Shown here: one piece after another, positions 1-54,501 of the stretch
Numbering within the stretch: position 1 is the first letter of the stretch
Layout: every line of letters starts with the position of its first letter
From: Pseudomonadales bacterium
GTDB lineage: Bacteria; Pseudomonadota; Gammaproteobacteria; Pseudomonadales; Azotimanducaceae
Length of the DNA: 54,501 bases
Assembly: GCA_030749725.1 (NCBI GenBank)
Contig: JASMJM010000030.1
Coordinates: 1 to 54,501 of the forward strand
Reading direction: 5' to 3'
The notes under the pieces: generated by a model
What the model was told of the DNA's origin: nothing
Database searches by the model: none
Seen by the model: only the letters and a program-made list of their open reading frames with translations
Translations under genes and position numbers: made by a program

Positions 1-694
1 GATAGCAGAGATCGAATACCCTATGTTCGGACCTCTCTGCTCGCTGCTCATACTTGGTTTTAGGGCGAGAAATCTCGTCGTCTGACAGGGGAGTGAAATG
101 GTCGCTGGCATCGATCACGGCACGCATGGAATCGGCATACTGGCTTGAATCAGTGGCCACATGGAGTCTCCCAGCCGACTTGAGTTTTGGAGCCAGCAAG
201 TCGACAAAATGTGCATCGATCAGTCTTCTTTTGTGATGACGCTTCTTCGGCCATGGATCGGGAAAGTAGATCTGCACCCTGTCCAGACTGTCGTCCGGAA
301 GGCAACGCTGCAGCACGTCAGTCGCATCGGCCTTATAGATTCGCAGGTTGCCAGCGGCCGCTTTGGCGACGCGATGAAGCAGATGACCGACACCGGGCGA
401 GTGAACTTCGACACCGATAAAATCGGAGTCCGGCTGCTCTTGCAGCATGGTGAAAAGTGAATCCCCCATACCAAATCCAATCTCCATCACCAGCTTGGCC
501 TTGCGAGCAAACACCTTTTCAGGGTCAATCAGGCCTTTTTCGACCTCCAGTCCGTAATTCGGCCAGAATTCACGTAACGCCCTCTTTTGAGCGGGCGTGA
601 ACCTTCCTTGTCGCAGCACATAGCTTCTAACGGGTCTACTGAAGGGCGGCTGGATTGGTTTTCCGACCCCTTGGTCATGTGAGGAAGCTGTCAT
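1..694 (-). CDS. trmB: tRNA (guanine-N7)-methyltransferase, 3' end cut by window edge
   Basis: TrmB uses S-adenosylmethionine to make m7G46 in tRNA variable loops; cytosolic. The frame is open from an ATG at 694 to the left edge, 231 codons, so only about the last codon or two and the stop are missing compared with the usual 230-240 residues. The SAM motif EIGFGMGDSL is at residues 71-80, the family signature FPDPWPKKRHHKRR at 144-157, and the tRNA-binding TKYEQRAE block lies near the C-terminus. The gene points the same way as rpoH upstream, 168 nt away, with no clear terminator between them. Function is certain from family motifs; only the exact end is unknown. Confidence 0.95.
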   Translation of the reverse strand, partial: MTASSHDQGVGKPIQPPFSRPVRSYVLRQGRFTPAQKRALREFWPNYGLEVEKGLIDPEKVFARKAKLVMEIGFGMGDSLFTMLQEQPDSDFIGVEVHSPGVGHLLHRVAKAAAGNLRIYKADATDVLQRCLPDDSLDRVQIYFPDPWPKKRHHKRRLIDAHFVDLLAPKLKSAGRLHVATDSSQYADSMRAVIDASDHFTPLSDDEISRPKTKYEQRAERSEHRVFDLCY

Positions 695-862
695 TTTGTC
701 TTATCCGATCCTGCCGCTCAGTCAGCACTCGCGCTGCTGATTCGGCGACGCTCCTGCAGTGCACCTCGATATCACATGACACCGGCTCATCAGAGGAAGG
801 GATGCCAATTGTTCGTTGTGGTGGGAAGCTGTGGAAGTCCGATCTCGAAAGAGACCAGCAGC

Positions 863-1714
863 TCAGGCTTGCATGGTTATGCGCATCTTCTTGAGCGCGT
901 TTTTCTCCACCTGCCTGACACGTTCTGCCGAAATTCCATACTTGTCGGCCAACTGGTGAAGAGTCGCTTTACGATCCTGCAGCCATCTTTGCGCTACGAT
1001 GTCTGCACTGCGTGCATCCAATTCGTCCAAGGCTCTGCGCAGAACCTTTAGACTGGATACTTCTGTCTTTTGCCTTTCGACAACCGTCGCCGGGTCGGAA
1101 CTACTATCCTCCAGGTAGCGTGCCGGTGCAACCTGAGGCGAGTCGTTAGTATCCTCCATGCCATCAAAGGCTTCGTCCGAAGCACCCAGACGCTCCTCCA
1201 TCTGACGAACTACAGCGGCGTCCAGTCCCAGGTCTTTGGCCACCTGGTCCACTTCCCGATTATTCATCCAGCCAAGGCGCTTCTTTGCCCTGCGAAGATT
1301 AAAAAACAACTTTCGCTGGGCTTTGGTGGTAGCCACCTTTACGATTCGCCAGTTTCTGAGGATGAATTCATGGATTTCAGCCTTGACCCAATGCACCGCA
1401 AACGAGACCAAACGCACGCCGTACTCGGGATTGAATCGACGTACCGCTTTCATGAGTCCGACGTTGCCTTCCTGGATAAGGTCGGCCTCTGCCAATCCAT
1501 AGCCTGAATAGGACTTTGCAACGTAGACTACAAATCGCAGATGAGAGAGTACCAGCTGCCTGGCGGCATCCAGATCGTTCTCAAAGAACAGTTTCTCACT
1601 GAGTTCCCTCTCTTTCTGAGGCGAGAGGACAGGAATGCTATTGACAGTCTGAATATAGGCTTCCAGGTTGCTCCCGGGGACCAATATATCAAGTGCCTGC
1701 AGGCTTGTGCCCAT
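863..1714 (-). CDS. rpoH: RNA polymerase sigma-32 (heat-shock sigma factor)
   Basis: Directs RNA polymerase to heat-shock promoters. 283 residues, the normal length. Sigma region 2 spans about residues 50-125 ([20 protein letters not shown]), followed by the RpoH box [10 protein letters not shown] at 133-142, which distinguishes sigma-32 from other group 2/3 sigmas. Region 4 helix-turn-helix is near the C-terminus ([20 protein letters not shown]). It lies downstream of ftsYEX, the arrangement seen in many gammaproteobacteria, but is separated from ftsX by 138 nt that hold a CIRCE-like operator (1752-1778), so it probably has its own regulated promoter. Identity is secure; the HrcA link is inferred. 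Confidence 0.97.
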
Positions 1715-1751
1715 GGATGGACCTCAGTTGAGTTTTTGTGGGGTGCGGATT

Positions 1752-1778
1752 TTAGCACTCCTTCTAGCCAAGTGCTAA
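1752..1778. promoter_or_regulatory. CIRCE element (HrcA operator) upstream of rpoH
   Basis: Plus strand reads TTAGCACTC, nine bases, then AAGTGCTAA. The CIRCE consensus is TTAGCACTC-N9-GAGTGCTAA, so 17 of 18 arm bases match and the spacer length is exact. It sits 37 nt upstream of the rpoH ATG, where a repressor would cover a promoter or leader. No confident -35/-10 pair was assigned around it. hrcA itself is not in the window. Confidence 0.85.
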
Positions 1779-1852
1779 CGGCTCCTTTCTCCAATATTGT
1801 CGAGAATCGGGCCGGCAGGGACGGACTTCACCGGCGACAGACCCAAGCAGTC

Positions 1853-2845
1853 TCACTGCGGTTCGATCGCATCCAGATGACGATTGACAGCCATCCAGGC
1901 GCCACTCAAGCCCAACAAGGCAGTGCCTGCCAGCAGGACCAGGGCGGGCTCAACACCAAGGCCTAAGAGCTCAAAGTCGCTGTTATAGACGCCTGTAAGC
2001 TGTTTCACCGGATCGGATAGCCATACGAGGCTCAATTCGACCAGAATCAAAGCCAGCAAGCCCCCTCCCAAACCATACCAGATACCGGTATAGAGGAACG
2101 GTCTGCGTACAAAGGCATCTGTACCGCCCACCAGCTTGATGACCTCGATCTCTGCCCGGCGATTTTCTATGGCCAATCGCGTGGTGTTGGCAATTACCAG
2201 TATTACGGCTGCCGCCAACACCAAAGTCAGTGCCGCCACGCTCCTCTCGGCCAGCTGCAGCATCGCATACAGGCGTCGGACCCACTGCAGGTCCAGTGAA
2301 CCTGATTCCACTTCGGGGAGCTCGATCAACTTGGCAAAGAGCTGCTCAGCCGCTGCTGCGCCGCTGTCGCTCGGCCGTATTACGATCACAGCAGGAAGTG
2401 GATTTTCATCAAGGGAGTCGATGATTTCAGTGAATCCAGAGAGCGTCTGAAATTCCTTCAGCGCATCATCTTTAGATACATAAGTTGCTTTAGTTATGGT
2501 TTTCCAGGTTTGCAAGCGCTCACTCAGATCTGCTCCAGTCGAGCTGCTGAGGCCTTTTTCCAAAAAGACGGAAATTCTTGGCTGACCTTGCCAACCTACG
2601 CTGAATTCGTCGGCGTTTCTTAGAACCACGTATAGCCACGCAGGCATGGCGACGGCAATACCGATGACTGACCAGGTCATCAGGCTGGCCAGCAAATTGG
2701 TCAGCAGTCTTGCCAGACTGTCGACAGCCATCAGTCTGTGATGGTTTAGGTAGAATTTAAAGCGACTCAGCGGTCCTGCTCCGGCCTGGCTGGCACCTTC
2801 CCGGGCTCCAGGGGAGTTTCTCAAACGCCTATAGTCACTCGCCAT
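1853..2845 (-). CDS. ftsX: cell division protein FtsX
   Basis: Membrane subunit of the FtsEX complex, which in gammaproteobacteria couples ATP hydrolysis at the septum to periplasmic amidase activation. 330 residues: a long basic cytoplasmic N-terminus, a first membrane segment around residues 55-75, a periplasmic domain to about 200, then three further hydrophobic segments (around 205-225, 260-280 and 300-320), which is the four-helix FtsX topology. The conserved NRRAEIEVIKLVGGTD loop follows the second helix. Its start overlaps the end of ftsE by 11 nt, indicating translational coupling. Continues the ftsY-ftsE-ftsX order; rpoH follows after a gap. Confidence 0.96.
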   Translation of the reverse strand: MASDYRRLRNSPGAREGASQAGAGPLSRFKFYLNHHRLMAVDSLARLLTNLLASLMTWSVIGIAVAMPAWLYVVLRNADEFSVGWQGQPRISVFLEKGLSSSTGADLSERLQTWKTITKATYVSKDDALKEFQTLSGFTEIIDSLDENPLPAVIVIRPSDSGAAAAEQLFAKLIELPEVESGSLDLQWVRRLYAMLQLAERSVAALTLVLAAAVILVIANTTRLAIENRRAEIEVIKLVGGTDAFVRRPFLYTGIWYGLGGGLLALILVELSLVWLSDPVKQLTGVYNSDFELLGLGVEPALVLLAGTALLGLSGAWMAVNRHLDAIEPQ

Positions 2846-3527
2846 CTGCGTGCGTCTCGATCTCGTGCGCAGCGCGACTGATCAATCGGCCCTCATCCAA
2901 CGACAGAACCCGGTGCGGCAGCCGGGCGATTAGTGCTTGATCGTGGCTGGCGATCAGCACGGTGACACCTACTTGGTTGAATTGCTCGAACAGCGCCATG
3001 ATCTCAGCCGACAGCTCCGGGTCCAGGTTTCCCGTCGGTTCATCAGCCAAGAGGAGGGACGGTTTGTTGACTACGGCTCTGGCGATGCCGACGCGCTGCT
3101 GTTCGCCACCGGACAGGGCAATGGGAACCTTCTTTTCGTGTTTCTGCAGACCGACTTTCGCCAAGGCTGCCCTCACCCTTCTGCCCGTTTCACGTGGCTG
3201 ATAGCCCGCGATCAGCAACGGCAAGGCTACGTTATCGAAGACTGTGCGATCGAACAGCAGTTGATGATTCTGAAAGACCACTCCTATATTTCTGCGTATG
3301 GCTGGAATCTGTCGACGCTTCACGCGATTCAGATTCTTGCCATCGACAAATACCTGGCCCTGGCTGGGCCTCTCCATGAGAATAATCAGCTTAAGGAGGG
3401 TGCTTTTCCCTGCACCAGAGTGACCGGTGACAAAAGCCATCTCCCGATCCTGCAGTTCAAAACTGACATGGCTGAGAGCTTCCTTGCCCATCGGATAACG
3501 CTTACTAACATGGTCAAATCGAATCAT
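2835..3527 (-). CDS. ftsE: cell division ATP-binding protein FtsE
   Basis: ABC-type ATPase that partners FtsX at the division septum. 230 residues. Walker A GHSGAGKST at 35-43, Q-loop in VVFQNHQLL near 83-91, signature LSGGEQQR at 138-145, Walker B LLLADEP at 158-164, and the switch histidine in IASHDQ. Length and motif order are those of FtsE rather than a transport ATPase. Located 27 nt downstream of ftsY and overlapping ftsX, so ftsY-ftsE-ftsX form one transcription unit. A 210-codon antisense frame here is a shadow. Confidence 0.97.
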   Translation of the reverse strand: MIRFDHVSKRYPMGKEALSHVSFELQDREMAFVTGHSGAGKSTLLKLIILMERPSQGQVFVDGKNLNRVKRRQIPAIRRNIGVVFQNHQLLFDRTVFDNVALPLLIAGYQPRETGRRVRAALAKVGLQKHEKKVPIALSGGEQQRVGIARAVVNKPSLLLADEPTGNLDPELSAEIMALFEQFNQVGVTVLIASHDQALIARLPHRVLSLDEGRLISRAAHEIETHADGE

Positions 3528-3554
3528 TCTACAGGCCGCGATTTTGTCTCTCTG

Positions 3555-4487
3555 TCATCGGTCGAGTAGAGCATCGGTAAACTCCTGTGCATCAAACGGG
3601 CGTAGGTCATCAATCTGTTCACCGATGCCGATAAAGCGGATGGGTATTTCTAACTGTTTCGCAATGGCGAAGATGATGCCACCCTTGGCGGTGCCATCTA
3701 GCTTGGTCAACGTTATCCCCGATACACTGATGGCCTCCTGAAACTGTTTGGCTTGTTGGAAGGCATTCTGACCCGTTACCGCATCGATCACCAACATCAC
3801 TTCATGGGGAGCATCAGGATTCAGCTTGGTCAACACGCGGCCGACTTTAGTCAGTTCTTGCATCAGATTCGTTTTGCTCTGCAGCCGGCCCGCTGTGTCT
3901 GCAATCAGCACATCCACGTTTCGGGCCATCGCTGCCTGCAGGCCATCATAGATAACTGAGGCACTGTCTGCGCCCGTCTGCTGCGCAATCACCGGAATCT
4001 CATTGCGCTCTCCCCATACTTGTAGCTGTTCTATCGCAGCCGCACGGTAGGTGTCCCCGGCTGCCAACATAACACTGCGCCCATCGGCACGATACCGATG
4101 TGCCAACTTGCCGATGGTAGTGGTTTTTCCGGCACCGTTCACTCCCACCATGAGAATCACGCAGGGCTTACTGACCACGTTTAGATCGAGCGACACCTGG
4201 CACCTCGCCAACACCAGACACAATTGCCGTTTCAGTTCTGTGTAGAGAGCAACGGAGTCAGTCAGTTGGTTGCGCCTCAGCGATTGAGTTAGGTTCTCGA
4301 CGATTTGCCGGGTCGCCTTTACACCTACATCTGCCGATAACAGCTGGCGGTCGATTTCTTGCAGAAGATCGTCATCAATTTTCTTCTCGCCAAGTAGAAT
4401 ATTGCCAAGTCCGTCGGTCAGATTTGATCGAGTCTTGCTCAGACCTGACTTGAGTCTGGCGAAGAAACCACTTTGTGCTTCAGCCAT
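3555..4487 (-). CDS. ftsY: signal recognition particle receptor FtsY
   Basis: GTPase that docks SRP-ribosome complexes at the inner membrane. 310 residues made up almost entirely of the NG domain: G1 loop GVNGAGKTTT at 115-124, DTAGR at 197-201, TKLDGTAKGG at 261-270. The long acidic A domain found in E. coli FtsY (about 497 residues) is absent; only about 30 residues precede the N domain, including a short amphipathic stretch (GFFARLKSGLSKTR) that may act as the membrane-targeting helix. Start is the ATG at 4487. First gene of the ftsYEX unit, divergent from rsmD across 107 nt. Confidence 0.96.
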   Translation of the reverse strand: MAEAQSGFFARLKSGLSKTRSNLTDGLGNILLGEKKIDDDLLQEIDRQLLSADVGVKATRQIVENLTQSLRRNQLTDSVALYTELKRQLCLVLARCQVSLDLNVVSKPCVILMVGVNGAGKTTTIGKLAHRYRADGRSVMLAAGDTYRAAAIEQLQVWGERNEIPVIAQQTGADSASVIYDGLQAAMARNVDVLIADTAGRLQSKTNLMQELTKVGRVLTKLNPDAPHEVMLVIDAVTGQNAFQQAKQFQEAISVSGITLTKLDGTAKGGIIFAIAKQLEIPIRFIGIGEQIDDLRPFDAQEFTDALLDR

Positions 4488-4594
4488 TCGTCCACGTCAC
4501 GATCACACGGCCAACCATCATCCGGTCACTGGGAGCAGTCAAACCATATTGAAAGGGTGCATCCGGCTGCCTAAGTTTATATCCTGTCTCTGCA

Positions 4595-5182
4595 ATGAAA
4601 CGGAAAACTGACGACAGAGCGTTGCGCATAATTGGGGGTAGCTGGCGTGGACGCCAAATATCTTTTGCTGATCTTGAAGATATCCGTCCCACTCCCAACC
4701 GGATCAGAGAGACCCTTTTTAACTGGCTATCTTCGGTCATTCTCGATGCACGTTGTCTCGAACTGTTTGCCGGCAGTGGCATCCTGAGTCTGGAAGCACT
4801 GTCCCGGCAGGCGAAGGAGGTGATGATTATCGATCAATCGCCTGAGGTTATCGAGCTTATTCAGCAACATCTAAGCAGAATCGGCCCTCATGCAAAAGCT
4901 ACCCTTTGGTGCGGTGCTGCAGAGGATTGGATAAGGAACTTCCGGCACCAACATCACGCAACGTTCGATGTTGTCTTTGTCGATCCACCCTTTGACACAG
5001 ATGTGATTCCGATAATCTGTGAGCTTTTGGAGCAATGCCAAGTTCTGTCCACTGGTGCATCCATCTACATCGAATCCAGAACAGCCGCCCGCCAAGAGAA
5101 TCTGCCTGCCAACTGGCAAATCCACCGGCAACGAAAGGCCAGCCACGTACACTACTGTCTGTGTAAGAGGATGGACGGCTAA
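4595..5182 (+). CDS. rsmD: 16S rRNA (guanine966-N2)-methyltransferase
   Basis: Methylates G966 of 16S rRNA during 30S assembly, using SAM. 195 residues. Signature RPTPNRIRETLFNWL at 31-45, SAM-binding LELFAGSG at 55-62, and the catalytic DPPF tetrad at 130-133, which marks amino-methyltransferases acting on guanine N2. Divergent from ftsY, the usual gammaproteobacterial pairing. coaD follows 73 nt downstream on the same strand and is probably co-transcribed. Confidence 0.95.
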   Translation: MKRKTDDRALRIIGGSWRGRQISFADLEDIRPTPNRIRETLFNWLSSVILDARCLELFAGSGILSLEALSRQAKEVMIIDQSPEVIELIQQHLSRIGPHAKATLWCGAAEDWIRNFRHQHHATFDVVFVDPPFDTDVIPIICELLEQCQVLSTGASIYIESRTAARQENLPANWQIHRQRKASHVHYCLCKRMDG

Positions 5183-5255
5183 TCTTCATGGTCACCCACA
5201 GGTTGGTCATGTATTATTGCGCCCCTATCCAGCAGTAGCGCAAGGATTCTGAGAA

Positions 5256-5735
5256 ATGACAACGGCGATATACCCCGGCACTTTCAATCCCATTCACAAT
5301 GGGCATACCGATCTGATTCAACGAGCGGCTGGGATCTTCGATCACATCGTCGTCGCTGTTGCTACCAGTCCTCAGAAAGAGCCGAGTGACTTGGATATCC
5401 GGGTCAAACTGGCTTGCGAGGTTCTGGCCCATATCGACAATGCAGAGGTTTGTGGCTTCAATATTTTGACCGTTGATTTTGCGCGCCAGAAAGGCGCTAC
5501 GGTGATACTCAAGGGGATCAGAACGGTCACCGATTTCGAGTTCGAGTTCCAACAGCTGAGTATGAATAGAGCCTTGCAGCCCGGTTTGGAGACCGTATTC
5601 CTGGCGCCCTCAGAACAGTGTTCCTACATCTCTTCTACCCTGGTCAGGCAGATAAACTCATACGGTGGCGATATCAAACAATTCGTGCACCCGTCGGTCG
5701 CGGATGTACTGGCAAGAGGGACATTTGACTCCTGA
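5256..5735 (+). CDS. coaD: phosphopantetheine adenylyltransferase
   Basis: Fourth step of coenzyme A synthesis: 4'-phosphopantetheine + ATP to dephospho-CoA. 159 residues, normal length. Nucleotidyltransferase motif YPGTFNPIHNGH at 6-17 (the family usually has FDP; here FNP), the KGIRTVTDFEFE block at 86-97, and ISSTLVR at 125-131. Start ATG at 5256; the stop is 1 nt from the end of the convergent small-protein gene. With coaBC at 10.9 kb, two of the CoA pathway enzymes are in the window. Confidence 0.95.
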   Translation: MTTAIYPGTFNPIHNGHTDLIQRAAGIFDHIVVAVATSPQKEPSDLDIRVKLACEVLAHIDNAEVCGFNILTVDFARQKGATVILKGIRTVTDFEFEFQQLSMNRALQPGLETVFLAPSEQCSYISSTLVRQINSYGGDIKQFVHPSVADVLARGTFDS

Positions 5736-5736
5736 A

Positions 5737-6057
5737 CTACTTGGCGATCTTCTCCTTCCGACCAAGTCTGGTGCAGCCCAAACAGCGCACAAAGGTCTCC
5801 AAGGCCGGCTCGATCACCAACGTCCTACCCACCTCTTTGGCATTGCCACCGAGCAGTGCAATGGGCAGACTCGCCACATAGACCACGGTGCCTATCGCTA
5901 AGAACGCCAGACCCAGGGGTCTGGCAATAAGCAGGTCACCGGCCATGGCGAAGCCGCTGGGTTTCTCCTCCACAGATTTTGCTGCAGCGATGCACGGCAA
6001 TACCAAAGCTACGGATAACACCAGTGTCGCGACTAGATTCAGTTTCATTTTAGCCAT
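5737..6057 (-). CDS. small exported or membrane protein, conserved-looking, function unknown
   Basis: 106 residues, not assigned a function. The ATG at 6057 is chosen over one at 6087 because it has a perfect AGGAGG five bases upstream and gives a clean N-terminus: basic MAKMK, then a hydrophobic stretch (about residues 7-25) ending in an AAA site, so a signal peptide or anchor. A second hydrophobic stretch (about 47-69, LGLAFLAIGTVVYVASLPIA) follows GDLLIARPL, then a short C-terminus with a CLGC motif and a lysine-rich tail. The layout resembles small two-segment proteins common in sulfur-oxidising gammaproteobacteria. It ends 1 nt from the coaD stop, convergent. Confidence 0.75.
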   Translation of the reverse strand: MAKMKLNLVATLVLSVALVLPCIAAAKSVEEKPSGFAMAGDLLIARPLGLAFLAIGTVVYVASLPIALLGGNAKEVGRTLVIEPALETFVRCLGCTRLGRKEKIAK

Positions 6058-6214
6058 TTCGACCTCCTCTACAGGCAACCGGTTCAATTTGCGGCAGATA
6101 ATTTAAGCCAATTCTAGGAGAACCTGATAAGTTACTAAAATCTCAGCATTAAATATAGATTATGCCTATTTCGTCTCTTTTACAAATTTTTGTTGTCCGT
6201 GCCGTCAGACGCCT

Positions 6215-7030
6215 CTAGCGCTGGCACCTGCTGCAGAACACACTGCTTCTCTGCCCTAATCTGATCTGTTTGAGTAGTGTCCGGCATTTGGAACAGGGCT
6301 GGTTACCACGTCCGTAGACCATCAGGGTCTGCTTGAAATAGCCTGGTTGACCATCCGCGTTGATGAAATCCCTGAGGGTGGTACCACCCATGGCTATGGC
6401 TCGATTCAACACCTCTTTGATGCAGGCGGCCAAAGTCCGGTATCTCGCTCTGGACACCCTGCCGGCCCTTCGATCCGGTCTGATGCCAGCCATAAACAGC
6501 GCTTCACTCGCATAGATGTTGCCAATACCCGCCACCAGTTGATTGTTCATTAGCAGCGTCTTGATCGCCACTTTTCTCCCCCGGGAGCGCCCGTAAAGGT
6601 AGTCGCCGTCAAAGCCGTCGGACAGGGGTTCCGGGCCCAGATTGACCAGCAGGGGATGATCCAACGGGTCATTTTCCAACCACAGGATAGATCCGAATCG
6701 TCTCGGGTCGTTAAAGCGCAGCAGCCTACCGCTATCCAGATGGAAATCCACATGATCGTGCTTCCCGGGAGTCAGATCCGATTGCAGCAGCCTGAGACTG
6801 CCGGACATACCAAGATGAATCAGTACCGAGCCGCCGTCCACCTGCAGCAGTATGTACTTGGCTCGCCGGGTGACTCGCTGGACCGTCTTGCCGGTGACCA
6901 ATTGGCTTAACTCGGCAGGAATGGGCCAACGCAGTTTTGGCATCCTCACCAACACACGCACAATTCTGTGCTGAATCAGACTGGATTCTATCCCCCTGCG
7001 GGTGGTTTCCACTTCAGGCAGTTCAGGCAT
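6215..7030 (-). CDS. mutM: formamidopyrimidine-DNA glycosylase (8-oxoG repair)
   Basis: Base-excision repair glycosylase/AP lyase that removes 8-oxoguanine and formamidopyrimidines. Start set at the ATG at 7030 because the mature N-terminus must be MPELPEVE, with Pro2 as the Schiff-base nucleophile and Glu3 catalytic; the open frame extends 16 codons further upstream but would bury Pro2. 271 residues. Lys58 in RRAKY, and the C-terminal zinc finger with two CxxC pairs (CSKC and CSRC) in the last 30 residues. About 157 nt upstream of the small-protein gene; 442 nt of gene-free DNA lies on its 5' side. Confidence 0.96.
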   Translation of the reverse strand: MPELPEVETTRRGIESSLIQHRIVRVLVRMPKLRWPIPAELSQLVTGKTVQRVTRRAKYILLQVDGGSVLIHLGMSGSLRLLQSDLTPGKHDHVDFHLDSGRLLRFNDPRRFGSILWLENDPLDHPLLVNLGPEPLSDGFDGDYLYGRSRGRKVAIKTLLMNNQLVAGIGNIYASEALFMAGIRPDRRAGRVSRARYRTLAACIKEVLNRAIAMGGTTLRDFINADGQPGYFKQTLMVYGRGNQPCSKCRTLLKQIRLGQRSSVFCSRCQR

Positions 7031-7079
7031 GGCTGGCTCTAAGGTCTTCCCCAATACAGTAGATCCATCTACCATCAAC

Positions 7080-7125
7080 GACTGTCGAGATTGGTTATCA
7101 AGGACGGTCGAGATTGGCTAAGGAA
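7080..7125. repeat. 23-bp tandem duplication, two copies
   Basis: GACTGTCGAGATTGG starting at 7080 recurs as GACGGTCGAGATTGG at 7103, period 23 bp. Lies just upstream of mutM. Confidence 0.6.
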
Positions 7126-7214
7126 CTTAACTTGATCTATCAGCACCTCGATTACAAGTGTATTCGGCATCCGGTGACTGAACAGACTGTTCTGCCCTAC
7201 GGGATCCAATCGAA

Positions 7215-7226
7215 GTGAATGCTCAC
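7215..7226. promoter_or_regulatory. candidate SlmA-binding site, copy 1
   Basis: GTGAATGCTCAC matches the published SlmA palindrome GTGAGTACTCAC at 10 of 12 positions. Inferred from resemblance only; slmA is encoded at 16099. Could instead be the operator of another TetR-family repressor. Confidence 0.4.
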
Positions 7227-7319
7227 TCAGTCTCCACACGCTCTGTTGGTCTCTACACCCTACGTTAAATCGAGCCTGTAAAGTATGGAGTGAATCCCGT
7301 CCAGACTGCAATACTCAGC

Positions 7320-7331
7320 GTGAATGCTCAC
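7320..7331. promoter_or_regulatory. candidate SlmA-binding site, copy 2
   Basis: Identical 15-bp copy (GTGAATGCTCACTCA) of the site at 7215, 105 bp away in the same orientation. Exact preservation within otherwise unrelated flanks suggests a binding site. Confidence 0.4.
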
Positions 7332-7472
7332 TCACATGTTCTTCTGTTACGATCTAGCTCTACTCGCAACCTTTGTCCCGCTGCGTTAGCAGACGACCTC
7401 TTTCGTCGCTTGCCAGCCGGGCGCCTCAACGCCTAAAATCGCGAACCTGTTCTTGACTGGTTCCAACATTCC

Positions 7473-9473
7473 ATGCCTGCAAAGTTACATCTTGGCGTTG
7501 ATACCGGGGGTACCTTTACCGATTTCGTGCTCCTCTCGCCCACCGGCATACAAGTGCACAAAGTGCTTTCCACCCCCGACGCCCCGGCACGAGCCATCCG
7601 CCAGGGGATCTCGGATATGAACCTGACAGATGCCATCAAGAAGGGTGAGCTCTCGATCATCCACGGAACCACCGTTGCTACCAACGCCGCACTTGAAGGG
7701 AAGGGCGTTCGCACAGCCTATATTACCAACAGGGGATTGGGCGACCAGCTTACGATCGGACGTCAAACCCGCAGCAAACTGTATGATTTACAACCAGAAG
7801 CCGTTCTGCCGCCCGTGGCTCGTGACCTCATTATCGAGACGGGCGGCAGACTGAGTTCGGCAGGGGATGTAGTGGAGCCGCTGAGCAGCGAGGATCTGCG
7901 CCATATCGTCATACAGTTGCAGAAACTGAAACCCGAGTCCGTCGCCATCAATCTGCTGTTCTCCTTTGTCGATGATGGCTTTGAGAAAGCCATCGAGGAG
8001 ACGATTGCCCGAGACATCGATCAGGATCTCTTTATCTCCCGTTCCTCCCATGTATTGCCGGAATTCAGGGAATATGAGCGTGGCATTGCCACCTGGTTGA
8101 ACGGCTGGCTTGGCCCCATTATCAACCGCTATATCCTGCAGTTGCGAGACGCCCTCCAACCGTCGCCGCTGGCCATCATGCAATCGTCCGGCGGTACCAT
8201 CGGTGCTGATCAGGCTTCCACGAGGTCCGTAAACCTGCTCCTATCGGGCCCGGCCGGTGGTTTAGCTGGCGCAAAATACATGGGTGAGCTGAACCAAAAC
8301 ACAAAATTGATCACCTTCGACATGGGTGGCACCTCAACGGATGTAGCCCTGATCGATGAGCAGATCAGACTGACCAGCGAAGGTCACATCGGTCCCTATC
8401 CCATCGCTATCCCAATGGCCGATATGCACACGATTGGAGCCGGCGGCGGATCCATTGCACGTATTGATGCCGGCGGCCTGCTCCAGGTAGGGCCAGAATC
8501 AGCCGGTGCGAATCCGGGTCCAGCCTGCTACGGACAGGGAGGGACCCTGGCCACCGTGACAGACGCAAATACAGTTCTTGGCCGGCTCCGACCGGACGCA
8601 TTCCTGGGTGGCCGCATGTACCTTGACGTGGATGCGGCAAGAAGAGCGGTGGCAAACGTTGCCGAACAGATGGAAATGAGCATTGAGGATGCCGCCGAGG
8701 GAATCATCGACCTGGCCAATGAGAACATGATTCAAGCTCTACGGGTCATCTCGATCCAGAGGGGCCATGATCCCAAGGACTTCCAGTTGGTTTGTTTTGG
8801 CGGCGCCGGTGGGCTTCATTTCTGCGCCCTGGCACAAGCCCTGGAAATCAACCAGGCACTGGTTCCCGTCTACGCTGGCGTTTTGTCCGCTTTCGGCATG
8901 CTGGTGGCTGCACCAACGCGACATTTTTCTAGGACCCATCGACGTCTATTGGCTGACCTGGATGAACACACGATCCGGGATCTATTGCAGCAGTTACAAG
9001 CCGCCGGCGTTCAGGAACTCTCGGAGGAGGGCATTGATGCCGATTCGATCGCGTCCCGGGCCAGCCTTGATCTTCGCTACGAGGGGCAGTCATACAGCCT
9101 GAACGTGCCCTGGCATCATCTGGGCAGTACTGAGGAGGAGTTTCACCGGCAGCACCAGCGTAGCTATGGTCACCGACTGAACAGAGCGGTTGAACTGCTG
9201 AATCTCCGTCTTAGCCTGACCGCACTGCAGGCAGACATCGTACTCCCGAAGCTCGAACCAGGCCCCGTGGCGAGGCCAGTGCAGCATGTCGATCTATATG
9301 GTTTTTCCAGTCCGGTAGATATCTACGTACGAGAGATGTTGGCTGGTGGCACGACCTTGGCCGGTCCTGCACTGATAACGGAAACGGTGGCAACGACGTT
9401 GATCTTGCCTGGCTGGACTGCCAGAGCAGATGCAGTCGGGAATCTGTTGCTGGATCGCAGCAGCTCTACTTGA
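7473..9473 (+). CDS. hydantoinase/oxoprolinase family protein, HyuA-type subunit
   Basis: 666 residues of the HyuA/5-oxoprolinase/acetone-carboxylase alpha family, ATP-dependent enzymes acting on hydantoins, oxoproline or similar lactams. ASKHA-type ATP-binding motifs: [10 protein letters not shown] at 10-19, FDMGGTSTD at 282-290 and GAGGGSIAR at 322-330. The N-terminal (Hydant_A_N), central (Hydantoinase_A) and C-terminal parts all appear complete. The partner HyuB, normally encoded next door, is absent: the next gene is convergent rpmG, whose stop overlaps this one by 8 nt. Substrate cannot be assigned from sequence. The ATG at 7473 has a poor Shine-Dalgarno sequence. Confidence 0.85.
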
Positions 9474-9621
9474 TCTTCCCTTCCTTGTAGATCACGTGCT
9501 TGCGAACCACGGGATCGAACTTCTTGATTTCCATCTTACCCGGCATGGTGCGCTTATTCTTGCTGGTTGTGTAAAAGTGACCCGTCCCTGCTGAAGATAC
9601 CAATCTGATTTTCTCTCTCAT
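9466..9621 (-). CDS. rpmG: 50S ribosomal protein L33
   Basis: 51 residues starting [20 protein letters not shown], typical of L33. It is the cysteine-free (C-minus) type: no CxxC pairs, so no zinc needed. The ATG at 9621 directly abuts the rpmB stop, giving a tight rpmB-rpmG unit as in most proteobacteria. Its end overlaps the convergent hydantoinase gene by 8 nt. Confidence 0.97.
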
Positions 9622-9858
9622 TTAGACTTTTTCTCCTCTTGAGCGAATATCTGCCAACACTTGATCGATGCCCAGTTTATCGATTATACGCATACCCTTG
9701 GCCGTCACCCGAAGCTTAACGAAACGTTGTTCCTCTTCCACCCAAAACCGATGACAGTGTAAGTTCGGCAGGAAACGCCTCCTAGTCTTATTCATGGCAT
9801 GGGAGACGTTGTTACCCACAGCAGGTCTTTTACCGGTAACCTGACAAACCTTGGACAT
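9622..9858 (-). CDS. rpmB: 50S ribosomal protein L28
   Basis: 78 residues, the standard length. N-terminus [20 protein letters not shown] and the central [20 protein letters not shown] are diagnostic for L28. Only one cysteine is in the N-terminal motif, so this is a zinc-free form. Located 105 nt downstream of radC and immediately before rpmG; the pair is translationally coupled. Confidence 0.97.
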
Positions 9859-9963
9859 TTTCTCTTTCCTATCTCGAATCAGTGCGGAGCACCTGCTCTC
9901 ACCGAGGCCATTGAAAGCGGTGCTTTATACCAGAACGGCATTTGCATAGCAAGACTGAATCAG

Positions 9964-10632
9964 CTACAGAAAACCGCGCTCCGCAAACGAGATCACTTCC
10001 CGGTCCCCGACTACCATATGATCCAATACACGAACGTCCACCAGCAACAAGGCCGACTTCAATCGATCCGTTATTCTGCGGTCCGCCTGACTCGGCTCGG
10101 CAACTCCCGATGGATGGTTGTGGGCAAAGATCACGGCAGCCGCATTGTGATCCAGCGCCCGCTTAACGACTTCCCGAGCATGCACGCTGGCTCCATCGAT
10201 GGTGCCGTAGAACAGTTCTTCGAATTTTATCAGCCGATGCTGATTGTCCAGATACATGCAGGCAAAGACTTCTCTGCTGTACTTCCTGAGCTTGCCTTTG
10301 AGAAAGCGGCGAGTCTTGCCGGGGTCTGAGATCGCATCTCCTCTGTCCAGACTCTCCAGCAAATATCGTTCGAATAACTCGAGGCTCGCCCGGATCTGGG
10401 CATACTTGGCGATGCCAATCCCCGAACACTTACACACCGATCCTGCATCTGCGTCGATCAATCCTCTCAGGCCGCCAAAATCTCGAAGCAGATCTCTGGC
10501 GACATCGATCGCCGACCTACCCTTAACGCCGGTCCTGATGAATATGGCGAGTAGTTCTGCATCAGTCAGCGCAGCAGCGCCCTGCTGCAGTAGTTTCTCT
10601 CTGGGTCGTTCGGCTGACGGCCAATCGTCCAT
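9964..10632 (-). CDS. radC: RadC family JAB/MPN-domain protein
   Basis: 222 residues from the ATG at 10632, the E. coli RadC length, starting [15 protein letters not shown] like the family; a longer frame to 10731 adds 33 residues without homology character. N-terminal helix-hairpin-helix-like UPF0758 region, then a JAB/MPN metalloprotease-like domain with the HNHPSG metal ligands and downstream aspartate (SQAD). Historically linked to repair or recombination, but the biochemical role is unsettled. A GGGAGG lies 11 nt before the start, slightly long. Divergent from coaBC, upstream of rpmB, the conserved gammaproteobacterial arrangement. Confidence 0.92.
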
Positions 10633-10754
10633 ACTCAACCAGACCTCCCGCAGATCAGGATACAATCCATTCCATCTGATTAATGGTGCTGGTGATGTGT
10701 TATCTTTATAGTGTCCATCGGAGAGAGACAATCACTGTTTCTGAGCGCCCTTGG

Positions 10755-10815
10755 ACATAGTTAAGCAAAGCCACCATTGACGGAGATGGTAGCTTGAAGA
10801 GCCATCGAACTATGT
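10755..10815. repeat. compound inverted repeat between radC and coaBC
   Basis: Outer arms ACATAGTT (10755-10762) and AACTATGT (10808-10815) are perfect complements. Inside them GCCACCAT (10770-10777) and ATGGTAGC (10786-10793) pair with one mismatch around an 8-nt loop. It lies in the divergent radC/coaBC promoter region and has no T-run on either side, so it is more likely an operator or cruciform than a terminator. Confidence 0.5.
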
Positions 10816-10904
10816 AAGATACCCCCCAAAAAAAGCGTAGGCACTAATCCATAGAGATCCGGGGTGAATTGGTTAAGGTTAGAAAAGCGAATGTGGTGGT
10901 GCAA

Positions 10905-12122
10905 ATGAGCAGTCTGACGAACAAACGAATCCTGCTGGGTGTGACAGGCGGTATCGCCGCGTACAAAAGTGCTGAGCTGATTCGACGCTTGCAGGATGCC
11001 GGCGCGGAAGTCAGGGTTGTCATGACCGCGGCAGCGACAGAATTCATCACCCCGTTAACCCTGCAGGCGCTGTCTGGAAATCCGGTATACCAGGATATGC
11101 TCGATGCAGATGCGGAAGCGGCCATGGGTCATATTCAATTGGCCAGATGGGCTGACCTGGTTCTGGTGGCACCAGCGACCGCTGATTTCATTGCCAGATT
11201 GGCAAACGGACAAGGCAATGATCTGTTGACAACTCTGTGTTTGGCCTGCACGTCACCCATCGCAGTGGCACCATCGATGAATCAAGCCATGTGGACCAAC
11301 CAGGTAACTCAACAGAACCAAGACAACCTACTGCAAAACGGGGTCAGATTTTTCGGGCCAGGCGAGGGTTTACAGGCTTGCGGTGAAACAGGTCCCGGCC
11401 GTTTGCTGGAACCGCTACAGCTGGTCGATCTGGCGGCGGCGATTTTCCCCTCGTCAATTCTGTCCGGCAAACATGTGCTGATAACGGCCGGACCCACCAG
11501 AGAGGCGATCGATCCGGTTAGATACATCAGCAATCACAGTTCTGGAAAGCAGGGATTTGCTCTGGCGGAAGCCGCTGTCGAGGCCGGCGCTTCGGTCACG
11601 CTGATAGCCGGTCCTACCCATTTGCAGACGCCTGACCGGGTGCAACGAATTGACGTCATCAGCACTCAGGAGATGTTTAGTGCAGTACTGGCAGAGGCCA
11701 AGAACAGTGACATCTATATCGGGGTTGCAGCGGTGGCGGACTTTCGCCCGGCGCATCCGGTCGAGCAGAAGATCAAAAAGGGCCAGGGCAGCAACGAGAC
11801 TCTGTCTATCGAGTTGATCGAAAACCCCGACATTATCGCCACCGTGGCAGAGCTGGATCCCAAACCATTTACGGTAGGTTTTGCAGCGGAAACTGACAAT
11901 CTCATCGAGTACGCAAAAGCCAAACTGATATCGAAGCGATTGGATATGATTGTCGCTAACGACGTTTCTGACAGCAGCATCGGATTCAACAGCGATGAGA
12001 ATAAGACTACGGTGATTTGGGATTCAGACCAAAAAGTGATTCCGCAGATGTCGAAACATAACGTGGCCAGAGAGGTGATCGAACTGATCGCGGCGCGACA
12101 GAAGGCCCGCCTCAGAACATGA
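10905..12122 (+). CDS. coaBC: bifunctional phosphopantothenoylcysteine decarboxylase / phosphopantothenate-cysteine ligase
   Basis: Two consecutive CoA-synthesis steps. 405 residues from the ATG at 10905 ([16 protein letters not shown]), chosen because it matches the normal N-terminus; the frame could be read 12 codons further from a TTG. CoaC flavoprotein half: [14 protein letters not shown] at the N-terminus, active-site histidine in [19 protein letters not shown], and the [10 protein letters not shown] loop with its catalytic cysteine. CoaB half begins around residue 190 with [15 protein letters not shown] and NHSSGKQG. The stop overlaps the dut start (ATGA), so the two are translationally coupled. 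Confidence 0.96.
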
Positions 12123-12574
12123 AGCGAATGCAAGTTAAGATTCTGAGTCCTCGCCTCGGCAACGAGATTCCACTGCCCGATTATTCGACGCCCGGCTCAG
12201 CTGGTATGGATCTGCGTGCTTGCATAGATGCCCCGGTGTGCCTGCAACCAGGAGAAGCGGAGCTTATTCCCTCTGGTCTGGCCATCTATATCGAAGATTC
12301 CCATCTGGCAGGTTTGGTGCTGCCGCGTTCGGGGCTGGGTCACAAGCACGGGGTGGTGTTGGGTAATCTCGTTGGACTGATCGACTCTGACTATCAGGGC
12401 GAACTGATGATTTCATGTTGGAACAGGAGTGCTAACGAATTTACAATTGAGCCGGGCGAAAGAGTCGCGCAACTAATCCTCGTTCCGATCGTGCAGACGG
12501 AATTCCAGATTGTCGACGAGTTCGAGCACACCAGCAGGGGGACTGCTGGGTTTGGTTCTTCAGGAAGAGTGTAG
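12119..12574 (+). CDS. dut: dUTP pyrophosphatase
   Basis: Hydrolyses dUTP to dUMP and PPi, keeping uracil out of DNA and feeding dTMP synthesis; homotrimer. 151 residues with all five motifs: [13 protein letters not shown] (motif 1), [10 protein letters not shown] (2), [11 protein letters not shown] (3, catalytic Asp), GERVAQLIL (4) and [11 protein letters not shown] (5, P-loop-like tail). Starts inside the coaBC stop codon; the conserved coaBC-dut pair. A second Met three codons in is an alternative start. Confidence 0.97.
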
Positions 12575-12578
12575 AAGA

Positions 12579-16044
<3,466 letters not shown>

Positions 16045-16098
16045 GGTTGAAGCATTACTCGATAGCATACTAATGACTTGCCACACTGTTGATCATTC

Positions 16099-16689
16099 AT
16101 GACCGAAACCGTAAAGAAACCATCGCGACGCAATCAGATACTGCAGGCTTTAGCCACCATGTTAGAGCAGAATCCGGGCGCCCGTATCACCACCGCCGGA
16201 TTGGCCAGACAGGTGGGGGTTTCCGAAGCCGCTCTCTACAGGCATTTCCCCAGCAAGGCAAAGATGTTCGAGAGCCTGATTGAGTTCATCGAAACTACCG
16301 TGTTTTCCCGTGTGTCACGAATTCTAAACGAGGAGATTACTACCCGGGAACGCTGCGGGAAGACCCTCTACCTGCTTCTGACGTTTGCTGAACGTAACCC
16401 GGGTATCAGTAGGATTCTGGCAGGTGATGCACTTTCCGGGGAGTCCGATCGATTGAGGCAGAGGATCGCTCAGTTCTATGATCGGCTTGAGACCCAGTTG
16501 CGCCAGGCGCTGCGGGAAGCAGAGATAAGAGGGGATGCTCCACCCAGGGTGGAGATTAATACTGCTGCGAATCTTCTGTTAGCAGCTACCGAAGGGCGAA
16601 TCAACCAATTCGTGCGCAGCAACTTCACCAGATTACCGACAGAAGCCTGGGAGAAACAGTGGCGCATTCTATCTGGGGCGATCTTTTAG
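16099..16689 (+). CDS. slmA: nucleoid occlusion factor SlmA (TetR family)
   Basis: DNA-bound SlmA blocks FtsZ assembly over unsegregated nucleoid. 196 residues. TetR-type helix-turn-helix at about 30-53 (ITTAGLARQVGVSEAALYRH), then an all-helical FtsZ-interaction and dimer domain. Length and the coaBC-dut-algC-argB-slmA context match SlmA rather than a generic TetR regulator. The stop overlaps the convergent DUF4124 gene by 4 nt. Two candidate SlmA sites lie at 7215 and 7320. Confidence 0.93.
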   Translation: MTETVKKPSRRNQILQALATMLEQNPGARITTAGLARQVGVSEAALYRHFPSKAKMFESLIEFIETTVFSRVSRILNEEITTRERCGKTLYLLLTFAERNPGISRILAGDALSGESDRLRQRIAQFYDRLETQLRQALREAEIRGDAPPRVEINTAANLLLAATEGRINQFVRSNFTRLPTEAWEKQWRILSGAIF

Positions 16690-17330
16690 GTACTCTCCTC
16701 CGGTAGGTTGTACAACTCAAGCACGCGTTTCAGATCCGCTGCGTAGTCCTGCTTGAGCTGAGCCATTTCGGATTCCTTGGCATCGATCGCTGCCTGAATC
16801 TGCTCGATCCTGGCATCGAGCGTGGCGATTCGATCGAGATCCTGCTTGGGAATGGTGTCGTCGGCTCTTTCGATGTCGGCGATGCGTGTTTCCAATTGCC
16901 GTTTCTGGCTGAGTATTTGCTGCAGGTTGCTGCGGGCTGTATTTACAAATCCTGCCACACTGGCAACCTTGGTGTCCCGCGCTCGCTTCACTTCATTCGG
17001 TCCACTGTACAACTTGAGCAACGCCGCATCTGCTGCTTCTCTTTCAGCAGTCTCCTTGCGAATTCTTTCGTCAATTGCTGCCTGCTTATCGCGCTCAACG
17101 ATCTCCGCATCGCTGAGCGCTCTGGGAACTACTTTCACGACTCGACCGGCAGCATCCAAGATGGTATAGCCATTCTTGACAAGACTAGGTGGTACATGAT
17201 CATCCAGAACCGTGACACCGCTATCGTCGATATACCTGAACAGGTCAGCGGTGAGCGCAACGGGAGACCAAGCCGCCGTCACGAGAAAAAGCATGAAGAA
17301 TCGCCACACAGCTACTGACAATCGTTTCAT
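16686..17330 (-). CDS. DUF4124 domain protein with coiled coil, exported
   Basis: 214 residues. An N-terminal signal peptide (about 1-27: MKRLS, then a hydrophobic run ending ALTA) is followed by a DUF4124 motif (LFRYIDDSGVTVLDDHVP, about 30-47), a small domain found in periplasmic proteins of gammaproteobacteria, then VVKVVPRALSDAE. The rest is charged and predicted helical, with likely coiled coils at about 78-110 and 130-205 (heptad-like LETRIADIE, LDARIEQIQAAIDAKE). No enzymatic motif. Function unknown; probably periplasmic and possibly envelope-related. 39 nt downstream of pyrE, possibly the last gene of an rph-pyrE unit. Confidence 0.82.
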   Translation of the reverse strand: MKRLSVAVWRFFMLFLVTAAWSPVALTADLFRYIDDSGVTVLDDHVPPSLVKNGYTILDAAGRVVKVVPRALSDAEIVERDKQAAIDERIRKETAEREAADAALLKLYSGPNEVKRARDTKVASVAGFVNTARSNLQQILSQKRQLETRIADIERADDTIPKQDLDRIATLDARIEQIQAAIDAKESEMAQLKQDYAADLKRVLELYNLPEEST

Positions 17331-17369
17331 GTCAAAACCCTAGCACGCCTTTTACCTTCCCGAACCTTC

Positions 17370-18020
17370 TCACAAGCTACCTATTCCGTAATTATCTTGA
17401 TATTTTCTTACTTCTTCCAGGGTGTCCGGATGGACGTTATGTATTTCCAGATAGTTGACTATATTACACAACTTTACGACGCTAATAACAGAGATACCAT
17501 ACGCCAATTCGACCTCTCTGATAGCAGACAGTTCGCCCGTTCCTCTCTCTTCTCTGTCCAGGGCAATGACTACACCTGCTGTCTGAGCATCGGAAGTCTC
17601 GATAAGGGACATCACCTCACGAATAGCAGTGCCTGCCGTGATGACATCATCGACTATCAATACTTTGCCCTGCAGGGATGCACCGATTAGTTTGCCTTTT
17701 TCACCATGGTCCTTCGTCTCCTTGCGATTAAATAGATAAGGAGTGTCCCGGTTGTGTTCATCGGCGAGGGCAACAGCAGTCGCGGCAACCAGAGGGATTC
17801 CCTTGTAGGCAGGACCAAACAGGACGTCAAATTCAATGCCGCTATTCAGTATCGCGGCGGCGTAATACCTTCCCAATCGTGCCAGCGACAAACCACTATC
17901 AAACTGTCCTGAATTGAAGAAATAGGGACTGATTCGACCAGACTTCAAGGTGAATTTGCCAAATCTCAACACGTCGTGCTGGATGGCAAACTCTATGAAT
18001 TGTTCCTGGTACGGCAGCAA
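17370..18020 (-). CDS. pyrE: orotate phosphoribosyltransferase
   Basis: Pyrimidine synthesis: orotate + PRPP to OMP. 216 residues from a TTG at 18020. This start is chosen because it gives the family N-terminus ([14 protein letters not shown]) and has GAGGAG eight bases upstream; upstream codons up to 18092 overlap rph and lack homology character. Signatures [29 protein letters not shown], and the PRPP loop [13 protein letters not shown]. Follows rph by 25 nt; the rph-pyrE pair is conserved from E. coli onward, where attenuation in the leader controls pyrE, but I did not identify such a terminator here. Confidence 0.95.
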
Positions 18021-18045
18021 ACTCTCCACTCCTCGATCTGCGACT

Positions 18046-18765
18046 TCATTGCCCAGCCAAAACGTCTCTCTGGATCTCGAACAGCTCTGCAATGCCCTTT
18101 TCCGCCAATTCCAGCATCGAGTCCAACTGTGCCCTGCTGAATGACTGGCCTTCCGCTGTACCTTGTACCTCGATCAGGCCACCCGCTTCCGTCATCACCA
18201 CATTCATGTCCGTGCCGGCCTTTGAATCTTCCGCATAATCCAGATCCAGGATGGCACAGTTTTTGTACATACCCACCGATACCGAAGCGACCCTTTGCTT
18301 GATGATATTTGGCGGTGCATCAGTCACTTTGCCGCAGGCATCGATCAACGCGATACATGCACCAGTGATGGATGCAGTTCGGGTCCCGCCATCCGCCTGT
18401 ATCACATCGCAGTCCAGACGGATGGTCTTTTCACCCAGTTGCTCTATGTCAACTACGGCTCTTAATGAACGGCCAATCAAGCGTTGAATCTCAACGGTCC
18501 TGCCTCCCTGCTTGCCGCGAGTTGCTTCACGGTCCATTCTCTCATCGGTGGAACGGGGCAGCATGCCATACTCCGCCGTTATCCAGCCCTTTCCGGAACC
18601 CCTTAGAAATGGAGGTACTCTCCTTTCAATACTGGCGGTACAAATCACCCTGGTATCGCCAAACTCGATCAGCACGGATCCTTCGGCATGCTTGGTGAAG
18701 TTTCTGACGATCCGCACTGCACGCATCTCGTCGTAGCTGCGACCACTGGGACGACGCATCGTCAT
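18046..18765 (-). CDS. rph: ribonuclease PH
   Basis: Phosphorolytic 3'-to-5' exoribonuclease trimming tRNA 3' ends. 239 residues from the ATG at 18765, which has AAGGAG six bases upstream; the frame continues to 18834 but without homology character. [15 protein letters not shown] at the N-terminus, [38 protein letters not shown] (phosphate and catalytic region) and the terminal MLELAEKGI are diagnostic. Complete, unlike the frameshifted rph of E. coli K-12. Divergent from yicC. Confidence 0.96.
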
Positions 18766-18946
18766 GTGTTTCTCCTTGGGGCTGAGAATCCTGGCGTGGC
18801 GCCGAAAACTGACCTGGCCAAATCTAGCCGGCAAGCACCACAGCAGATTTTCCGCTGCACCGAATGGACCTTTCCTGATTTAAGTTAAGCATTTTCGCAG
18901 AGGTCTAAGTTAGAATATATGCCGCTACAAAACCAGAGTCTAACCG

Positions 18947-19813
18947 ATGATTTACAGCATGACGGCGTTCGCCCGGGAACAGCAGCATCTGCCCTGGGGT
19001 ACCATGATCTGTGAGATCCGATCCGTCAACCAACGGCATTTGGATCCATCGTTCAAACTACCCGACGCCCTGAAAGAACTTGAGATCCCCCTCAGAGAGA
19101 TTGTGAGAAAACGTTTGGGAAGAGGGAAGGTGGAGTGCGCAGTTCGTCTCAATAGCGAAACCGGTGAATTCACAACCATGCAGATCAACACGGAATTCGC
19201 CGCACAATTACATCAGGCCATACAGGATTTATCTCGGATCTTCGAAGCCCCTCTGTCTTTAAGTGCACTGGATCTGCTCAAGTGGCCAGGCATCATGCAG
19301 GATCCGGAAGTGGACCGGCAAGCACTCAACAGCGCGACCGTATCGCTGTTTACTCGTGTGCTCGACCACCTGATCGATATGAGAATGAGGGAAGGGGGGG
19401 AACTCAAAGAACTGATCCTCGGCAAGCTCATTGAGATTGATCGAATCATCGTCGTCATTCGCACCAGAATGCCTGAAATATTGAAAAACCACAGACTGCA
19501 ATTGATCGCTAAACTTAATGGATTGGCACAGGAGTTGGACAATTCCAGGTTGGAACAGGAGATGGTCTACCTGGCACAAAAAGTGGATGTCGAGGAGGAA
19601 CTCGATCGCCTGTCTACGCATATCGAAGAGGTGAAGCGGGTCCTGGCAACGGGCGGAACTGTCGGCAGGCGTCTGGACTTTCTCATGCAGGAGCTGAATC
19701 GTGAGGCGAATACCCTTTCTTCCAAGGCCGTGGTGTCCGACACGTCTCTGGGCGCCGTTGATCTGAAAGTCCTGATTGAGCAGATGCGTGAGCAGATCCA
19801 GAATATTGAATAG
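18947..19813 (+). CDS. yicC: YicC family endoribonuclease
   Basis: 288 residues beginning MIYSMTAFAREQ and ending with the DLKVLIEQMREQIQNIE block, the two conserved ends (YicC_N and DUF1732) of the YicC family, now regarded as endoribonucleases involved in RNA turnover. DLLKWPGIM and VDVEEELDRLSTHI are also typical, the latter with conserved Glu, Asp and His residues likely to be catalytic. Divergent from rph across 181 nt and upstream of gmk, the usual gammaproteobacterial context. Confidence 0.93.
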   Translation: MIYSMTAFAREQQHLPWGTMICEIRSVNQRHLDPSFKLPDALKELEIPLREIVRKRLGRGKVECAVRLNSETGEFTTMQINTEFAAQLHQAIQDLSRIFEAPLSLSALDLLKWPGIMQDPEVDRQALNSATVSLFTRVLDHLIDMRMREGGELKELILGKLIEIDRIIVVIRTRMPEILKNHRLQLIAKLNGLAQELDNSRLEQEMVYLAQKVDVEEELDRLSTHIEEVKRVLATGGTVGRRLDFLMQELNREANTLSSKAVVSDTSLGAVDLKVLIEQMREQIQNIE

Positions 19814-19996
19814 ACCCGGCGTGCCGTCCAGCCATTGAATGGCCGTTTGGTCGGCATGTTTTGTTCCTGACAAGGTGTTCAGGCACCCGCGTCCGGCGCC
19901 CCTAAGGACGAGCAACGCAGTCCAGGGACGACATGGGCCAGCCAATAGAGCGACTGAATTGTGGGACAGCACACCAGTGCAAGATGCGTCTGAATT

Positions 19997-20623
19997 ATGG
20001 ATCTAACCGGCGATCTCTTTGTCATTTCAGCGCCATCCGGAGCTGGCAAGACCAGTCTCGTGGATGAACTGCTGCGTCGCAATGCTGATCTGCACGTCGC
20101 CATCTCCCATACCACCAGGCCACAAAGACCCAATGAAGTGAACGGCGTAAACTATCACTTCGTGAGTCACCAAGAGTTTGTCCGGATGTGCCAGCAGGAT
20201 CTCTTTTTGGAAAACGCCGAGGTGTTCGGCTACCTGTATGGAACTTCTAAACAGTCCATCGATGCAATTCTGGCGCAGGGCAAGGATATCATCCTTGAAA
20301 TCGATTGGCAGGGCGCGGCTCAGATTCGCCGATCAATACCCAACTGCAAGACTGTTTTCATTCTGCCACCCTCCAAGGGGACTCTCTACAGTCGATTGAC
20401 CCGGCGCGGTCAGGATGACAGGCAAATAATCGATGCACGCATGAATGCTGCTATCGCGGAGCTGTCACACTTTAGCGAATTCGACTACCTGGTCGTCAAC
20501 GACCTATTCGCATCTGCTATTCTTAATCTGGAAGAGATCATTCAGGGCGACTGCGCCCATCTTTCTCTACAGTCCCAGCAAATTAATCTGCAAGATCTGA
20601 TTACTGAGTTATTGTCAGAGTAG
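19997..20623 (+). CDS. gmk: guanylate kinase
   Basis: Phosphorylates GMP to GDP. 208 residues. P-loop SAPSGAGKTS at 11-20, GMP-binding SHTTRPQRPNE and VNYHFVS, Walker B-like ILEIDWQGA, and the lid RRGQDD. Sits between yicC and rpoZ, then spoT: the gmk-rpoZ-spoT series conserved in gammaproteobacteria, linking guanine nucleotide supply to (p)ppGpp. 183 nt of non-coding sequence separates it from yicC. Confidence 0.96.
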   Translation: MDLTGDLFVISAPSGAGKTSLVDELLRRNADLHVAISHTTRPQRPNEVNGVNYHFVSHQEFVRMCQQDLFLENAEVFGYLYGTSKQSIDAILAQGKDIILEIDWQGAAQIRRSIPNCKTVFILPPSKGTLYSRLTRRGQDDRQIIDARMNAAIAELSHFSEFDYLVVNDLFASAILNLEEIIQGDCAHLSLQSQQINLQDLITELLSE

Positions 20624-20691
20624 CTCCATTTTCGTTAAGCTGTGCGGTTTGTTGTATCTGAACCCCTTGACGGGTTTCCGTGGAGAAAAGT

Positions 20692-20964
20692 ATGGCCCGA
20701 GTTACTGTAGAAGATTGTCTAGAAAATGTTGCCAATAGATTTGAACTAGTGATGGTGTCCAGCAAGAGAGCTCGGCAGCTGGCCGTTGAGGGCAAGGAGC
20801 CAAAAGTAGACTGGGAGAACGATAAGCCGACGGTTGTGGCTTTACGAGAAATCGCGGACGGACACATCGATGCCACCATTCTGAACCCGGAGGTACCTGA
20901 CGAAGAAGCTCTGCTGTTGGCCGAGGATCCTGAAGTTTTGGAACCCGCCGAGCCGGAGCTTTAG
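20692..20964 (+). CDS. rpoZ: RNA polymerase omega subunit
   Basis: Smallest RNAP subunit; helps beta' assembly and forms part of a ppGpp site in proteobacteria. 90 residues from the ATG at 20692 ([10 protein letters not shown]), with GGAG six bases upstream; four extra codons upstream are not used. [18 protein letters not shown] and [13 protein letters not shown] are diagnostic. The C-terminal tail is acidic. Followed by 222 nt carrying a strong hairpin before spoT. Confidence 0.96.
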
Positions 20965-21030
20965 AACTATCCAGATCATTTCGACCGTCCGCTTGGATTA
21001 ACCTTACAGGAGAACTACCCCCTAATTGTG

Positions 21031-21075
21031 GTTTGGCGCCCGTGCACGGACCGGCCGAGCGCGGTCCGGCCAAAC
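21031..21075. other. strong two-part hairpin in the rpoZ-spoT gap
   Basis: GTTTGGC (21031-21037) pairs with GCCAAAC (21069-21075). Inside, CGGACCG (21047-21053) pairs with CGGTCCG (21062-21068) around an 8-nt loop, with a 9-nt bulge on the 5' side. That is 14 pairs, mostly G-C. No T-run follows, so it is not a classical intrinsic terminator; it could be an attenuator, RNA processing site or mRNA stabiliser ahead of spoT. Confidence 0.55.
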
Positions 21076-21186
21076 GCAATCTTAAGGCAGCGATCACAGC
21101 AGCAGATCACGTGAATTGGATTACAGCAATACGAGCAAAAACTCGTGCAACCGGGTTTGAGCTAGTATCGATGAAGGAATCAAACG

Positions 21187-23301
21187 TTGCTAACGATCGA
21201 TTCGCTAGCTGAAGATCTCGATGAGTACCTCGACAAGCAACAGGTTGCGCAGGTACGAAAGGCCTATAACTTTGCTGAGAAGGCCCACCAAGGCCAGTTC
21301 CGCCAAACCGGCGAACCCTATATAACCCACCCGCTCGCAGTTGCAGCCATACTGGCAGCCATGCACATGGACCACCAGTGTTTGATGGCGGCACTTCTGC
21401 ATGATGTCATGGAAGATACTGGTGTCGCTAAACACATCCTCGGTAAGAAATTCAGTGCCGTTATCGCAGACTTGGTGGATGGCGTCAGCAAACTGGAAAA
21501 CATCGAACGATCCCGCGTAGAAGCCCAGGCTGAAAACTTTCAGAAGATGGCGCTGGCGATGGCCAAGGATCTTCGTGTCATATTGGTGAAACTAGCCGAC
21601 AGACTCCACAACATGCGCACACTGGATCCCCTCGAGCCGGAAAGACGACGCCGCATTGCCAAGGAGACCCTCGAGATCTACGCACCCATTGCCAATCGTC
21701 TCGGCATGAACAGTATCCGGGTAGAGTTTGAAGAGCTTGGATTCAGGACCCTCTATCCGATGCGATCGATGCTCATAGAGAAGGCTGTAAAGAGGGCGCG
21801 TGGTAACCGTAAGGAGGTCGTTAGCCAAATAGGTCTTTCACTCAAGAACTGTTTGAAAAACGATGCCATAAAGGGGGAGATTGTCGGTCGGGAGAAACAT
21901 CTGTACAGCATCTATGACAAGATGCGCACCAAGAAGAAAACCTTCTACGAGATCATGGATGTCTATGCTTTTCGTATAATCGTTGACAATGTGGATACCT
22001 GCTATCGAGTACTGGGAGCTGTACACAACCTTTATAAGCCGGTGGCCGGTCGCATGAAAGACTATATCGCCATACCGAAAGCGAATGGTTACCAATCACT
22101 GCATACCACTCTCTTCGGCATGCATGCACTACCCATCGAGATTCAGATAAGAACCCATGAGATGGAAGCGATCGCCAACAACGGTATCGCCGGGCACTGG
22201 TTGTACAAGTCTCAGGAGGATAGTGAAAACAGCAGTCACGCCCGCGCCAGAGAGTGGTTGAAAGGTCTGCTGGATCTACAGCGGAGCGCTGGCAATTCGG
22301 TCGAGTTTATCGAAAACGTCAAAATCGATTTGTTTCCGGACGAGGTATACGTTTTTACCCCACGGGGGGACATCCTGGACTTAGCCCAGGGCGCCACGCC
22401 GGTAGACTTTGCCTATACCGTTCACACGGACATCGGTAATACCTGTGTGGCCTGCAGAATAGACAGACGATTGGCGCCTTTGAGTTCTGTTCTCGAGAGT
22501 GGTCAAACTGTGGAGATCATAACCGCACCCGGTGCCCACCCCAATCCGGCCTGGTTAGGCTATGTCATTACCGGCAAAGCACGCACCAGTATCCGCAATG
22601 CTCTGAAAACTCAGCAGACATCTGAATCGATCGATTTGGGCAAGCGCTTGCTGGAAAGAACCCTTAACAGCCTGGATTCATCGCTCGATAAAATCAGTTC
22701 CCGCCGCTTGAAAAAGATACTGAAAGAGAGGGGCCTCACCGAACGCGACAAGCTGCTCGAAGAGATCGGCTTGGGCAATCAGATGTCCTATGTTATCGCC
22801 AAGGCGCTGCTCTCGGATGAAAGCGATATCGAGGAGAGACCGACGATCGCTCAGCAGGGACCGTTTGCCATCCGCGGGACAGAGGGGCTCGTAGTCAACT
22901 ACGCCAAATGCTGCAAACCGATTCCCGGCGATCCCATTATGGGTCACGTCAGTTCCGGACGCGGTATCGTAATTCACACCGAAAGCTGCAAGAACATCGC
23001 TGATCTGCGGGACAAACCGGAAGAGACCATGGCGGTTCGTTGGGACACCGAGATCGAAGGTGAGTTTTCAGTTGAACTGCGCGTTGAGATGGAACATCGA
23101 CGCGGTATGATCGCCATCCTGGCTTCGAGTATCACCGATGCCGATGCCAATATTGAACGCATCAGCATGGTTGAGCGGGACGCCCTGTTGAGCATTGTCA
23201 ATATTACCCTCGGAGTGGCGGACCGGGATCACCTCGCTCGAGTTATACGACGCCTGCGCACCATCACCGGAAACAACAAGATCACCAGAGTTCGAAGCTG
23301 A
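21187..23301 (+). CDS. spoT: bifunctional (p)ppGpp synthetase/hydrolase SpoT
   Basis: Makes and degrades (p)ppGpp in the stringent response. 704 residues, close to E. coli SpoT (702). Starts at a TTG (21187) with AAGGA eight bases upstream; no in-frame ATG is nearby. Order: HD hydrolase domain (His48, HD at 72-73, ED at 76-77), synthetase domain about 230-345 ([33 protein letters not shown]), TGS about 385-445 ([20 protein letters not shown]), cysteine-containing region ([11 protein letters not shown]) and C-terminal ACT. An intact hydrolase motif supports SpoT over RelA. Upstream rpoZ and downstream ridA are on the same strand. Confidence 0.96.
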
Positions 23302-23309
23302 AGCGGATC

Positions 23310-23705
23310 ATGGCACTATTCGAACCAATTACAACCAGCAAAGCACCTGCGGCGATCGGCACTTACTCGCAGGCGACTCGTTACGGAGACACCGTCTACC
23401 TGTCTGGCCAGATTCCGCTGGATCCCGTCACCATGGAGTTGGTATCGGAGCAGCTGGACGCTCAGATAATCCAGGTATTCAAGAATCTACAGGCAGTTTG
23501 TCAAGCTGCCGGAGGGCGCCTCGATCAGATCGTTAAGCTGACCGTATACCTTACCGATCTCGAGCACTTTGCCAAGGTGAACGAGATAATGGCCAGGTTC
23601 TTCACCACTCCCTACCCGGCACGGGTCGTCATTGGTGCTTCCGCCCTGCCACGGCGGGCGGGGGTCGAGATTGACGCCATCATGGTACTACCTGACTCAG
23701 TCTAG
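23310..23705 (+). CDS. ridA: RidA family reactive-intermediate deaminase
   Basis: Hydrolyses reactive enamine/imine intermediates (such as 2-aminoacrylate) from PLP enzymes; homotrimer. 131 residues. [24 protein letters not shown] near the N-terminus, the catalytic arginine in [13 protein letters not shown], and VEIDAIMVL at the end. 8 nt after the spoT stop, so co-transcribed. A five-copy 14-bp tandem repeat begins at the base directly after its stop codon. Confidence 0.95.
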
Positions 23706-23775
23706 GCGACCCCGTCTGAGCGACCCTGTCTGAGCGACCCTGTCCAGGCGACCCTGTCCGGGCGACCCCATCCAG
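23706..23775. repeat. 14-bp tandem repeat, five copies
   Basis: Units at 23706, 23720, 23734, 23748 and 23762, consensus GCGACCCTGTCTGA with variation in the last bases. Non-coding, between the ridA stop and recG. The period is not a multiple of three. Confidence 0.9.
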
Positions 23776-23825
23776 GATCTAGCTAACTCTCAGGACCCAT
23801 GTCAAGGTCAGCTCTAAGCAGCGGA

Positions 23826-23883
23826 TTCACTATGCACCAGGGGCTCTTGAAGTTCACTATGCTCCAGCGTGAGTGCATTATGC
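23826..23883. repeat. short direct repeats upstream of recG
   Basis: TTCACTATGC at 23826-23835 and 23853-23862 (27 bp apart, each followed by a CC-AG variant), and a diverged copy TGCATTATGC at 23874-23883. Immediately upstream of the recG start at 23899. Confidence 0.55.
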
Positions 23884-23898
23884 TAAAGTGGGCAGTTG

Positions 23899-25992
23899 AT
23901 GAATGACCCTCACTCCTCGCTCGACCAGATGCCGGTGACCCAGCTAAAGGGAGTTGGTCGAGGCACCGCGGCAAGATTGGCAAAGCTCTCCATATTCACC
24001 GTTCAGGATGTGTTGTTCCACCTTCCCTTTCGTTATCAGGATCGCACCCGGCTCACGTCGATCGGCTCATGCACGCAGGGAATGGAAGTTGTAATCGAAG
24101 CTACAATCGCCGCCAGCGATATTGCAATGGCACGCAGACGAAGCCTGTTATGCATCCTTCAGGATGGCACCGGATCCATCAGCATGCGCTTCTTCCACTT
24201 CTCCAATGTACAGAAGAAGAATCTTGCATCAGGTGCGCGCATTCGATGCTTCGGTGAGGTGCGGCGCGGCGCGGCCGGACTGGAACTCTATCATCCGGAA
24301 TACAAGGTCCTGCAGCCAGGAGAGAACATACCCCTTGAGCAACACCTGACCGCTATCTATCCAACCACGACCGGCGTAAGTCAATTTCGTTTACGATCCA
24401 TGGTCGAACAGGCGCTTGCATTAATGGACCAGGGCCAGTTGCTCCAGGATTGGCTGCCGCAGACCATTCGATACCTCGAACCGCTGCCCAACCTTATCGA
24501 AGCGATCCACTATGTGCATACGCCGTCGACTGACGCACCGTTAGATCAACTTGCACGAGGCCAACATGCATCACAGCGCAGGCTGGCCTTTGAAGAGTTG
24601 TTAGCGCACCACCTGAGCTTGCGCAGGATGCGGCAACAGGTTCAGCAGCAGTCAGCGTATTCATTAGCTCCAGTTGCCAAGCTCACCGACGCGTTTATCC
24701 ACAGCCTGCCGTTTGAGCTCACTGCTGCACAAACGCGAGTTTGCCGGGATATCGGCGATGACATGGGTTTGGCTCACCCGATGCTACGACTTATCCAGGG
24801 CGATGTGGGTTCAGGCAAAACCGTGGTGGCAGCCATAGCTGCCGTCCATGCACATGAAAACGGACTGCAGACAGCCATAATGGCACCGACCGAAATATTG
24901 GCTGAACAGCACCTGCTCAATTTTGCCGACTGGTTGGCTCCTCTCCAGATCAGTACAGGCTGGTTGTCGGGAAAGGTGAAAGGGGAAAAGAGGCGCCAAC
25001 AGCTCAGTCTGATAGAGAGTGGCGCTGCCCATGTCATCATCGGCACTCATGCCCTGTTTCAAGAATCCGTAGACTTTGCCAAACTAGGCTTGATCATCAT
25101 CGATGAACAGCATCGATTCGGTGTGTACCAACGGCTCGCGCTGCGCGAAAAAGCTACCGCTGACGGTATACGCCCCCATCAGTTGATCCTGACAGCGACG
25201 CCGATTCCCCGTACCCTGGCCATGAGTGCCTATGCCGATCTGGACTGTTCCATCATCGATGAACTTCCGCCCGGCCGCAGACCCGTGTCGACCTCGGTTG
25301 TACCCGATGACAGGCGTGAGCAGGTAATTGCGCGCGTTCGTAGTGCCTGCCGCGCAGGACGTCAGGCATACTGGGTCTGTACCATGATCGACGAATCGGA
25401 AGTACTGCAGTGTCGCGCTGCCGAAGCAACCGCCCAACAGCTTACCGATGCCCTACCCGAATTGAAGATCGAGCTCATCCACAGTCGCGTGGCGACCAAC
25501 AAGAAAGCCGCCATCATGGCCGCGTTCAAACAGGGCAGTATCGATCTCCTGGTGGCAACCACGGTGATCGAGGTAGGCGTGGATGTAGCCAATGCCAGTC
25601 TAATGATCATTGAGAATCCGGAAAGACTTGGACTTGCACAGTTGCATCAATTGCGCGGCCGCGTGGGCCGGGGGTCGATAGACAGCCATTGCTTGCTGAT
25701 GTACCACCCACCGCTTTCGGCAACAGGAAAACAGCGGCTCAGCGTGTTACGGGAAACTACGGACGGCTTTAAGATCGCCGAGGAGGATCTGCTCATCAGG
25801 GGCCCGGGAGAAATACTGGGAACCCGACAAACCGGTGCCATGCAATTCAAGGTTGCCGACCTGGTCCGAGACAGTCATATGCTGTCGAGCGTCAAAGCAG
25901 TTTCGGACCAGATCCTGGCCAGCCATCCGGAGCGGGTAGATGCCATCGTTACCCGTTGGTTAATGCGCGCTGAGCAGTTCGGTACGGTATGA
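23899..25992 (+). CDS. recG: ATP-dependent DNA helicase RecG
   Basis: Remodels stalled replication forks and branched DNA. 697 residues from the ATG at 23899 (a TTG directly before it is the only alternative). N-terminal wedge/OB region (VLFHLPFRYQDRTRL), then superfamily 2 motifs: I GDVGSGKT near residue 300, II DEQH near 400, III TATPIPRTLAMS, VI QLRGRVGRG near 583, and the TRG region with GPGEILGTRQTG. Length typical (693 in E. coli). Shine-Dalgarno is weak. Convergent with the symporter gene across a 48-nt gap containing a hairpin. Confidence 0.96.
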   Translation: MNDPHSSLDQMPVTQLKGVGRGTAARLAKLSIFTVQDVLFHLPFRYQDRTRLTSIGSCTQGMEVVIEATIAASDIAMARRRSLLCILQDGTGSISMRFFHFSNVQKKNLASGARIRCFGEVRRGAAGLELYHPEYKVLQPGENIPLEQHLTAIYPTTTGVSQFRLRSMVEQALALMDQGQLLQDWLPQTIRYLEPLPNLIEAIHYVHTPSTDAPLDQLARGQHASQRRLAFEELLAHHLSLRRMRQQVQQQSAYSLAPVAKLTDAFIHSLPFELTAAQTRVCRDIGDDMGLAHPMLRLIQGDVGSGKTVVAAIAAVHAHENGLQTAIMAPTEILAEQHLLNFADWLAPLQISTGWLSGKVKGEKRRQQLSLIESGAAHVIIGTHALFQESVDFAKLGLIIIDEQHRFGVYQRLALREKATADGIRPHQLILTATPIPRTLAMSAYADLDCSIIDELPPGRRPVSTSVVPDDRREQVIARVRSACRAGRQAYWVCTMIDESEVLQCRAAEATAQQLTDALPELKIELIHSRVATNKKAAIMAAFKQGSIDLLVATTVIEVGVDVANASLMIIENPERLGLAQLHQLRGRVGRGSIDSHCLLMYHPPLSATGKQRLSVLRETTDGFKIAEEDLLIRGPGEILGTRQTGAMQFKVADLVRDSHMLSSVKAVSDQILASHPERVDAIVTRWLMRAEQFGTV

Positions 25993-25995
25993 CTC

Positions 25996-26024
25996 GAGCC
26001 GTCGCTCCCAGGGGTAGCCGGCTC
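25996..26024. terminator. candidate shared terminator between recG and symporter gene
   Basis: GAGCCG (25996-26001) pairs with CGGCTC (26019-26024), with inner GCT/AGC pairing and a short loop. It occupies most of the 48 nt between two convergent stop codons. No T-run, so efficiency is uncertain. Confidence 0.5.
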
Positions 26025-26040
26025 TCATGCACCGAATGGT

Positions 26041-27297
26041 TCAGTCACTCCTGGCCGTGAATATCTCTTTTTCGAACCTGTTCTCGCTGATTGCTACCAA
26101 CGTGGACACCACTGCGTCACCGGTGACATTTACTGCTGTTCGCAGCATATCGAGTAGCCGGTCAACACCGATGATGAGTGCGATCCCCTCCACGGGCAGG
26201 CCAACCTGTTCCAACACCATCGCCAGGGTGATCAGCCCGACGCCGGGAACGCCAGCCGTGCCAATGGATGCCAGAGTGGCGGTGCCAATCACGGTGAGGT
26301 ACCCCACCACGCCGATATCGATGTTGTAGGCCTGTGAAATAAACACGGTGGCCACTCCCTGCATGATCGCCGTACCATCCATATTGATCGTCGCCCCTAA
26401 GGGTACCGTGAATGAGGCTATTTCATTCTTTACGCCCAGACGATGTTCCACTGTCTCGAGTGTTACCGGCATGGTAGCGTTGCTGGAAGATGTGCTGAAT
26501 GCATACACCATGACAGGTGACATCTTCCTGTAAAAGTTAAAGGGGTTCAGGCGCGCCAAGAACTGTAACAGCAGACTGAAGGTCCCAGTGAAGTGGAGGA
26601 GCAAGACAAATACCACCGTAAAGAAGTATTTTGCCAGGTCTCCGATGACTTCGTAGCCCTGGTGCGTGAACAAGGTCAGCATCAAGCAGAAGACTCCGTA
26701 AGGCGCGACCGCCATCAACATTAGTACCAGCTGCATGATGATCTCGTTCCAATCGAGCAAGAACGCCCTCATACGCGATCCGTGTTCACCGGATTTGCTG
26801 ATGGCTACGCCCACCAATATGGCAAAGATAATCACCTGCAACATCTTGCCTTCGGTCATAGCCTTAAATGGATTGGTGGGGAAGATGTCGATGACTACCT
26901 GTTTTAGGGAGGGGGATTCCCGCGCTACGAAGGAGGATTGTTCAGCCAGATCTATGCCAACTCCTGGTTCAACGAGAATTGCCACCACCAATGCCAGAGT
27001 GATGGCTATTCCGGTGGTAAACAGGTACAGAACAATGGTCTTGCCTCCCAGGCGCCCCATGCTGGAGCCGTCACCCAAGTTGCTGGCTCCACAGACCAGA
27101 GACACAAAGACGAGGGGAACGACCAACAGTTTTAGGCTGGCTATGAAAATCTTGCCGCCTATATCGAATAAGCCATCGACCAGATAGAGCGTAATGATGG
27201 AATCGTCTGCCAGTGCGAGCAGATGCAGCAAAGAGCCCAGAACAAATCCGCTGGCCATGCCTATGAGTATTCTTTTTGTTAGTGCATTACGGTCCAT
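26041..27297 (-). CDS. dicarboxylate/amino acid:cation symporter (DAACS family)
   Basis: 418 residues of the GltP/DctA/Glt-Ph family, which import C4-dicarboxylates or acidic amino acids with Na+ or H+. Hydrophobic throughout, about eight membrane segments plus two re-entrant loops: serine-rich HP1 AFSTSSSNATMP, the TM7 motif INMDGTAIMQG, and HP2 GTAGVPG. The late arginine or aspartate position that separates glutamate from C4-dicarboxylate carriers lies in GVDRLLDMLRTAVNVTGD; I cannot name the substrate with confidence. Convergent with recG, divergent from ubiA. Confidence 0.9.
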   Translation of the reverse strand: MDRNALTKRILIGMASGFVLGSLLHLLALADDSIITLYLVDGLFDIGGKIFIASLKLLVVPLVFVSLVCGASNLGDGSSMGRLGGKTIVLYLFTTGIAITLALVVAILVEPGVGIDLAEQSSFVARESPSLKQVVIDIFPTNPFKAMTEGKMLQVIIFAILVGVAISKSGEHGSRMRAFLLDWNEIIMQLVLMLMAVAPYGVFCLMLTLFTHQGYEVIGDLAKYFFTVVFVLLLHFTGTFSLLLQFLARLNPFNFYRKMSPVMVYAFSTSSSNATMPVTLETVEHRLGVKNEIASFTVPLGATINMDGTAIMQGVATVFISQAYNIDIGVVGYLTVIGTATLASIGTAGVPGVGLITLAMVLEQVGLPVEGIALIIGVDRLLDMLRTAVNVTGDAVVSTLVAISENRFEKEIFTARSD

Positions 27298-27429
27298 AAG
27301 TCGATTCCTGGGTTAGTCACGTAGAATGGATCAGGCGGCCTGTTGCGGATGGTTGGACCCCACAGCGCCGGGACGAAGCTCCGATTGCCTCGCCACCAAA
27401 TTTAGTATCAGCAGCGACTGTCGCTTTGT

Positions 27430-27457
27430 TTGCCAAGAGGATCAGCGGTCGTATACT
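27430..27457 (+). promoter_or_regulatory. candidate sigma-70 promoter for ubiA
   Basis: TTGCCA (27430-27435), 16-bp spacer, TATACT (27452-27457), 38 nt before the ubiA start. Five of six matches in each hexamer. May also drive dctQM downstream. Confidence 0.5.
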
Positions 27458-27494
27458 AACTTAGTTGCACAGTCTTAAACAGAAATAGCTAAGC

Positions 27495-28424
27495 GTGAAA
27501 ACCTTTGACAGACTCCTTACAACAGCCGCTCAGCTGACCCGGCAGATTCGTCAGCTGCAGCAGGAATACCTGCCACGCATGCCTTACTTTGCAGAACTGG
27601 CTCGCCTGGACAAACCGATCGGGATCTACCTACTGTTGTGGCCGACGCTGTGGGGACTATGGTTCGCCGCCGAGGGTTGGCCCGGGTTTCACCTATTGTT
27701 CGTATTTGTCATGGGGGTTGTCCTCATGCGCTCCGCAGGATGTGTGATTAACGATGTTGCCGATCGAAACTTCGATGGCCAGGTAAAGAGGACACTCAAT
27801 CGTCCTCTTGTCACTCAACAGGTAACCGTACGGGAAGCTCTGCTGTTCTCTGCGTCGCTTACCTGCGTAGCTTTCCTACTGGTATTGACCACGAATGCGC
27901 TGACTATTTGGCTGTCCATTGCTGCTGTGGCAATCGCCTCTTGTTATCCGTTCATGAAACGGTACACGTACCTGCCCCAGGTCGTGCTTGGTGTCGCTTT
28001 TTCCTGGGGTATACCCATGTCTTTTGCCGCCTATTCCGGGGAGGTACCAAACCTGGCCTGGCTGGTATTTACCGCCACAGTGGTATGGACGGTTGCCTAC
28101 GATACCGAGTACGCAATGGTTGATAGAGACGACGACATAAAGCTGGGCCTCAAGTCCACTGCAATCTTATTCGGTGATCTCGATCGCTTGATGATCGGCA
28201 TTCTGCAGCTCATCTTCATCGTCACCCTTTGGGCAGCCAATCAGCTGATTCCTCTCGGTCTCTGGTTTCACTGCGGTCTCGCAGGCGCTGTGGTATTGCT
28301 GACCTACCAGCAGTATCTGATCCGAGAGCGAAAACGAGAGGAGTGCTTCACGGCTTTTCTCAACAACCACTTGGTGGGTCTGATCATATTCGCGGGTCTG
28401 TTGCTGGAGTTCTTGCTGAGGTAG
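27495..28424 (+). CDS. ubiA: 4-hydroxybenzoate polyprenyltransferase
   Basis: Integral-membrane prenyltransferase attaching the polyprenyl tail to 4-hydroxybenzoate in ubiquinone synthesis. 309 residues from a GTG at 27495; an internal ATG about 28 codons later (MPYFAEL) is possible, as family members start near there. First Asp-rich motif NDVADRNFD and second DTEYAMVDRDDD, the Mg2+/diphosphate sites, with about nine hydrophobic helices. ubiC (chorismate lyase), often the neighbour, is not seen here. The dctQM genes follow after 176 nt. Confidence 0.93.
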   Translation: MKTFDRLLTTAAQLTRQIRQLQQEYLPRMPYFAELARLDKPIGIYLLLWPTLWGLWFAAEGWPGFHLLFVFVMGVVLMRSAGCVINDVADRNFDGQVKRTLNRPLVTQQVTVREALLFSASLTCVAFLLVLTTNALTIWLSIAAVAIASCYPFMKRYTYLPQVVLGVAFSWGIPMSFAAYSGEVPNLAWLVFTATVVWTVAYDTEYAMVDRDDDIKLGLKSTAILFGDLDRLMIGILQLIFIVTLWAANQLIPLGLWFHCGLAGAVVLLTYQQYLIRERKREECFTAFLNNHLVGLIIFAGLLLEFLLR

Positions 28425-28600
28425 CCCCTGGGCAAACTCCGAGCGGATGCTCCCGAACCACATCGACGAGCGCTTGACTTTCACAACCCAGCCTGCAAAT
28501 TTACTTCCCAGACCAAAGCCGTTCAACAAAAAAACTCTGAGCAACACAAGGCTTGTGATAGACTCAGCCCGCCTTAACATAACAATAGTTTCGTGGTGTG

Positions 28601-29131
28601 ATGTCCCCTCTTATACAGTTCTGCACTGGTCTCCAAAGTAGTTTGGACCGTTTTGCGGATGCTACCGGCAGATGTGTTGCTTGGCTCACGATTGCAATGA
28701 TGCTGATTACCTGTCTGGTAGTTTTCCTGAGATATCTTCTCAACACCGGATCCATCGCACTACAGGAATCTGTCACCTATCTTCACGGCATTGTTTTTCT
28801 GTTAGGTATCGCCTACACGCTAAAACAGAAAGCGCATGTTCGAGTCGACATTATCTACCAGAGGTTAGCACCACGAACAAAGGCTTGGCTGGATCTGTTA
28901 GGTACCCTGTTCTTTCTATTCCCAGTTGCTGTCTTCATCGCCTGGGGCAGCATCGACTACGTGCAATTTTCATGGAACCTGCTGGAGGGTTCTGCAGAGC
29001 CAGGCGGTCTACCAGGCGTTTTCCTACTGAAATCACTGATCCCGTTGATGGCCGTTTTACTCCTTCTCCAGGGGCTTTCAGAACTGCTTCGAAACTTCCT
29101 GATCCTGTTGACGAGGCCATCGGGTCGATAG
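28601..29131 (+). CDS. dctQ: TRAP transporter small membrane subunit (DctQ)
   Basis: 176 residues from the ATG at 28601 (a GTG just before it is an alternative). Four hydrophobic segments, about 22-44, 54-74, 96-118 and 140-160. Signatures of DctQ: FLRYLLNTGSIALQESVTYL and KAHVRVDIIYQRL. It forms the membrane complex with DctM, driving Na+-coupled uptake of an organic acid delivered by the periplasmic binding protein. 9 nt before dctM. A long same-strand frame across dctQ/dctM (28672-29820) is a shadow. Confidence 0.92.
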   Translation: MSPLIQFCTGLQSSLDRFADATGRCVAWLTIAMMLITCLVVFLRYLLNTGSIALQESVTYLHGIVFLLGIAYTLKQKAHVRVDIIYQRLAPRTKAWLDLLGTLFFLFPVAVFIAWGSIDYVQFSWNLLEGSAEPGGLPGVFLLKSLIPLMAVLLLLQGLSELLRNFLILLTRPSGR

Positions 29132-29140
29132 AAAACCACT

Positions 29141-30523
29141 ATGGACTCCCTGCTACAATACGCGCCCCTTTACATGTTCGCTGTAGTATTTCTGATGCTG
29201 TTGCTGGGGTATCCGGTAGCGCTGACGCTGGCGGGCACAGCACTCCTGTCAGCGGGCATCGGAATTGCTGCAGGCGTCTTCGACGCGAGTCTTCTGTTGG
29301 CGGTTCCCAGTCGGCTTTACGGGATCATCGTCAATCAGACCCTTATCGCAGTGCCTCTGTTTGTATTGATGGGCATCATTCTGGAAAAATCCAAAATTGC
29401 CGAGAATCTTCTCCATTCCATGTCCAGCCTGTTCGGCAGCCGACCGGGTGGTCTGGGCATCGCGGTGACCCTGGTGGGCATGTTGATGGCGGCCAGTACC
29501 GGGATCGTCGGTGCAACCGTTGTAACGATGGGTCTGATGTCGTTGCCTACCATGATCAAAAATGGCTACGATCCTCGTTTAGCAACCGGCACTATCTGTG
29601 CAACAGGAACACTGGGTCAGATCATCCCACCCTCCATTGCCCTTGTACTGCTGGGCGATGTGCTCGCCAACGCCTACCAACAGGCGCAACTGAGCATGGG
29701 TATCTTCAACCCCAAGACCGTATCCGTTGGGGATCTTTTCGCCGGTGCTATCGTGCCTGGATTGATGCTGGTGGCCATGTACATCACCTATCTATCGATA
29801 GTGGCATGGGCCCGACCTGAAAGAGCGCCATCAGCACGACAGCAAGGACTCGATGAAGAGGGCAATACGAAGCTATTCACTAGTCTCGCGCCGCCGTTGA
29901 TCCTGATTTTTGCCGTATTGGGTTCGATTCTGTTTGGCCTTGCTACGCCGACTGAAGCAGCCGGCGTGGGAGCGATGGGAGCTATGCTAATTGCCCTGTA
30001 CCACGGATCGATGAATCTGGAACAGCTGAAAGCCATTACCCGTTCCACCACCGAGACGACATCAATGGTGTTTTTCATTCTGATCGGCGCGTCCATTTTT
30101 TCTCTGGTGTTCCGCGGTTTTGGCGGCGATGAGTTGATTCAATCCATCTTTCACGACATGCCGGGAGGAGTTGTTGGCGCCACACTGATCGTTATGGTAG
30201 TCATATTCCTACTGGGCTTCATTCTGGACTTTATCGAAATCACCTTTGTGGTGGTGCCCATCGTAGGTCCGGTTCTGCTGGCCATGGGATTAGATCCCAT
30301 CTGGCTCGGTATAATGATAGCCGTCAACCTGCAGACCTCGTTCCTGACGCCACCGTTCGGATTTGCGCTGTTCTACCTGCGCGGCGTTGCTCCCGATTCC
30401 ATAGCTACAACACAGATTTATAGAGGGGTGATTCCCTTCATCGTCATCCAACTTATCCTGCTGCTGATGCTTGCCCGGTGGCCCGCCTTCGCCACCTGGT
30501 TACCAAATCTGCTTTACTCCTGA
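29141..30523 (+). CDS. dctM: TRAP transporter large membrane subunit (DctM)
   Basis: 460 residues, about 12 hydrophobic segments; the ion-coupled translocation subunit. Family signatures: LLGYPVALTLAGTALL near the N-terminus, QTLIAVPLFVLMGIILEKS, GTLGQIIPPSIALVLLG, ATPTEAAGVGAMGA, and LQTSFLTPPFGFALFYLRG toward the end. The length and large loop after residue 165 match the DctM variants that pair with TakP-like binding proteins. Follows dctQ by 9 nt and converges with dctP, whose stop is 24 nt away. Confidence 0.94.
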   Translation: MDSLLQYAPLYMFAVVFLMLLLGYPVALTLAGTALLSAGIGIAAGVFDASLLLAVPSRLYGIIVNQTLIAVPLFVLMGIILEKSKIAENLLHSMSSLFGSRPGGLGIAVTLVGMLMAASTGIVGATVVTMGLMSLPTMIKNGYDPRLATGTICATGTLGQIIPPSIALVLLGDVLANAYQQAQLSMGIFNPKTVSVGDLFAGAIVPGLMLVAMYITYLSIVAWARPERAPSARQQGLDEEGNTKLFTSLAPPLILIFAVLGSILFGLATPTEAAGVGAMGAMLIALYHGSMNLEQLKAITRSTTETTSMVFFILIGASIFSLVFRGFGGDELIQSIFHDMPGGVVGATLIVMVVIFLLGFILDFIEITFVVVPIVGPVLLAMGLDPIWLGIMIAVNLQTSFLTPPFGFALFYLRGVAPDSIATTQIYRGVIPFIVIQLILLLMLARWPAFATWLPNLLYS

Positions 30524-30548
30524 AGTCACTCCCGCTTTGGCAGTGACT
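30524..30548. terminator. candidate shared terminator between dctM and dctP
   Basis: AGTCACT (30524-30530) and AGTGACT (30542-30548) are perfect complements around an 11-nt loop, with extra CC/GG pairing possible. The hairpin fills the gap between two convergent stop codons. No T-run on either strand. Confidence 0.5.
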
Positions 30549-31702
30549 CATTTGCGGCTGCTGTTGGCCGTGGCAGCTCTGGCATTGATGTAAGCCCGTT
30601 CTGTTATCTCGTGATAGCTGACCACGTTTTCCTTGAACTCCAGATACGACTGGTAGATTCGCTGTGCCAGTGGATCGTCGCCGGCAATTTCTGATACCAA
30701 TTGATCTGAGATGATGCGCAGCTCATGTAGGACATCCGCCGGCAGCTCTCGCAGTTCCACATGGTGTTTGTCGACCAGCTCCCTCAAGGCGGCGTTATTG
30801 CGTGCTGTAAATTCATCCAGCATATCCTGATTGATGGCCTGACTGGCCACAGTCAGGATCTCCTGTAGATCCTTCGGAAGTTTTTCGAATGCTTTTTTGT
30901 TGACGATGGCTTCCAAGGTCGGTCCCGGTTCCTGCCACCCAGGGTAATAGTAATACTTGGCGACCTGGTACAGGCCGAAGGCCAGATCGTTGTACGGGCC
31001 AACCCATTCTGTCGCATCGATGACACCTGTTTGCAGACTGGTGAAGATCTCGCCGCCGGGAAGTGTCACTGCGGTGCCGCCTGCTCGCTCAAACACCTCT
31101 CCTCCCAACCCGGGAATTCTCATTTTCATGCCCTTGATATCCGCCAGGGAATTGATCTCCTTGTTGAACCATCCCGCCATCTGCACACCGGTGTTCCCGG
31201 CGGCAATCGGTATCAGGTTGAATGGTTCATACAGTTCCCGCCACAACTCCATACCTCCACCATAGTGCAGCCAGCCGTTCATCTCCTGTGCCGTCAAGCC
31301 AAAGGGAACGGCGGTAAAGAACTGGGCGACCGGGACCTTACCCTTCCAGTAATAGGCGGCTCCATGGCCCATTTGTGCGGCACCGCTGGATACAGCTTCG
31401 AACACCTCCATCGCCGGGACGATTTCATTCGCCCCATATACCTTAATCTGCAGTCGGTTGTTGCTCATCGTGGCTACGCGGCGGGCCAGATTTTCAGGTG
31501 CCACGCCGAGCCCCGGCAAGTTTTTTGGCCATGTGGTAACCAAGCGCCACTTGAAGACCTGCGGCTCTTGCTGGCTTGCCGCATTGGCTGCAATCGAGCA
31601 GGCCCACAGCATCGTTGCTGCACCCGCCAGCCTCAACCAGTGCGTCAATCCACCAACAGTTAGCCCAACATTTCCAGTTTTGCGTACCCGACGACTAGCC
31701 AT
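30548..31702 (-). CDS. dctP: TRAP transporter substrate-binding protein, TakP-like
   Basis: 384 residues; periplasmic binding protein delivering a carboxylate to DctQM. Basic N-terminus and a hydrophobic segment ending ANA (about 43) form a signal peptide. The mature part carries the blocks of the 2-oxoacid-binding TakP group: GNTGVQMAGWF, MKMRIPGLGGEVF (ligand arginine), IDATEWVGPYND (Glu-Trp at the Na+/ligand site) and YYYYPGWQEPGPT. The start ATG at 31702 has AGGAAGG seven bases upstream and lies inside the uvrD 3' end, a 43-nt overlap. Unusually it converges on dctQM rather than sharing their operon. Confidence 0.9.
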   Translation of the reverse strand: MASRRVRKTGNVGLTVGGLTHWLRLAGAATMLWACSIAANAASQQEPQVFKWRLVTTWPKNLPGLGVAPENLARRVATMSNNRLQIKVYGANEIVPAMEVFEAVSSGAAQMGHGAAYYWKGKVPVAQFFTAVPFGLTAQEMNGWLHYGGGMELWRELYEPFNLIPIAAGNTGVQMAGWFNKEINSLADIKGMKMRIPGLGGEVFERAGGTAVTLPGGEIFTSLQTGVIDATEWVGPYNDLAFGLYQVAKYYYYPGWQEPGPTLEAIVNKKAFEKLPKDLQEILTVASQAINQDMLDEFTARNNAALRELVDKHHVELRELPADVLHELRIISDQLVSEIAGDDPLAQRIYQSYLEFKENVVSYHEITERAYINARAATANSSRK

Positions 31703-33912
31703 TTGCTACCTTCCTGATTGAAGTTGATTTGAACTCTGGCTTGCTTGCCCTGACCTTCGTAATTCACCACCACCCCTTCACCGAACTTGGGATGGTTGAC
31801 GCGCTGCCCCAATTTTATGCCTGTTTTCGGCACTTCCGAACCCAGGCCGGCGCGACTGCCACTAACCGAGTCGGCTGCAGCCCGACTGTACGCGCCCCGA
31901 CTGTCCGTATTTCGACTGTAGGTGGCCCGACCGGGAGGCTTGCTGATTCTGATTTCCTGAATCAGTTCCGACGGGATCTCGTTTACAAATCGGGATGGCC
32001 GGTTGAAGCTTTCCCGGCCATTGATTCTGCGCGTTTCAGCACAGGTAAGATAGAGCTGCTGCATCGCCCGGGTCATGCCCACGTAACAAAGTCTGCGTTC
32101 CTCCTCCAGACGACCCGATTCATCCATGGACATCCGGTTGGGAAACAGCCCCTCTTCCATTCCCACCAGGAATACCAGGGGAAATTCAAGACCTTTGGCC
32201 GAGTGCAACGTCATCAGTTGCACACAATCATCATCTTCGTGGCCCTGGGCGTCCCCTGCTTCCAATGCAGCATGATTTAAGAATTCATCCAGCAGCGTAT
32301 CGAATTTGGGTTCCTCCTCCAAGGTTGCGTCGAAGGAGTAATCGGCCTGCGGGTCGAATTGCTCCGCCGCGTTGCCGAGCTCCGCCAAGTTTTCAGCCCT
32401 TGCCAGTCCCCTCTCTCCCTTCTCCAACTGGTGATAGGCCAACAGGCCACTTTTATCGATGACGGTTTCACACAGTTCACCCAACTCCAGCGACCGTGTT
32501 TCCCTATCCAGCTCATCGATCAGCTCAACAAACCCGTTGATGGCATTTCTTGTACGTGCTGTCAGCCTGTCGGAATCAAGCAGTTGCCGGGATGCGGCCC
32601 AGAGCGAACTACCGTTGCCTCGGGCTAGATCTCTGAGGGCCTGCAGCGTCTTGTCGCCGATCCCCCTCGTTGGTGTGTTAACCACCCTTTCAAAAGCGGC
32701 ATCTGCATCCCTGTTACTGATCAGTCGCATGTAGGCGAGCGCATTCCTGATCTCCATTCTTTCGAAAAACCGTTGCCCGCCATAGATCCTATAGGGCATG
32801 TTTGCCCGGAGGAGCGCTTCTTCCAGTACGCGTGACTGGGCATTGGATCGATAAAGGACCGCAGACTGCGCCCTCAGGTTTCCGGCGTCGACCCACTGGC
32901 TTATCCGCGCCACCACAAACCGCGCTTCATCGATATCGTTGAATCCGCTGTAGAGCGAGATGGGCTCACCATCACTGCCATCGGTCCACAGTTCTTTCCC
33001 CAATCGTCCCAGATTCTGATCGATGAGTGCGTTGGCAGCACTCAGAATATTTCCCGTAGATCGGTAGTTCTGCTCCAAATGAATGATACTGCTGTTTGGA
33101 AAGTCTCGACTGAACTGCTGGATATTCTCGATCTTGGCACCACGCCAGCCATATATCGACTGGTCATCATCACCCACCACCACGATCGCATCCCGCTCTC
33201 CTGCCAACAGCCGCAACCAGGCGTATTGAATCGTATTGGTATCCTGAAACTCATCCACCAACAGTGAGCCGAACCTATTCTGATAGTGGGCCAGCAGCTC
33301 GGCATTCTTCAACCAGAGTTCATGCGCCCGTAGCAGCAGTTCGGCAAAGTCCACCATGCCACCTCGTTGGCAGGCTTCTTCATAGCTCCGGTAAATCTGC
33401 AGATGAGTTTTCAGATAAAGATCACCATAGTCTTCAATATGGCTGGATCTCAAACCTTCATCCTTTTGGGAATTGATGAACCACACAGCCTGGCGAGCAG
33501 GCCACTTCTTCTCGTCCAGCTGTAGAGACGCGATCAACCGTCGCACCAAGCGCAGTTGATCGTCAGCATCCAGGATCTGAAAGTTCTGCGGCAGATTCGC
33601 CTCATGCCAGTGAGTACGCAATAGCCGATGGGCTATACCGTGGAAGGTTCCAACCCACATGCCCCGTAACGACATGCCCAGCAGCGCTTCGATACGACCC
33701 CGCATCTCTGCTGCCGCCTTGTTGGTGAAAGTGACTGCCAGAATGCTGTGCGGCGATACGCCCATGGTCTCGACCAGCCAGGCAATTCGATGCACCAACA
33801 CCCGGGTCTTACCGCTGCCGGCACCAGCCAACACCAGATAACTGCCTTGCGGTGCCGCCACGGCTTCCCTCTGAGCATCATTCAGCGAGTCGAGTATATG
33901 GGAAACATCCAT
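31660..33912 (-). CDS. uvrD: DNA helicase II (UvrD)
   Basis: 3'-to-5' superfamily 1A helicase in nucleotide-excision and mismatch repair. 750 residues (E. coli 720). Motif I GAGSGKT at 30-36, motif II in LLVDEFQDTN, III VVGDDDQSIYGWRGA, IV region LEQNYRST, V TLHSAKGLEF, VI CYVGMTRA. The C-terminal tail (GQRVNHPKFGEGVVVNYEG), a Tudor-like RNAP-binding module, is intact and separates it from Rep. No SOS box was seen upstream. Overlaps dctP by 43 nt. Confidence 0.95.
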   Translation of the reverse strand: MDVSHILDSLNDAQREAVAAPQGSYLVLAGAGSGKTRVLVHRIAWLVETMGVSPHSILAVTFTNKAAAEMRGRIEALLGMSLRGMWVGTFHGIAHRLLRTHWHEANLPQNFQILDADDQLRLVRRLIASLQLDEKKWPARQAVWFINSQKDEGLRSSHIEDYGDLYLKTHLQIYRSYEEACQRGGMVDFAELLLRAHELWLKNAELLAHYQNRFGSLLVDEFQDTNTIQYAWLRLLAGERDAIVVVGDDDQSIYGWRGAKIENIQQFSRDFPNSSIIHLEQNYRSTGNILSAANALIDQNLGRLGKELWTDGSDGEPISLYSGFNDIDEARFVVARISQWVDAGNLRAQSAVLYRSNAQSRVLEEALLRANMPYRIYGGQRFFERMEIRNALAYMRLISNRDADAAFERVVNTPTRGIGDKTLQALRDLARGNGSSLWAASRQLLDSDRLTARTRNAINGFVELIDELDRETRSLELGELCETVIDKSGLLAYHQLEKGERGLARAENLAELGNAAEQFDPQADYSFDATLEEEPKFDTLLDEFLNHAALEAGDAQGHEDDDCVQLMTLHSAKGLEFPLVFLVGMEEGLFPNRMSMDESGRLEEERRLCYVGMTRAMQQLYLTCAETRRINGRESFNRPSRFVNEIPSELIQEIRISKPPGRATYSRNTDSRGAYSRAAADSVSGSRAGLGSEVPKTGIKLGQRVNHPKFGEGVVVNYEGQGKQARVQINFNQEGSKWLVVGYAKLEMLG

Positions 33913-34228
33913 CTGGGGAACCGGTGGCTGCGGTTGGTTACGAGGGTGACTCTAGCACGGGTCGCCTAGAAGGGGTAACAGGAGTCGCCAATGGTACTTA
34001 TCAAGGCGTTTTGATTCAATCGGGGGTAATAGCTTCGGGCGCTTAGCAGAAGGGGCTGGGCTGTCGTACGCGCCGCGGGCCCAAAGGGGCTCCTGACCAA
34101 GTGAGGATAGCTGGGAGAGTCGCAAGCCGCGAAGAAAAGGAGGGGTGCCGCCATCGGACCCCAGCCTCTTCTGCGACACAGCCGTGGACAACTTAAAGCA
34201 CTGGCCATTCGAGCCTGTAGCTGCGTGC
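33913..34228. other. gene-free stretch with inverted repeat between uvrD and glmS
   Basis: About 316 nt downstream of glmS and upstream of uvrD, on the transcribed side of both. Overlapping frames of 80 and 94 codons on the minus strand look spurious. Arms GCAGAAGGGGCTGGGC (34046-34061) and CCCCAGCCTCTTCTGC (34159-34174) are complementary at 14 of 16 positions across a 97-nt G-rich interior, so a large RNA structure is possible. Confidence 0.6.
34046..34174. repeat. 16-bp inverted repeat enclosing a 97-nt G-rich interior
   Basis: See arms at 34046-34061 and 34159-34174. The interior also contains CTCC/GGAG pairing possibilities. Could be a structured 3' end of the glmS mRNA, a small RNA, or a decayed repeat element; sequence alone does not decide. 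Confidence 0.45.
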
Positions 34229-36064
34229 CTACTCAACCGTAACCGATTTCGCCAGATTACGCGGTTGATCTACGTCGGTGCCCTTCAAGACTGCGACGTG
34301 ATAAGAAAGCAGTTGCATGGGAATCGTATAGATAATCGGGGAGGTTATCGGGTGAGTCGGTGGCACCGAAATCACCCGGCACTGCTCTTCATCGTAGAAG
34401 TCGGCGTCGGCATCGGCAAATACGTACAGTTGCCCACCCCTTGCCTTTACTTCCTGCAGATTGGACTTCAATTTCTCTAACAATTCGTCATTAGGTGCAA
34501 CGGCAACGATCGGCATATTGTCATCAACTAGGGCAAGCGGACCATGCTTCAATTCGCCGGCTGGATATCCCTCCGCGTGGATATAGGAGATCTCTTTCAG
34601 TTTCAGCGCCCCCTCAAGCGCCACCGGAAAGTGACTGCCACGCCCTAAAAAGAGAGCGTGTTCCTTTTCGATAAACTCCTCCGCAACGATCTTGATTTCA
34701 CTGTTCAGCTCCAAGGCCTTGACTAACTGATCCGGCAACTGACGGAGTTCAGTGACCAATTCAGTTTCCAGATCCTCGCTCATGCCGTTGTGTTTTCCCA
34801 ACGCGATGGTCAGCAACAGCAGGTCGACCAACTGAGCTGTAAAGGCCTTGGTGGATGCCACACAGATCTCCGGTCCCGCTTGAATCAGCAGGGAAAGATC
34901 GGACTCCCTAACGATGGTACTATTTGGCACGTTGCAGATGGAAAGTCTGGCAAGGTAGTTTGGATCATCGGTTGCGCGAAGGGCTGCAAGCGTATCCGCT
35001 GTCTCACCCGACTGGGAGATGGTCACGAAGAGAGTGCCCTCTTGCACAGCCACGGAGCGATATCTGATTTCACTGGCGATCTCTACCATGCAGGGGATCC
35101 CAACCAGTTCTTCAATCCAATAACGAGCGATCAGAGCGGTGTAGTAACTGCTTCCGCATGCCACTATCTGTACCGCTTTCGTGTCTCGGAAAACTCCAGT
35201 CGCCTCGACGCCAAACGCTGCTTCCAACACGTGTCTGTCACTGACGCGCTCATCCAACGTGGTGCGGACCGCCAACGGTTGCTCAAATATCTCCTTCAAC
35301 ATGTAGTGTCGGAAGCCGTCCTTATCCATGGCGTCCAAGTGTTGGTCGATATGGACAGTGCGGCTTTCGATCGATTCCTGGTTGAGACCGTAGATAGCAA
35401 TCTGATCGGTGCTGATCTCCACCAGCTCACCCTCTTCCAGGAAGATAAATCTGTCGGTCACCGGTCGCAATGCCTGCGGGTCAGAGGCGATAAAGTTCTC
35501 GCCGATGCCAATTCCGACGACCAGGGGACTTCCTATCCGCGCGGCAACGATAGAATCCGGATAGTCCGTGTGCATGACCCCGATGGCAAAGGCACCAGTC
35601 AGTAGCCTGATCGATCGCTTGACCCCTTCTAGCAAACTGCCACACGCCTCTGTTTCCCGATTAAACAGATGTACGATCACCTCCGTGTCCGTATCTGAAA
35701 GGAATTCATACCCCTGCTGCTGCAGCTCTGCGCGCAGCTGCTCGTGGTTTTCTACGATGCCGTTGTGGACTAAAGAGATCTTGTCCCCGGACATGTGGGG
35801 ATGGGCGTTGCTCTCACTGGGCTTGCCATGGGTTGCCCACCTCGTGTGGGCTATACCGGTTTGCCCCTGCAGTCTGGCCTGACTGTTGGCCTTGACCAAC
35901 TCATTCACCTTGCCGACGGTTCGAAGTCGCTGAATGGCACTGCGATCTGTAGTGAATACGGCTATACCGGCTGAATCATAGCCTCGGTATTCGAGGCGCT
36001 GCAAACCCTCCAGCAAGATTCCGGACACTTCGCGCTTGGTTACGGCACCGACTATCCCACACAT
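34229..36064 (-). CDS. glmS: glutamine-fructose-6-phosphate aminotransferase
   Basis: Makes glucosamine-6-phosphate from fructose-6-phosphate and glutamine, first step to UDP-GlcNAc for peptidoglycan and LPS. 611 residues from the ATG at 36064: the enzyme needs Cys2 as N-terminal nucleophile (MCGIVGA), so the 8 extra upstream codons are excluded. N-terminal glutaminase (RLEYRGYDSAGIAV, HTRWATHG, GIVENHEQLR) and two SIS isomerase domains (SQSGETADTLAAL, and FLGRGSHFPVALEGALKLKE), ending in LAKSVTVE. AGGA nine bases upstream. Sits 149 nt after atpC. Confidence 0.97.
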   Translation of the reverse strand: MCGIVGAVTKREVSGILLEGLQRLEYRGYDSAGIAVFTTDRSAIQRLRTVGKVNELVKANSQARLQGQTGIAHTRWATHGKPSESNAHPHMSGDKISLVHNGIVENHEQLRAELQQQGYEFLSDTDTEVIVHLFNRETEACGSLLEGVKRSIRLLTGAFAIGVMHTDYPDSIVAARIGSPLVVGIGIGENFIASDPQALRPVTDRFIFLEEGELVEISTDQIAIYGLNQESIESRTVHIDQHLDAMDKDGFRHYMLKEIFEQPLAVRTTLDERVSDRHVLEAAFGVEATGVFRDTKAVQIVACGSSYYTALIARYWIEELVGIPCMVEIASEIRYRSVAVQEGTLFVTISQSGETADTLAALRATDDPNYLARLSICNVPNSTIVRESDLSLLIQAGPEICVASTKAFTAQLVDLLLLTIALGKHNGMSEDLETELVTELRQLPDQLVKALELNSEIKIVAEEFIEKEHALFLGRGSHFPVALEGALKLKEISYIHAEGYPAGELKHGPLALVDDNMPIVAVAPNDELLEKLKSNLQEVKARGGQLYVFADADADFYDEEQCRVISVPPTHPITSPIIYTIPMQLLSYHVAVLKGTDVDQPRNLAKSVTVE

Positions 36065-36213
36065 CTTGTTGCATCCTTTTCCGGTCAACCACGCACTCTA
36101 GGTTACCAGATATTTTGCGTTAGAAAACCGCGGAGGGAGGCGATTCCGCCACGCGAGGATCGGTGGGAGTTTGCTGGAAGAAAGTGGCAACGGCCGCCTG
36201 ACCACTCGAGAAT

Positions 36214-36642
36214 CTAGCTACGACCACTCCTCTCTCGGGTCTTCTGAATTGTGCGGATCATTGCTGCGGATTCCATCAGTTCGGCCTGTGCCTTGGCGAA
36301 ATCGATGCGGTCGGCAGAATCAGACAGCTCTTTGGCGGCCTTCTCTTGTGACAGCAAAACAGCTGCCTCATCCAGATCATCGGCCCGGATCGCTGTATCT
36401 GCCAAAATGGTGACCGCGTTGGGTTGTACTTCCAGAAAGCCTCCCGAAGCAAAAAAGGTCTCTTCTTCGCCCCCTTCCATGATCAGGCGTACCGGCCCCG
36501 GTTCGATTGCGGTCAACAACGCTGAATGTCCCGGTAGAATACCCAATTCACCCCGAATGCCGGTTGCGACAACCATCTCTACGCGCCCGGAGAAGATCTC
36601 CTTTTCTGCGCTGACGATATCACATTGAACGGTGGCTGCCAT
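36214..36642 (-). CDS. atpC: ATP synthase epsilon subunit
   Basis: Central-stalk subunit of F1; its C-terminal helices inhibit ATP hydrolysis. 142 residues from the ATG at 36642 ([17 protein letters not shown]), preceded by a GGGGGA ribosome site 4 nt away; a GTG four codons upstream is rejected. Beta-sandwich domain with [19 protein letters not shown], then a helical hairpin with an extended Arg-rich tail. 12 nt after atpD; last gene of the atp operon. Confidence 0.96.
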
Positions 36643-36654
36643 TATTTCCCCCAC

Positions 36655-38043
<1,389 letters not shown>

Positions 38044-38073
38044 TCATTTAACTAGCTGTCTGCTCATCATCAC

Positions 38074-38934
38074 CTAGACCGCCGCTGCTCCACCTACAAT
38101 TTCGGACAGCTCCTGCGTGATGGCACTTTGTCTGGCCGTGTTCATGATCAGCTCCAGGTCATCGATCATCTCACCGGCACTTTCTGTCGCACTCTTCATG
38201 GCGATCATCTTGGCAGCCTGCTCACAAGCGACATTTTCCACCACCGCCTGGTAGACCTGCGCCTCGATAAAGCGGGTGATCAATCCCTCCATCAGTTCCT
38301 CGGCGTCAGGTTCATAGATATAGTCCCAGTGGCGGTGCAAGACTTCATCTTCGGCCGGATCCAGTGGAATGAGCTGACGAATACTGGGACTCTGGGTCAT
38401 GGTGTTGATGAACACGTTGTACGCAATGAACACCTTGTCTACCCTACCCTCCTCAAAGGCACGCAACATCACCTGGATACTGCCAATCAGGTCATTCATG
38501 GCTGGCGCATCACCCAAGTTGCTTGAAGCTGCCACCACATTGCCACCAAAGCTGCGAAAGAACTGTGCTCCTTTGTTGCCCATCAGGCAGAGATCCGCTT
38601 CGATCTCCTGCTCGTCCCAGCCCTTGATATCCTTTACCACCGCTTTCAGCAGATTGATGTTCAAACCCCCGCACAATCCCTTATCGGTGGTTACGATAAT
38701 GAAGCCAACCCGTTTAGCCTGCCTTTCCACCATGAAGCGGTGATGATATTCGGAAGAAGCGTTTGCCAAGTGGCCAATGACATCGCGAATGTGATCGGAA
38801 TAGGGTTTGCCCCGCGCCATCAGTTCCTGAGTTTTGCGCATCCTGCTGGCAGCCACCATCTCCATGGCACGAGTGATCTTCTGGGTATTCTTGATACTGC
38901 CGATCTGGGTTCTGAGTTCTTTGGCACTGGTCAT
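38074..38934 (-). CDS. atpG: ATP synthase gamma subunit
   Basis: Rotor shaft of F1. 286 residues with the two terminal coiled-coil helices: N-terminal [20 protein letters not shown] and C-terminal [18 protein letters not shown] followed by [19 protein letters not shown]. The central domain contains [12 protein letters not shown]. Length equals E. coli AtpG. 29 nt downstream of atpA. Confidence 0.98.
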
Positions 38935-38963
38935 ATTCTGTTACTTCTCTCTGTATTTACCTA

Positions 38964-40508
38964 TCACCAGGTCTGGGTGGACTTGAAGGTGTCGAGTGCT
39001 TTCTTCATAAAGTCCTCAATCTCATCATCAAAGCCACCGGTTTCATTCGCCTCTTTCATGAAATCGGCATGCTCGGCGTTCATATAAGAGATCAGTGCGG
39101 ATTCAAAATCCAAGACCTTATCCACTTCCACGTCCTCGAGGTATCCCTGGGTGGCCGCGTACATGACGATACCCATCTCAGCCACGGTCATGGGAGAGTA
39201 CTGTTTCTGCTTCATCAACTCGGTGATCCGTTCACCATGTTCGAGCTGTTTCCGTGTTGCTTCATCCAGGTCGGATGCAAACTGGGAAAAAGCTGCCAAT
39301 TCTCGGAATTGCGCCAGCGCCAGTTTGATACCGCCACTGATCTTCGACATAAAACGAACCTGCGCGTCGCCACCAACTCTCGATACCGAGATGCCTGGAT
39401 TCAGGGCGGGACGATTTCCCGCGTTGAATAGATCCGTTTCCAGGAAAATCTGACCGTCCGTTATGGAGATCACATTGGTGGGGATGAATGCAGATACGTC
39501 ACCAGCCTGGGTTTCGATGATGGGGCAGGCGGTAAGAGACCCGGTTTTCCCCTTAACTGCACCGTCAGTAAAGTCCTCTACATATTCGGCATTGACCCGC
39601 GCAGCCCGTTCCAGCAGTCGCGAGTGGAGGTAGAATACGTCACCCGGATAAGCTTCCCGACCGGGAGGCCGGCGGAGCAGCAGTGATATCTCACGATAGG
39701 CCCAGGCCTGCTTGGTGAGATCGTCATAAATGATAAACGCATCTTCACCCCTGTCTCTGAAATACTCACCCATGGCGCAACCGCTGTAGGCAGAAATGAA
39801 CTGCATGGGCGCCGGATCGGAGGCACTGGCAGCCACCACGATGGTATTCTCCATGGCGCCAAACTCTTCCAGAGTACGCACGACATTCGAAATTGAAGCC
39901 ATCTTCTGACCGATGGCGACATAGATGCACTTAATACCAGATTCGCGCTGATTGATGATGGCGTCGATCGCGATGGCGGTTTTCCCCGTTTGCCTGTCGC
40001 CGATGATCAGTTCCCGCTGACCCCGGCCAATCGGTATCATGGAGTCGATACATTTCAGTCCGGTTTGGACCGGTTGGCTGACCGATTGACGCGCAATGAC
40101 CCCCGGCGCCACTTTCTCGATCGGCGATGAAAGTGTGGTCCCTATCGGTCCTTTGCCATCTAACGGTTCGCCTAGTGCGTTCACAACCCGGCCCAAGAGC
40201 TCGGGGCCTACCGGTACTTCAAGAATTCGTCCGGTGCAACGGGCCGTCTGTCCCTCCTTGAGTTGCTTGTAGTCACCCAGCACCACGGCACCAACTGAAT
40301 CTCGCTCAAGGTTCAGGGTCACGCCATACAGGCCGCCCTCGAACTCCACCATCTCTTGATTTTGCACCCCTGCCATGCCATGGATACGCACGATTCCATC
40401 TGAAACGCTGACCAGGGTACCCACGTTCTGTTCTTCAGTGGTTACATCCAGGCGCTCTATGCGCTGTTTGATAATGTCACTGATCTCGGAAGGATTCAGT
40501 TGTTGCAT
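38964..40508 (-). CDS. atpA: ATP synthase alpha subunit
   Basis: Non-catalytic nucleotide-binding F1 subunit. 514 residues. P-loop [11 protein letters not shown] near 169-179, [20 protein letters not shown], and the signature [14 protein letters not shown]. The N-terminal [18 protein letters not shown] interacts with delta. 18 nt downstream of atpH. Confidence 0.98.
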
Positions 40509-40526
40509 TTTCCGTCCCTCAAATCT

Positions 40527-41072
40527 TTATGAATTCATCGCCTGGGCCAGCTTGGCCAGTTTTCCCCGGACGCTATAGTCGATCACAGTATCCTCTGTAC
40601 GAACGATCGCTCCCCCCAACAGGGAGGGATCTACTTTCGATTCAATCCTGACTTCACGCTGAAGTTTGTCTTTCAGAATATCTTGTATTCGCTGGAACTC
40701 TCGGTCGCCAATTTCATAAGCGCTGGTTAACTCAACGTCCAGTGTCTTTTCATGGTCAGCTCTCATCAATTCATACAGCGTACATATCTGGGGTAGCAGT
40801 TCTATTCGATTCTGTTCCGCCAGGATCTGGATAAAATTCCCAGCCTGTTCATTTAGTCGATCGCCACAGATTGAGACCAGCAGATCTACGCGCTGAGTTT
40901 TGGTAAGAGCCGGATTGTCCAGCACTTCCTGCACGGAATTGTTGGCGGCCGTATCTGCAAGGATGCGAAGCATATCGGACCAATCGCCGAGCCCTTCCCG
41001 GCTGTCCAGTGCGTGCGCAAACACCGCTCGTGCATAGGGCCGAGCAACGGTCGTTAGTTCAGATTCAGCCAT
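40527..41072 (-). CDS. atpH: ATP synthase delta subunit
   Basis: Peripheral-stalk subunit linking alpha3beta3 to the b dimer. 181 residues. N-terminal helical bundle (TVARPYARAVFAHALD) and C-terminal sandwich ending in SLLGGAIVRTEDTVIDYSV, the OSCP/delta signature. The ATG at 41072 is preceded by a TAGGA ribosome site. Its start region (ATG plus about 11 codons and the leader) is present in two further tandem copies upstream, creating overlapping leader ORFs. The first codons are shared: MAESELTTVAR here, MAEPNRTTVTR in the copies. Confidence 0.97.
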   Translation of the reverse strand: MAESELTTVARPYARAVFAHALDSREGLGDWSDMLRILADTAANNSVQEVLDNPALTKTQRVDLLVSICGDRLNEQAGNFIQILAEQNRIELLPQICTLYELMRADHEKTLDVELTSAYEIGDREFQRIQDILKDKLQREVRIESKVDPSLLGGAIVRTEDTVIDYSVRGKLAKLAQAMNS

Positions 41073-41130
41073 GCCTTATCCTACGCCTACAATTGGTCCG
41101 AGTGACGGTCGTTCGGTTAGGTTCAGCCAT
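41065..41130 (-). CDS. leader ORF 2 ahead of atpH, 21 codons
   Basis: ATG at 41130 with the same ribosome site; identical to leader 1 for 17 residues, then IRHG instead of TTHG. Its TGA at 41065-41067 lies 8 nt into atpH, so ribosomes finishing here could restart on atpH. Whether it is translated is unknown. Confidence 0.4.
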   Translation of the reverse strand: MAEPNRTTVTRTNCRRRIRHG

Positions 41131-41188
41131 GCGTTGTCCTACGCCTACAATTGGTCCGAGTGACAGTCGTTCGGTTAGGTTCAGCCAT
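41123..41188 (-). CDS. leader ORF 1 ahead of atpH, 21 codons
   Basis: ATG at 41188 with TAGGA six bases upstream; peptide begins MAEPNRTTVTRTN and is arginine-rich (C-R-R-R) at the end. It stops with a TGA at 41123-41125, inside the next ORF's start region (8-nt overlap). Product function unknown; may only couple translation. Confidence 0.4.
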   Translation of the reverse strand: MAEPNRTTVTRTNCRRRTTHG

Positions 41189-41237
41189 GCGTTGTCCTAC
41201 ACTTATAATTGTGCCGAGCAACTGCGTTATCCCACGC

Positions 41238-41708
41238 TTACAGTTGCGCTGCCAGTCTGTTCAGCATTTCCTTATGGGTTTCACGATCGATACTGGCTTC
41301 CAGGATCTTCTCCGCCCCCTGCAGCGCAAGCATACTCACCTGGGCTCGCAACTGTTCTTTCGCTCTGTTGATTTCCTGCTCGATTTCCGCGTGGGCGGCT
41401 TTCTTCAACCTGTCGCCCTCCTCCCCAGCCGTCACCTTGGCCTCTTCAATGATCTGGCTGGCACGCTTATTGGCCTGATCGATCAGCTCGGCGGATTGCG
41501 TCTTCGCCTGTTCAAGCGCCACGGCCGCGTCATTGCCGGCCTGCTCCAGTTGTTGCGCAGCCTTATCCGCATTTTCGAGTCCCGCCGCTATGGTCTGCTG
41601 TCTTTCCCGCATGATCCCGATAAGGGGCGGCCAGATAAACTTCATACAGATCCAGACAAAGATGGAAAAGGATATCAGTTGACCGAACAGGGTAAGGTTT
41701 ATACTCAC
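41238..41708 (-). CDS. atpF: ATP synthase b subunit
   Basis: Fo peripheral-stalk subunit, membrane-anchored dimer. 156 residues, as in E. coli. One N-terminal membrane helix (LFGQLISFSIFVWICMKF, 7-24), then a long charged helix through the C-terminus (AEIEQEINRAKEQLRAQVSM). Encodes ...NRLAAQL at its end, where the repeat region begins. 39 nt after atpE. Confidence 0.97.
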   Translation of the reverse strand: MSINLTLFGQLISFSIFVWICMKFIWPPLIGIMRERQQTIAAGLENADKAAQQLEQAGNDAAVALEQAKTQSAELIDQANKRASQIIEEAKVTAGEEGDRLKKAAHAEIEQEINRAKEQLRAQVSMLALQGAEKILEASIDRETHKEMLNRLAAQL

Positions 41709-41747
41709 GTCATCACCTCTCTCGTCTCCAACAGAACATTTCCGGTT

Positions 41748-41996
<249 letters not shown>

Positions 41997-42007
41997 CTAT
42001 GGACCAG

Positions 42008-43275
<1,268 letters not shown>

Positions 43276-43304
43276 TATTCGGCACCCCCTTTGTCGCGCA
43301 GTGG

Positions 43305-43333
43305 AGTATAGTGATTTAAGGGGTCTCATTCAA
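43305..43333 (-). promoter_or_regulatory. sigma-70 promoter for the atp operon
   Basis: On the minus strand TTGAAT (43333-43328), 17-bp spacer, TATACT (43310-43305). Transcription would start near 43298, some 20-25 nt before the proposed GTG start of atpI. Confidence 0.65.
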
Positions 43334-43398
43334 CTTAACAGGGCTCTTAGCCGACAGATAACGCCTGTTTAACGACACGGATCAGTAAAACAGATCCA

Positions 43399-44274
43399 TC
43401 AATGCTCCGATCCTTCCGTCCCCATCAAATGCACCAGAATTCCATCCAGTTCATCCAGGCTGTTGTACTTGATTGTCAGCCTTCCCTTACCCTTCGCCGT
43501 GTGGTGAATGGAAACCGGTTGTGCCAGCTTTTCCGAAATCTGTTCCTCCAACTGTCGGGTATCCACATCCACTCTCTGGGTTTGTTGGTTTCCGGTTTTT
43601 CCAGCGACCAGTCTGCGCACCAATGATTCTGTTTGTCTTACATTGAGCCCTTTGCTAACGACATCTCTAGCGACCAGATCCTGCTGTTGGTCGGTCAGGG
43701 TCAACAACGCTCGCGCGTGGCCCATCTCCAGCTCACCCTTCTCCAGTAGTGCTGCGATGGGCGCGCTCAGGTTCATCAGACGCAGGAAGTTGGTCACCGT
43801 AGTACGATTCTTGCCAACTGCGTCAGCCATTTGCTGGTGAGTCAAGTGAAACTCATCCTGCAATCGCTGCAGGGCGGCGGCCTCCTCCATGGGATTCAGG
43901 TCTTCCCGTTGAATGTTCTCGATAAGTGACATGGCGACTGCTGATTCATCGCTCACATCTCGTACGATGACAGGGATTTTATCCAGTCCTGCCTGTTGGG
44001 TAGCGCGCCAGCGTCTTTCTCCGGCTATGATTTCGTAATTGTCTGTGGCTACCGTTCTGACCACGATTGGCTGTATTACGCCCTGCGTTTTGATCGACTC
44101 GGCCAGATCCGACAGGGTGTCAGCGTCCATCTCATGGCGCGGTTGGTACTTGCCGGGATGGATGAATTCCACGGGAATCTCACGTAACGCCACACCCTGT
44201 TCCGCGGGAGACGGTTCCGACGATCCCAACAATGCGTCCAGGCCACGGCCCAGACCTCTTTTTCGATTAGTCAT
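43399..44274 (-). CDS. parB: chromosome partitioning protein ParB
   Basis: CTP-dependent DNA clamp loading at parS. 291 residues from the ATG at 44274 (MTNRKRGLGRGLDALLG; the initial TTG frame is rejected). N-terminal ParA-stimulating peptide (RGLGRGL), CTP-binding domain with GERRWRA at 85-91 and ENIQREDLNP, helix-turn-helix (LTHQQMADAVGKNRTTVTNF), and a C-terminal dimerisation domain. Its start region lies at the end of a degenerate tandem repeat. No canonical parS was found in the window. Confidence 0.96.
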   Translation of the reverse strand: MTNRKRGLGRGLDALLGSSEPSPAEQGVALREIPVEFIHPGKYQPRHEMDADTLSDLAESIKTQGVIQPIVVRTVATDNYEIIAGERRWRATQQAGLDKIPVIVRDVSDESAVAMSLIENIQREDLNPMEEAAALQRLQDEFHLTHQQMADAVGKNRTTVTNFLRLMNLSAPIAALLEKGELEMGHARALLTLTDQQQDLVARDVVSKGLNVRQTESLVRRLVAGKTGNQQTQRVDVDTRQLEEQISEKLAQPVSIHHTAKGKGRLTIKYNSLDELDGILVHLMGTEGSEH

Positions 44275-44450
44275 ATTCAGGCCCAATTAACATCACATCC
44301 TCTGCATTCAGATTCCATCACGCACCTGGTCACATGCCGCTCCAATGACATCACGTAATCTGCAGTCATTCCATCACGCACCCAGTCACATTCCGGTCCA
44401 AATAACATCATGCCTCTGCAGACAGATCACATCGCGCACGTCGATCTCCA
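44275..44450 (-). repeat. degenerate tandem repeat carrying copies of the parB start region
   Basis: On the minus strand the motif TGGACCGGAATGTGAC at 44400 recurs as TGGAGCGGCATGTGAC at 44344 and as the parB start TGGGCCTGAATATGAC at 44285, with a weaker relative at 44450. Periods about 50, 56 and 59. TGCGTGATGGAAT and CTGCAGA are also repeated. Fills the parA-parB gap. Confidence 0.75.
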
Positions 44451-44460
44451 ACAGGTCAAA

Positions 44461-45237
44461 TCAACTTCCGGCCCGTTCCTGCCTGCGCACCAACTCCCCC
44501 GCCAGTGAAAGGTACGCTATCGAGCCCCTCGACTGCTTATCGTAGTGCAGTACCGGCATGCCATAGCTGGGTGCCTCTGCCAGGCGCACATTTCTGGGTA
44601 TCAAAGTTCTATATACCTGATCGCCAAAATGGTCTATGAGTTGGCCGGACACATCACGACTCAAACTGTTGCGGGAATCATACATGGTACGCACCAACCC
44701 CTCGACCTCTAAACCAGGGTTGGAAATCATGGCAACACTTTTTATGGTGTTCAGCAAGGCGCTCAGCCCTTCTAACGCATAGTATTCGCACTGCACCGGA
44801 ATGATCACACTATTGGCAGCCGTCAGGGCGTTAATCGTCAACATGCTTAGCGAAGGCGGACAATCGATCAGCACAAAATCGTATTGGTGTCGAACGATTT
44901 CGAGTGACTTCCTGAGTCTGCTCTCTCTCTGATCCGTGTCTAGTAACTCAACTTCTGCTGCCGTCAGTTCAGCATTTGACGGGACCAAATCATAGCCAGC
45001 CGGGTCTGCCGCCACTTTTATAGTGGCCACCGGCATTTCTTCCATCAACAGTTCGTAGCCGGAGAATTGGATACTGTCTTTATCGACACCGCTGCCCATG
45101 GTTGCATTGCCCTGTGGATCCAGATCCACCAGCAGGATCTTACGTCTGGTCGCGACCAGGGAAGCAGCGAGGTTTATACAGGTTGTGGTTTTGCCAACGC
45201 CGCCTTTCTGATTAGTTATAGCCAGGACTTTGCCCAC
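44461..45237 (-). CDS. parA: chromosome partitioning ATPase ParA (Soj)
   Basis: Walker-type ATPase moving ParB-parS complexes. 258 residues. Deviant Walker A KGGVGKTT at 11-18, LVDLDPQGNAT, and Walker B DFVLIDCPPSLSMLT. No N-terminal DNA-binding extension, so the chromosomal (type Ib-like) form. Follows rsmG by 14 nt in the conserved mnmG-rsmG-parA-parB series. Confidence 0.97.
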   Translation of the reverse strand: MGKVLAITNQKGGVGKTTTCINLAASLVATRRKILLVDLDPQGNATMGSGVDKDSIQFSGYELLMEEMPVATIKVAADPAGYDLVPSNAELTAAEVELLDTDQRESRLRKSLEIVRHQYDFVLIDCPPSLSMLTINALTAANSVIIPVQCEYYALEGLSALLNTIKSVAMISNPGLEVEGLVRTMYDSRNSLSRDVSGQLIDHFGDQVYRTLIPRNVRLAEAPSYGMPVLHYDKQSRGSIAYLSLAGELVRRQERAGS

Positions 45238-45251
45238 AATCCCCTCAACGT

Positions 45252-45878
45252 CTATCTCGACAATATGGCCAACTTACGAATTCCAGTTACGCCCGGTACG
45301 GCCAACGGGCGTATCCCCTGCACCTTAATGTTTTCTGGCACCTCACTCAACTCTACTTTGGTCAGCGCCCCTTTCATCGCAAGTATTACGCCACCGTCTC
45401 CCAGCAGATGCGACGTTGCGGCTGCAATCTTACTCAGTGTCCCGAACGCCCTGACTAACACACAGTCGAATGATCTCTCGGTGATTAGTTCCGCTCGATC
45501 GTTGACCACCTCTACGTTGGACAACGCTAAATCCATGCTCACCTGGGTCAGAAATCTCGTCTTCTTGCCGTTGCCGTCCAGCAATACAAAGTGTCGATTT
45601 GGAAAACAGATTGCCAATGGCAATCCGGGAAAACCTGCACCTGTACCAACGTCTATGAACTGGGTTCCCTGCAGGTAGGGTGCGATGCTCAAGCTATCCA
45701 AAAAGTGGTGGGAGACGATCCCGGCGGGTTCGGTGATGGCAGTCAGGTTATAGGTCTTGTTCCACTTGCGCAGCAGGCCAAGGTAACTTATCAGCTTCTC
45801 CACCTGCAGTTGATTCAGTTCCTGCTGGAGAGCCGTCGCTCCGGCTAGCAGCTGTGTTTGCTCGGTTTCCTGCGCCAC
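45252..45878 (-). CDS. rsmG: 16S rRNA (guanine527-N7)-methyltransferase
   Basis: Methylates G527 of 16S rRNA; its loss gives low-level streptomycin resistance. 208 residues from a GTG at 45878 (no better ATG in frame). LRKWNKTYNLTAI, HHFLDSLSIAPYL and SAM motif FIDVGTGAGFPGLPLAI are diagnostic. 43 nt after mnmG. Confidence 0.95.
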   Translation of the reverse strand: MAQETEQTQLLAGATALQQELNQLQVEKLISYLGLLRKWNKTYNLTAITEPAGIVSHHFLDSLSIAPYLQGTQFIDVGTGAGFPGLPLAICFPNRHFVLLDGNGKKTRFLTQVSMDLALSNVEVVNDRAELITERSFDCVLVRAFGTLSKIAAATSHLLGDGGVILAMKGALTKVELSEVPENIKVQGIRPLAVPGVTGIRKLAILSR

Positions 45879-45921
45879 AAAGTCAACGTCTCCATTCAGC
45901 CAGGCGAAGAGGCATTACGCA

Positions 45922-47823
45922 TCAGACCCTTTTAGCCGTTTGTTTTCGTACATCGCTTTTCTTGATATGGATGCACAACAGCGAAATAGCGGCGTGGGTC
46001 ACTCCCGCTATTCTGCCTGCTTGCCCAATGGTTTGCGGTTCCACCGCCATCAGTTTCTGACGGACTTCATTCGACAAGCCTCTGATCTTCCCGTAGTCGA
46101 GACCCTTTGGTATTTGCATCTGTTGCTGCTGTTGTACCCTCTCTATCTCCTGCTCCTGGCGCGAAATATACCCTGCGTATTTGATGTCGATCTCTACCTG
46201 TTCGTTGACCTCGTCATCCGTCCAGGATTGACCAGTTGCTGCCAACAGGGAGGATATGTGGACTCCGGGCCTTTTCAGCAGTTCCAGCAGATTATATTCG
46301 TGACTCATGGGGCGATCCAAAATCTGGTCGACTCTTTCGCCGGCAGGCGTTGACGGTCTTATCCACTGCTCATCGAGGCCCAGCCGTCGCTTTTCGATCG
46401 CCTCGGTCTTTTCGCAGAATCGTTGCCAGCGCCGTTCACCCACCAATCCCAACTTATGACCGATTTCGGTCAACCTTCGATCCGCATTATCCTGCCGCAA
46501 GATCAGCCTGTATTCTGCACGGCTGGTAAACATGCGGTAGGGTTCGTTGGTACCAAGGGTGATCAGGTCATCGACCAATACTCCAAGGTACGCCTGATCT
46601 CTGCTGGGACACCAGTATTCTTCCTGTCGCGACCTTCTGGCAGCATTGATTCCTGCCAGCAGTCCCTGGGCCGCTGCCTCTTCGTAACCGGTGGTGCCAT
46701 TGATCTGACCCGCGAAGAACAGGCCTTTGATGTACTTCGTCTCCAGAGAGTAATTGAGTTCTCGTGGATCGAAGAAATCATACTCTATGGCATAACCTGG
46801 ACGGGTGATCGTGGCCCGTTCGAATCCTTTTATGGATCTGATAAAGGCTAGTTGTATGTCGAACGGCAGGCTGGTGGACAGTCCGTTGGGATACAGTTCC
46901 CTGCTCTTCAGTCCCTCAGGTTCAATGAATATCTGATGAGAACTCTTGTCGGCGAAGCGCACTACTTTATCCTCGATCGAAGGACAGTACCTAGGCCCCA
47001 CCGCATCGATTACGCCGGTGAAAAGAGGAGAACGATCCAGTCCTTTTCTGATGATGTCATGGGTATGTTCATTGCTGTGGGTGATGTGGCAGGAAACCTG
47101 TCGGGGGTGATCGGCAACCGATCCCATGTAAGACATCACTGGGGTTGGCTGATCACCGGGCTGCGTCTCCAGTTGTGAAAAGTCCACCGATTTACCATCT
47201 ATTCTGGGAGGGGTACCTGTCTTCAGCCGATCAACCTGAAAGGGCAGTTCTCTCAATCTAGCCGCCAGTCTGGTCGCGGCCGAATCACCGAATCTTCCGC
47301 CGCCGTGATTTTCCATGCCGACGTGAATCACGCCACCAAGGAAGGTTCCTACAGTTAGCACAACGGCGCTGCCATAGAACTTTAGGCCAGTCTGGGTGAC
47401 CACACCACATACCTGGTCACCTTTGAGAATTAGATCCTCCACCAGTTGCTGGAACAGCATCAGATCAGCCTGGCTCTCGAGCCGTTCCCTTATCGCCTGC
47501 TTGTAGAGTTGTCGGTCAGCCTGGGCTCTGGTCGCCCTTACCGCCGGTCCCTTACGGGAATTCAGGACTCTGAACTGAATGCCGGCAGAATCTGCCGCCA
47601 GCCCCATCGCTCCTCCGAGGGCATCTACTTCCTTCACCAGGTGACTCTTACCAATGCCACCAATGGCCGGATTGCATGACATCTGGCCCAAGGTCTCGAT
47701 ATTCTGCGTCAGCAACAGAGTGGCACATCCTATTCTCGCAGATGCCAGCGCGGCTTCCGTACCGGCATGTCCGCCACCTACGACAATGACGTCAAATCGA
47801 TCTGGGTAATCCACTGAGTCCAC
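45922..47823 (-). CDS. mnmG: tRNA uridine-5-carboxymethylaminomethyl modification enzyme MnmG
   Basis: FAD-dependent half of the MnmEG complex, which modifies U34 of certain tRNAs. 633 residues. Dinucleotide site [14 protein letters not shown] (from residue 15), [17 protein letters not shown]-like [10 protein letters not shown], and the GINAARR FAD motif; C-terminal YAGYISRQ helical domain intact. Upstream gap to mnmE is 157 nt. Confidence 0.97.
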
Positions 47824-47980
47824 TCCGATGTTACAGGGTCGGCAAGTATACGGGCCGTCTATACAATGTCCATAAGAAAGGGAGCGTCTACAGAAGTCGA
47901 GGCGCTGCAGCTATGCATCAGTCCTGTTGAAACGGGCGCTGCATCTTGTCATGAGAGTAACCTGGTGGAGTTCGCTCGAC

Positions 47981-49348
47981 TCATTTACCGATGCAGAAGT
48001 CGGCAAAGATTCTACCCAGCAGATCATCGCTGCTGAACTCGCCGGTAATCTCGGCCAATGCCTGCTGGCATAGCCTCAGATCCTCCGCCAGCAGTTCGAT
48101 GGCACCACCTTGCAGCAACTGTGTTTTTCCGGAAGCCGCGTACTTGGCGGCCAACTCCAGCGCTTCCAGGTGCCTCCTTCTGGCAATAAACTTACCCTCC
48201 AGGCCGGAATTGAAGCCAATGCAGGATTTCAGGTGTTGGCGCAAAGCAGACACTCCTTCTCCGGTTTTAGCAGACATGTTTATTACCGGACAACTGCCGT
48301 CCAGAGACTGTTCACCATACGCGTCACCAATCAGATCGATCTTGTTGCGGATCACCGTGATGTTTGACATGGAAGACAGTTGCCGCACAAATTCAGGGAA
48401 TATGGCCGTTGGTTCTATCTCGGTGCTCTGATTGGCATCCACCAGCAAGAGCACACGATCTGCCAGGCCAATCTCTGCCCAGGCGCGGCGAACGCCCTCT
48501 CGTTCAATCTCATCGCTGCTCTCTCTCAAACCGGCGGTGTCCACCAGGTGAAGAGGCATACCATCAAGATGGATGAATTCTCGTAGTGGATCACGGGTCG
48601 TTCCCTCGTGAACGGTCACGATGGCTGACTCCTTGCCGGAGAGTTGGTTGAGCAGAGTGGACTTTCCGCTATTCGGCTTCCCAGCCAGCGCCACTCGCAT
48701 CCCCTCACGCAGCAGCGCGCCTTGACTCGCTTGTTGGAAGACACGTTCGAGTCCCGATTCAATCCCCTGCAGTTGCTCCTCTATTTTGCCTTCGGCAAGA
48801 GACTCGACCTCATCCTCCGGGAAGTCGATGGCAGCTTCGACATACATTCTCAGTTTGGTCAGCAGTTCCACGAGGCCGTGTATCAAGAGGGAGAACTCTC
48901 CCTGCAGGGATCTGACGGCGCCTCTCGCTGCCTGCTGGCTGGCGCTGTCGATCAGGTCCGCGATCGCCTCTGCTTGGGGCAGGTCGATTTTGTCGTTTAG
49001 AAATGCACGTTCGCTGAACTCGCCCGGTTTAGCCAGCCGCGCCCCCAATGACAGCAAGCGCTGCAGCAGCATATCCAAGATGACGGGTCCACCGTGAGCT
49101 TGGATCTCCAGGATGTCCTCACCCGTAAAGGAACGAGGAGATGGAAAGAAAAGTGCAACACCCTGGTCCAGTGTCAGTCTGTCAGCGTCCAGGAACTCTG
49201 CGTGGTGCGCATATCTCGGCTTGGGCTTAAAACCCAGTATTTCGGAAGCAATAGCCCGGACCAATGAGCCGGAGATTCTGATTATGCCGATGCCGCCTCT
49301 CCCAGGGGGGGTGGCGATGGCGACAATGGTATCTGGAGAAATAGTCAT
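47981..49348 (-). CDS. mnmE: tRNA modification GTPase MnmE
   Basis: GTPase partner of MnmG. 455 residues from the ATG at 49348 (GGAG just upstream; a GTG two codons earlier is rejected). Folate-binding N-terminal domain ([16 protein letters not shown]), central helical domain, inserted G domain with GKPNSGKST at 223-231, G3 DTAGLRES, G4-like RNKIDL, and the catalytic C-terminal CIGK with its cysteine. 29 nt after yidC. Confidence 0.97.
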
Positions 49349-49377
49349 TACCACTCCGGCTATCAGAACAGCTCAGA

Positions 49378-51087
49378 TTATGTGGTAGCGGACGCGATCT
49401 GCCGGTTGACCAGCCACTGTTGCAGAATCGACAGGATGTTGTTTACCAGCCAATAAAGCACCAGGCCGGATGGAAACCACAAAAAGAAGAAGGTGAACAT
49501 GATAGGCATCATTTTGAAAACCTTCGCCTGAATCGGATCCGGTGGTTCGGGTTGCATCATCTGCGTCAGAAACATTGAAATACCCATCAATATGGGCAGC
49601 ACGAAATAGGGATCCATCACCGACAGGTCGTCTATCCAAAGGGCAAATGGTGCCTGGCGCAACTCCACGCTTTCCATCAGTGTCCAGTAAAGAGCGAGGA
49701 ATACCGGCATCTGCAACATGATTGGCAGGCAGCCGCCGAGCGGATTGGCACCTTCCTTTTTGTACAGGTCCATCATTGCCTGAGATAATTGTTGGCGGTC
49801 ATCGCCAAGTCTCTCCTTCAATCGCTGCATTTCAGGTTGCAGCTTTCTCATCTTCGCCATGGATTTGAAGCTGGCTGCAGACAGCGGGTACAACAAGGCT
49901 TTTACCAGCATCGTTAACAAGATGATGGCAACCCCCCAATTACCCACGAAGCCGTGAATAATGGTCAAAAGACCAAACAGAGGTTGGGCGATCCACCACA
50001 GGAATCCATAATCTACGGTGAGGTCCAGTCCTTTCGCTATCTCTTTCAATTTGTATTGATCTTTAGGACCGGCATAAAAGTGGGCACCGTAGCTGCCGAA
50101 CCCTCCCGGTTCTACGGTGAACACCGGACCGGTGTACGCCATGTAGTAAAGGTCCTTGTCCGGTAGCTTTCTTGCCTGGTACGAATACTGATGTTCGTCT
50201 TTGGGTATCCAGGCCGCTACGAAGTAGTGCTGCACCATTGCAATGTAGCCCCCTTGGATCTCTTCCTTGTAGGGCTCTTCTGCTACATCATCAAACTCCA
50301 GTTTGAAATAGGGTGAATCCACCGTGAAGGTTGCTCCACCAACATAGGGTCGTAGACCCATGCCGCTCTCTTCGACAAACGCTGGAACCTGACCATCCCT
50401 CTTTATCTGGGCAAAAAAGTTACCCTGCCACAGTTCATCCGTATTGTTGCTGATGTCGAAATCGACATCAAAAAGATAACTGTCGCGATAGAACGTGAAT
50501 CGTTTCACGATTTGTACACCGGCTGAATCTTGAAACGCGAACTCGACTTCCAGCTCTGTGGAATCACCCAATTCATAGCTGGTCGCGACAGTGCGGTACA
50601 GGGGTCGACCCGATTGGCTGCCGTCTGGCCCATTTTCTCCTACCAGCCCACTCTGTCCCTCATAGCTGTTTCTGGGATCGATAAGGATAAATGGGATATC
50701 GGGCGTCTCAAGCGCGGCCGGATACAGCGGCAGAGCGATTTGGGTGATGTCGCCACCACGTCTGTCAATCCAGACATTGAATGTATCGGTAGTCACCTTG
50801 ACAATCTGCTGAGCCGATTTCGTTGTCATCGTATCCGGTTGAGTGAATCTCTGTTCAGATTCAACTTTGGGCAGCTCTTCGATTTGTACCGTGGGTAGCT
50901 CGTCTTCTAAACGCCCCGCGGTGACCGGTAACTGTTCCTCGGGTAGCGCTGCTGGCTGGACGGTGCGCGTTTGGGGTTCAATGTTTTCCACGGAAGCTGG
51001 GCGGCGATAGTCCTCGTTCCAGGCGTGTATCAACAGATATGCCGTGACGGCTAAACCAAAGATCAGAAGAATTCGTTGTATGTCCAT
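49378..51087 (-). CDS. yidC: membrane protein insertase YidC
   Basis: Inserts and folds inner-membrane proteins, alone or with SecYEG; ATP synthase subunits a and c are classical clients. 569 residues: N-terminal membrane helix (IQRILLIFGLAVTAYLLIHA), a large periplasmic beta domain to about 340, then the conserved five-helix core (GFVGNWGVAIILLTMLVKALL with its hydrophilic-groove arginine or lysine nearby, KEGANPLGGCLPIMLQMP, FPSGLVLYWLVNN). Gram-negative long form. Only 2 nt after yidD. Confidence 0.97.
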   Translation of the reverse strand: MDIQRILLIFGLAVTAYLLIHAWNEDYRRPASVENIEPQTRTVQPAALPEEQLPVTAGRLEDELPTVQIEELPKVESEQRFTQPDTMTTKSAQQIVKVTTDTFNVWIDRRGGDITQIALPLYPAALETPDIPFILIDPRNSYEGQSGLVGENGPDGSQSGRPLYRTVATSYELGDSTELEVEFAFQDSAGVQIVKRFTFYRDSYLFDVDFDISNNTDELWQGNFFAQIKRDGQVPAFVEESGMGLRPYVGGATFTVDSPYFKLEFDDVAEEPYKEEIQGGYIAMVQHYFVAAWIPKDEHQYSYQARKLPDKDLYYMAYTGPVFTVEPGGFGSYGAHFYAGPKDQYKLKEIAKGLDLTVDYGFLWWIAQPLFGLLTIIHGFVGNWGVAIILLTMLVKALLYPLSAASFKSMAKMRKLQPEMQRLKERLGDDRQQLSQAMMDLYKKEGANPLGGCLPIMLQMPVFLALYWTLMESVELRQAPFALWIDDLSVMDPYFVLPILMGISMFLTQMMQPEPPDPIQAKVFKMMPIMFTFFFLWFPSGLVLYWLVNNILSILQQWLVNRQIASATT

Positions 51088-51089
51088 AG

Positions 51090-51371
51090 TTAGACGGGTT
51101 GCCTTCCCTGGTCCGTTCGGGACTTCCTTGGCGGTACGGGGTCCAATCCTCCCGGATGCCAGGGGTGACAGCGCAGCAATCGAGCCATTGTCAGGTATCC
51201 ACCTTTGATTACGCCATATCCTTCGATGGCTTCAATTGCATACTGGGAGCAGCTGGGATGAAAGCGACAGTGGTTGAACATCAGGCTACGAATGCATACC
51301 TGATAGCCGCGAATCAGCGCAATCGCTATGCGCTGCAATCCACGTTCTAGCGGGAAGGTTCTGATCGACAT
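51090..51371 (-). CDS. yidD: membrane protein insertion efficiency factor YidD
   Basis: Small membrane-associated protein that assists YidC. 93 residues from the ATG at 51371 (the frame can be read to a GTG at 51386). Cysteine-rich signature [19 protein letters not shown] and [16 protein letters not shown]. Overlaps the rnpA 3' end by 25 nt. Confidence 0.95.
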
Positions 51372-51712
51372 GTCAACTGAGTCCACAGTTCTGTTAGAGC
51401 TGCACGGATGGAACTATTGTCCAGCTTGTCTATTCCCCTGCGGCATAATAACACCAAGTCAAATTCAGCGAGACAATCCGTGTTGCTCCTGAAGGACTCT
51501 CTCAGGTTTCGCTTGATTCTGTTGCGTTGCACGGCTTGAGGGACGTTCTTCTTAGCAACCACAAGGCCCAATCTGGGGTGGCCGAGATTGTTTTTCTTTG
51601 CCAGCAACAATAGGTATTTGCCCGAAACTCTAATAGTGGTGTTCTTGAAAACAGCTTCAAAATCCGCAGATTTTCTCAGTCGGTACTCAGTGGAGAATGA
51701 TTCCGAGGGCAT
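51347..51712 (-). CDS. rnpA: ribonuclease P protein component
   Basis: Protein cofactor of RNase P, maturing tRNA 5' ends. 121 residues from the ATG at 51712, 7 nt after the rpmH stop, giving [22 protein letters not shown]. The open frame extends through rpmH to 51808 in another phase; such extended rnpA frames exist in a few bacteria but nothing here supports one. RNA-binding RNR motif [15 protein letters not shown]. Weak ribosome site, so likely coupled to rpmH translation. Confidence 0.93.
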
Positions 51713-51719
51713 CAATGTG

Positions 51720-51854
51720 CTAAGCAGAGAGGATTTTCCGTCCTTTCGCTCTGCGCCTTTTGAGAATGAGACGGCCTGATTTGGTGGCCATGCGAGCTCG
51801 GAAGCCATGAGTTCGTTTTCGTTTGATAACGCTGGGTTGAAATGTTCTCTTCAT
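51720..51854 (-). CDS. rpmH: 50S ribosomal protein L34
   Basis: 44 residues, [19 protein letters not shown] and then [18 protein letters not shown], fully canonical L34. First gene of the rpmH-rnpA-yidD-yidC-mnmE-mnmG series, leading away from oriC. A strong promoter is upstream at 51900-51928. Confidence 0.98.
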
Positions 51855-51899
51855 GGCGTTTTTTCCGGTTTTAGTTCAGACCTTTCCAAGGGACGGGCG

Positions 51900-51928
51900 A
51901 TTCTAAATAAGTTATCCCATACAGTCAA
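51900..51928 (-). promoter_or_regulatory. sigma-70 promoter for rpmH
   Basis: On the minus strand TTGACT (51928-51923), exact 17-bp spacer, TAGAAT (51905-51900). Five of six matches in each hexamer; 46 nt upstream of the rpmH ATG. Confidence 0.75.
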
Positions 51929-52033
51929 TTTGTAGTAATAGAAATTTAAGATGGATAAAGACGATTTTCCAAATGATGGGGATCGTAAAAAGCGAATTTG
52001 TAATCTATTATTATTGTAGTTGTCGTTATTAGG

Positions 52034-52060
52034 AGCCGGTGGTGTGTTGACAAGCCGGCT
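52034..52060. other. hairpin in oriC region
   Basis: AGCCGG (52034-52039) pairs with CCGGCT (52055-52060); TTT follows on the plus strand. AAGCCGGCTT (52052-52061) is itself a perfect palindrome. Could terminate rightward transcription before dnaA or be a protein site. Confidence 0.4.
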
Positions 52061-52200
52061 TTTCTGCATGAGATCAGCCACTTAAATGATCAACGGTTAT
52101 GGGAATTTGCTCGTGAAAGCCTGTTGGTTAGCTGGGCATAAGTCGGCAGTACCTTCGCGCACCTTTGTATATGTGTTGGGATGCACGGTCACTGCAGAGG

Positions 52201-52232
52201 TTATCCACAAATTACCCACAGATTTATGCACC
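52201..52232 (+). promoter_or_regulatory. cluster of three DnaA boxes
   Basis: TTATCCACA at 52201 (perfect), TTACCCACA at 52212 and TTATGCACC at 52224 (one mismatch each to TTATNCACA), all in one orientation and spaced 11-12 bp, about one helical turn. Likely core of DnaA binding at oriC and possibly dnaA autoregulation. Confidence 0.85.
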
Positions 52233-52421
52233 TTTCGGTACTTAACGACATTGCATAGGTAGTTGTAAGCTGTTGAATAATAGAGACTTTTTATTTACTA
52301 TTTTTTCCGTCAAGCGTTGGATTCACGAGCAAATAGAGAGTAGTATGCGGTGCTACGCGGGATTCGGATAGTGCCGCATTTTCAGCATTAACAACAATTT
52401 TTTTCAAATGCAGGGGGTCCA

Positions 52422-53741
52422 GTGGGGGCTATTATCTGGCAAAAATGTCTTGATTGTCTTGAAGATGAACTCCCTTCGAATCAGGTAAACACCTGGATAA
52501 GACCTTTGCAGGTAGAGGAGGGAGAGAGAGAACTCCGTCTCTTTGCACCCAACAAGTATATTCTGACTCACGTGGCCAAAGAGTTTCTCGGTCGTATCAA
52601 AGAAGTGGTCAATGAACTCGGCGTGTCGTCGGTTACTTTGGAGATTGGCAGTATCGCAAGCCGTTCTCACGCCATGCTGGATCAGCCGAATCGGACGATG
52701 CATTCGTCCACGTTTCGCGCCAATGTTGAGCTAAATCGGGACTTCACTTTTGATACCTTCGTTGCCGGTCAATCTAACGAATTGGCAAGGGCGGCCGCCT
52801 TACAAGTTTCTGAAAATGTGGGGAAGTCATACAACCCGTTACTACTGTATGGAGCAGTGGGTCTCGGAAAAACACACGTGATGCAGGCGGTAGGTAACGC
52901 GATACTCGAGCATAGCCCGCACAGCAAGGTTGATTACATGTACTCCAAGGGTTTTATGGAGGACATGGTAAGAGCGATCGAACAGGGCAACATGTCCGCA
53001 TTCAATCAATACTACCGATCTGTGGATGTACTGTTGGTGGACGATATTCAATTTCTGGCCAAAGGTGTCAAGTCACAAGAGGAATTCTTCCATGTTTTCA
53101 ATAGCTTAATGGAAGACGGGCGACAGATCGTGTTGACTTGTGACCGCTACCCCAAAGAGGTCGAGGGCCTGGAAGAGCGTTTGAAATCAAGATTTATGTG
53201 GGGCATGACTGCGCCTATCGAGCCGCCTGAACTTGAAACCAGGGTAGCAATACTGATCCGCAAGGCTGAGTTGGTCGAAATAGATCTACCCCAGGAAGTA
53301 GCCTTCTTTATTGCGGAACGGCTCAGATCGCACGTGCGTGAGCTGGAAGGAGCCTTAAAAAGAGTCATTGCTAACGCTACCTTTACCGGCAGGGAGATTA
53401 CTATTGAGCTGGTGAGAGAGTCATTGAAAGATCTGCTGGCGATCCAGGACCGGCAAGTGGGCATAGACAATATCCAAAAGACCGTCGCTCAGTATTTCAA
53501 AATTAGACTGGCGGACCTCAATTCGAAAAGAAGAACAAGAACGATTACCAGACCGCGCCACCTGGCCATGGCCTTGGCAAAGGAACTGACAAATCACAGT
53601 TTGCCGGAAATAGGAGATTCGTTTGGGGGAAGGGATCATACTACGGTGTTGCATGCCTGTAAGAGAATTAAGGAGCTCAGGGACACTAACGGCGAAATAC
53701 GAGAAGATTATCAGCATCTGTTGAGAATACTGACCACTTGA
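52422..53741 (+). CDS. dnaA: chromosomal replication initiator DnaA
   Basis: Opens oriC and loads helicase. 439 residues from a GTG at 52422 ([10 protein letters not shown]), with AGGGGG four bases before it; a nearby ATG at 52409 is out of frame. Domain I (about 1-75), a very short domain II linker (about 80-105), AAA+ domain III with Walker [10 protein letters not shown] at 144-152 and Walker B LLVDDIQF, and domain IV with the DnaA-box-reading [16 protein letters not shown] near the C-terminus. Confidence 0.97.
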
Positions 53742-53749
53742 ACTAGGGA

Positions 53750-53804
53750 GGACAAGGGGTTTTAGGCGGGACAAAGGGTTTTGGCAGGACAACGGGTATA
53801 GAGA
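53750..53804. repeat. 18-19 bp tandem repeat, three copies, before dnaN
   Basis: GGACAAGGGGTTTTAGGCG at 53750, GGACAAAGGGTTTTGGCA at 53769, GGACAACGGGTATAGAGA at 53787. It fills the 63-nt dnaA-dnaN gap and supplies the sequence just before the dnaN ATG. Confidence 0.85.
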
Positions 53805-54501
53805 ATGAAGTTCGTGACCACTAGAGAGTCGTTACTGAAACCACTACAACTGGTCTATGGGGTTGTGGAGCGTCGCCAGACACTGCCCATCTTGTCGAAC
53901 CTTCTCCTCGTTATGGACAAAGACCAGCTGAGCTTAACGGGATCCGACAAGGAAGTGGAAATCACCGGAAGATCTACCATGGACTCCGGGGAGTCGGGAG
54001 AAACCACGGTACCGGCGAGAAAACTGATGGAAATCTGCCGAAACTTGCCGGAGGGTGCCAAAATTGAAGCCCGTCTGGAGGACAACCGAATGTCCCTATC
54101 CAGCGGTCGCTTTAGCTCCCACCTGGCAACGCTACCGGCGACTGAATTTCCAAGTGTTGAGATGGAGTCCGGCAATGCCAGCGTTTCGATAGAAGCAAAT
54201 CGTCTAAGAAACCTGCTTGAACAGACAAGTTTTGCGATGGCTCAACAGGATGTCCGCTATTTTTTCAATGGTATGCTGCTGGAAGTTACCGCAGAGAGGC
54301 TCAGGACGGTTGCCACAAACGGACAGCGGCTGGCGATGTGCACGCTGGATTTCACGTTCGACCAGTCGCAAGAGCAACGCATCATCATCCCGAGGAAAGG
54401 GGTCTTTGAGTTGCAGCGACTGATCGGCGACGGTGACGAGATGGTACAACTCACGTTATCCAGCAATCATCTGCGGGCCACTGCTGACGGCTCATCAGTG
54501 A
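53805..54501 (+). CDS. dnaN: DNA polymerase III beta sliding clamp, 3' end cut by window edge
   Basis: Ring clamp for replicative polymerases. Open from the ATG at 53805 to the right edge, 232 codons of a normal 366 or so. MKFVTTRESLLKPLQLV, RRQTLPILSNLLL, the KLMEICRNLPEG block and VRYFFNGMLLEV with RLRTVATNGQRLAM are typical; domains 1 and most of 2 are present. Ribosome site weak; coupled or co-transcribed with dnaA. Confidence 0.96.
   Translation, partial: MKFVTTRESLLKPLQLVYGVVERRQTLPILSNLLLVMDKDQLSLTGSDKEVEITGRSTMDSGESGETTVPARKLMEICRNLPEGAKIEARLEDNRMSLSSGRFSSHLATLPATEFPSVEMESGNASVSIEANRLRNLLEQTSFAMAQQDVRYFFNGMLLEVTAERLRTVATNGQRLAMCTLDFTFDQSQEQRIIIPRKGVFELQRLIGDGDEMVQLTLSSNHLRATADGSSV

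Follow-up and report, generated by a model that had tools for sequence, protein, structure and literature searches.

Tandem copies of the atpF-atpH junction belong to a class of 56-59 bp intergenic arrays in a Pseudomonadales genome

The junction between atpF and atpH in a Pseudomonadales bacterium (Azotimanducaceae) consists of head-to-tail copies of a 58-bp unit, and these copies place two short overlapping ORFs in front of atpH. Arrays of nearly the same period were found at unrelated gene boundaries of the same genome. We regard the atp array as probably one of many local duplications of about 58 bp across this genome, which survive best where the leaders that they create stop near the next start. 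The DNA analyzed was the forward strand of contig JASMJM010000030.1 (assembly GCA_030749725.1), positions 1-54,501. This whole stretch of 54,501 nucleotides is referred to as the window, and the features discussed here are collected in Table 1.

The array was detected by TRF at 41040-41218 with a period of 58, 3.1 copies, 88% matches and a score of 260. A direct-repeat finder returned three copies of the unit with spacings of 58 and 58. The copies thus lie head to tail at a constant period, as in a minisatellite or a tandem duplication. An earlier reading of this DNA, the first-pass annotation, had described a 58-bp unit occurring twice upstream of the atpH start plus a partial copy at the atpF stop, and both programs as well as the alignments confirmed this. 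The unit (22 + 36 nt) begins with the final 8 nt of atpF, continues through a 14-nt gap with an AGGA ribosome site and runs 36 nt into atpH. The true atpH start is the ATG at 41072, which yields an N-terminus resembling that of atpH in relatives. The atpF stop is the TAA at 41240-41238 on the minus strand. Three full copies were found, together with the remnant of a fourth at the atpF stop. The 23-nt deletion in this remnant took the TG of its start and seven codons; its alignment score to the whole unit was reached by none of 2000 shuffles. The two leader copies are more alike (54/58) than either is to the atpH copy (49/58 for leader 2, 45/58 for leader 1), and they have changes in common that are absent from atpH. 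Thus the unit diverged first and was then recopied.

Table 1. Features of the atpF-atpH junction and the second array of the window (positions in the window)
Feature	Position	Strand	Basis
atpH, F1 delta subunit	40527..41072	-	NCBIfam F0F1 ATP synthase subunit delta, E 6.7e-61, above cut-off
Unit copy with the true atpH ribosome site, start and first 12 codons	41037..41094	-	Sequence comparison
Leader ORF 2, 21 codons; TGA 8 nt inside the atpH start	41065..41130	-	Translation
Extra unit copy with the leader 2 start	41095..41152	-	49/58 identity to the atpH copy
Leader ORF 1, 21 codons; TGA 8 nt inside the leader 2 start	41123..41188	-	Translation
Extra unit copy with the leader 1 start	41153..41210	-	54/58 identity to the leader 2 copy
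Fourth-copy remnant, 35 nt: atpF end, ribosome-site-like stretch, 23-nt deletion	41211..41245	-	Alignment to the whole unit
atpF, Fo b subunit	41238..41708	-	NCBIfam F0F1 ATP synthase subunit B, E 3.7e-60, above cut-off
Array at the parA-parB junction, period 56, 2.7 copies	44269..44421	-	TRF

Translation of the extra copies gave two peptides of 21 residues each (MAEPNRTTVTRTNCRRRTTHG for leader 1 and MAEPNRTTVTRTNCRRRIRHG for leader 2), and the earlier description of two ORFs of this length, each with a TGA inside the following start, holds. The 8-nt overlap arises because the start reads ATGGCTGA and a length of 58 leaves one base over a multiple of three. The same ATGGCTGA start is present letter for letter in 13 of 35 atpH loci of relatives. 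A stop-start spacing of -8 nt, as seen for both leaders, belongs to a class known from natural overlapping gene pairs. According to an excerpt of PMC12548453, spacings of -4, -1 and -8 nt are enriched in such pairs, and coupling declines as the overlap becomes longer. In both leaders the start, the ribosome-site-like AGGA and the 8-nt overlap are intact. Shine-Dalgarno pairing was -4.2 to -4.6 kcal/mol for leader 1, leader 2 and atpH, and does not rank the three starts. The first-pass annotation had drawn a coupling chain from atpF through leader 1 and leader 2 to atpH. Its later links stand on the 8-nt overlaps; its first link is a gap of 49 nt between the atpF stop and the leader 1 ATG, so that leader 1 has no overlap with atpF. 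The RNA of the 231-nt leader region was predicted to fold no better than shuffled sequences (z +1.17; 178/200 shuffles at least as stable). Searches against Rfam gave no match at gathering score in the 54,501 bases of the window, and none at E up to 1 between 40900 and 41400.

The junction was compared with its counterparts in other genomes. A protein search detected atpH in 56 of 58 genomes, the present one counted. Gaps were compared at loci from 29 of the 55 relatives with an atpH match plus six more, which gave 35 loci (33 distinct ones, as two contigs appear twice; the start of locus L010 was set one codon early). The atpF-atpH gap measured 1-74 nt at these loci versus 165 nt in the window, and E. 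coli K-12 has a plain gap of 14 nt. Array DNA was not found in the 57 other genomes, where the single short match was the end of the query with the true atpH start; this set includes none from the same genus, and its nearest named members are a Pseudomonadales MAG and an OM182-clade MAG. The short gaps and the absence of array DNA indicate that the atp array is young on the scale of genera. Comparison of this gap in related genomes had been suggested earlier as a check on a regulatory role, and its outcome speaks against such a role.

For the survey of similar arrays, 80 stretches and the window were combined to a sample of 1,222,968 bases, or 32% of the genome. The stretches were contigs 1 to 76 by number and five further pieces of two long contigs, chosen without regard to content, and cover mainly the first 20 kb of each contig. 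Our own detector found 37 arrays that are not wholly inside an ORF. Fourteen of them have a period of 56-59 (one, in L046, being REP-like), and periods of 49-55 and 60-61 were represented by zero arrays. Among the 17 arrays with periods of 50-70, 14 fall in the 56-59 range (uniform p 3e-8), and 0/20000 lognormal draws placed 14 arrays in any window four wide. TRF likewise assigned a period of 56-59 to 13 of 31 arrays (period at least 30) in the 1,222,968 bases, 11 if the window is left out. The peak has somewhat blurred edges, since TRF also reported two arrays at period 65 and one each at 50, 55, 62 and 63. As a control, a Markov-resampled version of the 1.22 Mb sample was passed through the identical detector and gave zero repeat hits. 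The sample of relatives came from ten genomes with 1,055,941 bases in total, unevenly distributed (18,638 to 273,415 bases each); in this sample a period of 56-59 was found in 0/11 arrays by our detector and 0/19 by TRF. E. coli K-12, sampled over 200,000 bases, yielded no 56-59 array with either method (TRF 0/1). Within ORFs, the period was a multiple of three for 14/15 arrays of this genome and 19/21 of the relatives, a pattern to be expected where duplications that break the frame are removed.

Each array copies its own surroundings and is located at or near a gene boundary. BLAST revealed no similarity between arrays, with the exception of elements in L042 (6341-6481), L046 (4008-4230), L115 (6193-6343) and L146 (1-168). 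These carry GGGGACAGT...TTAATT-like cores and share sequence with one another, unlike the 56-59 bp arrays; we presume that they are rightly called REP-like. The second array of the window copies the start region of parB (ParB domain, E 1.7e-57), and the two extra copies have GTG where the real copy has ATG (44274). The atp case has its clearest counterpart at recD, whose start region is duplicated with a period of 56 (L041, 5731-5910). This creates two 19-codon leaders, each of which overlaps the next start by 4 nt (ATGA). Starts are also copied at rsmE, nfo and a sigma factor gene, which like recD score above NCBIfam cut-offs, and at one nucleoside hydrolase and one acyl-CoA ligase gene, which are strong matches below the cut-offs. 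No start is copied where the array covers the 3' end of a gene (L049, L075 and L076) or the intergenic DNA of a divergent pair (L056), which argues against coupling as the reason for the class. One array, in L153, sits at a contig start. Two repeats of other kinds were also recorded: a tandem repeat with a period of 14/28 at 23705-23776 of the window, at the end of a plus-strand ORF (end 23705), and a direct repeat of about 139 bp that encloses a tRNA-Thr (CGT), with two predicted copies, at L058 7153-7522.

The fate of the copied starts was then evaluated. These tests of start retention and of stop position were post hoc, with ranges picked after the data had been viewed, and the copies share history. 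At six junctions (atpH, recD, nucleoside hydrolase, rsmE, acyl-CoA ligase and sigma factor) an NTG was present in 13/13 recognisable extra copies, with GTG in place of ATG at rsmE. Between -22 and +14, the TG columns were invariant in 12/12 cases versus 151/204 for other columns (p 0.03). For the four junctions with the firmest starts the figures were 8/8 versus 99/136, which is not significant (p 0.09). Addition of parB and nfo gave NTG in 16/16 copies (p 0.002), and addition of parB, nfo and L153 gave 18/18 versus 206/306 (p 0.001); the copies of these three were placed by strings starting at the start codon. Copy -1 of parB is without a match, and four further copies in L153 carry TTA at the start position. 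An earlier count, with limits that reached beyond the unit edge, had given 17/18 versus 189/282 (p 0.009). For the position of the last leader stop, the reference was a simulation of duplications at 992 gene starts, taken from simple ORF calls in this genome. It fell within -16 to +8 of the true start at 8/9 junctions versus 0.36 simulated (p 0.002), and within -2 to +8 at 5/9 versus 0.21 simulated (p 0.02). Leaders overrunning the true start by more than 10 nt were expected in 42% and observed at 1/9 junctions (nucleoside hydrolase, +26). The counts lend weak support to a tendency of copied starts to remain start codons and to a tendency of leaders to stop near the next start. We read this pattern as a filter against harmful duplications and not as evidence of regulation.

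No factor setting the length of the unit was found among hairpins, sequence shared by BLAST, or loss of ExoI or RecJ. Hairpins within the units as a cause of slippage had a mean z of 0.28 over 13 arrays, and the genes for both ExoI and RecJ are present. The match to SbcD was weak and did not reach the cut-off (E 7e-4); since only 1/19 genomes scored above this cut-off, SbcD does not single this genome out. The gene ssb had zero matches in the assembly, while 21 of 24 genomes have one and G038 and G044 are likewise without a match. Generally, ssb adjoins uvrA. Here the uvrA locus (L198, contig C136) ends 262 nt beyond the uvrA match, and in one relative a transporter-like gene lies before ssb. 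An assembly gap or contig end is the likely cause of the missing match, and true loss of ssb was set aside as a lead because the contig seems to end so soon after uvrA. Binding modes of 56 and 65 nt are described for single-strand-binding protein. The footprint of its tetramer covers about 30-70 nt (PMC4652220). The likeness of about 58 bp to this footprint is a lead only. One could imagine that duplication is ongoing in this lineage and is measured off by a built-in ruler of some 58 nt, such as a looped-out nascent strand bound by one SSB tetramer. Units would keep being added at gene boundaries, selection would retain those whose copied starts hand ribosomes over to the real gene, and chains of coupled leaders would form at dozens of genes. 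We offer this as speculation and think it unlikely.

The observations can be arranged into the following course of events. A lineage-specific mutational process would repeatedly duplicate about 58 bp of local DNA. Inside a gene such a duplication would break the frame, except at lengths divisible by three. Across a gene boundary it would be harmless, with the upstream gene kept intact by the first copy and the downstream gene by the last. The atpF-atpH junction would have been copied in this way at least three times, with one copy later losing its start, and the leader ORFs would be a by-product of copying start regions. Survival would be best where a leader stops at or near the next start and lets translation pass on to the real gene, at atpH by way of the 8-nt overlap. 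Three elements of this scheme are conditional: that the leaders are translated, that they are coupled, and that some step in replication or repair would set the length. The surviving arrays look compatible with translational coupling, by the weak post hoc tests given above.

Other explanations were weighed against this one. The first-pass annotation had proposed that the leaders set the amount of delta subunit relative to b and c, or that an arginine-rich leader senses the translation rate; selection would then keep them as a dedicated regulator. The starts, AGGA motifs and overlaps retained in both leaders would suit such a device, as would the coupling described for the E. coli atp operon. 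Either role is undermined by arrays of like period at parA-parB, recD, rsmE, a nucleoside hydrolase gene, a divergent pair and a gene 3' end, that is, at unrelated genes and even at boundaries where no start is copied. The leader peptides are diverged copies of the atpH start (SEL to PNR), and the leader RNA folds no better than shuffled sequence. Furthermore, the upstream remnant is already without a start, the 35 relative loci (33 distinct) have short gaps, and array DNA was found in none of the 57 other genomes. We consider a dedicated regulator improbable, while an effect of the array on atpH output is possible. The first-pass annotation had named neutral slippage as its null explanation, and this came closer than the regulator. 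As pure debris the copies would drift freely and be translated to no effect. Local origin, divergence between copies, the deletion in the remnant and the arrays without a copied start agree with this, a 58-bp unit with the ATGGCTGA start automatically produces the overlap, and start retention is not significant at the four firmest junctions. Against it stand the NTG kept in all 13 recognisable extra copies at six junctions and the clustering of leader stops, both from weak post hoc tests. In addition, a period as sharp as 56-59 bp needs more than a single accident and is left unexplained by neutrality alone. We think pure debris unlikely, although it deserves some weight.

Insertion of a mobile MIRU-like or REP-like family at the start codon would also give leaders. 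An excerpt of PMC12548453 describes the apparent insertion of mycobacterial interspersed repetitive units (MIRUs) at start codons, with coupling of an internal ORF to the gene, and REP-like elements do exist elsewhere in this genome. However, the atp unit is built from atpF and atpH sequence, has no other good match in the genome (next E 0.7), and differs from the units of other arrays, which makes a mobile family very improbable. An artefact of the draft assembly is hardly credible. The assembly comprises 173 contigs, its contamination is estimated at 3.04%, and the L153 array lies at a contig start, but the full atp copies differ by 4 to 13 of 58 bases and the arrays lie between intact ORFs within contigs. 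We therefore retain the preferred reading, a local duplication of about 58 bp that survived at a gene boundary. If the period peak holds genome-wide and in sister species, the arrays document in nature a mechanism that duplicates DNA in steps of a preferred length; such a preference, we infer, is not predicted by simple slippage models. They are also natural experiments on copied gene starts, in which it can be tested how tightly translational coupling constrains gene boundaries. The atpH case itself warns against inferring a leader-peptide switch from a local duplication.

Among known systems, translational coupling in the E. coli atp operon (reportedly studied by Hellmuth 1991, Rex 1994 and Pati 1992) has the operon and the gene in common with the window, with the difference that the K-12 gap is the plain 14 nt. 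A second comparison is with the MIRUs. In an excerpt of PMC12548453 these are short, repetitive and apparently mobile repeats at gene starts, which couple a small ORF to the gene at a spacing of -4 nt with little effect on expression. The atp array likewise gives small ORFs that overlap the next gene start (two of 21 codons, with 8-nt overlaps). However, each array of the present class copies its own junction, the atp leaders overlap the next start by 8 nt (those at recD by 4 nt), and the atp array is no part of a dispersed family with shared sequence. The resemblance to MIRUs is one of effect, not of membership. Bacterial minisatellites or VNTR loci consist of tandem units of tens of bp in a few diverging copies, and the mycobacterial typing loci include units of 57-59 bp. 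The atp array matches this description as a few diverging tandem copies of a unit of tens of bp. It differs in that a sharp period of 56-59 bp recurs over unrelated sequences in one genome, with none in the samples of ten relatives. The arrays are thus best called intergenic minisatellites of a preferred-period class, so far from this one genome.
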